From Myxococcales bacterium (GTDB lineage: Bacteria; Myxococcota_A; Polyangia; Haliangiales; Haliangiaceae): a DNA stretch of 64,000 bases. Under the pieces are notes generated by a model. It worked only from the letters and a program-made list of their open reading frames with translations, was not told the origin of the DNA and did no database searches. This document shows, one piece after another, positions 1 to 64,000 of this stretch. A program made the translations under genes and the position numbers. The DNA lies in contig JADKKI010000038.1 in assembly GCA_016720595.1 (NCBI GenBank), positions 104,564 to 168,563 of the forward strand, written 5' to 3'. How positions within the stretch are numbered: position 1 is the first letter of the stretch; each line of letters opens with the position of its first letter.

Positions 1-1
1 C

Positions 2-454
2 AGCGCGATCGCGATGACGCCGAACCTCGATCGGATCCTCGATCTGCCGCGGCGCTCGCGCGCCGGCTTCCTCGCGCTGGATCTCGTGGCGCTGGGGATC
101 CGAGCCGCCGAGGTGACGCTCCTGCCCGTGTGCCTCGCGATCCCACAGTTTCGCAGCGTGTCGGAGGCGATGGGCTGGATGTACGTGCTCGAGAGGACCA
201 CGCTGTCGCACAACGTGCTGCGCCGTCATCTGAAGACGCGGCTGCCGCTCGAGATCGAGGTCGCCTCTGCGTACCTCGGCTCGTACGACGGTGTGGCCGG
301 ACGGCGCTGGCAAGAGCTCGGCACCGCGCTCGATCAGGTGGCGCAGCACCCGGCGATCGCGGAGCGGATCATCACGTCGGCGGGGGATGCGTTCCGCTGC
401 CGGCGGACCTGGGCGCGGCAAGAGGCCGCGAGCCTCGCGCGCTCGGTCGGCTGA
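2..454 (+). CDS. Heme oxygenase-like protein (BphO type), 5' end outside window
   Basis: The reading frame is open to the left edge, so the gene probably begins upstream; the first ATG in view is at 14. The visible 146 residues contain a GWMYVLERTTLSHNVLRRHL stretch, then GSYDGVAGRRWQELG and a C-terminal ERIITSAGDAF-RCRRTW segment. These match the second half of biliverdin-producing heme oxygenases of the bacteriophytochrome-linked BphO family (GxLYVLEGSTLGG, GxxWxxF). The proximal heme-ligand His of that family lies in the N-terminal part and cannot be checked here. Such enzymes open heme to biliverdin, often for a phytochrome chromophore; no phytochrome gene is visible downstream. The next gene, tyrA, follows after 66 bp on the same strand but need not be functionally linked. 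Confidence 0.6.
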   Translation, partial: SAIAMTPNLDRILDLPRRSRAGFLALDLVALGIRAAEVTLLPVCLAIPQFRSVSEAMGWMYVLERTTLSHNVLRRHLKTRLPLEIEVASAYLGSYDGVAGRRWQELGTALDQVAQHPAIAERIITSAGDAFRCRRTWARQEAASLARSVG

Positions 455-520
455 ACCGCGTCGTGCGATCCTGGCGGCGGTGGCCACGGGTGCGCGGCCG
501 AGCTGGCGTATCGTGCCGCC

Positions 521-1645
521 ATGGCCGATGACGCGCGCGCACGCCTCGATACTCACCGCACCGAGCTCGGGCAGATCGATCGCGAGATCCTCGCCCTGGT
601 CTCCCGGCGCCAGGCGCTCGCGCAGAAGATCGGGCAGATCAAGCGCGATGCCGGGATCCCCACCCGGGACTACCGCCAGGAGCGCGATGTCGTCGAGCGC
701 GCACGGGCCTCGGCCGTGGAGCACGGGCTCACCGCGCAGCTCGGCGAGGAGCTGATCCTCGCGCTGATCCGCGGCTCGCTGACGATCCAGGAGAAGGACA
801 CCGTGGCGGCGGCGGGCGAGGGCAGCGGCCGGCGCGTGCTGGTGATCGGCGGCTGCGGCCACATGGGCCGGTGGTTCGTGCGGTACCTCGGCGCGCAGGG
901 CTTCACCGTCGAGATCGCCGATCCGCACGGCACCGGACCGGTGGGCATCGTCCACCACGCGGACTGGCGCACCGTCACGCTCGATCACGAGATGATCGTG
1001 ATCGCGGCGCCGATGCCCGCGACCGCGGAGATCCTCGAGGCGATGGCCACCGCGCCGCCCAAGGGCGTGGTGTTCGATGTCGGCTCGCTGAAGAGCCCGC
1101 TCCGCAAGGGCCTGCAGGCGCTACGCGCGGCCGGCGGTCAGGTCACCTCGGTGCACCCGATGTTCGGGCCGGACACCGAGCTGCTCAGCGGGCGGCACGT
1201 GATCTTCGTCGATCTCGGCGCCCCGGCGGCCACGGCGGCGGCGCGGGCGCTGTTCGAGCCGACGATGGCGACGCTCGTCGAGATGGATCTCGAGAGCCAC
1301 GATCGCCTGATCGCGTACGTGCTCGGGCTCTCGCACGCCCTCAACATCGCGTTCTTCACCGCGCTCGCCGAGAGCGGCGAGGCCTCGCGCAAGCTCGCCA
1401 CGCTGTCCTCCACCACGTTCGATGCGCAGCTCGGCGTGGCCTCGAAGGTCGCCGCAGAGAACCCCGATCTGTACTTCGAGATCCAGACGCTCAACGACTA
1501 CGGCACCGAATCGCTGGCCGCGCTGCTCTACGCCGTGGAGCGCCTGCGCAGCGTGATCCGCGCGGGCGATCTCGAGGCGTTCCGTGCGCTGATGACGCGC
1601 GGCAAGGACTACCTGGCGACCCGGGTACCTGCCGACGCGCGCTGA
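521..1645 (+). CDS. tyrA: Bifunctional chorismate mutase / prephenate dehydrogenase (T-protein)
   Basis: The 374-residue product has the length and layout of enterobacterial TyrA. Residues 1-95 form an AroQ-type chorismate mutase helix bundle, with [13 protein letters not shown] and [14 protein letters not shown] carrying the substrate-binding Arg/Lys pattern. Residues 104-374 form the NAD-dependent prephenate dehydrogenase: the dinucleotide loop is GGCGHMG (110-116), and HPMFGPD (212-218) is the conserved prephenate-binding segment. The enzyme converts chorismate to prephenate and then to 4-hydroxyphenylpyruvate for tyrosine synthesis in the cytoplasm. The fused mutase-first order is typical of gammaproteobacteria, so its presence in a myxobacterium-like genome is mildly notable. 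The start codon ATG at 521 lacks a strong Shine-Dalgarno. No other aromatic amino acid gene is adjacent. Confidence 0.93.
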
Positions 1646-1680
1646 GGCCGGGCGCCGGTCTGTTCCATCGAACGCGTGCC

Positions 1681-1846
1681 CGGAGTTCAAACCAAGGAAG
1701 CCAGGAACCAAGGTCGGAGAACTTCAAAGGGAGTCTGCTGGTGCAACCGGGAACATGGGTGACAGCTATCTACCCGGATTGCACCGCCGCCCAGCAAGAA
1801 GACAGGTCCGCTGCTTGGTTTCCTTGGTTCCTGGCTTTGAACTCCG
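1681..1846. repeat. Imperfect long inverted-repeat (MITE-like) element
   Basis: The left end (1681-1713) and right end (1822-1846) are inverted copies. The right arm CCTTGGTTCCTGGCTTTGAA plus ACTCCG is found inverted on the left with an 8-bp insertion. A second, inner pair (1736-1751 against 1773-1796) and a central gggtgacagctatctaccc (1757-1775) extend the dyad, so the whole 166 bp could fold into one long hairpin. It lies in the intergenic space between convergent tyrA and the SDR gene and contains no credible gene. The structure suggests a non-autonomous mobile element or its remnant; no transposase is adjacent and no target-site duplication was recognised. Confidence 0.6.
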
Positions 1847-1852
1847 AGTAGA

Positions 1853-1897
1853 CCGCGTGGAGTTCCGAGCACGGAGCAGGCCGCGTGGAGCTCCGAA
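1853..1897. repeat. Pair of 17-bp direct repeats
   Basis: The sequence ccgcgtggagttccgag (1853-1869) recurs with two changes at 1881-1897, immediately beside the inverted-repeat element and downstream of the SDR gene. No function can be inferred. Confidence 0.4.
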
Positions 1898-1935
1898 CCG
1901 GCCTCCGAGTCCTGGCCTCCGCAGCGCGACGGGCG

Positions 1936-2925
1936 TCAGCGCAGCATGCCGTGGCTGCGGAACCACGCGAGCGCATCGGCGATCGCGGGCTCGAGCGGAC
2001 CGAACGTGTAGCCGAGCTCGGTGGCCGCCTTCTCGCTCTTGAACCGGAACTTGTCGGTGTACGCGTAGCGGATGGTCGTCGAGTTCGCGAGCGGCTCCTT
2101 GCCGCGCGCCTCGAGGAAGTCGCCCCACTTGCCGAACAGCCACGCGGCCGCGTGCGGCACGGCGAACCGCGGCGGCTTGACCCCGGCCACGCGCGCGATC
2201 GTCTTGAACACGTCGCCGTAGGACATGTCGTGGCCCGCGAGGATGTAGCGCTCGCCGCGACGACCTCTGTGCCAGGCGGCGATCATCCCGCGCGCCACGT
2301 CGCGGACATCGACGAAGTTGTTGTAGCCGGGCGTCCAGCCCGGAGCGCGACGGCGCACGACGTCGAGGATCATCCGCCCCGAGCTCGGCTTGGCATCGCG
2401 CGGGCCGAACATGTAGGTCGGGTTGACGATCACGGCGTCGAGACGATCGTGCGCGGCGTTGACCAGATCCTCGGCCTGGCGCTTCGTGATCGCGTAGGCG
2501 TCGATCAGGCCCTCCTGCTCGAAGTTCCAGGTCGCGGTCTCGTCGCACGGGCGCCCATCGGTGGACAGGCCGACGGCGACGACGGACGAGGTATGGACGA
2601 GCCGCGGCACGTTCGCCGCCAGCACCGCCGCGATCACGTTGGCCGTACCGGTGACGTTGGTCTCGCGCATCTCCGGCTTGATCTCGCGGATCACGCCGAG
2701 CGAGGCCGCGCAGTGGAACACGGCGGCGCAGCCCTCGAACGCGCGCGTGAGGGCCGGTACGTCACCCAGGGCGGCCTCGCGCCAGGTGATCGCCAGATCG
2801 TCGAGCTGGCTGACCTTGCTGGTGCCGCGCCGGAGCGCCACCACCTCGTGGCCGGCGCCGACCAAGGCCGCGACCAGGTTCCCACCCAGGAGGCCACTCG
2901 CTCCGGTGACGGCGACGCGACTCAT
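1936..2925 (-). CDS. NAD-dependent epimerase/dehydratase (extended SDR)
   Basis: This 329-residue protein starts MSRVAVTGASGLLGG, the Rossmann loop TGxxGxxG of extended short-chain dehydrogenases (residues 7-14). The catalytic tyrosine-lysine pair is YAITK (Tyr144, Lys148), and upstream HTSSVVAVG supplies the catalytic Ser region. NPTYMFGPRD and the C-terminal FKSEKAATELGYTF resemble dihydroflavonol-4-reductase/HpnA-like sterol or hopanoid-type dehydrogenases. It is expected to oxidise or reduce a nucleotide-sugar or lipid alcohol with NAD(P) in the cytoplasm; the substrate cannot be read from sequence. The frame stays open upstream of 2925, but the ATG there sits exactly at the start of the Rossmann fold. 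It is divergent from the phospholipase-D-like lipoprotein gene. Confidence 0.88.
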   Translation of the reverse strand: MSRVAVTGASGLLGGNLVAALVGAGHEVVALRRGTSKVSQLDDLAITWREAALGDVPALTRAFEGCAAVFHCAASLGVIREIKPEMRETNVTGTANVIAAVLAANVPRLVHTSSVVAVGLSTDGRPCDETATWNFEQEGLIDAYAITKRQAEDLVNAAHDRLDAVIVNPTYMFGPRDAKPSSGRMILDVVRRRAPGWTPGYNNFVDVRDVARGMIAAWHRGRRGERYILAGHDMSYGDVFKTIARVAGVKPPRFAVPHAAAWLFGKWGDFLEARGKEPLANSTTIRYAYTDKFRFKSEKAATELGYTFGPLEPAIADALAWFRSHGMLR

Positions 2926-3066
2926 CGGCGGCGAGCTTGGCACTTGTCCGGTGTGTCCGGCTACTTGGGCCGCCACCGGACGCTGGCGACCGGACAGGCC
3001 GGCCACTCGCAAGATCGCGAGATCGCTGGGCCCTGACGCGGCGCGACGCTTGCTCTTCCGGCGGCC

Positions 3067-4839
3067 ATGCTTCGCTTCAGCGCCCTCCTCGCCATGTTCT
3101 CCCTCGCTCTTGGCACCCTGCCAGCCTGTGTGGAGGAGGAGGCCGAGGACGGCGAGAACGATGCGTTCGCGGACGGCAAGGCCGACGGCGGCATCGATGA
3201 AGGCTCGCCCGAGGCACTCGGCGTGCTCGCCCTCGTCAACGACGCGGCGATGACCGCGGCCAAGCTGAAGGCCGATGCCCACGTCACCGCGCGCGTCGCC
3301 GGCAACATCGTCAAGCACCGCGATGGTGCCGATGGCATGGCGGGTACCGCTGATGACGACAAGTACGATTCACTCGCCGAGCTCGATGCGATCCCCTACG
3401 TCGGCCCGACGACCCTGGGCGCGCTGCTCGAGGCGGCGCGCGACAAGGGCCTGGTCGGCGGTACCGGCGCGAAGATCTCGGTGATCTTCTCGCCCCAGGC
3501 GGCCGAGGCCACGCACAACGCGAAGATCGCATCCCTGATCCGCGGTGCGCAGAAGACGGTGGACATCTCGATCTACAGCTACTCCGACGCCGGGATCTCC
3601 GCGGCGCTCGCCGATGCCACGAGCCGCGGCGTCAAGGTCCGGTTCCTGTTCGAGACCGCGAGCGACGATCGCAAGATCCTCGACGCGACGGCGGCCGCGG
3701 CGTCGAAGTCCGGCAAGCTCGAAGCGCAGGGCGTGGACGTCCGCTGGGTCAACAAGATCCTCCACCACAAGTTCCTGATCGTCGATGGTCCCCGCGACGA
3801 CAAGAGCCGCGCCGCGACGGCGAAGCTCGTCACCGGCAGCGCGAACTGGTCGAACACCGGCGCCACGGTCTACGACGAGAACACGCTGTTCATCGAGAAC
3901 AGCCCGGAGCTCGCCGCGGCGTTCCAGCACGAGTTCGATCAGCTGTGGTGGGGCTCGAAGGACTTCGTCGGCCCAGCGACGGCGCAGGGCCAGTCGGCCG
4001 CGAAGATCACGACCGCGGACGTCCCCGATCAGCCGGGCGTCGAGCTGCTGCTGACCTCGCCGAACTTCACGCTCGGCGGCAGCGAGCACGCGACCTGGTC
4101 GGTCAACAAGGCGAGCCTCGTGGTCTCCGATCAGTGGGTCGCCGCGATCGAGCGCGCCCAGACCTCGATCCACATCGCCTCCGGCCACATCCGGCTCCGT
4201 CCGGTGGCCGAGGCGCTGCTCGCCAAGAAGCACGATCACCCGAACGTCGACATCAAGGTCTACCTCGATCAGCAGGAGTACATCTCTGCCTCGGGCGATG
4301 CGGCGCAGCAAGCCGAGGTGACCGCGTGCCAGGCGGCCGCGACCACCCCGGCGGCGAAGACCGAGTGCCTGCGCAATGACTTCCTGTTCTCGAAGGCGCT
4401 GGTCGATGCCGGTATCGACGTCCGCTTCAAGTCGTTCGCGTATCGCTGGGATGCGAGCTACGCGGCCCAGATGCATTCGAAGTACATGGTGGTCGATGGC
4501 AAGGAGATCATCTCCGGCAGCTTCAACCTCTCGATGAACTCCGAGCAGGGGACGTTCGAGAACGCGCTGCACCTGACGAGCGCCGAGTACGCGCCGGTGT
4601 ACGCGGCGTTCGAGCAGAACTTCGCCAAGATCTTCGAGACCGGCCGCGCGCAGAACCTCCTGACCTCTCTGCGCAGCACGATCTCGAGCGCGCCGACCAT
4701 CCCGCTGACGTTCCCGCCGATGGCGCTGACGTACTCGGAGTTCGACAAGCTGCGCCAGCTGATCCGCGCCAACTGCCAGGTCGTCGATTCGACCGACTAC
4801 CGGAACAACGCGCCGGCGCACAAGATCTGCCCCCGGTAG
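3067..4839 (+). CDS. Phospholipase D-like lipoprotein with helix-hairpin-helix domain
   Basis: The 590-residue product has a lipoprotein signal ending in LPAC (Cys21), followed by an acidic linker (EEEAEDGENDAFADGKADGG). Residues 50-125 contain a helix-hairpin-helix-like element with LAELDAIPYVGPTTL. Two HKD motifs of the phospholipase D superfamily follow: HHKFLIVD (His233, Lys235, Asp240) with downstream GSANWS, and MHSKYMVVD (His470, Lys472, Asp477) with GSFNLS. Both catalytic His residues are present, so an active phosphodiesterase (nuclease or phospholipase) in the outer envelope is expected. The same acidic-linker/HhH front end is common on exported lipoproteins of Kofleriaceae-type bacteria. 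Which substrate is cleaved cannot be decided from this sequence. The gene stands alone, divergent from the SDR gene. Confidence 0.88.
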   Translation: MLRFSALLAMFSLALGTLPACVEEEAEDGENDAFADGKADGGIDEGSPEALGVLALVNDAAMTAAKLKADAHVTARVAGNIVKHRDGADGMAGTADDDKYDSLAELDAIPYVGPTTLGALLEAARDKGLVGGTGAKISVIFSPQAAEATHNAKIASLIRGAQKTVDISIYSYSDAGISAALADATSRGVKVRFLFETASDDRKILDATAAAASKSGKLEAQGVDVRWVNKILHHKFLIVDGPRDDKSRAATAKLVTGSANWSNTGATVYDENTLFIENSPELAAAFQHEFDQLWWGSKDFVGPATAQGQSAAKITTADVPDQPGVELLLTSPNFTLGGSEHATWSVNKASLVVSDQWVAAIERAQTSIHIASGHIRLRPVAEALLAKKHDHPNVDIKVYLDQQEYISASGDAAQQAEVTACQAAATTPAAKTECLRNDFLFSKALVDAGIDVRFKSFAYRWDASYAAQMHSKYMVVDGKEIISGSFNLSMNSEQGTFENALHLTSAEYAPVYAAFEQNFAKIFETGRAQNLLTSLRSTISSAPTIPLTFPPMALTYSEFDKLRQLIRANCQVVDSTDYRNNAPAHKICPR

Positions 4840-5015
4840 ATCTTCAACGCAGGGATTCGCGCCAGCGCCCGCCGGGTTTCCCGACGTGAACGCGCGCAGT
4901 GTGGCGCTTGCGCTCCATGCGCGCCGTGCAAGTGGGCATGGCGTGGGGCGCACGGTCTGGCCAGGCGTTTGCTCCATCGGGATTGCCGCCGTCGCGGCCC
5001 CCCTGAAGGACCTCC

Positions 5016-5631
5016 ATGCGCCACGTTCACCTCTCCTGTGCCCGCCCGCTCGTTCGTCCACGCGTTCTGGCGCGCATGCTCGCGCTGGCTGTGCCTTGCG
5101 CCCTCCTGGGCGCGTTCCCCAGCCTCGCCGCGGCGGATCCGCTCCCACCGCGGGTCGGCCTCGAGCTCGGCGGTGGCCTGCAGGTCGGCAAGATCTACTG
5201 CGACAGTGACAACGGGTTCTGCAACGACTTTACAGAGGCCGGCGGCGTGAACCTCAACGCGGCGTTCTTCCTGTCGCCGAAGTTCGCGATCATGGCCGAT
5301 GTGTGGGCGATGACTCATCGCGAGGACAACTTCACGTTCACGCACTACGTGAACACGATCGGCGTGAAGTGGCGCCCGCTGCCGATCCTGACCCTGACGG
5401 CGGGCATCGGCGCCGCGCACGCCACGCTCGACTATCACGGTGTGGTCTCCGGCAGCGCGACCTCCGATGACGGGTTCGCGATCCTGGGCGCCGCGGCCAT
5501 CGACGTCGTGCGCTCGCGCCACTGGGCGCTGTCGATCGAGGCCCGGTTCGGCAACGGGTTCTACGGCGACGACAAGAACAACGACGGCACCGCCGACGTG
5601 GTCGGGCGAAACGTCGGGCTCGGCGCGGCGT

Positions 5632-5651
<20 letters not shown>
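5016..5651 (+). CDS. Outer-membrane beta-barrel protein, small
   Basis: The 211-residue protein begins with a long signal peptide (positively charged start, then LALAVPCALLGAFPSLAAA). The rest alternates in the way of an eight-stranded barrel and ends in phenylalanine (AAFTVFGF), as outer-membrane barrels usually do. The start at 5016 is supported by AAGGA at 5006-5010. A short Cys pair lies in the first loop (YCDSDNGFCND). It may serve as a porin or structural barrel; no specific family was recognised. Its last 20 bp overlap the convergent lipoprotein gene that ends at 5632. Confidence 0.72.
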
Positions 5652-6177
<526 letters not shown>

Positions 6178-6221
6178 CCTCCGTTCGTGCTCGGCGGCCG
6201 CGCCGCGGTTACACGCGGCGG

Positions 6222-6434
6222 CTACCGGAGCACGGCCGCGTAGCGCTTGATGGTGCGCTGGAGTCGCGCGAGGGCGCGACCGATGCGGCGCTCGGCGCGG
6301 GCCGCGCTGCGTGCACGGCGGCGGGCGCGACGGTCGCGCCTGCGTCCGCGAGCAGCACCGGTGGTGTCGGTGGTGTCGGTCGAGGTCTTGGAGTCGGTGG
6401 AGTCAGTCGCAGAGGTCGATTCGAGGTCGGTCAT
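6222..6434 (-). CDS. Small basic hypothetical protein coupled to coq4-like
   Basis: The 70-residue product starts at the ATG of an ATGA overlap with the stop codon of the Coq4-family gene, which is good evidence for translational coupling. The N-terminal 26 residues are Ser/Thr/Asp-rich (MTDLESTSATDSTDSK). The remainder is a strongly basic Arg-rich stretch (GRRRDRRARRRARSAARAER) ending in a possible helix. No family is recognised; the charge suggests nucleic-acid or membrane-surface association. Low complexity means it could also be a non-functional extension, but the exact four-base overlap and preserved frame argue for a real gene. Confidence 0.5.
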   Translation of the reverse strand: MTDLESTSATDSTDSKTSTDTTDTTGAARGRRRDRRARRRARSAARAERRIGRALARLQRTIKRYAAVLR

Positions 6435-7210
6435 GCAGCAGCTTTCGTGGCAACAGGGTTGTTGGGGAGGCCGAGCATCGCGCGCACCTCGGCGAGGGGC
6501 GTGGCCCAGTGGTCCTCCCACGGGAACGTGACGAGCTTCTCGGCGCGGCGGCCGGTGCGGAACGCGGCGAGCACCTCGCGCGCGAGGGTCGGGTGCTCGC
6601 GGAGCCCGCGCAGCGTGCCGACCGTTGACAGGATGAACGTGCTCGGCGCCCGGACCTGCGCGAACGTGAACGCCTGGAGCGCGATCTCGCCGGCGGGGTC
6701 GGTGTCGTGGCCGGTGACCACGTGCCACAGGTCGTGGGTCTGGCGCATCCGCTGGATCACGTAGGAGGCGCGCGGATCCGAGACGTCGGGCGGCGGGCCA
6801 TCGAACACGTCCGGCGTGAAGCCGCGCGAGCGGAGGAAGTGGGCGTAGGCGTGGCCGAGGGTGCCGGCGGGCAGGGCGGCGAGCTGGTCGAGGTCGACGG
6901 TACGGGAATCGATCGCGCGGTGCTCGTCATAGAGCCGCGCGCCGCTCGGATCGGTGAAGAACCGATCGAGGCGCTTGCCCATCGAGCCGGCGTTCGCGAG
7001 GTTCGAGAACACGAGGACCTGCTCGGTCTCCTCGGGGTTGGCCACGACGCGGGCCAGGGCGCGCAGGGCGCGGGTCCAGCGCTGCGCGGGGGACAGGGAG
7101 GCGAGGTCGGTGGCGGGCGCAGGCGCGGTGGCGGGTGCGGCAGCGGGTGCGGGTGCCATGGCGGGTGCGGGAGAACTGGGGGTGGGGGAGGGGGTCTGGC
7201 TGGTCATCAT
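6431..7210 (-). CDS. Coq4-family protein
   Basis: After a Pro/Ala-rich N-terminal tail (residues 1-38) the protein carries the Coq4 zinc signature: His159-Asp160-x-x-His163, then eleven residues, then Glu175 (HDLWHVVTGHDTDPAGE), followed by IALQAFTFAQ. Total length is 259 residues. Coq4 organises ubiquinone biosynthesis in mitochondria and has been assigned a ring-decarboxylation/hydroxylation role; bacterial members are widespread. No other quinone gene is nearby. AAGGAG at 7216-7221 (minus strand) supports the MM start. It is divergent from a TetR gene, with an inverted repeat between them, so repression by that TetR protein is likely. Confidence 0.85.
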   Translation of the reverse strand: MMTSQTPSPTPSSPAPAMAPAPAAAPATAPAPATDLASLSPAQRWTRALRALARVVANPEETEQVLVFSNLANAGSMGKRLDRFFTDPSGARLYDEHRAIDSRTVDLDQLAALPAGTLGHAYAHFLRSRGFTPDVFDGPPPDVSDPRASYVIQRMRQTHDLWHVVTGHDTDPAGEIALQAFTFAQVRAPSTFILSTVGTLRGLREHPTLAREVLAAFRTGRRAEKLVTFPWEDHWATPLAEVRAMLGLPNNPVATKAAA

Positions 7211-7235
7211 CGGCAGCTCCTTGGCTTCCGTATTG

Positions 7236-7276
7236 TCACGTTGATAATAGCCATCGATGGTCTGTTGTCAACGTGA
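7236..7276. promoter_or_regulatory. Inverted-repeat operator between coq4-like and TetR genes
   Basis: The half-site TCACGTTGATAA (7236-7247) is repeated in inverted form as TTGTCAACGTGA (7265-7276), with one mismatch over 12 bp. The centre contains a further palindrome ccatcgatgg (7251-7260). It sits in the 78-bp divergent spacer, placed to block both promoters. Being next to a TetR-family gene it is the obvious candidate binding site. No experiment supports this; it rests on symmetry and position. Confidence 0.65.
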
Positions 7277-7288
7277 AAACAGTGAGCG

Positions 7289-8014
7289 ATGGTCACCCAC
7301 ACCGGGGCAGGCGGGTATCATCGCGAGATGGCTCGGAGTCGTCGGTTGATCCCTCGAAGGCCGCGCCGGGTCGCGCGGATCGCGCGCCGGCGGAGGGCTC
7401 CGGAGGAGGCGCGGCTCGAGATCCTCGACGCCGCCGATCGCGTGTTCATCGAGTTCCAGCCCGATCAGGTCGGGCTCAAGGACGTCGGCCGCGAGGCCGG
7501 GGTCAGTCACGCGCTGATCACGCACTACTTCGGAACCTATGCGCAGCTGATCGAGGCCGCGCTCGAGCGGCGGATCCGCGCGTTGCGCGAGACGATGATC
7601 GAGCGACTGCGGCAAGCCGGTGCGCTGTCCCGGCCGAGGGAGCTGCTCGGGATCTTGTTCGCGGCGCTCGAGGATCCCGTGCACCTGCGGCTCATGCGGT
7701 GGCTGCTCGCGAGCGAGCGTCCGTCGGCCGCGCACGCGTTCGGCGTGCACGCGCAGGGGCTCCAGCAGATCTCCCGGCAGATCGCGACCTCGCTCGATCC
7801 CAACCCGACCCTCGAGATGATCGACAAGATCGAGCTCACGCTGCTCACCGCGGTGGCGGCCGCGTATGGCTATGCGCTCGCGAAGTACGCACTGGTCGGC
7901 GCCCTCGGGCGCGAGGCCTCGGGCGCACTCGACGCCCAGGTCCAGGGCACCCTCGCCACGATGGTGCAGTCTCACCTCCGTGCCGAGCTCGGGATCACGA
8001 TCCCGAGTCAGTGA
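7289..8014 (+). CDS. TetR/AcrR family transcriptional regulator
   Basis: The 241-residue protein has an Arg-rich N-terminus followed by a TetR DNA-binding domain at about residues 38-85 (EILDAADRVFIEF, then LKDVGREAGVSHALITHYFG, the helix-turn-helix). The ligand-binding C-terminal domain is all-helical and unassigned. ATG 7289 is used here, but an internal ATG at 7328 (MARSRR) is equally plausible; neither has a strong Shine-Dalgarno. It is transcribed away from the Coq4-family gene across a 78-bp spacer holding a 12-bp inverted repeat, the standard layout for a repressor of its divergent neighbour. Confidence 0.88.
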   Translation: MVTHTGAGGYHREMARSRRLIPRRPRRVARIARRRRAPEEARLEILDAADRVFIEFQPDQVGLKDVGREAGVSHALITHYFGTYAQLIEAALERRIRALRETMIERLRQAGALSRPRELLGILFAALEDPVHLRLMRWLLASERPSAAHAFGVHAQGLQQISRQIATSLDPNPTLEMIDKIELTLLTAVAAAYGYALAKYALVGALGREASGALDAQVQGTLATMVQSHLRAELGITIPSQ

Positions 8015-8107
8015 TTCCAGCGAGATCGGTGATCTTCGACCTCGATCGTCGATTTCGGCGAAGAATCCTCCGGTTGCGGGCACGAAGGGGAAAACCAGGG
8101 AGGCGCG

Positions 8108-9058
8108 ATGCGCGAGATGATGAGCCTGCGACGAACCAGAGGCTGGCTGCTGGCCGTGTGTGCGGTGGCCGGTGTCGGATGTACCGAAGGAAGTTCCACC
8201 CAGGTGGTGACCGGACGGATCACGACGAGCGGTGCGCTCGCCGTGCGCGCCGTCACCGCCGACAGCACCGTCACCGCCGCGCAGGTGCGCAGCGATGGCT
8301 CGTTCACGCTCGCGCTGCCCGCGGGCAAGCGCTACCGGCTCGAGGTCCTGACCACGAGCGGCGTGCGCCATGTGCTCTCGCACACGACGACGGGGCTCGG
8401 TGCGCTGAGCTTCCAGGTCTGCGAGCCGGTGGATCCGTGGGACATCGGCGGTGTCGGCGATGGCAGCATGGGCCCGGGGACGGGTGGTGGCGGCGGCAAC
8501 GGCGACCCGTGCGACCCCACCGATCCGAACTGCAAGCCGCTGCCGTGCATGGATCCGATGGATCCCACGTGTGGCTGCGATGCGAGCGGCGCGTGCCCGC
8601 CACCGCCTCCGCCGCCGTGCATGGATCCCTCGGATCCGAACTGCAAGCCGCCGGAGCCGTGTCAGCCCGGTGATCCGAGCTGCGGTACCATGTGCACGGA
8701 TCCGACGGATCCGAACTGCATGCCGCCGCCACCGATCTGCGCGGACCCCACGGATCCGTACTGCAAGTGCGATGCGGCCGGGGCGTGTCCACCGCCGACC
8801 TGCAATGCGGGCGACACCATGTGCCCACCCGAGCCGCCGCCGCCTTGCGCGGATCCCACCGATCCGCAGAGTTGCAAGGATCCGTGCATGGCCGATCCCG
8901 CGACCTGCGGCTGCGCGATCGAAGATCCGAACTGCTGGCCCCCGCCGCAGCCGCCGGACTGCGACGCGGCAGGGACGATGTGTGATCCGGGCATGGGCGG
9001 CATGACGCCCGATCACCCGCCGGGCGACTTCGGTTGCAAGGAGCTCCCAGGCTCGTGA
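8108..9058 (+). CDS. Lipoprotein with Cys/Pro-rich DPxDPxC repeats
   Basis: The signal peptide ends in VAGVGC (lipobox Cys25). Residues about 30-105 look like a small beta-sandwich of the carboxypeptidase-regulatory type (VTGRITTSGALAV, AGKRYRLEV). From about residue 130 the chain is low-complexity, built from units such as DPTDPNCKPP, DPMDPTCGC and CDASGACPPP, with more than 20 cysteines. GGGAGG precedes the ATG at 8108. The stop overlaps the next gene's GTG (GTGA), and the following three genes overlap in the same way, so this is the first gene of a four-gene operon ending in an ECF sigma factor and FecR-like protein. A similar DPSDPTC motif recurs in the next gene's product. The function is unknown; a surface-exposed disulfide-rich stalk is plausible. 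Confidence 0.78.
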   Translation: MREMMSLRRTRGWLLAVCAVAGVGCTEGSSTQVVTGRITTSGALAVRAVTADSTVTAAQVRSDGSFTLALPAGKRYRLEVLTTSGVRHVLSHTTTGLGALSFQVCEPVDPWDIGGVGDGSMGPGTGGGGGNGDPCDPTDPNCKPLPCMDPMDPTCGCDASGACPPPPPPPCMDPSDPNCKPPEPCQPGDPSCGTMCTDPTDPNCMPPPPICADPTDPYCKCDAAGACPPPTCNAGDTMCPPEPPPPCADPTDPQSCKDPCMADPATCGCAIEDPNCWPPPQPPDCDAAGTMCDPGMGGMTPDHPPGDFGCKELPGS

Positions 9059-10164
9059 GTCGCGCGCCCGCGGCGCTCGCGCTCGCGCTCGCACTGTCCG
9101 CATCGCGGACGGTCCGGGCGGAGCCGTGCGCACCGCGGGCGGTGCTGACCGGAGATCGCGAGGCGGTCGAGCGGGTGGGCGCGGAGCTGGTGAAGCTCGG
9201 CGTGCAGCTCGCGGCCGCCACGCGGACGTGCCCGGCCGTGAAGGCCACCGTCGAGCTCGCCCGTGAGGGTGGGATCAGCGTCGCGGTGCAGGGGAGCGCA
9301 CAGGGCAGCGAGGGCAGGGTGGTGAGCGATCCTGCGGTCGCGGCCGTCTGGATCGATGCGTGGGTCCGCGATGATCTCGACGTCGCGGGCTGGGCACCCG
9401 AGCCCGTGCCAGCACCTGCTGTAGGCGCGGCGTCGGGCACGTCTTCGCCCGCACTGGTGCCACCGCGCGATGTGCCGTCGTCGAGCGCATCGTCGGGTGC
9501 GTCGCTACTCGATCGGCTCGGCGTGGCCGCGTTCTACGAACAGGCGTGGACCGACGACAACACCTCGTGGCGCGGCGGCAGCGTGGCCGCCTGCGTGCGG
9601 ATCGGCGGGGTGTGTGTGGGAGGCCGGGTGCGTGCGTTGACCCAGCCGGATCAGATCGCGAACCTCACCGCGGCGGCGCGCTCGGATCTGTCCGTGTTCG
9701 CGACCGCGAGCGTCCCGGTCGCGCTCGGTCAGACCATCCTCGCACCCGAGCTCGGGCTCGGCGTGGGGCGGTTCGCCACCCGGCGGGTCGAGGGCTGTTC
9801 CCCACCGATGCCACCGCCGAACTGTGACCCTTCGGATCCGACGTGCGCGATGGACCCTGCACCCGCGTGCACCCCCGATGCGAGCGGCACGATGCCCGGC
9901 GGGGGCAAGCTCTACGTCGGCGATGGCTTCGAGACCGCGACGTACACGCCGCGGATCTCGCTCGCGCTGCGGATCTCGGTGCCTCTGTTCCACCGCGTGT
10001 GGCTCGACGGCCTGGTGTCGTACGCGCTGATGCCGCTCGGGCATGGCGAGGCGTACCAGGCGACCAAGGCGCCGCCGATGACGTCCGCCGATCAGATCGC
10101 GCTCCCGGGCGAACCGAGCGCGGGCTGGGGGCTCGGCGTGGGCCTGCGCGTGGGGGCGCCATGA
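9055..10164 (+). CDS. Exported outer-membrane beta-barrel-like protein in ECF operon
   Basis: GTG at 9055 overlaps the previous stop (GTGA) and has AAGGAG at 9038-9043; it gives 369 residues with a signal peptide (ALALALALSASRTVRAEP). Residues about 20-110 form a small domain. A Pro/Ala/Ser linker follows, then a C-terminal region with repeated amphipathic strands (GVAAFYEQAW, AACVRIGGVCVGGRV, ISLALRISVPLF, GWGLGVGLRVGA) typical of barrels. A loop carries NCDPSDPTC, the motif that dominates the neighbouring lipoprotein, hinting that the two proteins act together. No named family was recognised. Confidence 0.68.
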   Translation: MSRAPAALALALALSASRTVRAEPCAPRAVLTGDREAVERVGAELVKLGVQLAAATRTCPAVKATVELAREGGISVAVQGSAQGSEGRVVSDPAVAAVWIDAWVRDDLDVAGWAPEPVPAPAVGAASGTSSPALVPPRDVPSSSASSGASLLDRLGVAAFYEQAWTDDNTSWRGGSVAACVRIGGVCVGGRVRALTQPDQIANLTAAARSDLSVFATASVPVALGQTILAPELGLGVGRFATRRVEGCSPPMPPPNCDPSDPTCAMDPAPACTPDASGTMPGGGKLYVGDGFETATYTPRISLALRISVPLFHRVWLDGLVSYALMPLGHGEAYQATKAPPMTSADQIALPGEPSAGWGLGVGLRVGAP

Positions 10165-10784
10165 GCGCGGCGAAGCCGACGCCGGCCACCGGCGGGCAGA
10201 TCGTCCCGCTGCGGCGACCCGAGGAGCGCCGGACCGCGCTCTCGGATCTCTCGGATGAAGCGCTGCTCGCCTCGTGCGGCGTCGGCGATCCGGCGGCGCT
10301 CGGCGCCCTGTTCGATCGCCACCACGAGGCGGTGTACCGGGTGATCTCGCGCCTGCTGCGCATGGAGCCGGGCGAGACCGACGATCTCGTGCAGACCACG
10401 TTCATGACGGTGTGGCAGTCCGCGCGCGGCTACGCCGGCAAGGGCTCGGTGCGGAGCTTCCTGTTCGGCGTTGCGGCGAACACCGTGCGCCGGCACTTCC
10501 GGACCACGCGCCGTCGCCTCAACGCGTACGCGGCGTTCCCCGAGCCCCTCCCGGGCGGCGGTCCCGACGAGCAGGTGGCGCGGACGCAGCAGATGAAGCG
10601 CCTCGCCGCGGCGCTCGACGAGCTGCCACACGATCTGCGCGCGGCCTACGTGCTGTGCGATCTCGAAGATCTGCCGGGTGCCGAGGCCGCGCGGATCCTC
10701 GACGTGCGCGCGGGGACCCTGTCTCGACGCTTACACGATGCCCGGCGTGCGCTGCGCGATGCGATCGAAGGAGGAGGCTCATGA
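10161..10784 (+). CDS. ECF-type RNA polymerase sigma factor
   Basis: This 207-residue sigma-70 family factor has region 2 at about residues 45-115 (FDRHHEAVYRVISRLL, DDLVQTTFMTVW, SFLFGVAANTVRRHFR) and region 4 at about 148-203 (LDELPHDLRAAYVLCDLEDL, AEAARILDVRAGTLSRRLHDAR). The ATG overlaps the preceding stop (ATGA), and its own stop overlaps the next ATG in the same way. The downstream partner is a single-pass FecR-domain protein, so release by an envelope signal is the likely control. Region 4 ends in Gly residues without an extra domain. Confidence 0.92.
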   Translation: MSAAKPTPATGGQIVPLRRPEERRTALSDLSDEALLASCGVGDPAALGALFDRHHEAVYRVISRLLRMEPGETDDLVQTTFMTVWQSARGYAGKGSVRSFLFGVAANTVRRHFRTTRRRLNAYAAFPEPLPGGGPDEQVARTQQMKRLAAALDELPHDLRAAYVLCDLEDLPGAEAARILDVRAGTLSRRLHDARRALRDAIEGGGS

Positions 10785-12127
10785 CCGACGACACGTTGCG
10801 CGACCTCGGCAAGCAGCTCCCGCATGACCGTCCCGATCTCGATCGACGCGAGCGTGTGCGTGCCTCGCTGCTCGCGGCCGCCTCGGCGCCGGCACAGCCG
10901 AGCACCCGACGCTGGCTGCTGGTCGGTGGCGGGTTCGCGGCGGGTGCGCTCGCAGCCGCCGCGATCGCGGTGCTGCTCGTTCGCCCGCACGCCGAGACCA
11001 CGACGACCTCTCCCGGCGCGGCGCACGAGGCCTATGCGCGGATCGAGTCGTCGTCGGCGGCCGAGCTCGAGCACACGATGGTCGCCACGGCGAGCGGCAC
11101 CGACGAGATCGTCCGCGTGCGCACCGGCAAGCTCCGCCTCGCCGTGCCGCCGACCCGCGCCGGCGATCGGGTGCGCGTATCGACGGGCGATGCGGACATC
11201 GAAGGCTCCGGCGAGTACGAGGTGGAGGTCGCCGCGGATACCCTCGCGAGCGTGACCGTCCGCGCGGGCACGGCGACCGTCAAGCTCGCTGCCTCGACGC
11301 AGCCCGTGTTCCTCGCGGCCGGTCAGACCTGGCGCGCGAAGGTCCAGACCGCGGATCTCTCGCTGCCTCCGCCGCCGATGCCCGCGATCACCGCCACGCC
11401 GAGCGCCCCCGCGATCGCGACGGCTGCGCCCGCGACCGTGACGTCGTCGGGATCCCCGATCGAGACCAGCCTCCCGCCCGCGTCCGCGAGCACGTCCGTG
11501 CCCGTGCCCGCTCCGCGCGTGGTCACCCCACGCGTCGCGACGACCGCGTCGCCTGCTGCCCCGCGCACGGCCACGACGCCACGGGGCGCACCGCTCGAGA
11601 CCGACCTCGGTGCACCGACCACGCCTCCCACGACGACGGCCACGCCGCCGCCGTCGTCGACCACGCCGCGTGCTGCGGTGACCGCGCCGGTCGTTGAAGA
11701 CCTGACCACCGGCGCACCGTCGCCAGCGATCGCGTCGCCGGCCCCCACCTCGACGCCAGGCTCCGAGGTCGAGCGTCACTTCCGTGCGGGCTGGTCGCTG
11801 CTTCGCGCGGGAAAGCTCGCCGACGCGATCACCGAGCTCGGCGCCGCGGCGGATGCGGGCGAGGGCCCGCTCGCGGCAGACGCGCGCTACTACCAGGCGG
11901 TCGCGCTCGTGAAGGCCAAGCGCGGCGCCGAGGCCGAGCGAGCGCTCGTGCAGTTCCTCGATCGCGGTACCACGTCGATCCGTCGCGGCCGTGCCGCGAT
12001 GATGCTCGGCCGCCTGCTCGCGGATCGCGGAGATGCGGCCAACGCCCGGCTGTGGTTCGAGGTCGCGGCGCGTGATGCCGACGCCACCGTGGCGGCGGCC
12101 GCCCGGGCCGCGCTCGCGGCGCATTGA
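10781..12127 (+). CDS. FecR-domain membrane protein with C-terminal TPR-like repeats (putative anti-sigma partner)
   Basis: The 448-residue protein has a cytoplasmic N-terminus of about 45 residues, one transmembrane helix (residues about 46-68, LLVGGGFAAGALAAAAIAVLL) and a FecR-like beta domain (about 85-190, with VRVRTGKLRLAVPP and GDRVRVSTGDADIEGSGEY). A long Pro/Ala/Thr linker (about 195-325) precedes a C-terminal pair of tetratricopeptide-like helices (FRAGWSLLRAGKLADAI, ARYYQAVALVKAKRGAEAERAL). GGAGGAGG lies in front of the ATG, which overlaps the sigma stop. By family knowledge FecR proteins pass a surface signal to an ECF factor; no zinc-finger anti-sigma motif is visible at the N-terminus, so whether it inhibits or activates is open. 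Confidence 0.82.
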   Translation: MTDDTLRDLGKQLPHDRPDLDRRERVRASLLAAASAPAQPSTRRWLLVGGGFAAGALAAAAIAVLLVRPHAETTTTSPGAAHEAYARIESSSAAELEHTMVATASGTDEIVRVRTGKLRLAVPPTRAGDRVRVSTGDADIEGSGEYEVEVAADTLASVTVRAGTATVKLAASTQPVFLAAGQTWRAKVQTADLSLPPPPMPAITATPSAPAIATAAPATVTSSGSPIETSLPPASASTSVPVPAPRVVTPRVATTASPAAPRTATTPRGAPLETDLGAPTTPPTTTATPPPSSTTPRAAVTAPVVEDLTTGAPSPAIASPAPTSTPGSEVERHFRAGWSLLRAGKLADAITELGAAADAGEGPLAADARYYQAVALVKAKRGAEAERALVQFLDRGTTSIRRGRAAMMLGRLLADRGDAANARLWFEVAARDADATVAAAARAALAAH

Positions 12128-12157
12128 TCCGCAGGCGGGGTCAGCTACCATTGTCCC

Positions 12158-13522
12158 ATGTTCGCGATCCGCGCCCGCCCTCCACTCACGCTCGCGACGG
12201 TCGCCACGGTCGCCACGCTTGGGCTCGGTCTCCTCGCAACGCTGAGCGCGCTGGTCGAGACCCGTCCCACGCCTGCGACCGGGGTGCGCCGCTACGAGCT
12301 GCACGTCAAGCTCCGCGCTGAAGGGATGCAGCTCGCGAGCGCCGGGTTCGGGGCGCTGCAGGTCGCGCCGATGTTCGCGCCGGGCACGGCCGACGCGCGG
12401 GCACGCTGGATGGTCGTCACGGCGATGTCTGCGAGCTCCGCCGAGGCGCTGGTCGCACAGCTCGCCGCGGATCCCGCCGTCGAGCAGGCGTTCCTCGCGC
12501 CCGAGATCACGCTGCCCACCGAGGCCCGCGCACGCACGCAGGCGCGAGCGGACGATCGGTGCCCGGTCACCACGCCCTCGTTCGAGACCTATCAGGGCTA
12601 CCTCGGCCCGGCGCCGCACGGCATCGATGCGCCCGCGGCGTGGCAGCGCGGCCAGCGCGGGGCCGGCGTGTGGTTCGCCGATATCGAGGGCGGCTGGAAT
12701 GCCGCCCACGAGGATCTCCCGGGGGACCGGATCCGGCACGTCGGCGGCACGCCGATCAATGATCCGAGCTGGCGCGCGCATGGAACCGCGGTGCTCGGCG
12801 AGGTCGTCGGCGTCGACAACGGCAAGGGCGTGGTCGGCATCGCGCCGGAGGTCGAGCGCGTGTTCACGTCCTCGATCGGCGGCACCACCGTCGCCGTCGC
12901 GATCGATCGCGCGGCCTCGCAGCTGCGCCCCGGCGACGTGCTGCTGATCGAGCTGCAGGGCGGTGGTCCGCGCGGACGCTACCTGCCGATCGAGTACTGG
13001 GACGACAACTTCGAGGTGATCCAGGCGGCCACCCGACGCGGCGTGATCGTCATCGAGGCCGCGGGCAACGGCGGGGAGAACCTCGATCACAAGGCCTATG
13101 GCCGGAAGTTCGATCGCAGCCACCGCGATTCGGGCGCGATCATGATCGGCGCCGGTGGGCCAGCGCGCGAAGGCTTCTCGGATCGCGAGCGCCTCGAGTT
13201 CTCGAACTACGGTGGCCGGGTCGACGTGCAGGGCTGGGGGCGCAAGGTCGCCACGCTCGACTACGGCGATCTCCAGAGCTGCGCGGGCGCGGATCGCCAC
13301 TACACCGACGAGTTCTCCGGAACGTCGAGCGCCTCGCCGATCGTGGCAGGGGCCGCCGTGCTGCTCGAGGGCAGCGCACGCCAGCGTGGCGCGGTGCTCA
13401 CGCCGGCCGTGCTGCGCGAGCTGTTGCGCTCGACCGGGACTCCGCAGTCGGGAGACACCGCGAAGCAGATCGGCCCGCGGCCAGACCTAGCTCGGGCGTT
13501 CCAGGCACTCGGCGATCGCTGA
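12158..13522 (+). CDS. Secreted subtilisin-like serine protease (S8 family)
   Basis: The 454-residue protein begins with an N-terminal membrane/signal segment (residues about 10-32) and a propeptide-like region. The catalytic triad is visible: Asp175 (VWFADIEGG), His208 (HGTAVLGEV) and Ser390 (SGTSSASPIVAGAA). The oxyanion Asn304 lies in EAAGNGG. It should hydrolyse proteins outside the inner membrane, a usual trait of predatory or saprophytic myxobacteria. It follows the sigma/FecR operon by 30 bp on the same strand and could be an additional member. Its last 36 bp overlap a small convergent open frame. Confidence 0.92.
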   Translation: MFAIRARPPLTLATVATVATLGLGLLATLSALVETRPTPATGVRRYELHVKLRAEGMQLASAGFGALQVAPMFAPGTADARARWMVVTAMSASSAEALVAQLAADPAVEQAFLAPEITLPTEARARTQARADDRCPVTTPSFETYQGYLGPAPHGIDAPAAWQRGQRGAGVWFADIEGGWNAAHEDLPGDRIRHVGGTPINDPSWRAHGTAVLGEVVGVDNGKGVVGIAPEVERVFTSSIGGTTVAVAIDRAASQLRPGDVLLIELQGGGPRGRYLPIEYWDDNFEVIQAATRRGVIVIEAAGNGGENLDHKAYGRKFDRSHRDSGAIMIGAGGPAREGFSDRERLEFSNYGGRVDVQGWGRKVATLDYGDLQSCAGADRHYTDEFSGTSSASPIVAGAAVLLEGSARQRGAVLTPAVLRELLRSTGTPQSGDTAKQIGPRPDLARAFQALGDR

Positions 13523-13666
13523 GTCGGCGTCGAAGCCGCTCATCAGCACGAACCACACCGGGATCGGATCGCTCCGGTCGACCACGAGCTGGCCGAGCCG
13601 CTCGAGGGTCTTCACGTGCTCCGCCCGCTCCGCCGCATTCGGCCGACTCCAACCCTTCTTTGCCAC
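13487..13666 (-). CDS. Small hypothetical protein (uncertain)
   Basis: A GTG at 13666, 19 bp behind the stop of the preceding lipoprotein gene, opens a 59-residue frame (MAKKGWSRPNAAERAEHVK, ending IAECLERPS). Amino acid composition is protein-like, with a hydrophobic PVWFVLM segment, but there is no recognisable family and no Shine-Dalgarno. It overlaps the 3' end of the protease gene by 36 bp. It could be a real distal gene or chance. Confidence 0.3.
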   Translation of the reverse strand: MAKKGWSRPNAAERAEHVKTLERLGQLVVDRSDPIPVWFVLMSGFDADSAIAECLERPS

Positions 13667-13685
13667 GAGGATCGAATCGGCCGGG

Positions 13686-14432
13686 TCACTGGTTCGTATA
13701 GATGAACTGATCCTCACCGTTGGTGACGGTGACCAGGACGATGGTGTCCGCCTTGGTCTGGGCGTCTGCGGCCGCCCACACCTGCGCCACCATGTCGGCG
13801 GCCTGATCGTCCCAGGCGAGCACTGCGAGGATCTGCTTGTCCCACTTGTCGGCGGCGGACACGTTCGCGGTGGAGGCGCGGATGTCGGCCAGCTTGCGCG
13901 TGATCAGCGGGGTCGCCACGGCCGCGGTGTACGGCTGGCCGAACGGGTACGCGACCGCGCGGGTGACGCTGACGCCGATCTTGTGGCCGCCTATCTCGAC
14001 CTCGAGGTCCGTGATCTTCCCGGTGGTGTCGTAGACGATCTCGGTCTCGGTCTTGAGGAACGCCGCGTGCTCGCAGCGCGCCAGCTGCTCGTACGCAAAG
14101 ATCTCCGAGAGCCCCGAGCTGCCACCGGCGTTGGGCGTGGCGGCCAGGTGCTGTCCACCCGGCGTCAGCAGCGGCCGATCCGCGGGATCGACGTACGCCC
14201 GCGCGAAGGTCAGGGTGTCCCGGAACAGCTCCGGGGTGGCCCCGGTGAGCTGCATCTGCGCGAGCACGCCGCACATGCCGGACAGCTCGCCGAAGCCCGC
14301 CGCTGCGGTGGCGTCGGCCCCGGTGTCCTGGCCGCCGCCGCTGCCGTCGCTCGTTGTTGGCGCATCTGCGGCGGGCGAGCCAGCCGGCTCGCTGCAACCG
14401 ATCAGAGCCAGGGCGAACATGGCGGCGCGCAT
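13686..14432 (-). CDS. Hypothetical lipoprotein
   Basis: The ATG at 14432 gives 248 residues with a short signal ending in ALIGC and then a Ser/Ala/Gly/Asp linker (residues about 12-45). The remaining domain is mixed alpha/beta (SGLSEIFAYEQLARCEHAAF, ITDLEVEIGGHKIGVSVTRA) with no motif I recognise. The IGVSVTRA...AVATPLITRKLADI segment loosely recalls nuclease-like folds, but this is too weak to name. It lies downstream of the hybrid kinase gene by 123 bp, and a small open frame follows it by 19 bp. Confidence 0.7.
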   Translation of the reverse strand: MRAAMFALALIGCSEPAGSPAADAPTTSDGSGGGQDTGADATAAAGFGELSGMCGVLAQMQLTGATPELFRDTLTFARAYVDPADRPLLTPGGQHLAATPNAGGSSGLSEIFAYEQLARCEHAAFLKTETEIVYDTTGKITDLEVEIGGHKIGVSVTRAVAYPFGQPYTAAVATPLITRKLADIRASTANVSAADKWDKQILAVLAWDDQAADMVAQVWAAADAQTKADTIVLVTVTNGEDQFIYTNQ

Positions 14433-14555
14433 GGGTGGCGCACCATACACGAGGCGATCCAGCTCCGGGCCGTGTGATTCCAAGAGGGAACACGCCGCTG
14501 ACCGTCGGGTCTGCCGGCTACTCGAGTCGCCAGGCGCGTCGCGTCGTTCGGGCGG

Positions 14556-16226
14556 TCACCGCGGAGGCGAGGGGCCGTAGAGGGCGCGGAGGATGTCGTC
14601 GGCGCTCGCGGGCTTGACGATGTGCTCGTCGAACCCCGCCGCGAACGCCAGGGCGCGATCGCCGGCCTGGCCATAGCCGGTCATCGCGATCAGGCGGGGC
14701 GGGTCCGTGGTGATCGCCCGTCGCAGCTGCCGGGCGACCTCGTATCCGTCCATGCCCGGGAGGCCGATGTCGATCAGCGCCACGTCGGGGCGCTCCGCGC
14801 AGATCGCCGCCACCGCCGAGGGGCCATCTTCGACGATGGTGACCTGGTGGCCGCGCAGTCGCAGGAGATCAGCCAGCAGGTCGCGGAGATCGGGGGCGTC
14901 GTCGCAGACCACGGCGCGCAGCGAGGCCTTGCGCGGCCCGGTCTTGGTCCGTGCCAGCACGATCGGATCGAAGGCTCGTGCGTCGAGGCCGACCATGATC
15001 TCGAACGTGCTGCCGAGACCGAGCCCCGCGCTGGTCACGCGGACGGTGCCACCGTGGAGCTCGACGAGGCGCTTGACCAGGCCGAGGCCGAGGCCGAGGC
15101 CGCCGGCGCCGTCGGAGGTCACGCGCTCCTGGACGAACATGTCGAACACCCGCGGGAGGATGTCGGGGCGGATCCCCCGCCCGGTGTCGGTCACGCGGAT
15201 GAACCCGTGGCCATCCTCGTGCCCCCACGCGATCGTCAGGTGACCGCCGGGCTCGGTGTACTTCGCGGCGTTGGTGAGCAGGTTGCAGACCACCTGGGTC
15301 AGGCGGACCGGGTCTCCATCGACGATCACCGGTAGCGCTTCGCCCACGATCTCGATCGTGTGGCTGCGCTGGGTGATCGCGGTCTGGCACTGCGTGATCG
15401 CCTCGTCGATGATCAGCGTCAACGCCACCGGCTCGCGGCGGAGCTCGAGCTTGCCCGCGTTGAATCGCGCCACATCGAGCAGATCATCGACCAGCCGCGT
15501 GATGTGGTGGACCTGGCGCTGCACGATCGCGCGGATCCGTGCGGGGACCGGCTGGTCGGGGTGGTGCTCGAGAACCTCGACCGCGGTCTGCAGCGGCTGG
15601 AGCGGGTTGCGCAGCTCGTGCGCGAGGATCGCGAGGAACTCGTCCTTGCGGCGATTGGTCTCGGTGAGCTGCCGCATCTCCTGTTCGAGCGCCTCGGTCT
15701 CGAACCGACGCCTCTGCGCGAGCAAGGCCCGCTCGTGGGCGCGGGCCTGGGCCTCGCGGAGCTCGTCCGCCTTGGCCTTGAGCTCGAGCGTGCGCTCCTG
15801 GAGCTGGACCAGCACGCTGACCTTCCCTCGCACCACCTCGGGGCGGATCGGCTTCATCAGGAAGGCGAACGCGCCGAGCTCGTAGCCGCGGAGGTCGGCG
15901 GCATGGTCCCAACCCACGTCGGTGACGAAGATGATCGGCGTCGTGTGGTTCCGCGTGCTCGACCGCACGAGCCGCGCGGTCTCGAGGCCGTCCATGCCGG
16001 GCATCGCCACCCCGAGGATGATCACCGCGAAGTCGTGCACCCGCAGCTTGTCGAGCGCCTCGGTACCGGAGCGCACCAGGGTCAGCCGGCGCCCGAGCGG
16101 AGCCAGCGCGGCCTCGAGCGCGCCGAGGTTGGCCGGATCGTCGTCTACCAGGAGGATGTCCCGCCCATCAGGGACGACGAGGACTTCGGACTCCCGCTCG
16201 CTGGCGAGCGGTACATCGGGCGACAT
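14556..16226 (-). CDS. Hybrid histidine kinase: degenerate receiver - HisKA/HATPase - receiver
   Basis: The 556-residue cytoplasmic protein has a first receiver at residues 23-140 (ILLVDDDPANL, LMKPIRPE), a coiled-coil linker (about 140-192), a HisKA domain with phospho-acceptor His203 (LAHELRNPLQ), and a HATPase with N-box Asn319 (NLLTNAAKY) and G1 box DTGRG (347-351). A second receiver at 437-552 has Asp486 (ALIDIGLPGMDG). In the first receiver the phospho-acceptor Asp is replaced by Gly72 (VIILGVAMPGMDG), although the acidic pocket and Lys125 are kept, so that domain probably cannot be phosphorylated. No sensor or membrane segment is present, so input must come through partner proteins. 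The ATG at 16226 matches the start of the soluble protein. Confidence 0.92.
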   Translation of the reverse strand: MSPDVPLASERESEVLVVPDGRDILLVDDDPANLGALEAALAPLGRRLTLVRSGTEALDKLRVHDFAVIILGVAMPGMDGLETARLVRSSTRNHTTPIIFVTDVGWDHAADLRGYELGAFAFLMKPIRPEVVRGKVSVLVQLQERTLELKAKADELREAQARAHERALLAQRRRFETEALEQEMRQLTETNRRKDEFLAILAHELRNPLQPLQTAVEVLEHHPDQPVPARIRAIVQRQVHHITRLVDDLLDVARFNAGKLELRREPVALTLIIDEAITQCQTAITQRSHTIEIVGEALPVIVDGDPVRLTQVVCNLLTNAAKYTEPGGHLTIAWGHEDGHGFIRVTDTGRGIRPDILPRVFDMFVQERVTSDGAGGLGLGLGLVKRLVELHGGTVRVTSAGLGLGSTFEIMVGLDARAFDPIVLARTKTGPRKASLRAVVCDDAPDLRDLLADLLRLRGHQVTIVEDGPSAVAAICAERPDVALIDIGLPGMDGYEVARQLRRAITTDPPRLIAMTGYGQAGDRALAFAAGFDEHIVKPASADDILRALYGPSPPR

Positions 16227-16260
16227 TGGGGGAGGTGAAATGCACGCGATGTGCCCAACC

Positions 16261-16307
16261 CCGCAGGTTCTGCGGCTCCGATCTCGCGTGCCTCCAGCGT
16301 CTGGAGG
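16261..16307 (-). terminator. Two adjacent hairpins downstream of the giant lipoprotein gene
   Basis: CCGCAG-GTT-CTGCGG (16261-16275) and CCTCCAG-CGT-CTGGAGG (16291-16307) are perfect dyads in the 148-bp gap between the giant gene and the kinase gene. Neither is followed by a clear T-run, so factor-independent termination is only possible; they could equally be RNA-stabilising elements. Confidence 0.3.
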
Positions 16308-16374
16308 GGATGCGGGGCTGCCTACCGAGCGCGAGCGCACGGTGGGGCCGGCGCGCACGCGATCCGGCCGCGGT

Positions 16375-19300
16375 TCAGAGCCCGCTGCGCACGCTCACGG
16401 TCCCCGCGCCGGCGTTCGAGGTGGCGAGGTCGAGCTTGCCGTCCCGGTTCCAGTCCGCGAGCACGATGCCAGCTGGTCCGTTGCCGACCGCGACCGTGGT
16501 GGCAGCCGCGAAGCCGGAGCCGGAGTTGACGAGGATGCTCGCGGAGCCGCTGCCGGCGTTGGCCACGGCCAGGTCCGGCTTGCCATCGCCGTTGACGTCA
16601 CCGATCGCGACCGCGACCGGCGTGGTGCCGGTTGGGTGGCCCACCGCGGCGGCGAACGAGGCGCCCGTGTTCGCGAGCGTGTAGACCATGCCGTCGCTCG
16701 AGCTGGTCACCGCGAGGTCGTACAGGCCATCGCCGTCGAGATCCGCGATCGCCACGCCGCTCGGGCTCGTCCCTGCCGCGAACGAGGCGGCGGCGCCGAA
16801 CCCGCCGCTGCCGGTCCCAGCCAGCACGCTCACCGTCCCGCCGCCGTTGGCGACGACGAGGTCGAGGGTCCCATTGCGATCGACGTCCGCCACCGCCACC
16901 GCGCGCGGCGTGGTGCCGACGGTGAACGCCGTCGGCGCGCCGAACGTCCCGGCTCCGGTCCCGAGCAGCACGCTGACCGTGTTCGCGGTCGAGTTAGCCA
17001 CGACCACGTCGAGGGTTCCGTTGCGATCGACGTCGGCGAGCGCGAGTGCGCGCGCTCCGGCGCCGGCGGCGAAGGTCGTGCCGGTTCCGAACGTGCCGGT
17101 CCCGGTGCCGAGGTAGATGCTGACGGTCCCGAACGTCGCGTCGGCGGTCGCGAGATCGGGCGCTCCATCGCGGTTGACGTCGCCGACGGCGATCGCGACC
17201 GGATCGATCCCGCCCGCGTAGAAGCTCGCCGGGGTGAAGCCGCTGCTGCCGCCGAGGATCACGCCGACCTGGTTGCCGGTACCGCCGGCGAACGCGAGAT
17301 CCGGGTAGCCGTTGCGGTCGAGGTCTGCGAACGCGACGCCCTGGGCGCCGACCGCGGACAGCGTGGTGTTGCCGGTGAACGCCCCGGTGGCGTTGCTCCC
17401 GACCACGCCGAGGAGCAGGCTGACGTTGGCGGCGCCAAAGGTCGCCACCGCCACGTCGACCTTGCCATCCTCGTTGAAGTCCGCGGTGACGAGGCCACGC
17501 GGGGACCCGGACACCAGGAACGACATCGGTGCGGCGAACGAGCCACCCGCGCTGGTCAACACGGTGACGGTGTTCGAGGCCTCGTTGGTGACCAGGACAT
17601 CGAGCCTGCCATCTGCGTTCGCATCGGCGAGGGTCACCGCCGAGGGGTTCGCACCGACCGTGGTCGGGCTCGCCGCCGAGAACGCACCGCCACCCACGCC
17701 GCGCGCCACGCTGATCGTGTTGGCTCCGCCGTTGGTCGCGATCACGTCGAGCAGGCCATCGTTGTCGAGATCTCCGAGGGCGACCCCGGTCGGGGCCGCG
17801 CCGACCGCGATCGTCGTCAGCGCGCCGAACGTGCCGGTGCCGGTACCGAACCGGATGCCGACGGTGTTGGTGCCGCTGCTCGCGACGGCGAGGTCGAGCT
17901 TGCCATCGCGATCGAGATCGCCCACTGCGATCCCGAGCGGCGTGGTGCCGAAGGCGACGGAGGTCGCGGCGGCGAACGCGCCGGTGCCGGAGCCGAGCAG
18001 GATGCTCGCCGAGCTCGCACCCGCGTTCGCGGTGGCGAGATCGAGGTCTCCATCACGATCCAGATCGGCCGCGACGACACTGCGCGGGCTCGCGCCGACG
18101 GGGAGCGAGGTGCCGCTCGAGAACAGGCCGGTGCCCGCACCGAGGTGGAGCCGGACCGTGTTGTCATTCGCGCAGGCCACGGCGAGGTCGAGGTCGCCAT
18201 CGCCATCGAAGTCGCCGGTCACGAGCGAGATCGGCCCAGCCCCGGTGGCGATGCCGAGCGGGGTGCCGAACGAGCCATCGCCGTTGCCGAGCAGCACGTC
18301 GACCGCATCGTTGGTGAATAGCGCGACGGCGAGGTCCTCGTTGCCGTCGCCGTTGAAGTCGCCGCGTGCGATCGCGATCGGGCGCGTGCCCGGATCCACG
18401 GGCACGTCGGTCGCGGGCCCGAGCACATCACACGTCACGGTCACGAACACCGTGGCGGTGCTGCCGCCGTTGACCATGTACGTGAACGTGTCGGGGGTGC
18501 CACCGGCGTCCGTGTTGCAATAGCCTGCGGCTGGCTGATAGGTCACGGCGAGCTGACCGCCGGTGATCACCACCGTGCCGTGCGCCGGCTGGACCACGGA
18601 GGCGACGATCTTGGGGCCACCGTCTCCATCGAGATCGTTCGCCAGCACGTCGACCGTGGTCGGCGCGCTGTTCTGGGCGACGGTGATGACGTCGTTCGTC
18701 GCGGTGGGCGGATCATCGACCGGCGTGACGATGATCGACACCGTGGCGGTGGAGCCGCCGTTGAGCGTGTACGTGTACGAGTCCGGTCCGAAATAGTTCG
18801 GGTTCGGCTGGTACTTCACACCACCGGCGACGAACGTGATCACGCCGAACGTCGGCGGCGTGGTGGAGATGATCATCTTGGGGCCGCCATCGACATCGGT
18901 GTCGTTGCCGGTCGGATCGAACGTGTAGCTCGTGTCCTCGACGAGCACGATGCTGTCGTTGACCGCCACAGGCAGGTCGTCGATCGGCGTCACGGTGATC
19001 GAGACCGCTCCCACCGAGCCGCCGTTGAGCGTGTACGTGAAGGCGTCGGGCCCCGCGTAGTTCGCGGCCGGGGTGTAGGTCACGCCGGTGCCACCGCCGG
19101 TGATCACCACGGTGCCGTGCGCCACTGGCGTCACGCTGACGATCTGGAGCGGGCCGCCATCGATGTCGAGATCATTCGCGAGGACGTCGATCGGGGTCGG
19201 GCCGTTGTCCTCGGGGAGCGTGACCAGATCCGCGACCGCGACGGGTGGATCGTCGACGGGGGTGACGGTGACCGAGACGATCGCGAGAGACCCGCCGTTG

Positions 19301-22300
19301 AGCGTGTAGGTGAACGCGTCAGGACCGGCGTAGTCCATCGCCGGCGTATACGTGACGCCGGTGCCGCCTCCGGTGATCGCCACCGAGCCATGCGCCGGCT
19401 GGGTCACGCTCATCACGAACTTGGGCCCGCCGTCGACGTCGGTGTCGTTCGCGAGGACGTTGATCGGATTGGCGCCGCTGTCCTCGAGAACGGTGGCGCT
19501 GTCGGCGATCGCGACCGGCGCCTCGTCGAGATCGAGCACGTTGATGATCAGGGCCTTCTCGAACACCTGACCGCCGCTGTCGGTGGAGCGGACGCGGATC
19601 GTGTAGACGTTCTTGGTCTCGTAGTCGAACACGCCGACCGTGGTGACCAGGTCGCCGACGATCGCGAACGAGGCGTTGTCCGTGCTGCCGACGCCCGGCA
19701 CCAGCGCGTACACGAAGGTCTGCGCCGGATCCGGGTCGACGGTGGTCAGCGTGCCGACGGTGGAGCCCGACGGAGAGTTCTCGACGATCGAGCTCGGGTT
19801 GAGGAGGATGTCGGTCGGCACGGAGCCCGTCGGCGACACGCCGGTGCCGGTGACCACGAGGGCCGGGGCGCCACCGGGTGTGGCGATCGCGGCGAGCGTG
19901 GCCATCGCCGGCCCGGCGACCACCGGGGCAAACCGGATCTGCAGGATGCACGAGGCGCCCGCGGCGAGCGCCTGGCCCGAGCACGGGTCGGTGACGAGCT
20001 GGAACGGCCCCGCGCCGAGCGTGACGACGACGGGGCCCGAGAGTACCGAGCCGGGCGAGTTCGACAGCCGGAACCGCTGGAGCCCGGAGACCAGGTTGAC
20101 CGGGATCGATCCGAAGCTCGTGCCGTCGAGCGCCGTCAGGGTCAGGCCCTCGGTGCCGGTGCCGGTGAGGCGCTCGGCGGCCGAATCGAACGGGCCCGCG
20201 CCGATCGAGAAGGTGATCGTCCCGAGCTTCGGCCCGACGCTGGTGGGTGAGAACCGCACGCCAACCGTGCAGGTCCCGCCGGCGCCGCCGATCGTGGTGG
20301 GGCAGGTGGTGCTGATCGTCGCGTACTGCGCGGGTGCGCCGAACGCCTCGGTGATCGTGAACGGCTTCGCGGTGCTGGTGTTGTTGCGGACGGTGATCAG
20401 CACGTCCTGCGGGATCGTGGTGTTGACCGTGGAGATCCCGAAGTCATACGGATCGACGACGGGGCCGCTGTTGATCGCGATGATCTCGATCCGCGGGCGA
20501 GAGATCCCGACGAGCGCGGCGGTGGCGGTGCCGCCGGGCGTGGCGGTGGCGACGAGCGTCGCCGTGCGCGTGCCGATGCCGAGCGGAAGAAATGTCATCG
20601 TGACGGTGCACGTCGCGTCGGCGGCCAGCGTGGTGCAGGTCGTCGAATCGATCGAGAACTCGGCGGCGTTGGGGCCGGTGACCGACAGGTTGATCGGGCC
20701 GGTGGTGGCCTCGCCCGTGTTCTGGACGGTGAGCGTCTGCGCCGCGGTGGGATCACCGACGGTCGTCGTCGGGAACCCGTAGCTCGATGGGATGATGATG
20801 AGGCCGCCCGGGGCGATGCCATCTCCGGTCACGGTCGCGCTGACGGCGCCGCCCGGCGATGCGGTGACGCCGATCGTGGCGGAGACGACGCCGATCGCCG
20901 TCGGGGCGAACCGGACCTGCACGTCGCAGCTGCCGTTGGGAGCCAGGGTGAGCGTGCAGGTGGTGCCGGCGAGCTGGAACGCGGAGGCACCCGCACCGGT
21001 GAGCGACACCGCCGGGATGCCCGAGACCTGCCCGCCGGTGTTGGTCACCGTGAACGTCAGCGGCGCGGACATCGCGCCCATCGCCACCGAGCCGAAGCTG
21101 CGCGCGGCGGGCGAGATCGTGATCGCTGCACCGGAGACGCCGAAGCCCGACAGCCCGGCGTTGACCGTTCCGCCCGGAGCGCCGGCGATGGTGATCGAAG
21201 CGTGGGCGACCCCGCCCGTCGTCGGCAGGAACGTCACGGACAGCGTGCACTGCGCGCCGGGGGCGAGGGCGGTGCCGCTGCAGCCATCGGAGCCGGCGAT
21301 CACCTGGAACTGGTTGGCCTGCGATCCGCCGAGCGTCGTCGACAACGGGCCCGACGTCGCGGCGGTGTTGTTGGTCACCGTGAACTGCCGCGCGGCGGCC
21401 GTCTGGCCGACGTTGGTGTTCGCGAACGCATGGGTGGAAGGCGTGATCGCGAGCTGGCCCGGTGCGATGCCCGTGCCGCCGAGCGTGGTGGCGACGCTGC
21501 CGCCTGGTGCACCGGTGAACGACAGCAGCGCCGCGTGCCCACCGACGCTGGTCGGCGTGAACGTGATCGTCACGGTGCAGCTGGTGCCACCCGCGAGCGT
21601 CGCGCCGTTGCAGGTACCCGGTGCGGCGAACATCGCGGCGCCGGCGCCGGTGAGGGTCTGTGCGAGGACGCCGGTCGGAGCGCCACCCGTGTTGAGGATC
21701 GTCGCGGTCAGCGTGGCACTGCTCTGGCCGACGACGACGGTGCCGAAGTCATTCTGCAGCGGCACGATCACGAGGCTCGCGGGCGCGATGCCGGTGCCCG
21801 TGACCGAGCCGGAGACGGTGCCGCCCGGGTTCCCGGTGATCTGGATCAGCGATGCCTTGGCACCGGTGGAGAGCGGCGTGAACCGCACCTGGAACGTGCA
21901 GCTCGCGGCGGCGGCGAGCTGGATGCCGGAGCACTGATCCACGGACCTCGTGAACTCCGCGGGATCGCTGCCGGCGGCTTGCAACGCGAGCGCGCCACTC
22001 GGCGTGCCGCCGGTGTTGGTCACCGTGAACGTCGACACCAGCGTGCTGGTCTGTCCGACGACGACATTGCCGAGCGCGCTCAGGGAGGTGGAGACCGTGA
22101 GCGCGCCGAGGGCCACACCCTGTCCTTCGAGGGTCGCGGCGACGCTGCCGCCGGGTGCGCCCGCGATCGTCAAGGTCGCGGTCTTGGTGCCCGCGCTGGT
22201 CGGTGCGAACGTGACCTCGACCATGCAGCTCTGGCCGGGCTGGAGCTTCGACATGCAGCCGGCGGTCGGCGGGACGAAGTCGGCGGCGTTGGTGCCGGCG

Positions 22301-22554
22301 AGGGTCGGCGTCAACAGGCCGGTCGCGACGTCACCCGTGTTCGTGATCGTGAACGTCGTCGGCGGGCTGGTCTGCCCGAGCGTGACGGAGCCGAACTGGT
22401 GTGACGTCCGATCGATCGACAGCATCGCCGGATCAGGTGGCGGTGCGTCGGCGCTCGGGGCGTCGATCGGGACCTTGGCTCCATCATCCCCACATCCAGC
22501 GATCGAGCCGATCACCAGAGCGAATGCGACACACAGGTAGCCACTGAGCTTCAT
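16375..22554 (-). CDS. Giant lipoprotein: HYDIN-like repeats, cadherin-like repeats, FG-GAP repeats
   Basis: The 2,059-residue product has a signal ending in SIAGC. Domains in order are eight ASPM/SPD-2/Hydin-type 'choice-of-anchor D' repeats (about residues 43-900), one cadherin repeat (ENSPSGSTVGTLTTVDPD), four cadherin-like Ig units with VLEDS...VLANDxDxDGGP (to about 1,370), and finally 14 FG-GAP/VCBS-type units of about 48 residues, each with a DxDxDGxxDL calcium-binding core. The C-terminus resembles integrin-like seven-bladed propellers, enough for two. GGAGGA precedes the ATG at 22554. By analogy it is a surface adhesion or scaffold protein binding calcium, tethered to the outer membrane. 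It follows the HELFH protein gene by 95 bp. Confidence 0.92.
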   Translation of the reverse strand: MKLSGYLCVAFALVIGSIAGCGDDGAKVPIDAPSADAPPPDPAMLSIDRTSHQFGSVTLGQTSPPTTFTITNTGDVATGLLTPTLAGTNAADFVPPTAGCMSKLQPGQSCMVEVTFAPTSAGTKTATLTIAGAPGGSVAATLEGQGVALGALTVSTSLSALGNVVVGQTSTLVSTFTVTNTGGTPSGALALQAAGSDPAEFTRSVDQCSGIQLAAAASCTFQVRFTPLSTGAKASLIQITGNPGGTVSGSVTGTGIAPASLVIVPLQNDFGTVVVGQSSATLTATILNTGGAPTGVLAQTLTGAGAAMFAAPGTCNGATLAGGTSCTVTITFTPTSVGGHAALLSFTGAPGGSVATTLGGTGIAPGQLAITPSTHAFANTNVGQTAAARQFTVTNNTAATSGPLSTTLGGSQANQFQVIAGSDGCSGTALAPGAQCTLSVTFLPTTGGVAHASITIAGAPGGTVNAGLSGFGVSGAAITISPAARSFGSVAMGAMSAPLTFTVTNTGGQVSGIPAVSLTGAGASAFQLAGTTCTLTLAPNGSCDVQVRFAPTAIGVVSATIGVTASPGGAVSATVTGDGIAPGGLIIIPSSYGFPTTTVGDPTAAQTLTVQNTGEATTGPINLSVTGPNAAEFSIDSTTCTTLAADATCTVTMTFLPLGIGTRTATLVATATPGGTATAALVGISRPRIEIIAINSGPVVDPYDFGISTVNTTIPQDVLITVRNNTSTAKPFTITEAFGAPAQYATISTTCPTTIGGAGGTCTVGVRFSPTSVGPKLGTITFSIGAGPFDSAAERLTGTGTEGLTLTALDGTSFGSIPVNLVSGLQRFRLSNSPGSVLSGPVVVTLGAGPFQLVTDPCSGQALAAGASCILQIRFAPVVAGPAMATLAAIATPGGAPALVVTGTGVSPTGSVPTDILLNPSSIVENSPSGSTVGTLTTVDPDPAQTFVYALVPGVGSTDNASFAIVGDLVTTVGVFDYETKNVYTIRVRSTDSGGQVFEKALIINVLDLDEAPVAIADSATVLEDSGANPINVLANDTDVDGGPKFVMSVTQPAHGSVAITGGGTGVTYTPAMDYAGPDAFTYTLNGGSLAIVSVTVTPVDDPPVAVADLVTLPEDNGPTPIDVLANDLDIDGGPLQIVSVTPVAHGTVVITGGGTGVTYTPAANYAGPDAFTYTLNGGSVGAVSITVTPIDDLPVAVNDSIVLVEDTSYTFDPTGNDTDVDGGPKMIISTTPPTFGVITFVAGGVKYQPNPNYFGPDSYTYTLNGGSTATVSIIVTPVDDPPTATNDVITVAQNSAPTTVDVLANDLDGDGGPKIVASVVQPAHGTVVITGGQLAVTYQPAAGYCNTDAGGTPDTFTYMVNGGSTATVFVTVTCDVLGPATDVPVDPGTRPIAIARGDFNGDGNEDLAVALFTNDAVDVLLGNGDGSFGTPLGIATGAGPISLVTGDFDGDGDLDLAVACANDNTVRLHLGAGTGLFSSGTSLPVGASPRSVVAADLDRDGDLDLATANAGASSASILLGSGTGAFAAATSVAFGTTPLGIAVGDLDRDGKLDLAVASSGTNTVGIRFGTGTGTFGALTTIAVGAAPTGVALGDLDNDGLLDVIATNGGANTISVARGVGGGAFSAASPTTVGANPSAVTLADANADGRLDVLVTNEASNTVTVLTSAGGSFAAPMSFLVSGSPRGLVTADFNEDGKVDVAVATFGAANVSLLLGVVGSNATGAFTGNTTLSAVGAQGVAFADLDRNGYPDLAFAGGTGNQVGVILGGSSGFTPASFYAGGIDPVAIAVGDVNRDGAPDLATADATFGTVSIYLGTGTGTFGTGTTFAAGAGARALALADVDRNGTLDVVVANSTANTVSVLLGTGAGTFGAPTAFTVGTTPRAVAVADVDRNGTLDLVVANGGGTVSVLAGTGSGGFGAAASFAAGTSPSGVAIADLDGDGLYDLAVTSSSDGMVYTLANTGASFAAAVGHPTGTTPVAVAIGDVNGDGKPDLAVANAGSGSASILVNSGSGFAAATTVAVGNGPAGIVLADWNRDGKLDLATSNAGAGTVSVRSGL

Positions 22555-22649
22555 CGGTCCTCCGGACATTCGGCCGTTCTCGACCGACGGGTAGAGCCCA
22601 TCTCGCGAGTCCTTCCAGGATCTCACGCGGTCCGAGATTCCGAAACAAA

Positions 22650-23558
22650 TCAGCAGGTCGGGACGAGGTCACGCCCACCGAAGAACTCGTCGACCAGCGC
22701 CTTCCAGGCCCGCGCGTTCTCGGGCGGGCCGCACTTGAAGGCCGGTCGGGCCAACCGCTTGGCCCGCAGCATCTCCGCCTGCTCCTTGTAGTAGCGGACG
22801 GCGAGCTCGGCGGCGTACTCGTGGACACCATTGCCATTGTTGGGCTGGAACGCGTAGTAGGTGCCGGTCGCCCGCACCATCGTCGAGTTCGGCGCGAACG
22901 GGGTCAGGCACCTGACCTTCGTCCCACACCTGGCCACGATCGCGTCGAAGTCGGTCTGGAGGGTCGCCGCGGACCAATCGCCATGGGCGAAGTCGTTGTT
23001 ATGGAACAGCTCATGGAAGAGCGTCTCCCGGACCCCCGTGGCGCTGGTGAGGAGTGAGCCGGCGACGTTGTACTCGATGGTCCAGCCGAACGCGTAGGCG
23101 CTCGGTGTGCGCTTGCCGACAGAGCGCACGAACCGCAGCTCCAGCGCGCGCCACCGGTAGCTCGGGGTCAGGGTCTGCTTGGCGTACAGGTCGGTGAACC
23201 AGGTGTCGATCTCGGTCATCGCCTCGCTGACCCAGACCAGGTGCTTGCGATGGGCGCCCATGGGCAGCTCCGGCACGAGCTTGATCTTGCCGCGGTAGCC
23301 GCCGTCCATCAGCTCGGGTGGGCCGACCCCGGCCACGTTTCCGGTGGCGCGAAACAGCGCGAGCGCGAGCTGCTTCGCCTTCGGATCCGCGGCGTACGCG
23401 GCGTCGATCAGGCACTCGACATCCGTGCACGTCGTCTTCGTCTCGGGCGAGAGCAGCGCGAGCGCCGCATCGATAGCCACCACCGGCGTGGCCGCCGCCG
23501 GGTCGGCGACCGCCGGGCCGCACAGCATCGCGATCACGAGGAGCCCGAGCCACCGCAT
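22650..23558 (-). CDS. Exported HExxH-type putative zinc metallopeptidase
   Basis: The 302-residue protein has a cleavable signal (LGLLVIAMLCGPAVA) and a zinc-binding HELFH motif (His182, Glu183, His186). Downstream acidic residues in HEYAAELAVRYY (Glu247, Glu251) could supply the third ligand, as in gluzincins. Two Cys pairs (CTDVEC, CGTKVRC) suggest disulfides and an extracytoplasmic site. No named peptidase family was recognised. It is divergent from another HExxH lipoprotein across 66 bp, and the giant lipoprotein gene lies downstream. Confidence 0.7.
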   Translation of the reverse strand: MRWLGLLVIAMLCGPAVADPAAATPVVAIDAALALLSPETKTTCTDVECLIDAAYAADPKAKQLALALFRATGNVAGVGPPELMDGGYRGKIKLVPELPMGAHRKHLVWVSEAMTEIDTWFTDLYAKQTLTPSYRWRALELRFVRSVGKRTPSAYAFGWTIEYNVAGSLLTSATGVRETLFHELFHNNDFAHGDWSAATLQTDFDAIVARCGTKVRCLTPFAPNSTMVRATGTYYAFQPNNGNGVHEYAAELAVRYYKEQAEMLRAKRLARPAFKCGPPENARAWKALVDEFFGGRDLVPTC

Positions 23559-23624
23559 CGTACGATCATGAACGAGAGGGCCGCGTTCGGCCAGCGCGAG
23601 GACTGATCTGCTAGCGTCCGCCGC

Positions 23625-25673
23625 ATGAAGCGCTGGTCGTGCCTGTTCGTAGCTCTCGTCGCGTGTTCGTCCAAGCCGAGCCCGGTCCCGGTGCAGCCGG
23701 GGCCCGCACCCAGCGCCCCGATGCCGCCAGTGGTGCAGGCGCCTCCGGCCGCGCCGCCCGTGGAGGCGCCGGTGCCACCGCGCCGTCACGATGCGATCGC
23801 GCGCACCGAGTTCAATCGCTGGGCGGCGCGCCTGAACCTGCCGGTGTACTGGACGTTCGACACCAACGGGGATGCCAGCCTCGATCCCGAAGAGACCGCG
23901 GCGTTGATGTTCTACCCGACGGTGGGGAGCTGGGTGGAGCGGGGCGCGTTCACGCGCACGTTCGAGACCACCTACGATCGGATCGTGGCGGCCTCGAAGG
24001 CGCCCGCGCCCGCGGCGTCGACGGACGAGGACAAGCGTCAGCTCCTCGTCGGCAAGGATCTGGATCAGGGGCGCACGACCCTTGTCGCCTCGGACCTCAC
24101 GGCGCTGTCGGCCGACGACAAGGCGTTCGCCGCACACATGCTGAAGGTCGCCGATCTGATCGACGATCTGTACGAGCTGCAGAACGGCTCGGCCGCGCTC
24201 GCGAGCAAGCTGCCCGCGGATCCGGCGAGCCACAGCCTGTTCCGCCGCAACCGCGGGCCCAAGTGCGCCGCGCCGGCGACCGAGAATGATCCGCTGTGCT
24301 CGGCGATCCCTGGCTCGCCGAAGCCGATCTCCGATCTGTATCCGGCCGAGCTCCAGCGCGACGCCAAGTTCTGCGCGGCGCTCGAGAAGCGCCCCGACGC
24401 GAAGACACTGATGGCGCCGTTCGTGGTGGTGCGCGGTAGTGGTGCGGACCTCCACGCGGTGCCCTCCACGCAGGCGTACCAGGCGCAGGCCGCGGCGATC
24501 AGCAAGGAGCTGACGGCGGCGGTCGCGAGCCTCACCGATCCCACCGAGCAGGCCCTCGTGACCTACCTGCGAGCCGCGGCCGCGAGCTGGCTGTCGAACT
24601 CGTGGGAGCCCGCCGACGAGGCGTGGGCCAAGATGACGGTCGACAACTCGAAGTGGTACGTGCGCGTGGCGCCCGACGAGGTGTACTGGGAGCCGTGCTC
24701 GTCGAAGGCGGGCTCGCACCTGACGTTCGCGCGGATCAATCAGGGTTCGAAGCGGTGGCAGGACAAGCTGGTGCCCGTGCAGCAGCAGATGGAGGAGGCG
24801 ATCGCCGAGCGCGCGGGCAAGCCGTATGCGGCCCACCCGGTGACCTTTCACCTCCCGGACTTCATCGATATCGTGGTCAACGCGGGCGATGATCGCGTGC
24901 CGCTCGGCGCGACGATCGGTCAGAGCTTGCCGAACTGGGGCCCGGTGGCCAACGAAGGCCGAGGTCGCACGATCGCGATGGTCAACTACTACCAGGATCC
25001 CGATAGCGTCGCGGCGCGCCGCGGCCAGGCCGAGAGCATGCTCGACGCCGGGTTCATGAAGCACTACACGGGGGAGCTCGAGCCCGGGCTGCTGTCGACG
25101 ATCCTGCACGAGGCCACGCACAACCTCGGCCCGGCGCACGAATACCTGGTCGGCGGGAAGAAGGCGCGCGAGGTCTTCGGCGGGCCCCTCGCCACGCTGA
25201 TGGAGGAGCTCAAGGCGCAGACCGGCGCGCTGTTCCTGCTCGAGTTCCTGCGCACGCGCAAGATCATCTCCGACGAGCTGGCTGCGCAGAGCTACGCCGA
25301 TGCGATCGTGTGGGCGCTCGGCCATGTCTCGCAGGGGATGTACACGGGGAGCGGAGAGCGCAAGACGTATGGCAACGTCGCGGCGATCCAGATCGGGTTC
25401 TTGCTCGACAAGGGCGCGCTGACCTGGGAGGCGAAGGCGACGGCTGCCAACGGCACCGACAAGGCCGCGCTGGTGCTGCACCCTGCCAAGCTGGTGCCGG
25501 CCGTCAAGGACATGATGAAGGTCGTCGCCGGGATCAAGGCGCGCGGCGACCGCCCGGCCGCCGAGGCGCTGGCCAAGAAGTACGTCGACGGCACGATCGT
25601 GCCGCACAAGACGATCCAGGAGCGGTTCCAGCGGTTCCCGAAGGCGAGCTTCGTCTACGCCGTGAAGCTGTAG
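23625..25673 (+). CDS. M49-like (DPP III-related) metallopeptidase lipoprotein with EF-hand
   Basis: This 682-residue protein has a lipobox LVAC (Cys14), a Pro-rich linker (residues 19-52), a canonical EF-hand loop at 79-90 (DTNGDASLDPEE, all six calcium positions filled), and a zinc motif HEATH (His495, Glu496, His499). The following NLGPAHE and EELKAQTGALFLLEFL fit the third-ligand helix of the dipeptidyl-peptidase III group. M49 enzymes normally have HExxxH, so the shorter HExxH here makes the family call tentative. It is expected to sit on the outer membrane or in the periplasm and cleave peptides, possibly calcium-dependent. It is divergent from the HELFH protein gene. Confidence 0.72.
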   Translation: MKRWSCLFVALVACSSKPSPVPVQPGPAPSAPMPPVVQAPPAAPPVEAPVPPRRHDAIARTEFNRWAARLNLPVYWTFDTNGDASLDPEETAALMFYPTVGSWVERGAFTRTFETTYDRIVAASKAPAPAASTDEDKRQLLVGKDLDQGRTTLVASDLTALSADDKAFAAHMLKVADLIDDLYELQNGSAALASKLPADPASHSLFRRNRGPKCAAPATENDPLCSAIPGSPKPISDLYPAELQRDAKFCAALEKRPDAKTLMAPFVVVRGSGADLHAVPSTQAYQAQAAAISKELTAAVASLTDPTEQALVTYLRAAAASWLSNSWEPADEAWAKMTVDNSKWYVRVAPDEVYWEPCSSKAGSHLTFARINQGSKRWQDKLVPVQQQMEEAIAERAGKPYAAHPVTFHLPDFIDIVVNAGDDRVPLGATIGQSLPNWGPVANEGRGRTIAMVNYYQDPDSVAARRGQAESMLDAGFMKHYTGELEPGLLSTILHEATHNLGPAHEYLVGGKKAREVFGGPLATLMEELKAQTGALFLLEFLRTRKIISDELAAQSYADAIVWALGHVSQGMYTGSGERKTYGNVAAIQIGFLLDKGALTWEAKATAANGTDKAALVLHPAKLVPAVKDMMKVVAGIKARGDRPAAEALAKKYVDGTIVPHKTIQERFQRFPKASFVYAVKL

Positions 25674-25683
25674 CGGCGGCGGG

Positions 25684-26496
25684 CTACTGCGCCGCTTCGG
25701 TCCAGTTGATCACCGGATCGAACTCGATCGCCATGATGCCCGTGGTCTGGTTCACGCTGAGCACGGGGCCCGCGTTGTTGAACGCCCACAGCTTGTCTCG
25801 GTAGCCCGACATCCCGTACAGGTTCGTGCCGAGGTTCCTGCGGAACGCGGTGGCGAGTCCCGTGGTGGGATCGAGCCTCGCGAAGCAGACGTCGCTGCAG
25901 TCGCCGCCGGTCAGCGTGGCGAACAGGCCCACGCCGTGGACCCAGGCGAGGTCGGAGAAGAACTGGTAGCCGCCGCCGAACGAGCCGATCATCGCGACCG
26001 CGCCGGTCACGGGATCGATCCGGTAGAGGCTGCCGTCGCTGGGCGTGCCGGCGAGCACCACGGGCGCGGGGCCAAGATCGCCGGCGGGGATCACCGTGAG
26101 GCCGCCCCAGGTGTTCGTCGGGGACAAGGTCACCGCGCTGGTCACGGCCGCCGACTGGCGATCGATCGTGATCAGCTGGCCGCCGCCATTGGTGATGCCG
26201 AGCAGCGTGGTGCCGGAGAGCGCGAGGCCATCGACATCGATCGGCGTACCGCTCGGGGGCGCGATCGGGCCGACCGCCGTCGTCGTGTGGAGGTCGAGAT
26301 CGAGGCGGTACAGCATCTGGTTACTCGCCGCGAACAGCGGGAGCACCACGGGCACGACCGGAGCATCCACCCCGGGTACGGCACCATCGACGCTCGCATC
26401 CGCGGTGACACCGTCGTCACCACCACCACCCACGGACGCGCCGGTCGAGAACCCGCACGCCGAACACATGATCATCAAACCCACGAAGCCACGCAC
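25684..26496 (-). CDS. Beta-propeller-like lipoprotein
   Basis: The 270-residue product begins MRGFVGLMIMCSAC, a lipoprotein signal, followed by a Gly/Asp/Val linker to about residue 50. The rest consists of four-stranded-like repeats (MLYRLDLDLHTTTAVG, QLITIDRQSAAVTSAV, SLYRIDPVTGAVAMIG, CFARLDPTTGLATAF), the pattern of a seven-bladed propeller with LxxIDxxTG turns. No catalytic motif is visible. It converges on the M49-like gene, with 10 bp between the stops. Confidence 0.75.
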   Translation of the reverse strand: MRGFVGLMIMCSACGFSTGASVGGGGDDGVTADASVDGAVPGVDAPVVPVVLPLFAASNQMLYRLDLDLHTTTAVGPIAPPSGTPIDVDGLALSGTTLLGITNGGGQLITIDRQSAAVTSAVTLSPTNTWGGLTVIPAGDLGPAPVVLAGTPSDGSLYRIDPVTGAVAMIGSFGGGYQFFSDLAWVHGVGLFATLTGGDCSDVCFARLDPTTGLATAFRRNLGTNLYGMSGYRDKLWAFNNAGPVLSVNQTTGIMAIEFDPVINWTEAAQ

Positions 26497-26729
26497 GGCG
26501 CGGACCTTATCAGCGGTTCACGCCGCCGTGAAGAATCAAGACCACCCAGGGGGCCGAACCGCGCTGCACGTCACGTGCAAGGCGCAAGGGCCAGGGGATG
26601 GAAGGTCGGGCCGATGCTCATCTATGTGGCCTGGGTCCGCAACGGCCACGACGGGCTGGGCTACCATGGAGCCAGGTCGGAGCAGGTCTCGGGAGAGACC
26701 TTCCTCGAAGGCAATTCGAACCTCTGAGC

Positions 26730-27992
26730 ATGCAGACGTTCCTCGTCCCCGACGACTTCCGTGCGTTCATGCGCACGGTCGTGAACTATCTCGACACGCC
26801 AGGTACCAACCACTACCTCGACGCCGAGGACGCGTTCGACGCGGAGTGCGGGTACGGCGGCCGGATCGACGGCATCGACACCTACCGGTTCAAGTACATC
26901 ACCTCCGATGGCCATCACCGGTGGGAGGTGGTGCTCAAGGAGGCGCAGCTCCGCGAGATCGCCGATGGCCTGCTGATCGAGGTCAATGCCGAGCGGTTCG
27001 ACATCGTCCGCACGCATCGCCGTACGCCGGTGGGCGAGCCGCTGCTGATCTGGGGTGAGTATCCCGAGGACGCGCTCCGCGTGCGCAACGAGGCCGAGCT
27101 CCTGGGCGCGCTCGATGCGCTGCATGCCAGCGCCGCCGATCGCCCGCGCCTGCTGCGCCTGTGGTCCGCGGCGGACGATCAGCTCGTCGCGGCGCTGTGG
27201 GGGGATCACTGCGCGCTCTACATCATCGAGTCGCCCGAGGGCTATGCGACCTCGACGGGGGATCAGACCCGCAACGATTCGTTCGACATGAACGATCACG
27301 AGGGCCAGCGCCTGCGCGTGCCGTGGGCCGATTGCGTGTCGTGGGACTACGCGCGGCGCGCGATGGTGCGATTCGTCGAGCACTCGGATCTCGGGGACAT
27401 TCCGGTCGAGGGCCGGATCCCGAGCCTGCTGCTGATGATGGGCGACGTCGATCGCAAGGCCGCGCTCGCCGTGCGGCCGGATGCACCCACGGAGCTCGCG
27501 CGCTCGAGCCTGGGACGTCGGGAGTCCGTGCCGACGCCGGTCGAGACCGCTGACGAGATCACGATGCCCGTGGAGACCGAGGCGGCGCTGGGGCCGGCCG
27601 AGCTGACCCGGTGGGCGCGTCGGCTTCTCGACGTCCTGCATGGCCGCGAGCTGATCGAGCTCGGGCCGGGCCCGAACCTCGACGAGATCAGCTACCAGCT
27701 CGGTGGCTTGCTCCAGGCGCACGCTCTCGACGCCGAGCACTCGATCGAGACCGCGGACTGGCTCGCGAACGAGATCGGAGCGGTCCGTGGGATCGCCAAG
27801 CTGTTCGCCACCGGGGGCGATCTTCAGGTCGCGATCCGACGCTCGCGCGACGTGCGTAGCTCGCCGCGGTCAGTTCAGGACTTGAGCTTCCTGCCGGTCT
27901 TGAAGATCCACCAGATCGCCGTCAGGCAGACCACGAGAAAGCCGCCGATCATGCCGGCGCTGATCGCCACGTTGACGTCTGCGGTCCCGTAG
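26730..27992 (+). CDS. Imm1-family-like immunity protein with extra N- and C-terminal domains
   Basis: The 420-residue frame from ATG 26730 has an unassigned N-terminal domain (1-95). A central domain at about 104-235 has the Imm1 pattern ([61 protein letters not shown]). A C-terminal helical part at about 295-375 contains [17 protein letters not shown]. Imm1 proteins neutralise secreted nuclease or deaminase toxins; no toxin gene is adjacent, so it may be an orphan. The last 118 bp lie antisense to the ABC permease gene, and the final 40 or so residues look like read-through. A one-base shift would end the frame at 27859 or 27885, so the natural stop may have been lost to an indel. Confidence 0.6.
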
Positions 27993-28636
27993 AACGCCCA
28001 GCGCATCCCCGAGATCAGGTACACGACGGGATTGAACAGCGTCACCTTCTGCCAGAACGGCGGCAGCATGCTGATCGAATAGAACGCACCGCCGAGGAAC
28101 GTCAGCGGCGTGATCACCATGAGCGGGATCGCCTGCAGCTTCTGGAAGCTGTCGGCCCACAACCCGATGATGAAGCCGAACATGCTGAACGTCACGGACG
28201 TCAGGATCAGGAACGTGACCATCCAGACCGGATGCACGATCTCGTACGGCACGAAGACGCGCGCGGTGATCAGGATCAGGACGCCGAGCATGATCGACTT
28301 GCTCGCGGCGGCACCGACGTAGCCGATCACGACCTCGACGAACGACACCGGTGCAGACAGCAGCTCGTAGATCGTGCCGGACCACTTCGGGAGGTAGATC
28401 CCGAACGATGCGTTCGAGATGCTCTCGCCGAGCAGCGACAGCATGACCAGCCCGGGGATGATGAACGAGCCGTAGTTGACGCCGCCGACCTCGCCCATCC
28501 GGCCGCCGATCGCGGAGCCGAACACGACGAAGTAGAGGGACGTCGAGAGCACGGGCGCTGCGATGCTCTGGACGATGGTCCGGAACGTTCGGGCCATCTC
28601 GAACCGGTAGATCGCGCGGATCGCGGTGACGTTCAT
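27875..28636 (-). CDS. ABC-2 type transporter permease
   Basis: The 253-residue protein has about six hydrophobic segments and the ABC-2 signature near the C-terminus ([16 protein letters not shown], then [17 protein letters not shown]). It forms the membrane part of an exporter with the ATPase encoded immediately upstream; the stop of that gene is two bases from this ATG (28636), so translation is probably coupled. Family members export polysaccharides, drugs or hemin; the substrate is unknown. The 3' end is overlapped by the convergent Imm1-like frame. Confidence 0.9.
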
Positions 28637-28638
28637 GA

Positions 28639-29574
28639 CTACGCGCCCTTCACGAGGGTGACGAAGATGTCCTCGAGCGTGCTCTCGGTCGTGTGGAGAT
28701 CCTTGAACTCGACGCCTTGCTCGCCGAGCAGCTTCAGGAGGCCGGCGATGCCGGTCGCCTCGCCCTGCGCATCGAAGGTGTACGTCAGCACGGCGCCGTC
28801 CGTGGACAGCTCGAGGGGGAGCTGCGCGAGCGCGTCGGGGATCTGCGCGAGCGGGCGCGCGAGCTGCAGCACGAGCTGGCGCTTGCCGAGCTTGCGCATC
28901 AGCGCGGCCGTGTCCTCCACGAGGATCAGCTCGCCCTTGTTGATCACGCCGATCCGGTCGGCCATCTCCTGAGCCTCTTCGATGTAGTGCGTGGTCAGGA
29001 TGATCGTGACGCCGCTCTCGCGGAGCTCGCGGACCATCTTCCACATGTCGTGGCGCAGGGCGACGTCCACGCCGGCGGTGGGCTCGTCGAGAAACAGGAT
29101 CGTGGGCTCGTGGGACAGCGCCTTCGCGATCAGCACGCGCCGCTTCATGCCGCCAGAGAGCGTCATGATCTTCGAATCCTTCTTGTCCCACAGCGAGAGC
29201 GCGCGGAGCACCTTCTCGATGTGCGCCGGATTCTTGCGCTTGCCGAACAGGCCGCGGCTGAACGTCACCGTGCTCCACACGGTCTCGAACGCATCCGTGG
29301 ACAGCTCCTGCGGGACCAGGCCGATCTTCATGCGGGCCGCGCGGAAGTCGCGGACGATGTCATGGCCATCGGCCACGACCGTGCCTTCGCTCGCGTTGAC
29401 CAGGCCGCAGATGATCCCGATCAGCGTGGTCTTTCCGGCGCCGTTGGGGCCGAGTAGCGCGAAGATCTCGCCACGCCGGATCGTGAGATCGACCTTCTTG
29501 AGCGCGTTGAACCCGCTCGCGTAGGTCTTGCTGAGGCCGGTGACGGTGACGATCGGAGGAGCTACATCCGCCAT
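28639..29574 (-). CDS. ABC transporter ATP-binding protein
   Basis: The 311-residue ATPase has Walker [10 protein letters not shown] (about residues 41-49), signature LSGGMKRR, Walker [11 protein letters not shown] and switch histidine in TTHYIEEA. The C-terminal 85 residues form the DUF4162-like extension seen in ABC-2 exporter ATPases. ATG 29574 ([11 protein letters not shown]) starts just ahead of the first strand. It energises the permease encoded directly downstream. Confidence 0.93.
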
Positions 29575-29658
29575 GCTGCCTGCTCGTTTTGCTACGTGCC
29601 GGCCCCCGTGCATAGAGCGCGGGGCGTCAGTTGTCCCCGCTGATCGGGCAGGGATCCG

Positions 29659-30891
29659 CTACTCGGTGACGCCGATCAGCTGGCGCGCCGCGGCGAGCAG
29701 GTTGATGTCGGTGGTCCCGGCACCGAGCTCCAGCAGCTTGGAGTCCCGCGCGAGCTTCTCGATCCCGAGCTCCTCCATGTACCCGTAGCCGCCGTGGATC
29801 TGGATCGCGGTCATCGCGGCCTCGACGGCGAGCTGGGCGCTCATCGCCTTGGACGCGTTGATGTACGGCATGTCCTTGATGCTGTTCTGCTGCATCCACG
29901 CGAGGCGAAACACGATGTTCTCGACGGTGCGAAGCTTCAGGAACAGATCGGTGATCTTGAGCTGGACGGCCTGAAACTCGCCGATCGCGCGGCCGAACTG
30001 CTTGCGCTCGCGCACGTACGCGAGGCTCGCGTCGTAGCAGCGCTCGATGATGCCCCACGCCATCGAAGGCACGCCGGAGCGCTCGCTGCCGAGGCTGTCC
30101 TTGGTGTCGGTCCGGCCGCCCTTGCCCTTCTCCTTGCCGCCGAGCAGGTGCTCCACGCCGAGCTTGACCTCGTCGAAGAACACCTCGCTGGTCGGGGAAT
30201 CACGCATGCCCATCTTCTTGAACGGCGGGCCTACCGTGACGCCGGCCATGGTGCGCTCGATGATGAACGTCGCGAGGCCACGCTCGGCTTCGGGCTCGCC
30301 GCGGTCGATCTTCGCGTAGACCAGGAACACGTCGGCGCCCGGCCCGTTGGTGATGAACGTCTTGCTGCCGGAGAGCACGTAGCCGCCGTCCGCGGTGGGC
30401 TTCGCGGTGGTGCGCATCGCGCCGAACGCGTCCGAGCCGGCGTCGGGCTCGGTGAGGCACCACGAGCCGATCATCTGCATCGTCGAGACCGGGAGGCCCC
30501 ACTTCTCGATCTGATCCGCGGTGCCCTTGCTGACGATCGCGCCACCGACCAGGCCGATCGAGACGCCGAACCCCATCGCGAAGCCGGGCGACACGCGCGA
30601 CAGCTCCTTGACCACCACGTGCATCATCATCGGGTTGCCCATGGACTTCGACAGCGTCTTCTCGCCGTCGTCGTCGGGCGGCGCATCGCCGGTCCGCAGC
30701 TTCGCGATCCGCTTCTTGACCGCGCCGCCGAGCATCGCGTCGAAGCCGAACGCCTTCGCCATCTTCTTCATCAGGTCGAACGGCATCTCGGTGCCCGCCT
30801 CGAGCGCTGGGATCTTCGGCACGAGGGTGGACTGACACCACTGCCGGATCACGCTGCCTACCATCTGACTCTGTTCGTCGAGCTGGAACAT
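29659..30891 (-). CDS. Acyl-CoA dehydrogenase
   Basis: The 410-residue flavoprotein shows the family FAD/substrate signature LTEPDAGSDAF and the C-terminal segment IHGGYGYMEELGIEKLARD. At the position where medium-chain enzymes carry the catalytic Glu (xEGT), this protein has GAGT; an alternative Glu in SERSGVP (helix G) could serve, as in long-chain and isovaleryl types. A charged insertion (KEKGKGGRTDTKDS) interrupts the middle domain. It should oxidise an acyl-CoA at C2-C3, passing electrons to ETF. ATG 30900 (MPA) is an alternative start. It is followed by the ABC genes after 84 bp but is not obviously related to them. Confidence 0.9.
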   Translation of the reverse strand: MFQLDEQSQMVGSVIRQWCQSTLVPKIPALEAGTEMPFDLMKKMAKAFGFDAMLGGAVKKRIAKLRTGDAPPDDDGEKTLSKSMGNPMMMHVVVKELSRVSPGFAMGFGVSIGLVGGAIVSKGTADQIEKWGLPVSTMQMIGSWCLTEPDAGSDAFGAMRTTAKPTADGGYVLSGSKTFITNGPGADVFLVYAKIDRGEPEAERGLATFIIERTMAGVTVGPPFKKMGMRDSPTSEVFFDEVKLGVEHLLGGKEKGKGGRTDTKDSLGSERSGVPSMAWGIIERCYDASLAYVRERKQFGRAIGEFQAVQLKITDLFLKLRTVENIVFRLAWMQQNSIKDMPYINASKAMSAQLAVEAAMTAIQIHGGYGYMEELGIEKLARDSKLLELGAGTTDINLLAAARQLIGVTE

Positions 30892-30967
30892 GGCCGGCAT
30901 CGTAGCCCGTCTTGGCCCCATTCCCGCGCCCCACGGGGAGCCCACATTGTGACAGCCGCGGGTCAGC

Positions 30968-31918
30968 TCACGGGTCGAGGACGTAGATCCCGCGGGCGTT
31001 GACCCCGTCGCCGTAGCCATAGATCCGGTGACCGTCGGGGACATACGTCAGGCCCGGCATCGCGACGGCGATCCGCTGCCACGCCTTTGCAGCCCCTTCG
31101 AGGCGGAGCACCAGGCCGTCACCGGCGTCGCTCGCGATGGTGGTGAGCACGGCGCGCCCACTCTCCCGCGTGACCCCCGCACAGCTCCCGAGCCCGGGCG
31201 GGAGCTCGATCGTCTCGAGGTCGCCGCCGCGCCAGCGGAATGCGGCCGACGGGGGAGCGTCGAGGCTACAGGCGACGAGCGCGAGGGCGTCATCCGCGCC
31301 GTCGTACAGCGGGGTCAGCGGCGTGGTGCAGGCGCCGAGCTCCTCCGGCGTACAGTCGACCAGGGTCGTCTGCGCGCCGCCCTCGACGCGGACGATGCCG
31401 CGCGCAGGGTCGCTCCAGGTGACGCGGCCTGGCTCCACGAGGAACGCGCGCGCGCCGAGCCCGATCGGTCGGCTGCCAGGCACCTCCTCCCAGATCGAGG
31501 TCGCACGGGGGAGCCGGACGAGCGCGCCGCCATCGGGATCCGGCGCCACGCCGTAGACCTCGTCACCCGCGACGCCGATCAGCGTCACCGCGATCGAGGC
31601 CGGGGGGATCGCGCGTGGTGTCCACCCGCTGGTCTCGAGCCGGTACAGCGTGGTCTCGCTGGCGGCGTGCACCACGTCGCCGGCATACAGCCGTGCCTGC
31701 GCACCGAACGGTGGGACCTCGGGGGAGACGACCCAGCGATCGCCCACATGCTCCATGAGACGCGCGAGGCCGAACGCGCTGTCGCCGCCGATCACGTATG
31801 CACCGAGCAGGGCGCGCGTGGCGGCGGGCGAACCCTGCACCAGCGTCGCCGTGGCGTCGCCGTCATCGCTGCACCCGCCGAGCGCGACGAGGCAGGCGAG
31901 CGTCGCCGCGCGGTACAT
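30968..31918 (-). CDS. Hypothetical lipoprotein, propeller-like
   Basis: ATG 31918 gives 316 residues with signal MYRAATLACLVALGGC, where the lipobox Cys is residue 16. The mature part has repeated short strands separated by turns (TLYRLETSGWTPRAI, EVYGVAPDPDGGALVRLP, IYGYGDGVNARGIYVLD), suggesting a beta-propeller. It begins 8 bp after the stop of the porin-like gene and is probably in the same transcript. Function is unknown. Confidence 0.72.
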   Translation of the reverse strand: MYRAATLACLVALGGCSDDGDATATLVQGSPAATRALLGAYVIGGDSAFGLARLMEHVGDRWVVSPEVPPFGAQARLYAGDVVHAASETTLYRLETSGWTPRAIPPASIAVTLIGVAGDEVYGVAPDPDGGALVRLPRATSIWEEVPGSRPIGLGARAFLVEPGRVTWSDPARGIVRVEGGAQTTLVDCTPEELGACTTPLTPLYDGADDALALVACSLDAPPSAAFRWRGGDLETIELPPGLGSCAGVTRESGRAVLTTIASDAGDGLVLRLEGAAKAWQRIAVAMPGLTYVPDGHRIYGYGDGVNARGIYVLDP

Positions 31919-31926
31919 CCGCGCGA

Positions 31927-32803
31927 TCAATCCTTCAGCGCGCGGTACGTGAAGCTGACGAACGGAAAGCCCATCGGGAGCTCGGGAATGCTGCAGTCCG
32001 TGCTGCCGGTGCAGATCGGCTTCGCGAAGCCGAGATCGACGCCGATGATGTTCGACGTGAAGCGAACTCCATACCAGGCGAGGAAGCCGTCTGCGGCCGC
32101 GCTGATGTCGCCGGCGACATAGGCGCTGTCGGCTTCGAGCAGCAGCTTGACGTGCCGTCCCACGCGGTAGGCGAGCGATCCGGCGAACACGAACGGCACC
32201 GCCGACTGATCTTCACGCGCGAACCCGGCGCCAAGGTACCCGGTGAAATGCGAGTGACAGTCCTCGTCGATGCACAACGTGAGTGCGCCACCGAGGACCC
32301 GGCTTGGCGGCGTTCGCTGGAGCTGTTGCCGCGCGTGGAACGTGGTCAACGCGCCCTGCACGGCCGCCCGAACGTGCCCGGACTTGACGATCTGGAACTT
32401 GGCGTTGACCAGCAGCCAGAACGGCATGTCGCTGACGACCGGCAACAGCGTGGTCGCGCTGACCGAGAACTGATCGGTGACCGAGTAGCCGAGGCTGATC
32501 ATGAACAGTTCGAAGTCCGAGAACGACCATGTTCCGGCGGGTTCGATCAGGGCGGTCGGCATCAACCAGGATCGCCCGGCGTTGGCATCTTCGACGATCC
32601 CCTTGTCGATGGCAGACGCAGGCGCCGCGGGGAGCGGTGCGACGACAGGTCGGCGGCGGGGCTGCCATCACGGGCGCAGGCGGCGGTGGTGGAGGCGGCT
32701 CCGCCGGAGCGACCCCAGTTCCATCGTCGTCCCCTCCCGGCTGCGCGAGCGCGAGCGACGACAGGAAACACGACGCCACCACCAGCCTGATCGAGAGCCT
32801 CAT
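31927..32803 (-). CDS. Porin-like outer-membrane protein, frameshifted
   Basis: An ATG at 32803 starts a good signal peptide (MRLSIRLVVASCFLSSLALA) and a Pro-rich linker. The barrel-like remainder (AIDKGIVEDANAGRSW, LMPTALIEPAG, SVTDQFSVSATTLLP, and a C-terminal FPFVSFTYRALKD) is in a different frame. The join lies at about 32640-32665, in CCG-rich sequence; removing one base restores a single 291-residue protein. The mature protein alternates polar and hydrophobic strands and has one disulfide-like pair (CIDEDC). Either the gene is inactive or the base is an error. It precedes the propeller-like lipoprotein gene by 8 bp. Confidence 0.65.
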
Positions 32804-32931
32804 GACGTCATCGTAGAGGGGTTCTCGGGTGCGTAGGTAAAGCTCGCGCGCGAACTCATGCGATCTCACCTGCGATGTAGGAGGACGCGCACAGGATCGG
32901 GCACGAGCTGGCAAAGGCTGGCGTGCCGGGG

Positions 32932-33666
32932 TCAGGCGGTCAGCCGGGCCAGCTCGGCCACGACCTGAGGGATCCGGCGGCCGGTGGTCTCGACGGTGTG
33001 CTCGGCACGCGCGTACAGCTTCTCGCGGGCGGCGAGGAGCGCACGCAGCTCGGCATACGCGTGCGGGTTCTCGGCCATCGGGCGCTGGTCGCCCTGCGCC
33101 ACCACGCGGTTCCAGTGATCCTCCGCGCGGGCCCGCAGCCAGATCGTCTGGCAGCGCGCGCGCAGAAGACCGTAGTTGGTCGGATCGTTGACGATCGATC
33201 CGCCGGTGGCGAGCACCATCGGCGCCGGGGTGGCGAGCACGCGCGTCAGCACCTCGCGCTCGACCCGGCGGTAGTACGCCTCGCCGTGCACGGCGAACAC
33301 CTCGGACAGCGGGAGGCCTGCGGCTTCTTCGATCTGTTGATCGAGCTCGACGAACGGCACGCGCAACTTGCTCGCGAGCACCTGACCGACGGCGGACTTG
33401 CCGGCCCCACGCACGCCGAGCAGCGCGATCGGGCGGACCGTGGACGATGCATCGGCGGCGGCGAGCAGCACCGAAGGTGTGGTGCCGAGCGCATGCGCGA
33501 CCTCGGCGAACCGCAGGAGCGAGATGTTCCCGGCGCCGGTCTCGAGCTGCGCGAGGAACCGCTCGCTGACCCCGCTGTGAAGCGAGAGCTCGCGCCGCGA
33601 CCAGCCGCGACGCTCTCGGTGAGCGCGCACCGCGGTGCCGATCGCGGACAGGTAGCTCGATGCCAC
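32932..33666 (-). CDS. boxR: BoxR: HTH repressor with shikimate-kinase-like benzoyl-CoA-binding domain
   Basis: An XRE-type helix-turn-helix (WSRRELSLHSGVSERFLAQL, residues about 22-41) is fused to a shikimate-kinase-like domain with Walker A GVRGAGKS and ATGGSIV. This exact architecture defines BoxR, which represses box genes until benzoyl-CoA binds the kinase-like domain. It is divergent from boxC, which strengthens the call. The start is uncertain: GTG 33666, GTG 33684 and TTG 33702 are in frame without a Shine-Dalgarno. The first is used here because the HTH alignment begins just after it and because 33701-33716 holds a palindrome likely to be an operator. Confidence 0.88.
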   Translation of the reverse strand: MASSYLSAIGTAVRAHRERRGWSRRELSLHSGVSERFLAQLETGAGNISLLRFAEVAHALGTTPSVLLAAADASSTVRPIALLGVRGAGKSAVGQVLASKLRVPFVELDQQIEEAAGLPLSEVFAVHGEAYYRRVEREVLTRVLATPAPMVLATGGSIVNDPTNYGLLRARCQTIWLRARAEDHWNRVVAQGDQRPMAENPHAYAELRALLAAREKLYARAEHTVETTGRRIPQVVAELARLTA

Positions 33667-33700
33667 GGCGGAAATATAGTGCACGAACTTGGAGGCTGAC

Positions 33701-33716
33701 AAGCAGTAAATTGCTT
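33701..33716. promoter_or_regulatory. Palindrome in the boxR-boxC divergent spacer
   Basis: AAGCA-GTAAAT-TGCTT lies 15 bp upstream of the boxC ATG, in an AT-richer stretch that is unusual for this window. Its position between boxR and boxC makes it a candidate BoxR binding site. Confidence 0.45.
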
Positions 33717-33731
33717 GGTACTCGATCAGGG

Positions 33732-35354
33732 ATGGATCCGACCCAGTTCGAGACCCACCCGAGCAAGTACAAGCACTGGAAGCTCGCGGTGGGTGGTGAC
33801 ACGGCGACGCTGACGATGGCCGTCGATGCGGAGTTCCCGCACCGTCCGGGCTACGAGCTCAAGCTCAACTCTTACGATCTCTCCGTCGACATCGAGCTCG
33901 CGGATGCGATCCAGCGGATCCGGTTCGAGCACCCGGAGGTCAAGACCGTGGTGTTCGCCGCGGAGCTCGACAAGGTGTTCTGCTCGGGCGCGAACATCTA
34001 CATGCTCGGGCTGTCCACCCACTCGTTCAAGGTCAACTTCTGCAAGTTCACCAACGAGACCCGGCTGTATCTCGAGGATGCGAACACGAGCAGTGGGCTC
34101 GGCACGCTCGCCGCGTGCAAGGGCACCACGGCGGGCGGTGGCTACGAGCTCGCGCTCGCCTGCGAGGACATCATGCTCGTGGACGACGGCAACTCGGCGG
34201 TCTCGTTCCCCGAGACGCCGCTCCTCGCGGTGCTTCCCGGTACCGGCGGGCTGACCCGGCTCGTCGACAAGCGCAAGGTCCGTCGCGATCGCGCAGACGT
34301 GTTCTGCACCACCGCCGAGGGGATCAAGGGCAAGCGCGCCAAGGACTGGGGCCTGGTCGATGCCGTGGTCTCGCGCTCGAACTGGGACAAGACGGTCGCC
34401 GAGCGCGCGTCATCACTCGCCGCGAAACAGACCGTGGTGCGTGGCCCTGCCGTCGAGCTACCCGCGCTCGGTGCCAAGATCACCGACAAGGCGTTCACGT
34501 ATCGCTCCGTCGAGCTGACGATCGATCGCGCGGCGCGCACGGCCAACCTGACGGTCAAGGGCCCGGAGGGGCCGCCCACGGACCTGACCTCGGCGGACAC
34601 CTGGAGCCTGCGCGCGTTCCGCGAGCTCGACGACGCGCTGCTGCGGCTGCGCTTCGATCTCCCCGAGATCGGCGTGGTCACGGTGCGGACGCAGGGCGAT
34701 CGCGCGGCGGTGATCGCGCACGACGAGGCGCTCGCGAAGGCCACCACCGGGTTCGCGCGCGAGATCCGCCTCCTCCAGCGGCGGGTGCTCAAGCGGTTCG
34801 ACAACACCGCGCGCAGCTTCTACGCGGTCGCGGATCGCGCCGACAGCTGCTTCGCCGGATCGCTCCTCGAGCTCGCGCTCGGGGCCGATCGGTTCTACAT
34901 GCTGATCGATGCGGACGAGGCGATCGCGGTCCAGACCTCGGTCGCGAACACCGGGTTCTTCACCACGTCGACGGGGATGTCCCGGCTCGATGCGCGGTTC
35001 TACGGGGAGCCCGCGAACGTCGGCAAGGTCCTCGCGCGAGGCGCGGAGGGGCCGATCTCGTCGGAGGAGGCGGAGAAGCTCGGCCTCGCCACCGTGGCCG
35101 CGGACGACATCGACTTCGCCGACGAGCTGCGCATCGCGGTGGAGGAGCGGGCGTCGCTGTCGCCCGATGCCCTGACCGGCATGGAGGCGTCGCTGCGCTT
35201 CGTCGGGCCCGAGACCCTCGAGACCAAGATCTTCGGCCGCCTGTCGGCCTGGCAGAACTGGATCTTCACCCGCGCCAACTCGACGGGCGAGCACGGCGCG
35301 CTCACCCTCTATGGCCAACCCGAGCGGCCGCAGTTCCAGTGGAAGAGGACCTAG
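33732..35354 (+). CDS. boxC: 2,3-epoxybenzoyl-CoA dihydrolase (BoxC)
   Basis: The 540-residue protein is a tandem crotonase-type enzyme. The first enoyl-CoA hydratase-like domain (about 25-240) has VFCSGANIYMLG and TTAGGGYELALACEDI; the second (about 280-520) has FAGSLLELALGADRFYML. Length and the paired crotonase folds match benzoyl-CoA-dihydrodiol lyase BoxC, which opens the ring of 2,3-epoxybenzoyl-CoA to a semialdehyde-CoA and formate in aerobic benzoate degradation. It is divergent from boxR and is followed by boxB three bases after its stop, so the assignment rests on context as well as fold. Confidence 0.9.
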   Translation: MDPTQFETHPSKYKHWKLAVGGDTATLTMAVDAEFPHRPGYELKLNSYDLSVDIELADAIQRIRFEHPEVKTVVFAAELDKVFCSGANIYMLGLSTHSFKVNFCKFTNETRLYLEDANTSSGLGTLAACKGTTAGGGYELALACEDIMLVDDGNSAVSFPETPLLAVLPGTGGLTRLVDKRKVRRDRADVFCTTAEGIKGKRAKDWGLVDAVVSRSNWDKTVAERASSLAAKQTVVRGPAVELPALGAKITDKAFTYRSVELTIDRAARTANLTVKGPEGPPTDLTSADTWSLRAFRELDDALLRLRFDLPEIGVVTVRTQGDRAAVIAHDEALAKATTGFAREIRLLQRRVLKRFDNTARSFYAVADRADSCFAGSLLELALGADRFYMLIDADEAIAVQTSVANTGFFTTSTGMSRLDARFYGEPANVGKVLARGAEGPISSEEAEKLGLATVAADDIDFADELRIAVEERASLSPDALTGMEASLRFVGPETLETKIFGRLSAWQNWIFTRANSTGEHGALTLYGQPERPQFQWKRT

Positions 35355-35357
35355 CCG

Positions 35358-36769
<1,412 letters not shown>

Positions 36770-36778
36770 GCCCCGCCG

Positions 36779-37954
36779 ATGGTGGCGCGGGGTCCGGGCG
36801 CGGTCGGTTGCGCGCACTGCAGAAAGCTCGGGGCGGACGTCGCGTGCGCGGTGTGCAAGCACCTCGTCTGCGACGCGTGCGCCAAGGACTGGGCGACGTG
36901 CGACGAGCCGTGGGGACGCGTGTTCCGGCTCGGGATGACGGGGCGGCTGATCGAGGTGGATCCGAGCGGGCGGTTCGGGCTGGTGTCGCGCTGGCGCGGC
37001 ACGCTCAAGCTCGTCGATCTGCGCGGGCTCCGCTGGGTGCCCGACGTCACGCTGCCCTCCCTCCACCTTGGCTGGCGAGAGGTGAACCCGAAGCTGACGA
37101 GTGATGGCCGGCTGATCCTCCCGGTGCTGCAGCTCCGGAACGACAGCCCGCTGTTCCAGGGGATCGCGATGACGTCGCTCACTGACACCGTACCCCGGGT
37201 CACGATGGCGGCCCTCGGCGACGTTCAGGCGCGGGTGATCCTGGAGGACGTCCCGGCCCCCGCCCGTGGGGCGAGCGTCTCGGCGCACGGTGATCGCTAC
37301 TCGTACGTGACCGACACCGAGTGCGTCGCCGTGATCTCCCCGCTGGAGAACACCGAGCTGCCCGCGAGTGCGAGCCTCGTCAACTTCGCGCCGCTCGCAC
37401 GGGTCCCGCAGGTGACCACGGCGACCTACGAGCCGCTGCCGCGCAAGGTGGTGCAGGTGGCGTGCGTCGACGCGTCGCGGGACCTGCTCGCCGCGGCGAC
37501 CTGGGGAGAGATCGTCCTTTGCCGGATGGTCGGCGACCGTCTCGAGCGTGTGGGCTGGGTGAAGACCACGGGTGATGTCAGCTGGCTCGCCGTCGCCGGG
37601 CCGTACCTCGCCGCGCGCGTCCCCGGTGCGGTCAAGGTGTGGCGGCTCGCAGCGGATCTCTCGATCGGGGAGGTGGTGGTGTCGGTCGACCGCCACGTCC
37701 AGGTCGCGGCGCTCTCACGCGACGGCCGGTACCTCGCGGTCGGTGTCGATGGCAGTGCGATCGTCGTGCACGACCTCGATCGGGGCACGGTCGAGTCGTT
37801 CGACGGCCACACCGACGACATCTCGCTCGTGCGCTTCGTCGGCGACGATCACCTCCTGGTGACCGCCGACGACGACAACCGCGTGATGATCCGCCCACGG
37901 ACGCCCACGGGCTACGCGCGCGCGGTGATGCCGGTCGAGCTGCGAGAGCCCTGA
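36779..37954 (+). CDS. WD40-like propeller protein with N-terminal zinc-ribbon-like Cys cluster
   Basis: The 391-residue protein starts 9 bp after boxB. Its N-terminus has seven cysteines (Cys11, 14, 23, 26, 31, 34, 41), giving CxxC pairs typical of a zinc finger (CAHC, CAVC, CDAC). The rest is a beta-propeller: the last two repeats are clearest (VQVAALSRDGRYLAVGVDGS, DISLVRFVGDDHLLVTADDD). There is no signal peptide, so it is probably cytoplasmic. A link to benzoate metabolism is not evident beyond proximity. Function is unknown. Confidence 0.75.
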   Translation: MVARGPGAVGCAHCRKLGADVACAVCKHLVCDACAKDWATCDEPWGRVFRLGMTGRLIEVDPSGRFGLVSRWRGTLKLVDLRGLRWVPDVTLPSLHLGWREVNPKLTSDGRLILPVLQLRNDSPLFQGIAMTSLTDTVPRVTMAALGDVQARVILEDVPAPARGASVSAHGDRYSYVTDTECVAVISPLENTELPASASLVNFAPLARVPQVTTATYEPLPRKVVQVACVDASRDLLAAATWGEIVLCRMVGDRLERVGWVKTTGDVSWLAVAGPYLAARVPGAVKVWRLAADLSIGEVVVSVDRHVQVAALSRDGRYLAVGVDGSAIVVHDLDRGTVESFDGHTDDISLVRFVGDDHLLVTADDDNRVMIRPRTPTGYARAVMPVELREP

Positions 37955-38049
37955 GCGAGTGCCGCGAGGCCCGGGGCCACAGAACGCCGTACGTGGAACG
38001 GGGCGAGATCCGCACGCCGTTGCGATCATCTCGATGCGATACTGACGAG

Positions 38050-40170
38050 ATGCGGGCCTGGCTGGCACTCGTCTTCCTGTGTGGATGCGACGTGGTGTTC
38101 GGTCTCGAGCGAGAGACGCTGGCCCCAGGCAACTGGGCGCAGATCACCTCCGGTGAGGCCCATAGCTGCGGCGTGCGTCTCGACGAATCGCTGTGGTGCT
38201 GGGGACGGAACGACGCGGGGCAGCTCGGCCTCGGCGGTGGCGTCGTCGAGCAAGCCACGCCGGTGCAGGTGGGCAGCGCGCAGTGGTCGACCGTCTCGTC
38301 GAGCGGGTCGACCACCTGCGGTCTACAGCTCGACGGATCGCTGTGGTGCTGGGGCGACAACGCTTCAGGGCAGGTCGGCGATGGAACGATGATCGATCAG
38401 AGCTCCCCGCAGCGGATCGGAGCGGGCACCTGGATCTCGGTCGCGAGCGGCGGGCTGCATACGTGCGCGCTCGCGGGCGATGGCACCGCGTGGTGCTGGG
38501 GGGATAACGCCTCCGGTCAGCTCGGCGTGGCCGACCTCACGCCGCGCGCCACGCCAACCGCGGTGGTCGGGTACGGTCCGTGGACGAGCCTCGTCGCAGG
38601 GGCAACACACACCTGCGCGATCGCCCGTGACCACACCGCGTGGTGCTGGGGTGGCAATGGAGACGGGCAGCTCGGGATCGGGCGTTCGGAGTCCGCGTCC
38701 GTGCCGACCCTCGTGAGCGCCGAGGCGTGGTCGGTGCTCGCCGCTGGCGGCAGACATGGCTGCGGCCGGCTCGTCGATGGCCACCTGCGCTGCTGGGGCA
38801 GCAACGAGGCCGGGCAGCTCGGCACCTCGAACACCTACTCCTCGATGAGCCCCACGGCGCTCGACTCCGACGATGCGGACTGGGCGAACCTCGTGGTGAC
38901 GGGGGCGGCGCACACCTGCGCGGCCAAGCTCGACGGCACGCTCTGGTGCTGGGGCGAGAACGTGCACGGCGAGACCGGCGGCGCGCAGCTCACGCGCTAC
39001 GAGCCGGTGCCTCACGAGGTGTCCGTCGCGACGCCGGGCTGGGTCCAGCTCTCGGCGTCGGGGCACACGTGTGGCATCGCCGCCGACCACAACCTGTGGT
39101 GCCTCGGGTTTGGATCGCAGATCGACAGCACGGTCCGGAGTCCGGAGCGCGTGCCGGGGACGTGGAAGGTGGCGAGCGCCGGCGCGAACTCGACGTGTGC
39201 GATCGATGACGCCGGATCACTCGCGTGCTGGGGCGACAACCGTGCGGGACAGCTCGGCAACAGCAGCTACCGGCTGCAGCCGACGCCGGAGATCATCGCG
39301 GCGCCGAGCTGGGCCAAGCTCGCGGTCGGAGCCACGTCCGCCTGCGCGATCCGCACGAGCGGCGAGCTCAACTGCTGGGGCACCGGCTACTATGGCCTCG
39401 GCGACGGCTCGATCAACCGGCTCACGCCGACGCAGATCTCCGGGCGGGCATGGACGGCGGTCACCCTCGGCAGCTCCCACACCTGCGCGATCGAGGCCGT
39501 CACCGGTCAGCTCTACTGCTGGGGCTCGAACTTCTTCGGCGAGCTCGGCACTGGAGACATGGTCGCCGCCTCGACCGGGGTCGCCATCACCACGCAGGCG
39601 TGGACCGCGATCGCGGCCGGCAACTACTACACGTGCGGCGTGGGGACCCAGGGCCTGCAGTGCTGGGGAAGCAACAACAACGGTGAGCTCGGCAACGGGA
39701 GCACCCAGCCCAGCGCGAGCCCGGTCCCGATCGGGACCGCGATGTCGCTGTCGTTGCGGAGCACGCATGCGTGTGCGCTCGAGGACAGCGCGCTGTTGTG
39801 CTGGGGCACGAACTTCTTCGGGCAGCTCGGCACCAATTCGGTGATCTCGTCCTCGGTTCCGACGAAGCTGGACGGCGCTTGGCTCGAGGTCGCGGTCGGT
39901 GGGCAACACACCTGCGGGATCGCGATGGATCACTCCCTGTGGTGCTGGGGCGACAACTCACTGGGCCAGGTCGGCGATGGCAGCGTGGAGACCTCGCGGC
40001 TCTCGCCGACCCGGGTCGGCGATCAGACGAGCTGGGAGCGGCTGACCGTGGGCATTGGCCACAGCTGCGCCATGCAAGCTGATCGCAGCCTGTGGTGCTG
40101 GGGCAACAACACCTTCGGTCAGCTCGGACTCGGCAAGGTGATCGAGCGAGCCCCGGTGCTGGTCCGCTGA
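38050..40170 (+). CDS. RCC1-repeat lipoprotein
   Basis: The 706-residue protein has a lipoprotein-type start MRAWLALVFLCGCDVVFGLE. It then carries 14 RCC1-like repeats of about 50 residues, each with the pattern HTCAxxxDGxLWCWGxNxxGQLG, so almost every blade has a Cys pair. Fourteen repeats make two seven-bladed propellers. Such RCC1 lipoproteins are a feature of myxobacterial surfaces; binding partners are unknown. The ATG at 38050 is preferred because the lipobox follows directly. Its TGA ends at 40170 and the stop of the convergent S1-domain gene begins at 40171, leaving no intergenic base. Confidence 0.9.
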   Translation: MRAWLALVFLCGCDVVFGLERETLAPGNWAQITSGEAHSCGVRLDESLWCWGRNDAGQLGLGGGVVEQATPVQVGSAQWSTVSSSGSTTCGLQLDGSLWCWGDNASGQVGDGTMIDQSSPQRIGAGTWISVASGGLHTCALAGDGTAWCWGDNASGQLGVADLTPRATPTAVVGYGPWTSLVAGATHTCAIARDHTAWCWGGNGDGQLGIGRSESASVPTLVSAEAWSVLAAGGRHGCGRLVDGHLRCWGSNEAGQLGTSNTYSSMSPTALDSDDADWANLVVTGAAHTCAAKLDGTLWCWGENVHGETGGAQLTRYEPVPHEVSVATPGWVQLSASGHTCGIAADHNLWCLGFGSQIDSTVRSPERVPGTWKVASAGANSTCAIDDAGSLACWGDNRAGQLGNSSYRLQPTPEIIAAPSWAKLAVGATSACAIRTSGELNCWGTGYYGLGDGSINRLTPTQISGRAWTAVTLGSSHTCAIEAVTGQLYCWGSNFFGELGTGDMVAASTGVAITTQAWTAIAAGNYYTCGVGTQGLQCWGSNNNGELGNGSTQPSASPVPIGTAMSLSLRSTHACALEDSALLCWGTNFFGQLGTNSVISSSVPTKLDGAWLEVAVGGQHTCGIAMDHSLWCWGDNSLGQVGDGSVETSRLSPTRVGDQTSWERLTVGIGHSCAMQADRSLWCWGNNTFGQLGLGKVIERAPVLVR

Positions 40171-41334
40171 CTACTTCTTCAGCTTCGCGAGCAGATCGCC
40201 GAACGTGCCGAGCTTGCCGCCACCGACCTGCGACTTGACTGCCGCCGCGATCTCCTCGGGGCTGCCATCCGCAGAGGACGACATCGACAGCGCGATGCGG
40301 CGCTTCTCGGCATCGATGCCGAGGATCGTGGCCTCGATCTCCTGACCCTCGGACGCGACCTCCTTGGGATGGTTGATCCGGCGACCGGCGCCGAGCTCGC
40401 TGATGTGGACGAGGCCCTCGACGCCGGGCTTGATCTCCACGAACACGCCGAACGGCTGCATGCGGGTGATCTTGCCCTTCACCCGCTGGCCCTCGTGCAG
40501 GCCCGCGATCGCATCGCGCCACGGGTCATCCGCGAGCGCCTTCAGGCTCAGGCTGATCCGTTCGCCCTTGTCACCGGGCTCGATCTTCAACACTGCGACG
40601 TCGACCTCCTGGCCGAGCGTCAGCACGTCCTCGGGCTTATCGACGCGGCTGTACCCGAGCTCGCTGACGTGCAGCATGCCCTCGATCCCGCCGAGGTCGA
40701 TGAACGCGCCGAACGACTTGAAGCCGACGACCTTGCCGCGCAACGTCGCGCCGACCTCGAGCCGCTTGCGGGTCTCGGTGGCGAGCTTGGCGTTCTCCTC
40801 CTCGACGAGCGCGCGCCGCGACAGGACGAGGTTCCGCGGCTCGTAGCGCGTGATCTTGAACGTCAGCTTGCGGCCGACGAACACCGTCAGATCCTCGACG
40901 AACCGTCCGTCCATCTGCGAGGCCGGGCAGAACCCGCGCACGCCGGCCACATCGACGGACACGCCGCCCTTGATGACCTCGGTGACGGTGCCCTCGACGG
41001 GGATCCCGAGCTCGGCGGCCTGGAGCAGCTCGCCGCGCGCCTCGGGGCCACGCCCGACCTTGACCCGGAGCTGCAGCACGCCACCCGCGTCGGCCACCAC
41101 GCGTGCCTCGACCGTATCGCCGACCTTGAGAGAGACCTTGCCCTCCTTGTCGGTGACCTGGGACTTCTCGAGCGTGCCCTCGGCCTTGCCGCCGGCATCG
41201 ACGAACACCGTGTCCTTCCCGATCGAGATCACCTTGCCCTTGATCTGATCTCCGACCTTCGGGCGCTTGGTGCGGGGTGCTCCCGCCTCGGACTCGGCGA
41301 GCATCGCCGCGAAGTCCTCGTCATCGGTACTCAT
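40171..41334 (-). CDS. S1 RNA-binding domain protein (four S1 domains)
   Basis: This 387-residue cytoplasmic protein carries four S1 domains at about residues 25-100, 108-180, 191-265 and 278-350. The third and fourth are most typical (VVGFKSFGAFIDLGGIEGML, ITRMQPFGVFVEIKPGVEGL, each with HxSEL). The acidic N-terminus starts MSTDDEDFAAML. With four instead of six domains it resembles the shorter S1 homologues (YpfD type) rather than full ribosomal protein S1, so it may act in RNA binding or stress-time translation. It begins 13 bp after the small lipoprotein gene's stop and may be cotranscribed. Confidence 0.88.
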   Translation of the reverse strand: MSTDDEDFAAMLAESEAGAPRTKRPKVGDQIKGKVISIGKDTVFVDAGGKAEGTLEKSQVTDKEGKVSLKVGDTVEARVVADAGGVLQLRVKVGRGPEARGELLQAAELGIPVEGTVTEVIKGGVSVDVAGVRGFCPASQMDGRFVEDLTVFVGRKLTFKITRYEPRNLVLSRRALVEEENAKLATETRKRLEVGATLRGKVVGFKSFGAFIDLGGIEGMLHVSELGYSRVDKPEDVLTLGQEVDVAVLKIEPGDKGERISLSLKALADDPWRDAIAGLHEGQRVKGKITRMQPFGVFVEIKPGVEGLVHISELGAGRRINHPKEVASEGQEIEATILGIDAEKRRIALSMSSSADGSPEEIAAAVKSQVGGGKLGTFGDLLAKLKK

Positions 41335-41347
41335 TTGGCGGACCCTA

Positions 41348-41710
41348 CTACGGGTTCGCCATCTGCGCGAAGGCCGCCTGCACGGTCGGTTCGGTCGCGC
41401 AGCGATCTGAGAGGGCCTCCATCCGGGTCTCGAGATCCGCGTACCTGTCGGCGTGGGCCTCGAGATAGGTCGTGGCTGCCTCCAGGCGCGCCTTGTCGCG
41501 ATCGAGGGCCATGGCGTCGACGAACGCCTGCCGGTGTTCGGCGAACACGCGCTGCATCGCCGCTCCCGCGCCGGCGCAGGTGGGCTGGGCCTCGCCGGCC
41601 GCGACGACCAGCTCGTGGGCGGCCCACCCCTGATCGGCGATCTCGGCGGGCGAGGGCGGGCCTTGCTTGCACCCGAGGGCAACAGCCAGGACCACGGACC
41701 ACCAGCGCAT
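41348..41710 (-). CDS. Small hypothetical lipoprotein
   Basis: ATG 41710 gives 120 residues with signal MRWWSVVLAVALGCK. The mature part is helical (HELVVAAGEAQPTCAGAGAAM, RDKARLEAATTYLEAHADRY), with two Cys that could pair. No family is recognised. It lies directly upstream of the S1-domain gene. Confidence 0.65.
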   Translation of the reverse strand: MRWWSVVLAVALGCKQGPPSPAEIADQGWAAHELVVAAGEAQPTCAGAGAAMQRVFAEHRQAFVDAMALDRDKARLEAATTYLEAHADRYADLETRMEALSDRCATEPTVQAAFAQMANP

Positions 41711-41819
41711 GGGCGGAGCCTGCCACCACCAGGGGCGATCGTCCATGGTCAGAACGAGTCCGAGACGCGCACGTCGAGGTCGCTCGCGGCGCACGCCCGA
41801 GGATACTGGCCCTGGGGGC

Positions 41820-42782
41820 TCAGTTGGCGGACGGGCTCGCCGTGGCGGTCGGGCTGCCGTGGATCTGCGTGACCGGGAACGGCTGGGCCGGGTTGGTGGC
41901 GGCCTTCGCGGTGGGCGTACCGTCGAGGCCGAGCGTCTTGGCGTTGAGGAAGGCGACCTTGCGCATCGCCCAGTCCCACACGCGGGTGGGGAGCATCGAG
42001 CTCATCCACAGGATCATGTGCGTGCTGCGCGGCGCGACGTACCGCGCGGCGGGGCGGCGGGCCTCGACGGCGCGCGCGATCGCCTTTGCGATCACGATCG
42101 GATTCGAGGCGAAGCGATCCGCCGTCTTCGACATCTGCTCGTACTTCGCGACGGCCAGGGCGTACGGCGTGGCATCGAACTGCGCGAGGTTGCCGACGGC
42201 CGTCGCCTCGAAGTTGGTACGGATGACGCCGGGCTCGATCAGGGACACATCGATGCCGAACGGGCGGAGCTCGTAGCGGAGCGCATCGGACAGCGACTCG
42301 ACCGCGTACTTGGTGGAGTTGTAGACGCCGAAGAACGGCAGCGTGATCCGGCCGCCGACGCTGGACACGTTGATGATGCGGCCGGCGCGGCGCTCGCGCA
42401 TGCGGGGGAGGAACGCGCGGGTGACGGCCATCAGGCCGAACACGTTGGTCTCGTACTGGCGGCGCATCTCGGCGTCGTCGATCTCCGACGTGGGGCCGAG
42501 CACGCCGAAGCCGGCATTGTTGACGAGCACGTCGACGCCGTTGCCAGCGGTCAGCTGATCCACCGTGGCGACGGCGGCGGCGATCGAGGTCGCCGACGTG
42601 ACGTCGAGGACGAGCGTGTCGAGCGAGAGCGTCCCGGCCTCCTCCTTGAGCTTCGCGAGCTCGGCGACCTTGCGGCCCGACGCGATGACGTGGTGGCCGA
42701 GCTTGGCCAGGTGGAGTGCGGTCATGCGGCCGATGCCCGCGGTGGCGCCAGTGATGAGGACGGTCTTGCTCGAGTTCGACAT
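41820..42782 (-). CDS. Short-chain dehydrogenase/reductase (classical SDR)
   Basis: The 320-residue enzyme shows TGATAGIG (11-18), NNAGFG, the catalytic Ser in INVSSVGG and YNSTK (Tyr/Lys). A C-terminal extension of about 60 residues contains a hydrophobic amphipathic segment (MILWMSSMLPTRVWDWAM), as in SDRs acting on lipids or steroids at membranes. NAD(P)-dependent oxidation or reduction of an alcohol/ketone is expected; the substrate is unknown. A palindrome identical in its arms to that before the upstream TetR gene lies 25 bp ahead of this start, so this SDR is the likely target of that regulator. Confidence 0.9.
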   Translation of the reverse strand: MSNSSKTVLITGATAGIGRMTALHLAKLGHHVIASGRKVAELAKLKEEAGTLSLDTLVLDVTSATSIAAAVATVDQLTAGNGVDVLVNNAGFGVLGPTSEIDDAEMRRQYETNVFGLMAVTRAFLPRMRERRAGRIINVSSVGGRITLPFFGVYNSTKYAVESLSDALRYELRPFGIDVSLIEPGVIRTNFEATAVGNLAQFDATPYALAVAKYEQMSKTADRFASNPIVIAKAIARAVEARRPAARYVAPRSTHMILWMSSMLPTRVWDWAMRKVAFLNAKTLGLDGTPTAKAATNPAQPFPVTQIHGSPTATASPSAN

Positions 42783-42807
42783 GTTCGTGGCTCCTGGTTA
42801 GCTAAGG

Positions 42808-42825
42808 GGAATGAATGTTCATTCC
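42808..42825. promoter_or_regulatory. TetR operator upstream of SDR gene
   Basis: GGAATGAA-TG-TTCATTCC has perfect 8-bp arms and lies 26-43 bp before the SDR ATG (minus strand). The same arms occur at 43531-43548 before the TetR gene. Confidence 0.8.
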
Positions 42826-42877
42826 GGCAAAGAGAAAGACAAAACACGAGGTTGCCCTCGCGGGGTTCAAGAAACGG

Positions 42878-43522
42878 TCAAGCGCGGACGGCTTCCCACA
42901 GGATCTGCTCGGCGAGCTTCCAGTCCGCTGACTCGAGCGGCTGATCGATCTCCACACAGCTCCTGATCACACCGACGAAGGCGCCCATCACGATCCCCAT
43001 GAGGAGCCGCGGCGGCCCGACCTTGAGATCGCCGCGCGCCTGCGCGGTGACGACGACGTTGGAGAACAGATCGAGCATCCGCTGCTCCAGCGCCACGTTC
43101 TCCGCATCGAGGTAACGCTGGTGATGGTGGAGCTCCATGAACACGAACGCCTTGGGGTGCAGCGTGGCGAACTTCGCCATCCGCATCCACAGCGTGCGGA
43201 ACTGCTCGCGCGTCGGTGCCGTCGCCGGGAAGTCGCCGAGCGCGACCTGGGCGAACATCATCTTCTGCTGGCGATAGATCGCGTTGACCAGCGCTTCCTT
43301 CGAATCGAAGTAGCGATAGATGGTCCCGGCGCCGACGCCTGCCTTGTCCGCGATCTCGGGCACCGCGGTGCCGTAGAAGCCGCGCTCCACGAACAGCTCG
43401 AGGGCGGCGTCGAGGATCTGCTCGCGCTTGTCGCCGCCGACCTTCTTGACGATCGACGCCTGGCTCGGCCGGGCGGCCGGCTCGGCAGCGGCGGTCGTCT
43501 TGGGCGGCAGCGGGTTCGTCAT
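42878..43522 (-). CDS. TetR family repressor of the SDR gene
   Basis: The 214-residue protein has a disordered N-terminus of about 30 residues and a textbook TetR DNA-binding domain (KREQILDAALELFVERGFYG, then VPEIADKAGVGAGTIYRYFD). The ligand domain is helical, with ELHHHQRYLDAENVALEQR. ATG 43522 lies 9 bp downstream of an 18-bp perfect palindrome; a near-identical palindrome precedes the SDR gene. Autorepression and control of the SDR are therefore inferred. The inducer is unknown. Confidence 0.92.
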   Translation of the reverse strand: MTNPLPPKTTAAAEPAARPSQASIVKKVGGDKREQILDAALELFVERGFYGTAVPEIADKAGVGAGTIYRYFDSKEALVNAIYRQQKMMFAQVALGDFPATAPTREQFRTLWMRMAKFATLHPKAFVFMELHHHQRYLDAENVALEQRMLDLFSNVVVTAQARGDLKVGPPRLLMGIVMGAFVGVIRSCVEIDQPLESADWKLAEQILWEAVRA

Positions 43523-43530
43523 CGGCGTGA

Positions 43531-43548
43531 GGAATGAATATTCATTCC
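43531..43548. promoter_or_regulatory. Perfect 18-bp palindromic TetR operator (autoregulation)
   Basis: GGAATGAATATTCATTCC is its own reverse complement. It stands just upstream of the TetR start and matches the SDR operator in both 8-bp arms, differing only at the centre. Confidence 0.82.
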
Positions 43549-43624
43549 GCGCGATGGATGCAAGGGCTTTCTCGCGACTGGTTCGCAGGTGGTTGGGAAT
43601 GCTCGGCAAATTGGATGGAAAATA

Positions 43625-43639
43625 ATTGGTCCAACCAAT
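43625..43639. promoter_or_regulatory. Short palindrome upstream of the DUF4261-like gene
   Basis: ATTGGT-CCA-ACCAAT lies 26 bp before the ATG at 43665, in AT-rich surroundings. It may be an operator; the protein that would bind it is unknown. Confidence 0.4.
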
Positions 43640-43664
43640 CGAGGGACGTGCTACGAGTCCGGCC

Positions 43665-44420
43665 ATGTCGGGTGGCTACACGGTGCAGGTGCTGGTCTCG
43701 GAACATCGCGGGCTCGATCCTCACGCGCTTCACGACCGGCTGCTCGACTGGCGCGCGGATGTCGCGCTCGTCGGGGGCGATGCTCGGTGTGTGCGGTTCG
43801 CGATCCCCACGGAGGATCTGCCGCTGTTCGTGGATATCGCGTGCGCACCCCCGGAGGTCTACGCGCAAGCGCTCTGCGATGCGCTGACCTGGACGCCGCG
43901 ATGGCACGAGGGCTGGTCGACGATGGCGGAGCGCTGTCAGGCGTCGATCGTCGTGACGCTCACCCCGCAGCGTCCGATCAACCACGCCTCGCTCTTGCTC
44001 GGGTTCCTGGCGATCCTCGACACCGTGCTCGCGGAGCTCGAGCCCCACCAGCTCGCCTCGGCCGTGCTGCACTGGATGCCGGCGCAGCAGCTGCTCACGT
44101 ACGCGCAATACCGCGAGCTCAGGATGGACCTCGGGCCGTGTGGTCCCGCGGTCAACATCCGGATCGCGAACGCGACAGGGCGCCCGGGCGAGCTGCTCGC
44201 GGACACCGTCGGTCTGTGCGAGCTCGGGCTCCCCGATCTGCAGACCGTGTTTCGCGGCGAGGATCCGGCGGCGGTCACCGATCGGCTGCGGCTCCTGATC
44301 CGGCGGATGTTCGTCGGCGATCGTCTCGGCTGCGCGTGGACGGAGGAGGCGTCGATGGTGCCGCCGATGCGCGACACGCTGACCCTCGCGCTCGATCGCA
44401 AGGAGACAGACAGCTGGTGA
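43665..44420 (+). CDS. DUF4261-like hypothetical protein
   Basis: ATG 43665 gives 251 residues without signal or membrane segments. The pattern NHASLLLGFLAILDTVLAEL, HWMPAQQLLTYAQY, NIRIAN, then LLADTVGLCELGLPDLQTVF resembles the C-terminal half of DUF4261 proteins, which have unknown function and often occur near immunity or stress genes. The assignment rests on pattern memory only. It is divergent from the TetR gene; the last codons lie in a triplicated 10-bp repeat. Confidence 0.5.
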   Translation: MSGGYTVQVLVSEHRGLDPHALHDRLLDWRADVALVGGDARCVRFAIPTEDLPLFVDIACAPPEVYAQALCDALTWTPRWHEGWSTMAERCQASIVVTLTPQRPINHASLLLGFLAILDTVLAELEPHQLASAVLHWMPAQQLLTYAQYRELRMDLGPCGPAVNIRIANATGRPGELLADTVGLCELGLPDLQTVFRGEDPAAVTDRLRLLIRRMFVGDRLGCAWTEEASMVPPMRDTLTLALDRKETDSW

Positions 44421-44440
44421 GAGCTGGTGAGAGTTGGTGA
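44411..44440. repeat. Three 10-bp tandem repeats across a stop codon
   Basis: The unit gagctggtga occurs three times (44411-44440, with one or two mismatches), so the TGA that ends the DUF4261-like gene is tripled. This looks like recent slippage. Confidence 0.6.
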
Positions 44441-44443
44441 GCG

Positions 44444-45082
44444 TCAGCCGGCGTCGCCAGGCTCGGTGGCATCGAGCAGGGCGCGGCGGAACACGTCTTC
44501 GGGCTGCGCACCCGAGATCGCGAGCGCGCTGTTGACGATGAAGAACGGCGCGCCCTGGATACCCATCCGCGCTGCCTGCTCGGCCTCACGTCGGGTGGCG
44601 GCGAGCTCCTCGGGATCGTTGACCCAGCCAAGGACCGCGTCGGCAGTGTGACCGTGGGCTGCCCCGAGCTCGACGAGGATCGCGGGGTCTGAGATGTTTC
44701 GACCTTCGAGGAAGTACGCCTCGAACAGCGCCTTCGCGAGTGCGTGCTGACCCTCCACGGGCGTGTGCTGCATCAACGTGTGGGCGCGTGCGGTGGGGAA
44801 CATCAGCGGCTGCTTCTCGAGCACGAGCCGGATCCCGCTGGCGCGCGCCTCGGCCTCGACGCGCGCGAACATCGGGGCGGGGTCCCGGCCGTACTTCCGG
44901 CGCAGCTCCTCGGGGATGTTCTTGCCCTCGGCCGGCGTGTTCGGATCGAGCATGAACGGCCGGTACTTGATGCGCGTGGTGCCCGTCATCCCGAGGTCGT
45001 CGATCACCCGCGTCAGCCGGTGAGTGCCGATCAGGCACCACGGGCAGACGAAATCGGAGAACACATCGATCTCGGTCAACAC
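44444..45082 (-). CDS. DsbA family oxidoreductase (FrnE-like)
   Basis: GTG 45082 gives 212 residues. A thioredoxin-fold active site CPWC lies at residues 13-16 (DVFSDFVCPWCLIG). The C-terminal part has the FrnE-type sequence GIQGAPFFIVNSALAISGAQ, which includes the cis-Pro region. There is no signal peptide, as in other cytoplasmic FrnE/2-hydroxychromene-isomerase-like DsbA proteins, so it probably works as a thiol-disulfide oxidoreductase in the cytoplasm. It is downstream of the EEP gene with 68 bp between them. Confidence 0.88.
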   Translation of the reverse strand: MLTEIDVFSDFVCPWCLIGTHRLTRVIDDLGMTGTTRIKYRPFMLDPNTPAEGKNIPEELRRKYGRDPAPMFARVEAEARASGIRLVLEKQPLMFPTARAHTLMQHTPVEGQHALAKALFEAYFLEGRNISDPAILVELGAAHGHTADAVLGWVNDPEELAATRREAEQAARMGIQGAPFFIVNSALAISGAQPEDVFRRALLDATEPGDAG

Positions 45083-45150
45083 CTCGCACCATGGGGGGCA
45101 GGCCCGGCCATGGCAAGCGTGAGGGTGGAACGGTGTCTCTCGAAGATCGT

Positions 45151-45963
45151 TCAGCGGCGCGCGACGAGGTTCGCCCACAGCGCCAGGTGATCCGAGACAT
45201 CCTGCGCGTGCGCGACCGCGAACTCGTGGGTCGCGAAGCCGCGGGTGTAGATCGCATCGAGCTTCATGCCGAGGAACCGCGAGGTCGGGCCGCTGCTCGC
45301 CACCGGCGTGTCGAGCCCATAGGTGCGGACCAGGGCCTCGAGGTGATCGTCTTGCGTCCCGATCGGGACCGGGAACAGCCCGCCGACCCACGTGAACGGG
45401 CTGGTGTTGAAGTCCCCTCCCATGATCACCGGCGTGGTCTGACGCTTGACGTGCTCGAGGATCGGCCGCATCTGCGCCTTGCGCTCGGCGACGGTGAGGC
45501 GGTTCGTGAGGTGCACGGCATACACGGTCACGGGAGCGTGGTTCACGAGGACCGTGGCGATCAACGCGACCCGCCGACCACTGTTGACGTGGACATCGAT
45601 GTCCGGGAGCTCCATGACCTGGCCCGAGAGGATCGGCGCGCGGGACAGGATCGCCACGCCGTCGGAGCCGTCGCCCTGCATGTGACCGGGTGCGTACAGC
45701 GTGTAGTACCCGAGGTCCTTGCCGAGGGCGCATGCGGCGCTGCACGGCTCCGTCGTCGGCTCGAGGCGATGCACCTCTTCGAGGATGATCAGATCCGCGT
45801 CGCGCAGCATCGGATCGGAGTTGACGGCCCGGAGGACGTTCGACGGCGTCTCGCGGTGCACGTTGAACGTCACCACCCGCAGCTCTCTCGGGAGCGACGG
45901 CGCGGGCGCCTCCGAAGGGAACGTGGTCTCGATCGTCGTATCCGGCGGAGCTGCGCGGACCAT
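45151..45963 (-). CDS. Endonuclease/exonuclease/phosphatase (EEP) family hydrolase
   Basis: The 270-residue protein has the EEP landmarks LRVVTFNVHRE, ADLIILEEVHR, MGGDFNTSP and the C-terminal SDHLAL. These form a Mg-dependent phosphodiesterase site for nucleic acid or phospholipid head groups. ATG 45963 is used, but an ATG at 46018 in another frame encodes MRCHALFALV. A one-base shift near 45990 would join it to LPPPLTAC and this frame, making a lipoprotein signal; the start may therefore be obscured by an indel. Confidence 0.85.
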   Translation of the reverse strand: MVRAAPPDTTIETTFPSEAPAPSLPRELRVVTFNVHRETPSNVLRAVNSDPMLRDADLIILEEVHRLEPTTEPCSAACALGKDLGYYTLYAPGHMQGDGSDGVAILSRAPILSGQVMELPDIDVHVNSGRRVALIATVLVNHAPVTVYAVHLTNRLTVAERKAQMRPILEHVKRQTTPVIMGGDFNTSPFTWVGGLFPVPIGTQDDHLEALVRTYGLDTPVASSGPTSRFLGMKLDAIYTRGFATHEFAVAHAQDVSDHLALWANLVARR

Positions 45964-46073
45964 GCAGGCGGTGAGAGGCGGCGGAAGCTACAAGGGCGAA
46001 CAGGGCGTGACAGCGCATCGTCTGAGACTGAGTCTCCGCAGGCCACGATGGTTGCCCGCGGTCGCGCGCTGCC

Positions 46074-46811
46074 TCAGGTTGCCGTTCTCGTTCGCACGGT
46101 GCCGCGCTCCGGCTTCGCGGTGTTCTGCGCGAGCTCGAGCCGGGCGCGGGCTGCCGACATCGCCCACCTGCAGATCGGGCAGCTGGCGGGCACGTGGCCC
46201 CGCGCGGGGCAGTGGGCGCGCCCGAAGTAGATCATCTGGAGGTGCAGGAGGCTCCAGCGGTGCTCGGGGAACAGCCGCTTGAGGTCGTGCTCGACCTCCT
46301 CGACGGTGCGGGCGCGCGAGAGTTGCCAGCGGCCGGCGAGCCGGTGGATGTGGGTGTCGACGGGGAACGCGGGGACGCCGAACGCCTGCACCATCACGAC
46401 GCTCGCGGTCTTGTGGCCCACCCCGGGGAGCTCCTCGAGGGCGGCCATGTCGGGCGGGACCTGGCCGGCATGCTTCTCGATCAGCATGCGCGCCATGCCG
46501 GCGAGGGCCTTGGCCTTGCCGGGGGCAAGGCCGCAGGTACGGATGAACGGGAGGATCTGCGCCGGGGTCAGCTTCGCCATCGCATGCGCGTCAGGTGCAC
46601 GAGCGAACAGGGCGGGTGTCACGAGGTTGACGCGCGCGTCGGTGCACTGCGCCGACAGGATCACCGCGACCAGGAGCTGGAACGGATCCACGTGGTCGAG
46701 CGGGATCGGAGGCGCCGGGAAGTGCGCGTCGAGGATCTCGCCGATCTTCGCGGCCCGCGTCGCGCGATCGAGCGGCCGGGCCTTGGCCGTGGCCTTTGTA
46801 CGTTCGGTCAT
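46074..46811 (-). CDS. nth: Endonuclease III (DNA glycosylase/AP lyase)
   Basis: The 245-residue protein has the helix-hairpin-helix LEELPGVGHKTASVV with catalytic Lys134, and Asp152 in PVDTHIHRL. These residues remove oxidised pyrimidines and cut the abasic site. The iron-sulfur loop is unusual: only Cys201, Cys211 and Cys214 (CPARGHVPASCPIC) are present instead of the C-x6-C-x2-C-x5-C set, so a standard [4Fe-4S] cluster is doubtful. The ATG overlaps the stop of the HTTM gene (ATGA), so the two are cotranslated. Confidence 0.92.
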   Translation of the reverse strand: MTERTKATAKARPLDRATRAAKIGEILDAHFPAPPIPLDHVDPFQLLVAVILSAQCTDARVNLVTPALFARAPDAHAMAKLTPAQILPFIRTCGLAPGKAKALAGMARMLIEKHAGQVPPDMAALEELPGVGHKTASVVMVQAFGVPAFPVDTHIHRLAGRWQLSRARTVEEVEHDLKRLFPEHRWSLLHLQMIYFGRAHCPARGHVPASCPICRWAMSAARARLELAQNTAKPERGTVRTRTAT

Positions 46812-48379
46812 GGTTGGTCGCGATCGTCGTCGGGCTGGTTGCCGGCGGCGGCCGGGCGCTGCTTCCCGGTCAGGCTTTCGAGGAGATCCTGGGCGTCCTT
46901 GCTCTCGGGCTCGGCGTAGGTCGCTTCGCGCGCCTTCTCGATCGCCTCGGCGCTGCGGCCCTTGCCCGCGAGGTACTGCGCCTCGGCGACGTACGCCCGC
47001 GCGCGCGCGGGCTCCTCGGCCTGTGCGAGCCGCAGCTCGGCGAGACCTTCGGCCTCGACGCCACGCTTGAGCAGCACGCGCCCGAGCTGGAAGTGACCAC
47101 TGCTCTCCTCGGGCGCGATCGCGACCATCGTCCGGTACGCACGCTCCGCCGACTCGAGATCTCCGAGCCGGCGCGAGGAGCCGCCCCAGAACCGGTAGTA
47201 GTCGACCGCGACGGTGCTCGCGCGATCGACGACCAGCCAGACGACGATCGCCATCACGTGCGCGAGCCCGACGGCCGCGCCACCGCGGCGATCCTTCAGC
47301 CGGCGAGCGACGATGATCACCACCGGCACGAGGCCGAGCGCGAGCGCCACCGTGACGGCGTACTGGAACCGGCAGAGCGCGGCGAGGCCGACCGCCGCAG
47401 CAGCGCCACCGACCACGGCGATCCCGGTGACGAGATCGCCCTCGAACCGGAGCTTCCCCACCCCCCGCCGGATCAGCCGCAACGCAGCGGTCTCGCCGAG
47501 CCAGGCCCACGCCCGATCGGGGACCACGAACACGTAGAGGGCGAGCATCAGCCACGCGAACAGCCCGATCTCCAGCCCCGAGATCAAGATGCTGGCGTGG
47601 AACAGCACGCCGAGCGGCAACGCGATGAACCACGCCGGGCGGATCCAGATCGTGAACGCGAGCACGAGCTCGGCGAGGATCGTGAACCGCGCCGCCGCCT
47701 TGATCCCGACCGAGCTGTCCACGAGCCCACGCAGCGGCCCGGTGATCTGCCCCGACAGCGTTCGGCCATCGAGCCAGGCGGCATCGAACTTCGAGATCGC
47801 CGCCCACAGGTACAAGATCCCGAGCTGCACGAGCAGGAGCCGCACCGCCCACGCACGCACCGGTGTGCCGGGCTCCGCCCCTTCCGGCCGCTGCCACGGC
47901 ACGAAGCACGCGATGCCGAGGAGGAGCGCCATCAGGTAGTGGTGCTGATAGCTATCGAGCTGGCTCGTGAAGTACAGCCACGCATAGATCCCGCTCACCA
48001 CCGGCAGCACGTACCGGGTGGCCACGCCGAGCGCCGCGAGCACGAACAGGTAGGCCGAGACGAGCTGCGCGATCTCGTAGCTGCCACGCGACGGCCCCAG
48101 CCCATCGAGCCCGGGCAGCTGCGCGACGTTGAACCCGCCGGCGCCGTACCGCGGAGCGTGGCGTAGCTGCAGCAGCGCATCGAGGGCGAGCAGCCCGAAC
48201 AGCACCACGCGCGCGACCACGAGCTTGGCCCACGACACCTCGTAGCCGAACCAGAACACCGGGGCCTGCGCCGGCAGCGTGACGACCTTGACGCCCTTGT
48301 CCGGAACGCTTGGCGTGTTCGCCGCCGCGGGCTTCGCGGTGGACCTCGGCTTGTTCGCTGCCTTGCGCTTCTTCCCCAT
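46808..48379 (-). CDS. HTTM-domain membrane protein with C-terminal TPR
   Basis: The 523-residue protein starts with a basic tail (MGKKRKAANK). It has at least eight hydrophobic segments with the HTTM pattern (YLMALLLGIACFVPWQRPEG, ILYLWAAISKFDAAWLDG), related to vitamin-K-dependent gamma-carboxylase. A cytoplasmic C-terminus of tetratricopeptide-like repeats (ESAERAYRTMVAIAPEESSG, AYVAEAQYLAGKGRSAEAI) follows. Bacterial HTTM proteins are of unsettled function. It begins 2 bp after the partner gene and overlaps nth. Confidence 0.85.
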   Translation of the reverse strand: MGKKRKAANKPRSTAKPAAANTPSVPDKGVKVVTLPAQAPVFWFGYEVSWAKLVVARVVLFGLLALDALLQLRHAPRYGAGGFNVAQLPGLDGLGPSRGSYEIAQLVSAYLFVLAALGVATRYVLPVVSGIYAWLYFTSQLDSYQHHYLMALLLGIACFVPWQRPEGAEPGTPVRAWAVRLLLVQLGILYLWAAISKFDAAWLDGRTLSGQITGPLRGLVDSSVGIKAAARFTILAELVLAFTIWIRPAWFIALPLGVLFHASILISGLEIGLFAWLMLALYVFVVPDRAWAWLGETAALRLIRRGVGKLRFEGDLVTGIAVVGGAAAAVGLAALCRFQYAVTVALALGLVPVVIIVARRLKDRRGGAAVGLAHVMAIVVWLVVDRASTVAVDYYRFWGGSSRRLGDLESAERAYRTMVAIAPEESSGHFQLGRVLLKRGVEAEGLAELRLAQAEEPARARAYVAEAQYLAGKGRSAEAIEKAREATYAEPESKDAQDLLESLTGKQRPAAAGNQPDDDRDQP

Positions 48380-48381
48380 GG

Positions 48382-48804
48382 TCAGAGCTCGGGCACGTTG
48401 CACATGTCATAGCCGCCATAGCTGCGCGGCTCGCGATCGATGTACGTGCAGTCGATCGAGATCCGGACCTCGCTCTTTGGGTGCTCGCTGCACAGCTTCG
48501 CGGCCATCGCCTCGATGACCCGAAACCTGCCGCGCTGGGCGATCTCCATCCACGCCTCGTGGAACTCGCCGAACAGGTTGAACGGCGCGCCATCGATCGT
48601 CGCCACGGGTTTGCAGCGCGACATCCGCATCGGCGAGAACATCCGCCACGCGAACCGCTCGTCGTGCGGATCCTTCCGCGCGTAGTAGAGGATGGGCAGC
48701 AGCAGCTGCGCGGTGACGAACAGCGCGATCCCTCGGCCTCGCCACGTCGACAGCAACGCTCCGACATGGGGCGTGCGCGCGAGCCAGTTGAGGAGGGTCA
48801 GCAC
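48382..48804 (-). CDS. HTTM-associated small membrane protein
   Basis: GTG 48804 gives 140 residues with one membrane segment (ALFVTAQLLLPILYYARKDP), followed by a soluble domain (RFAWRMFSPMRMSRCKP) ending DMCNVPEL. The sequence RFAWRMFSPMR is typical of the small proteins encoded beside HTTM genes. The stop lies two bases before the HTTM ATG, so the pair is almost certainly coexpressed and perhaps forms a complex. Confidence 0.75.
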   Translation of the reverse strand: MLTLLNWLARTPHVGALLSTWRGRGIALFVTAQLLLPILYYARKDPHDERFAWRMFSPMRMSRCKPVATIDGAPFNLFGEFHEAWMEIAQRGRFRVIEAMAAKLCSEHPKSEVRISIDCTYIDREPRSYGGYDMCNVPEL

Positions 48805-48813
48805 GGCACGAGG

Positions 48814-53632
<4,819 letters not shown>

Positions 53633-53723
53633 GGCCCAACAGCCTACCGCACAGATGTACAGGGGTCGATCTCGGATCGCTCTCGGATCGCCCGCTGAGG
53701 GCGTGCCGATGGCCTGGGGATCG

Positions 53724-54518
53724 TCAGTCGGTGGTGAACGGGCAGGCGGAGGTACAAGGCCCGCCGCCAGCGGCCGTGCACAGCTCGGCGCTGGTCAGCG
53801 TCCGGTCGAACACGGCGACGTTGTCGATGCCACCCACGAACTTGTCGCTGAAGCTCGGACCGGCGTTGACGTTGGCGCCGATCGCGAGGCCCTCGCGGCC
53901 ATCCGTCGCGATCGGGCTCGTGACCTGGCGGCAGCCGGCGACGTAGCCATCGACGTAGATCTTCAACATCTCGGTGTCGAGGTCGAACGTGCACGCGACG
54001 TGGTGCCAGTGATCCGGCGCGAACCAGATCGCGGAGTCGACGGTCTTGGTGCCGAGGCCGCAGCGGAACTTCGTCGAGTCCTGGTACGAGACCGCGTACT
54101 GCTTGTTGTTGTCGAGGGCCCAGAACGCCTGGCCGAGGTCGGGCACGTGGGCGGGGCGGACGAACATCGCCACGGTCAGGTTGTTCGTGATGTCGAGGTC
54201 CGGGGTCTCCGCGACGGTCAACCGCGACGTGTCGGAGAGCAGCGCCGCCTGCTCACTACCGCGGTTCATCACGGTGAGGCCGGAGCTGATCACGGTGTGG
54301 TGGCGGGAGGAGCCATCTCCGGTCAGCCCGACCTGGTCATCGAAGTCGACGCACAGCTTGAGGTGCGAATCGCTGGTCGGGCACCACCTGGTGGACACCG
54401 GCGGGGTGGGATCCGAGGGATCGACCGGATCGACACCGTCATCCCCCGACCCGGGAGCGGTGAAGCCACAGGCCGGCGCCAGCAGTGCCACGGTGAGCCA
54501 GAGACAGCGGAGAGTCAC
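53724..54518 (-). CDS. LamG/concanavalin A-like lipoprotein
   Basis: GTG 54518 gives 264 residues with a signal ending in LLAPAC. After a short acidic linker, residues about 45-245 form a LamG-type beta-sandwich (NNLTVAMFVRPAHVP, HWHHVACTFDLDTEMLKIYV, GGIDNVAVFDRTLTSAEL), a carbohydrate- or protein-binding fold. A C-terminal Cys-rich tail follows. Both GTG 54518 and the upstream TTG 54536 are possible starts. Its ligand is unknown. Confidence 0.85.
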   Translation of the reverse strand: MTLRCLWLTVALLAPACGFTAPGSGDDGVDPVDPSDPTPPVSTRWCPTSDSHLKLCVDFDDQVGLTGDGSSRHHTVISSGLTVMNRGSEQAALLSDTSRLTVAETPDLDITNNLTVAMFVRPAHVPDLGQAFWALDNNKQYAVSYQDSTKFRCGLGTKTVDSAIWFAPDHWHHVACTFDLDTEMLKIYVDGYVAGCRQVTSPIATDGREGLAIGANVNAGPSFSDKFVGGIDNVAVFDRTLTSAELCTAAGGGPCTSACPFTTD

Positions 54519-54599
54519 GGGATCCCGAAGTTGCAAGCGATGTACCGCGCGGCGCCCGAGGAACCGCGGGCGGTTAGCGCCGGTCAGATCGGGTGAGTC

Positions 54600-55202
54600 T
54601 CACCCGCCTGAGGGGACCCGCTCCCAGGCCGTGGGGTAGTGGAACGCGATCTGGTCCTCGCTATAGCGATGTGTCCGGAGGCTGCACGCGTCGCGAACCG
54701 CCAGCCACGCACGCCAGTCGGTGGTGTCGCGCGCGGCCGCGAGCGCGGTGGCGCAGCTCGCATCGCACCGACACGGCTGCGGGATCGGAGCGCGGAGCGG
54801 AGGCTCGCCGTCATGGACCACGAGCGCGCGCAGCGCGATCCACGGCCCGTAGATCGGATGGATCACGAGGTGACTCGGAGCGAGCGCGCCGAGGCCGACT
54901 GCGGCGGCGAGCCGCGAGAACGGGAGGAACGCGCCTTCGTACGTTCGGTGTGCGAAGTAGATCGTCGCGCTCGCGTACGCCTGGGTCAGCGAGCGCTCGG
55001 TGTAGCGATCCAGCGGATCGGGCTCGTCGCGGCGCGCGGCGCAGAACCGCGGCCACAGCGCGCGCGTGTTGCCGATCAGCACCCCGACGCGGGGGCCGCT
55101 CGCGAGCCGCTCCCAGCCTGGCTCGCGGGCCGCGGCGTGCGCATCGAACGCGTGCGCGAGATCGAACCCGGCATCGGCGAGCCTGGCGAGCGCGTCGTCC
55201 AC
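54600..55202 (-). CDS. CblC/MMACHC-like cobalamin-processing protein
   Basis: The 200-residue product reads like a shortened MMACHC (CblC) protein: PRVGVLIGNTRALWPRF, DPLDRYTERSL, HPIYGPWIALRALVVHDGEP and the C-terminal DWRAWLAVRDACSLRTHRYS plus EDQIAFHY align in order with the human enzyme's DPVDQ, HPRFGGWFAIR, DWxxW and RYSEEQ segments. CblC removes the upper ligand from cobalamins with glutathione or flavin. The motif match is from memory. GTG 55202 is chosen from the alignment; an ATG at 55244 is in frame too. It is divergent from the alpha/beta hydrolase gene across duplicated sequence. Confidence 0.68.
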   Translation of the reverse strand: MDDALARLADAGFDLAHAFDAHAAAREPGWERLASGPRVGVLIGNTRALWPRFCAARRDEPDPLDRYTERSLTQAYASATIYFAHRTYEGAFLPFSRLAAAVGLGALAPSHLVIHPIYGPWIALRALVVHDGEPPLRAPIPQPCRCDASCATALAAARDTTDWRAWLAVRDACSLRTHRYSEDQIAFHYPTAWERVPSGG

Positions 55203-55210
55203 GGCGCGAC

Positions 55211-55269
55211 CATGGCACACTCGCCGCGTGCCGGCGCGCCTCATGGCACACTCGCCGCGTGCCGGCGCG
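55211..55269. repeat. 28-bp tandem duplication at the divergent gene starts
   Basis: A 28-bp sequence beginning catggcacactcgccgcgtg occurs at 55211-55238 and again at 55242-55269, separated by three bases. It spans the 5' end of the CblC-like frame and the GTG start of the hydrolase, so it duplicates the potential start sites. Confidence 0.85.
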
Positions 55270-56068
55270 GCTACATTCCGAGCGGATCGCTCGCACGGGC
55301 ACCACGCCCGCGCGCTGGCTCCTGCTCACCCACGGGGTGTTCGGCGCGGGGGCGAACTGGCGCGGGATCGCGCGCAAGGTCAACGAGCGGCGCCCCGAGT
55401 GGGGGATCGTGCTCGTCGATCTGCGGCTCCACGGGCGCTCCGAGGATGGCGAGCCACCGCACACGATCGCGGCATGCGCTGACGATGTTCGCGCGCTCGC
55501 CGAGGAGCTCGGCGGCGTGGAGGCCCTCGCCGGTCACAGCCTCGGCGGCAAGGTCATGCTCGCCGCGCGCTCGCTGATCGTGGTCGAGCAGACCTGGCTC
55601 CTCGATTCGAGCCCGAGCCAACGCGCCAGTGCGCAGACCGATGCGGACAACAGCGTCCTCCGCGTGCTCGGTGATCTCGAGGCACTGCCCCGCACGTGGG
55701 CGAAGCGCGAGCAGCTGGTGGCCGCATTGATGGAGCGTGGCCACGACACGATGCTCGCGCAGTGGCTCGCGATGAGTGTGCTGCCGGATCCGCAGGGCAC
55801 GCTGACCTTGCGGTTCGATCTGCCCTCCCTGCGCGCGTTGCTCGCTGACTACTACACGATCGATCTGTGGCAGCCCCTCGAGGATCCGGAGGCGGGCAGT
55901 GTGGAGCTCGTGATCGCCGATCGCTCCCCCGCGTTCACCGACGATGACAAGCTCCAGCTCGCGCGCGCGCCGGCGCACGTCCACGCGCACCACATCGATG
56001 CCGGTCACTGGCTCCACATCGAAGCACCAGGCCCGGTCGTCGATCTGTTGTCACAGCACCTCGCGTGA
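55259..56068 (+). CDS. Alpha/beta-hydrolase
   Basis: GTG 55259 gives a 269-residue protein with the alpha/beta-hydrolase fold: oxyanion-loop HGVFGAGANW, nucleophile Ser94 in GHSLGG, VIADRSPAF, and catalytic His in DAGHWLHIE. There is no signal peptide. It resembles the esterase/acyl-hydrolase group (YbfF-like); the substrate cannot be assigned. The start lies inside the second copy of a 28-bp duplication. A REP-like palindrome follows 5 bp after the stop. Confidence 0.88.
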   Translation: MPARLHSERIARTGTTPARWLLLTHGVFGAGANWRGIARKVNERRPEWGIVLVDLRLHGRSEDGEPPHTIAACADDVRALAEELGGVEALAGHSLGGKVMLAARSLIVVEQTWLLDSSPSQRASAQTDADNSVLRVLGDLEALPRTWAKREQLVAALMERGHDTMLAQWLAMSVLPDPQGTLTLRFDLPSLRALLADYYTIDLWQPLEDPEAGSVELVIADRSPAFTDDDKLQLARAPAHVHAHHIDAGHWLHIEAPGPVVDLLSQHLA

Positions 56069-56073
56069 TTGCT

Positions 56074-56089
56074 GGGGACAGGTGTCCCC
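56074..56089. repeat. REP-like palindrome GGGGACAGGTGTCCCC
   Basis: Perfect 7-bp arms GGGGACA/TGTCCCC with a two-base centre lie directly after the hydrolase stop. Palindromes of this type are commonly mobilised by REP-associated tyrosine transposases; no such transposase is in the window. It may also act as a terminator or block exonucleases. Confidence 0.6.
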
Positions 56090-56157
56090 GGACGAATCGT
56101 CTCGCGCCTCGCAACGCACGAGCGCTACAGTGTGTCTTCGAACCCGTGGCGGCGTGC

Positions 56158-57156
56158 GTGAACCGAGCTCTGATCGCACTGGTGGCGATGGCCGCGCCGT
56201 CGGCCGCCGAGCCCGCCTTCGGCTGGCGTGCGCCCGCGAGCTGCCCGCGCGCCGAGGAGATCAAGGCGCGTGTCGAGCGCCGGCTCGGTGCGCCGATCGA
56301 CGGTGCGGTGCACGGGATCGAGATCGAGATCACGCGCGATGGCACCGGCTTCGTGGCGCAGATCGATGCGCGCGCGCTGACCGTGGCCAATGACGTGCGC
56401 ACGCTGCGCAGCGCGCGCTGCGAGGAGCTCGCCGATGCGATCGCGGTGATCATCGCGCGGCTCGCGAGCCAGGCGCGGCACGCAGAGCCCTCCGGCGTCC
56501 TCGCGGTCGAGCCACCGCGCAGGGCGCAGCCGGTGGTCGCGGTCGACCAGGATGCGCGAGATGCGCGAGATGAGATCGACCAGCGCGGCCCCGCCGACGA
56601 GGAGCGTGCGGACGTCCAGGTCCGAGCTCCCGTGATCACGCCACCGCGGCGCTGGGGTGGCGGCGTGCGATTGCTCGCGCTCTCCGGCGTGGGCGCGCTG
56701 CCGCGGATCAACCTCGGCGGCGAGCTCGCAGGGTATGTGCGGCGCGAGCATCACTTCGTCGAGCTCGCGGTGGGCCGGTGGGTGCCACAGTCCGCGCGCC
56801 TCGATCCCGGGGCACCCGCGCGCGTCGATGTCAGCCTCGATGTGGTGACGGTGCGCGGGGGCTATGGGCCGGAGCACCTGCCGATCCGCGCGTGGGTCTC
56901 GGCCGAGATCGGGCGGCTCCAGGGCGCGGGGATGGCCGTGGTGGATCCGCAGGTCGGCTCGGGGCGCTGGGTCGCCGTCGGCGGCGGCTTCGGCGTGGCC
57001 TGGCCGATGGCGCCGCACGCCCGGCTGGTGGGGACGTTCGAGCTCGCTATCCCCCTGGAACGCACCAGGTTCATGCTGCAGAACGGCGGCGATCTGTACC
57101 AGCCGGCCGCGGCGGCGGCCCGCTGCGCACTCGGCCTCGAGCTCGGCTGGAGGTGA
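56158..57156 (+). CDS. Outer-membrane beta-barrel-like protein, first gene of second ECF operon
   Basis: GTG 56158 gives 332 residues with signal NRALIALVAMAAPSAAEP. An N-terminal periplasmic domain (about 20-105, with CPRAEEIKARVERRL and CEELADAIAVIIARLA) is followed by a charged linker and a C-terminal barrel-like domain of alternating strands (GGGVRLLALSGVGALPRINL, RCALGLELGWR). The same two-part layout appears in proteins encoded beside ECF factors elsewhere in this window (9055-10164). No family name was recognised. The ECF sigma gene follows 84 bp downstream. Confidence 0.68.
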   Translation: MNRALIALVAMAAPSAAEPAFGWRAPASCPRAEEIKARVERRLGAPIDGAVHGIEIEITRDGTGFVAQIDARALTVANDVRTLRSARCEELADAIAVIIARLASQARHAEPSGVLAVEPPRRAQPVVAVDQDARDARDEIDQRGPADEERADVQVRAPVITPPRRWGGGVRLLALSGVGALPRINLGGELAGYVRREHHFVELAVGRWVPQSARLDPGAPARVDVSLDVVTVRGGYGPEHLPIRAWVSAEIGRLQGAGMAVVDPQVGSGRWVAVGGGFGVAWPMAPHARLVGTFELAIPLERTRFMLQNGGDLYQPAAAAARCALGLELGWR

Positions 57157-57240
57157 CGCGGCGTTTCTCGTGACGGATCCGCGGTGGATCCCGCACTGAC
57201 TCCCCAGAACGGCGAGCTCGCCCGAAATTCCCCGAATTCG

Positions 57241-57786
57241 ATGATGGCACCCGCGATGGCACATGCGCTCGAGACCCCGACGGACACCCCTGCGGTGCCC
57301 GCGTTCGAGGCGGTCTATGCGGACCACGTGGCGTTCGTGTGGCGGGTGCTCCGGACGTTCGGCGTCCCCGAGGCGGGGATCGAGGATGCGGTCCAGGACG
57401 TGTTCGTGGTGGTCCATCGACGGCTCGGGGAGTGGGAGGGCAGGGCGGCGATCACCACGTGGCTGTTCGCGATCGCGCGCCGCGTGGCGAGCGCGCACCG
57501 GCGCAAGCACACGGGCGACCGCAACGAGCTGTTGACCGACGAGCTGGTCGGCGGCGCGGATACGTTCGCAGCGATGTCGCGCGCGCAGGCCGCGGCCACC
57601 GTGATGGGCATCCTCGAGAAGATGGACGAGGACAAGCGGATCGTGTTCGCCCTCGTCGAGCTCGAGCAGCTCAGCGTTCCCGAGGTCGCGAAGATGCTCG
57701 AGCTCAACCTCAACACCACGTACTCGCGGCTCCGCCTCGCGCGGGCCGCCTTCGAGCTCGCGGTGAGGGCCCAGGTGAAACCATGA
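57241..57786 (+). CDS. ECF-type RNA polymerase sigma factor
   Basis: The 181-residue factor has region 2 (residues about 22-90: VYADHVAFVWRVLRTF, DAVQDVFVVVHRRL, TTWLFAIARRVASAHRR) and region 4 (about 120-172: MGILEKMDEDKRIVFALVEL, VPEVAKMLELNLNTTYSRLR). ATG 57241 is used; a GTG at 57184 is also in frame. Its stop overlaps the next gene's ATG (ATGA). Confidence 0.9.
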   Translation: MMAPAMAHALETPTDTPAVPAFEAVYADHVAFVWRVLRTFGVPEAGIEDAVQDVFVVVHRRLGEWEGRAAITTWLFAIARRVASAHRRKHTGDRNELLTDELVGGADTFAAMSRAQAAATVMGILEKMDEDKRIVFALVELEQLSVPEVAKMLELNLNTTYSRLRLARAAFELAVRAQVKP

Positions 57787-58451
57787 TCGATCACGGAGGA
57801 GACCAGCTCGGATCTTCGGCGCGTGCGCTACTCGATGCGGCGCGCGAGGGCCTCGGACCGGATGCCGCCGCGATCGGCCGCGTGCGCGCGAAGGTCGGCG
57901 CGCAGGTCGGCGCAGGCGCGGCCACCGGGCTCGCGCTCAAGCTCGGGCTCGTCGGGATCGCCCTCGCCGTCGCGGTGGGTGTCGGCCTGTACGCCACGCG
58001 CGATCACGCGGCGCTCTCGGCCTCCGAGACGCCCGCGATCGACCTGCCGAGCGCGCGCAGCGAGGCCTCACCGCCGGTCGTGCGCCCGGGCGCCGCCGCC
58101 GAGGGCATGCCGGTGATCGAGATGGCCCCGCAGTCTGCGGTCCGCGCACGGCCGGTGCTGCGCGCCGACGCGCCCGTCGCGGCGGGCATCACGCTGACCC
58201 GCGAGGTCGAGCTGATCGATCTCGCGATGGCCGCGCTCCGCCGAGGAGATGCCGGCGCCGCGCTCGTCGCGATCCACACACATGCGCGCGAGACCCGCGG
58301 CGCGGGCCAGCTCGCCGAAGATGCCGCCGCGATCGAGGTCGAGGCGCTGTGCCGGCTCCACGATCCAGCTGTCGCCTCGAAGCTCGAGGCGTTCGACACC
58401 CAGTTCCCGCGCTCCGCCCAGCGGTCGCGCCTCACCACGGTGTGCAAATGA
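57783..58451 (+). CDS. Single-pass membrane protein, putative anti-sigma partner
   Basis: The 222-residue protein starts at the ATGA overlap with the sigma gene. A cytoplasmic N-terminus of about 50 residues (ARALLDAAREGLGPDAAAIG) is followed by one transmembrane helix (LALKLGLVGIALAVAVGVGL), a disordered Ala/Pro region and a C-terminal helical TPR-like part (VELIDLAMAALRRGDAGAAL). Position and topology suggest an anti-sigma role; no zinc-finger motif is visible. Confidence 0.72.
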   Translation: MIDHGGDQLGSSARALLDAAREGLGPDAAAIGRVRAKVGAQVGAGAATGLALKLGLVGIALAVAVGVGLYATRDHAALSASETPAIDLPSARSEASPPVVRPGAAAEGMPVIEMAPQSAVRARPVLRADAPVAAGITLTREVELIDLAMAALRRGDAGAALVAIHTHARETRGAGQLAEDAAAIEVEALCRLHDPAVASKLEAFDTQFPRSAQRSRLTTVCK

Positions 58452-58479
58452 AGCTGCGCCTCTCCACGTCTCTGTCTCC

Positions 58480-59838
58480 ATGGTGTCCACGCTCGCGCTG
58501 TCCTCGTTGATCGGCCTGTCCGCGTGCAGCGATCAGAGCGTCGTCGTCGGCGGCCTGCACGAGGTCGCCACGCTCCGCTCGATCCAGAACCGCAACCTCG
58601 ATCTCCTGTTCGTGATCGATGACTCGCCGTCCACCGCGGACAAGCAGGTCTCCCTCGCGAACGCGTTCCCGCAGATGATCGATGTCCTGTCCCAGATCGA
58701 TGGTGGCCTGCCGAACCTCCACATCGGCGTGGTCACCTCGGACATGGGCACCAGCGTGTCCGATGGCTCGGCCCCGGCCCCGGCGATCGGCCAGATCGGT
58801 GCCGGCGGCTGCGCGGGCGCCGGCAAGGATGGCAAGCTCCAGCGGATCGCCGAGATGACCGACGTGTTCCTGTCCGACGTCGACGGTCCCGGCGGCACGC
58901 GCGAGCGCAACTACACCGGCGAGCTGCGCGACACGTTCGGCGCGCTCGCCCGGGTCGGCGCAGGTGGCTGCGGCTTCGAGCAGCCGCTCGCCGCGATGAA
59001 GCGCGCGCTCACCAACCCGCTCAACGCGGGCTTCCTGCGCCCCACGGCGAACCTCGCGGTGGTGTTCCTCGCCGACGAGGATGACTGCTCCGCGCGCTCG
59101 ACCACGCTGTTTGGACCGGAGAACCCCGAGCTCGGCGCGCTGCAATCGTTCCGCTGCTTCCAGCACGGCGTGACCTGTGCGCAGAGCAGCGCCACGGTGG
59201 GCTCGAAGTCGGACTGCGTGGCCAGCGAGGACTCGCCCCACGTCGCGGGCACGGATGCATACGTCGACGCGCTGCTCGCTGCCAAGCTCGATCCGCGCAT
59301 GCTGATGACCGCCGCGATCGTCGGCGATCCCACGCCGGTCTCCGTCGAGCTACGCACGCCTCCCGGCGGCGGCACGCCCGCACCTTCGCTCGCACACTCG
59401 TGCGCCTACGATGGCGCGAGCGGCGTCGAGGTCGCGGATCCGGCCGTTCGCCTCGCCGGCTTCCTCGGCGCCTTCGAGGGCCGCGCAACGCTGACCTCGA
59501 TCTGCTCGGCCGATCTCGCGAACCCGCTGCACCTGATCGGCGCCTCGGCGAAGAAGCTGATGGGCGATCCGTGCCTGGACTCGAAGCAGCTCGCCGATGC
59601 GTCGGTGGAGCTGCCCGGCGTGCAGCCCTCGTGCGAGGTGGCGGACATCCGCGACAGCGCGCCGGATCGCGCCACGGTGCTCCCGGCATGTGGTGCGGGC
59701 GGCGCCGATTGCTATGCGATCGTCGCCGATGCGGCGGCGTGCCCCGCCACGCAGGATCACCTGCGGGTGCGGATCGAGCGCAGCACCGCCACCGCCGAGG
59801 ACTCGTGGACCTACGTCCGCTGTCAGCTCGCGAACTGA
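58480..59838 (+). CDS. von Willebrand A-like lipoprotein (paralogue 1)
   Basis: ATG 58480 gives 452 residues with signal VSTLALSSLIGLSAC. A vWA domain begins LLFVIDDSPSTAD, with intact MIDAS Asp47-x-Ser49-x-Ser51, so it can bind a metal and a partner protein. Cys-rich loops with GAGGCAGAGKDG, GAGGCGFEQPLAAMKRALT and DEDDCSARS follow. An ATG at 58448 forms an ATGA overlap with the previous gene and encodes MKLRLSTSLSP in another frame, so a one-base indel may hide the true start. Its neighbour at 59805 is a clear paralogue. Confidence 0.82.
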   Translation: MVSTLALSSLIGLSACSDQSVVVGGLHEVATLRSIQNRNLDLLFVIDDSPSTADKQVSLANAFPQMIDVLSQIDGGLPNLHIGVVTSDMGTSVSDGSAPAPAIGQIGAGGCAGAGKDGKLQRIAEMTDVFLSDVDGPGGTRERNYTGELRDTFGALARVGAGGCGFEQPLAAMKRALTNPLNAGFLRPTANLAVVFLADEDDCSARSTTLFGPENPELGALQSFRCFQHGVTCAQSSATVGSKSDCVASEDSPHVAGTDAYVDALLAAKLDPRMLMTAAIVGDPTPVSVELRTPPGGGTPAPSLAHSCAYDGASGVEVADPAVRLAGFLGAFEGRATLTSICSADLANPLHLIGASAKKLMGDPCLDSKQLADASVELPGVQPSCEVADIRDSAPDRATVLPACGAGGADCYAIVADAAACPATQDHLRVRIERSTATAEDSWTYVRCQLAN

Positions 59839-61168
59839 GCCTCGCGGCTGCGCTCGCCCTCGGCGCCTGCGGGGACAACCTCCAGCCGTACACCGATCCG
59901 CCGAGCATCGACGTCGTCTCGATGCCGGCCTTGCCGTGGCCGGAGGTCGACATCCTCGTGGTCGTCGATGACTCGGCGAACACCTCCAGCTTTCAGGTCA
60001 GCCTCGCGGACGGCTTCGATACGTTGCTCGATCGCCTCGAGGCCGCCGCTGGTGCCATCCGGCACGTCGGCGTCGCGACGACGGACCTGGGAGCGACCGG
60101 GAGCAACGATCCGGACCACCCCGGCGCCTCGATCGGCTCGGCGGGCAACGGAGGCTGCGCCGGACACGGCAAGGACGGCGTGCTCCAGACCTCGGGCATC
60201 GCTGCACCGGAAGGCTACGTGATCGACGAAGGGCCCACGGGCGCGCGGCAGCGCAACTACCCGGGCGAGCTGGTCGCGGCGGTTGGTCAGATGATCCGGG
60301 TGGGCGCTGGAGGCTGCGGCTTCGAACAGCCGCTCGCCGCAATCGATCGCGCGTTGACCAACCCCGTCAACGCCGGCTTCGTGCGTGCGGACGCGCACCT
60401 CGTGGTCGTGATGCTCGGCGACGAGGATGACTGCTCGTTTCGTGACCCGGCGCTGCTGGGCCCCGAGTCACCGGAGCTCGGGCCGCAGCAATCGTTCCGG
60501 TGTACTCGGTTCGGGCTCGCCTGCGACGAGGATCTGAACACCTTGGAGAGAAGCACCACTGCCGTGCCGCGGAGGACTCGCGGTTCGTCGACGGGGTGCT
60601 CGGGCACATCGAGTTCCTCCGAGGCTTGAAGCCGGGGGAGGGAGCCGTCATCGCGGCCATCGTTGGTTCGCCGGGGCCGGTGATCGTGGAGGCGCGCACA
60701 CCGCCTGGGGGTGGGCCTGCCATCAACGCGTTGGCCCATGCGTGCTCTTACACGGGGCCCACCTATGTCGCGGTCGCAGATCCTGCGGTCCGGATCGCCC
60801 AGGTCGTTCGCGCGTTCGAGAGCCACGGCGCGCTGACGAGCGCCTGTGCCGCGGACAGTGCGGTCGCCTTGACCGCGATCAGCGCGACGATCGCACAGCT
60901 GTCCCGGGATCCTGGGCGTTCCCGACACGCCCACGACAGCCTGGGCGATAGCTCCACCGAGCCCAACGTCCAGCCGAGCTGTACGGTGACGGTCGAGCGC
61001 GACGGCGTGGAGCAGCCCGTGCCGCCGTGCCCGGCGGCCGGGACGTGCTTCGAGGTGGTGGCCGATGCTGCTGCCTGTGCCGGCACGAGCGATCACCTGC
61101 GGTTGGTCGTGCACGGTCCTTCACCGCGCCCGAGCTCGATCGTTCGCGCGCGCTGCGACGTTCCGTAG
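59805..61168 (+). CDS. von Willebrand A-like lipoprotein (paralogue 2), frameshifted
   Basis: GTG 59805 (overlapping the previous gene by 34 bp) gives MDLRPLSARELSLAAALALGAC, a lipoprotein signal. The vWA motif is VDDSANTSS: Asp55-x-Ser57, but Asn59 replaces the MIDAS Ser of paralogue 1. After FGLACDEDLNTL the frame changes at 60545-60546. Inserting one G into the GG run restores GEKHHCRAAEDSRFVDGVLG and continues through ARTPPGGGPAINALAHACSY to the normal end at 61168. With the correction it has about 454 residues, like paralogue 1. It is either a recent pseudogene or a base-calling error. Confidence 0.78.
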
Positions 61169-61195
61169 CGGCGTCAGCCAGCACCGACCGCTGCG

Positions 61196-62668
61196 GACAC
61201 GGTGACGCTGCGGCCGATCCGTCGGCGCTCGCGCGATGCCTCCGGCCCTGAGCGCACGGCGCTCGCGGAGGCTCCCGATGGGAGGAGAGATCGCAGCGCC
61301 CCGAGCTGGGCGACGCGCATCGGCACCAGACGTGGAGCGCGGCCCAGCACAGGCGTGGACCCAGGCGAGTCGTTCCGTGCTCGCGCGATGCCTCCGGACC
61401 CGAGCGCGCGGCGCTCGCGGAGGCTCCCGATGGGAGGAGAGATCGCAGCATGCCGAGCTGGGCGACGCGCATCGGCACCGGACGTGGAGCGCGGCTCTCG
61501 CAGGTGACGACGCAGCCGATCCGTCGGCGCTCGCGCGATGCCTCCGGACCTGAGCGCGCGGTGCTCGCGGAAGCTCCCGATGGGAGGAGAGATTGCCGCG
61601 AGCCGAGCCGGGCGACGCGCATCGGCACCGGACGTGGAGCGCGGCTCTCGCAAGTGACGACGCAGCCGATCCGTCGGCGCTCGCGCGATGCCTCCGGACC
61701 TGAGCGCGCGGCGCTCGCGGAAGCTCCCGCTGGGAGAAGAGATTGCCGCGAGCCGTGACCGACGCGGGTGCCGCTCATCGGCACCGGAGGTGGAGCGCGG
61801 CCCAGCCCAGGCGTGGGCCCAGTCGATCCGTTCCGTGCTCGCGCGATGCCTCCGGACCTGAGCGCGCGGCGCTCGCAGAAGCTCCCGATGGGAGGAGAGA
61901 TTGCAGCGTGCCGTGACCGACGCGGGTGCCGCTCATCGGCACCCGACGAGGAGCGTGGCCATCGCAGGTGACGATGCAGCCGAGCCGTCGGCGTTCGCGG
62001 AAGCTCCCGATGGGAGGAGAGATCGCAGCGCGCCGAGCCGGGCGTCGCGTATCGGCACCGGACGTGGAGCGCGGCCCGAGCAGGTGACGACTCAGCAGAT
62101 CCGTCGGCCGCGCGCGGTTGGGGGAGGAGGGAGGCGAGCGGGGGGAGGCACCAACAGGAAACACGGCCAAGCGGGACCCAACAAGCGCCAACGCGCGACC
62201 CCAAAAAAAGGCGCAAAGCCAGCGGAAGAAAAAGGAGAAAAAAACCACAAAAAAAAAAAAAACAAAGGCCAACACACACCAAAACAAAGGGCCAAAGCGA
62301 GCACCGGCCTGACCCGAGCGCGGCGGCGGGGCATTCGCGGAGGCTCCCGATGGGAGGAGAGATTGCAGCGTGCCGAGCCGGGCGTCGCGTATCGGCACCG
62401 GACGTGGAGCGCGGCCCAGCACAGGCGTGGACCCAGCGAGCCGTTCCGTGCTCGCGCGATGCCTCCGGACCTGAGCGCGCGGCGCTCGCGGAAGCTCCCG
62501 ATGGGAGGAGAGATTGCCGCGAGCCGTGAGCGACGCGGGTGCCGCTCATCGGCACCGGACGTGGAGCGCGGCCCTCGCAGGTGACGACACAGCCGAACCG
62601 TCGGCGCTCGCGCGGCACCTCCGGACCTGAGCGCGCGGCGCTCGCGGAAGGTCCCGACCGGAGGGAAG
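61196..62668. repeat. Mosaic tandem array of ~150-bp units (nine copies)
   Basis: The marker ctcccgatgggaggagaga (with few changes) recurs with its CCC at 61274, 61426, 61576, 61726, 61884, 62006, 62346, 62497 and 62653, a spacing of about 150 bp (one short unit of 122, one of 158). Conserved blocks gcgatgcctccgg, ctcccgatgggag (a CTCCC-GAT-GGGAG hairpin) and ggacgtggagcgcgg are joined by alternative modules. One is cccagcacaggcgtgg-type, the other caggtgacgacgcagccg-type, in the order A,B,B,A,B,B,(break),A,B. Both strands stay open for long stretches, but no start codon or ribosome site recurs, so I regard it as non-coding. Confidence 0.85.
62140..62310. other. A-rich, low-GC block interrupting the tandem array
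   Basis: From about 62140 the sequence turns to runs of A (up to fourteen) with scattered AC, unlike anything else in this GC-rich window, then returns to array sequence at about 62310. It has no gene. The composition suggests either an insertion of foreign low-GC DNA or low-quality consensus across a hard repeat. Confidence 0.6.
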
Positions 62669-63047
62669 TCCAGACGTGGCGGCACCATCTGGATCACCGC
62701 GCGCCGACCGCGACGTCCGAGGGCCGGACACGTGCGTGGACCGTGATCGAGCTTCAGTCCCGGCGGGGACTGGATCGCGGTTCTCGACGAGAAATCGACC
62801 GATTCTCGCGCCGCTGTGTCGCTTTGTGCTTGACGGAAATTCGCGAGCGTCGCGAGTGCGCTCGACGTGAGCGCCGATCCTGTGGTCGAGGACGCGCTCT
62901 CGTGCGCGCTGCGCGAAGACGGCGCCCTCGATCGATCGTCGACGGGTCGCGGGCCTCCGGTGCGCGCAGAGCGCAGCAGAGAGCCTCCGAAAATCCGGTG
63001 TTAGAAGTGATCGTGCGCGTGACAACCCACGCGTGTAGGAGGTCGCC
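62669..63047. other. Intergenic region between array and HNH gene
   Basis: I see no gene here. The part at 62815-62845 (gtcgctttgtgcttgacgga) is locally AT-richer and may hold a promoter. A strong ribosome site taggaggt (63036-63043) precedes the HNH GTG at 63048. Confidence 0.4.
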
Positions 63048-64000
63048 GTGTTCGATAGCGCTGCCACGCAGGAGTTTCAGACCCAGCTCGCCGATGCCTA
63101 TGCAGTCACGTGCCGCGAGCGGGACTGGATCAAGCTGCACGAGGAGATCACGTCCGTCGGCAAACAGATCGTCTGTCTCGAGGCGCGCGAGGTCGAGCTG
63201 CTGCTCGAGGCCGAAGAGACCAAGCTGTACCGGCGGATGGGGTTCCCGACGATCTACGCGTACATCGAAGGCGTGCTGCAGCACTCGCATCACGTGGCGA
63301 CCGAGCGAATGCGCGTGGCGCACGAGCTGATCGAGCTGCCGGGGATCGCCGAGGAGTTCCGCACGGGCGCACTGCCGTGGACCAGCGTGCGGGAGCTGAC
63401 CCGCGTGGCGACGCGCAAGACCGAAGATGCCTGGCTCGATGCGGCCGAGGGCAAGCTCTCGACGGACGTCCAGCAGCTGGTGCGCGGGAAGGCCAAGGGC
63501 GACCTGCCGGGTGATCCAGTGGACCCGAAGAAGATCCGGCACCGCATCGTGCTCGACGGCATCTCCGAGGAGTCGATGATGCTGTTCGCTGGCCAAGAAC
63601 ACCGCGGCGGGATGCGAAGGAAGGGACGTGCACCGACGACGAGCTTCAGGCGTGCGCTCGCCGCCGGTGCTCGATCCGTCCGGGGGACGCCGCAGGGGCA
63701 AGCCCCGGGATCAGATCGCGACCACGACATGCCGCGCGCGTGCAAGCAAGCGCACCGTGGGCGCCGGATGGAGGTCGGTGTCCCGCCGCGGAGCTGGAGC
63801 GCGTGCGCTGCGACTCGGAGGACATCGGCGATCTCTGAGCGCGAGGAGCCAGGACGCAAGCCGCAGAAGTCGATCCCCGATGCCACGCGCAGGAAGGTGT
63901 TCGTACCGCGACAAGTGCCGATGCAGTCGTGCCCGGGTAGCTCGCACCAGGTTCCTGGAGGTGCACCACATCAGGCCGCGCGCCGAGGGTGGAGGCCACG
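63048..64000 (+). pseudogene. HNH endonuclease gene, frame-broken and running off the window
   Basis: GTG 63048 with an ideal Shine-Dalgarno starts MFDSAATQEFQTQLADAYAV. Residues about 40-185 (EVELLLEAEETKLYRRMGFP, WTSVRELTRVATRKTEDAWL, HRIVLDGISEESMMLFAGQ) match the DUF222-like N-terminal domain of myxobacterial HNH endonucleases. Past about 63600 the family sequence continues only by changing frame: EGTCTDDELQACARR and AELERVRCDSEDIGDL in one frame, KPQKSIPDATRRKVFV in the original, and RFLEVHHIRPRAEGG (the HNH core) in a third, so at least three indels lie within 300 bp. The initial frame has no stop to the window edge. It is decayed or badly sequenced. Confidence 0.7.

Follow-up and report, generated by a model that had tools for sequence, protein, structure and literature searches.

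In a window of 64 kb (the whole stretch of DNA that was analysed), a reading frame that stops at 61168 and a DUF222-HNH gene that starts at 63048 are 1.9 kb apart, and a tandem array at 61196-62668 takes up most of this space. We consider that this array is probably a non-coding intergenic tandem repeat, namely a bacterial minisatellite predicted to be of the VNTR type, with a copy number that would vary between strains. As an object it is of an ordinary kind, and the evidence that its units have exchanged sequence is good. The array is real and non-random: its TRF score is 1020, and the hairpin block CTCCC-N3-GGGAG occurs in it as 8 exact matches with zero mismatches, all on the plus strand, against a mean of 0.08 and a maximum of 2 in 100 shuffles. 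Unit boundaries were set by cutting the array at the GACGTGGAGCG block, which gives nine units arranged head-to-tail in a single orientation, with lengths of 133, 152, 150, 156, 158, 116, 340, 157, and 111 nt. Five of these nine units measure 150-158 nt, two are partial, one is 34 nt short, and one has 340 nt. TRF and the alignment thus bear out a preliminary description of the locus as nine units with conserved blocks and swappable connecting segments beside the DUF222-HNH gene, and the unit size of about 150 bp given there applies to those five units and not to the rest (111, 116, 133, and 340 nt, a set from which the 157-nt unit is excluded).

When aligned, the units consist of conserved blocks and two connecting segments, each of which has two states: A or B in the first segment, and C or D in the second. 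Types A and B are the two alternatives that had been described for the first segment. Several variants had been proposed for the second (between gagagat and catcggcacc), where the alignment contains only the two classes C and D, plus point variants. The hairpin, described earlier as a CTCCC-GAT-GGGAG element of each unit, is found in 8 of 9 units in the form CTCCC-N3-GGGAG and is missing from unit 9. The order of segment types along the array is A-C, B-C, A-C, A-D, B-D, A-C', A-C', B-D, A-(cut), and the features of the locus are:

61196..61328, plus strand: unit 1 (5' partial), A-C, hairpin at 61272
61329..61480, plus strand: unit 2, B-C, hairpin at 61424
61481..61630, plus strand: unit 3, A-C, hairpin at 61574
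61631..61786, plus strand: unit 4, A-D, hairpin at 61724 with the loop gct instead of gat
61787..61944, plus strand: unit 5, B-D, hairpin at 61882
61945..62060, plus strand: unit 6, A-C', without 34 nt, hairpin at 62004
62061..62400, plus strand: unit 7, A-C', interrupted by the low-T stretch, hairpin at 62344
62110..62312 (edges approximate), no strand: the 203-nt low-T stretch of unit 7 (85 A, 62 G, 53 C, and 3 T)
62401..62557, plus strand: unit 8, B-D, hairpin at 62495
62558..62668, plus strand: unit 9 (3' partial), segment A, hairpin not conserved
62669..63047, no strand: spacer from the array to the HNH gene, codon-phase GC 0.65/0.67/0.68, no codon-phase signal
63048..63584, plus strand: open N-terminal part of the DUF222-HNH gene, DUF222 at 24.0 bits, just under the Pfam cut-off of 24.4
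63585..63999, plus strand: remainder of the DUF222-HNH gene, with homology that switches frame and with no codon-phase signal left

The minisatellite reading implies head-to-tail units that are non-coding, and this is what we found. As a coding reference we used the helicase gene at 48814-53448, in which the phase GC is 0.92/0.50/0.75 (plus-strand phases) and the GC spread between codon phases in 150-nt pieces has a mean of 0.43 and a 5th percentile of 0.26. The array lacks this codon-phase signal, with a spread of 0.04-0.14 in the five full units and of 0.17 in partial unit 1, and several unit lengths shift the reading frame. A coding tandem repeat was rejected on these two grounds, the composition and the frame that is not preserved. 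(The reference gene itself, on the minus strand, encodes a 1544-aa helicase of the Lhr type according to Pfam; it carries the PADLOC label DpdJ with 1267 bits, perhaps due to a shared helicase family.) When the array was queried in six frames against a protein collection, 7995 candidates (those with most shared words) were scored, and none came up as a relative at E 10. A stop-free frame of 490 residues does run across the array, and none of 500 mononucleotide shuffles had one as long. We did not count this frame as coding evidence because the low-T stretch is nearly A-free on the minus strand; it is also undercut by a shuffled unit that was tiled, in which at least one frame was open in 977 of 1000 cases. 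The preliminary description had the array lacking a repeated start codon, which is not so, as there are 15 ATG in it, seven of them inside the hairpin loop; no coding signal accompanies them. Folding was equally unremarkable: z-scores of 8 of the 9 units (unit 7 was not folded) on both strands lay between -1.70 and +0.96, inside the range of 40 background 150-mers (mean -0.14, sd 0.79, lowest -1.92), so that a structured RNA was rejected as well, and with it the earlier suggestion of a structured-RNA array. We also rejected an array of promoters or terminators, having found no promoter-like site and 1 terminator-like site (1.0 expected), located inside the low-T stretch.

To examine exchange between units, we applied the four-gamete test to pairs of informative two-state alignment columns; in the full column counts, unit 7 was either divided at the low-T stretch or joined over it. 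With all units, the test was failed by 72 of 171 column pairs, distributed as 42/56 A/B-by-C/D, 19/32 A/B-by-core, 3/28 core-by-C/D, 4/6 within core, 4/21 within C/D, and 0/28 within A/B. Because unit 7 borders the doubtful low-T stretch, the count was repeated with this unit omitted, and failures were then seen in 56 of 120 pairs overall, in 40 of 48 A/B-by-C/D pairs, and in none of the 28 pairs within A/B. Leaving out both unit 7 and unit 9 gave 78/153 failing pairs, including 6/45 within A/B. The A/B segment therefore moves largely as a block, although not a perfectly clean one in this last count. All four combinations of A/B with C/D are present among the units. At the left edge of the C/D segment, two neighbouring states with two identical bases between them are likewise seen in every one of the four pairings (one in unit 3, one in units 4 and 8, one in unit 5, and one in units 2 and 7). 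An assembler that joins words of at least 20 bases is not expected to generate exchange 2 nt apart, and we therefore infer from the aligned units that the exchange is real and not an assembly product. Recurrent mutation at single columns is possible, but it leaves the blocks unexplained. These data support recombination or gene conversion between units, as proposed in the preliminary description.

The same description held the order of variants to be not simply periodic, which is right for C/D (C C C D D C C D, with unit 9 cut off), an aperiodic order, and wrong for A/B, whose order A B A A B A A B A has an exact period of three (alignment columns 26, 28, and 29). Three B in nine places fall into period three in 3 of 84 placements, a count in which the A/B period is taken as one character since its columns are linked; we regard this order as suggestive, not strong. 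Mean unit identity hardly differs between lag 1 (0.850) and lag 3 (0.861), and because the lag-3 value is barely above the lag-1 value the idea of a trimer is drawn from the A/B order only. Unit 6 is missing 34 nt that the other A-type units hold between two copies of an 11-bp direct repeat (e.g., at 61223/61257 and 61675/61709). Replication slippage, or else unequal recombination, may have multiplied the units, which could at one point have been copied three at a time (as A B A). Gene conversion among the units would have moved the A/B segment and the C/D segment independently of each other, across the core that is conserved. The loss in unit 6 is a deletion between short direct repeats, of the kind expected from slippage.

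The low-T stretch that interrupts unit 7 stands apart from the rest of the window. It contains three A runs of 7 or more, the longest of 14, and runs of at least 7 A or T occur nowhere else in the 64 kb. Counted over 200 nt at a time, T falls to a minimum of 1 in the low-T part versus 12 elsewhere in the window, and A reaches a maximum of 86 versus 53. Such a composition points to a probable sequencing or assembly artefact, or to low-quality sequence. The surrounding region also appears to be of low quality, a true insertion and a true pseudogene being possible alternatives; with its sequence quality in doubt, some of the unit variants could be errors. One may go further and ascribe most of the array's arrangement to faulty assembly of a low-quality region, for which the approximately 200-nt low-T stretch, the frame breaks in the HNH gene, and one more in the upstream frame would speak. 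We think this unlikely, given that nine diverged units are resolved, that the variants differ at many linked sites, and that word-based misassembly should not yield exchange points so close together.

The genes on both sides of the array were analyzed too. The upstream frame (59840-61168) duplicates the one at 58249-59838, to which it is 45-49% identical in tblastn pieces, and has one frame change near 60527-60545. The first 179 codons of the DUF222-HNH gene form an open frame that resembles the gene's relatives; past them the gene is frame-broken (phase GC 0.71/0.67/0.72), with an HNH motif in another frame at 63889-63999 that scores 19.3 bits, below the cut-off of 21.4. This gene is presumably a bystander to the array. 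One entry of the protein collection starts with the HNH translation from the window and is encoded on a contig of 168,563 bases, so that the window does not necessarily stop where a contig stops. Viral contigs contained no confirmed match to the HNH piece or to an alignment, and plasmids no match to the HNH piece or to the frame at 58549-59838. With a full-length HNH paralogue as query, the search reached a single phage record, over 13% of that query, and five from plasmids, over 15-22%. Every one of these matches falls in the HNH part, and so do the 2 weak ones among 99 genomes around an Aminicenantes genome. DUF222 is of unknown function in Pfam, and as a predicted structure the domain at 63048-63584 models like a ParB/Noc/KorB DNA-binding domain. 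Neither DUF222 model had a Foldseek match at E 0.001, and helical folds can reach such Z by chance. The ParB HTH profile is touched by 1 of 20 family members with E 0.068, no better than unrelated single hits at 0.075 and 0.1. The family profile drew 27 PDB sequences with E values up to 10; not one is named ParB, and all align over residues 252-342, the HNH end. A link between DUF222 and ParB was not found in the portions of literature surveyed; the relevant part of one report describes a ParB CTPase fold, which is a different domain, fused to HNH and does not mention DUF222 there (PMC12704722).

This resemblance raises the possibility that the array binds a protein: the HNH nuclease encoded next to it, or one of its paralogues, would recognize the CTCCC-N3-GGGAG palindrome of eight units through a ParB/KorB-like DUF222 domain, and would thereby regulate its own gene or mark the locus. 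The hairpin arms are identical in all eight hairpin-bearing units, and 0 of their 10 columns are variable versus 51 of 150 overall (units 7a and 9 left out; hypergeometric 0.013, in a test picked after seeing the data). Such invariance could mean selection and counts against the minisatellite reading. A binding array is nevertheless improbable: besides the outcome of the ParB searches given above, the palindrome is broken in unit 9, none lies in the spacer between the array and the HNH gene, and the longest invariant blocks are not palindromic. Perfect dyads are no denser than in the background (37 in the array; mean 35, sd 11, in 41 background windows). In addition, no tandem array with a period of at least 30 was present in 11 DUF222 loci (2.5-3.9 kb; one Agrococcus genome). 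Helical phasing of the palindromes was not seen either, their spacings being mostly not near multiples of 10.5. Somewhat less likely still is a more specific version, in which DUF222-HNH proteins would be site-specific nucleases with a ParB/KorB-like domain, and the array would hold eight predicted palindromic binding sites upstream of the gene, kept alike via gene conversion while the linkers drift. DUF222 is a domain of repetitive HNH genes, including mycobacterial REP13E12, and the fold suggestion is a testable by-product of this work: if DUF222 is a DNA-binding domain of the ParB/KorB type, one would expect such nucleases to recognize a specific target sequence, and could look for it.

A structured or guide RNA array for an HNH effector, for example of a TIGR-like kind, is very unlikely. 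Tandem units, conserved blocks, exchangeable segments, and an adjoining HNH gene would suit it, and TIGR arrays are tandem with some Tas proteins carrying HNH, according to the part of the source that deals with them (PMC12045711). Against this stand fold z-scores near zero, two states per segment rather than many guides, a unit of about 150 nt versus 36 nt, and a lone Rfam match at E up to 1 (mir-9456) with 23.5 bits, far under its cut-off of 80. Pfam on the window pieces and the paralogues lists DUF222 and HNH and no Nop domain, and the TasH chain in the fold-search list was reached via the HNH part only.

We also searched for relatives of the array. In genome contigs, an exact core pattern in which 18 bases are fixed had only seven single hits, all in unrelated taxa; these loci have 0-15 12-mers per strand in common with the array, a count without a control to which the hit itself contributes up to nine. 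Three exact unit patterns had no match in viral contigs, nor did a distant blastn search with the array in phages and plasmids. A second array site was not found in the 64-kb window. The array searches were exact or limited in reach and covered collections other than related Myxococcota genomes, so relatives of the array may exist. Other repeats in the window are about 20 copies of the hexamer TCGGCG at 5885-6008 (87% matches) and tandem repeats of 147 nt (16846-17112) and 273 nt (19019-19529), each just under two copies; both belong to an open frame of 2083 aa on the minus strand and are perhaps coding domain repeats. The HNH family looks multi-copy in Myxococcales (two member pairs on equal-sized contigs of 739969 and 387386 bp), which would suit a remnant of a mobile element family related to the HNH gene (a decaying element family in the preliminary description), but this origin is just as doubtful as a guide RNA, as the array is unlike the gene or the spacer among the 15 blastn rows listed against the rest of the window (best E 0.006, none on the HNH side) and the searches above returned only the seven unrelated hits.

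Several known systems can be compared with the array, which we continue to read as a minisatellite. A CRISPR array is composed of short repeats (25-36 nt) split by variable spacers of similar size, as outlined in the section concerned of PMC12045711. By that outline, the array is not of this kind, its connecting segments being two states common to several units, in agreement with the CRISPR misfit noted in the preliminary description. TIGR arrays, in the same partial account, have 8-12 nt repeats, 9-nt spacers, and 36-nt RNAs, and Tas proteins with a Nop domain (PMC12045711). Judged by this account, the two are alike in having tandem units near an HNH protein and variable segments between conserved blocks, and they differ in layout, with full units of 150-158 nt and DUF222 here. 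The REP13E12 and DUF222-HNH repeats of mycobacteria are named together in the excerpt of PMC10589994 at hand, where repetitive DUF222-HNH genes are the point in common and no tandem 150-bp array is mentioned; the likeness thus concerns the neighbouring gene and not the array. BOX elements of Streptococcus pneumoniae are, in the portion of the source describing them, interspersed boxA-boxB(n)-boxC composites with terminal inverted repeats (PMC3049150). Going by that portion, both are modular non-coding repeats with a tandem, variable part, whereas the array here is single and made of one unit type with alternative segments. Bacterial intergenic minisatellites or VNTR, such as MIRU-VNTR, are non-coding, intergenic, and head-to-tail, with diverged units. 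The array is like them in all these respects and differs by two two-state segments that are reshuffled among units, so that it would be an example of a bacterial minisatellite that evolves like a small satellite, with blocks exchanged between its units.
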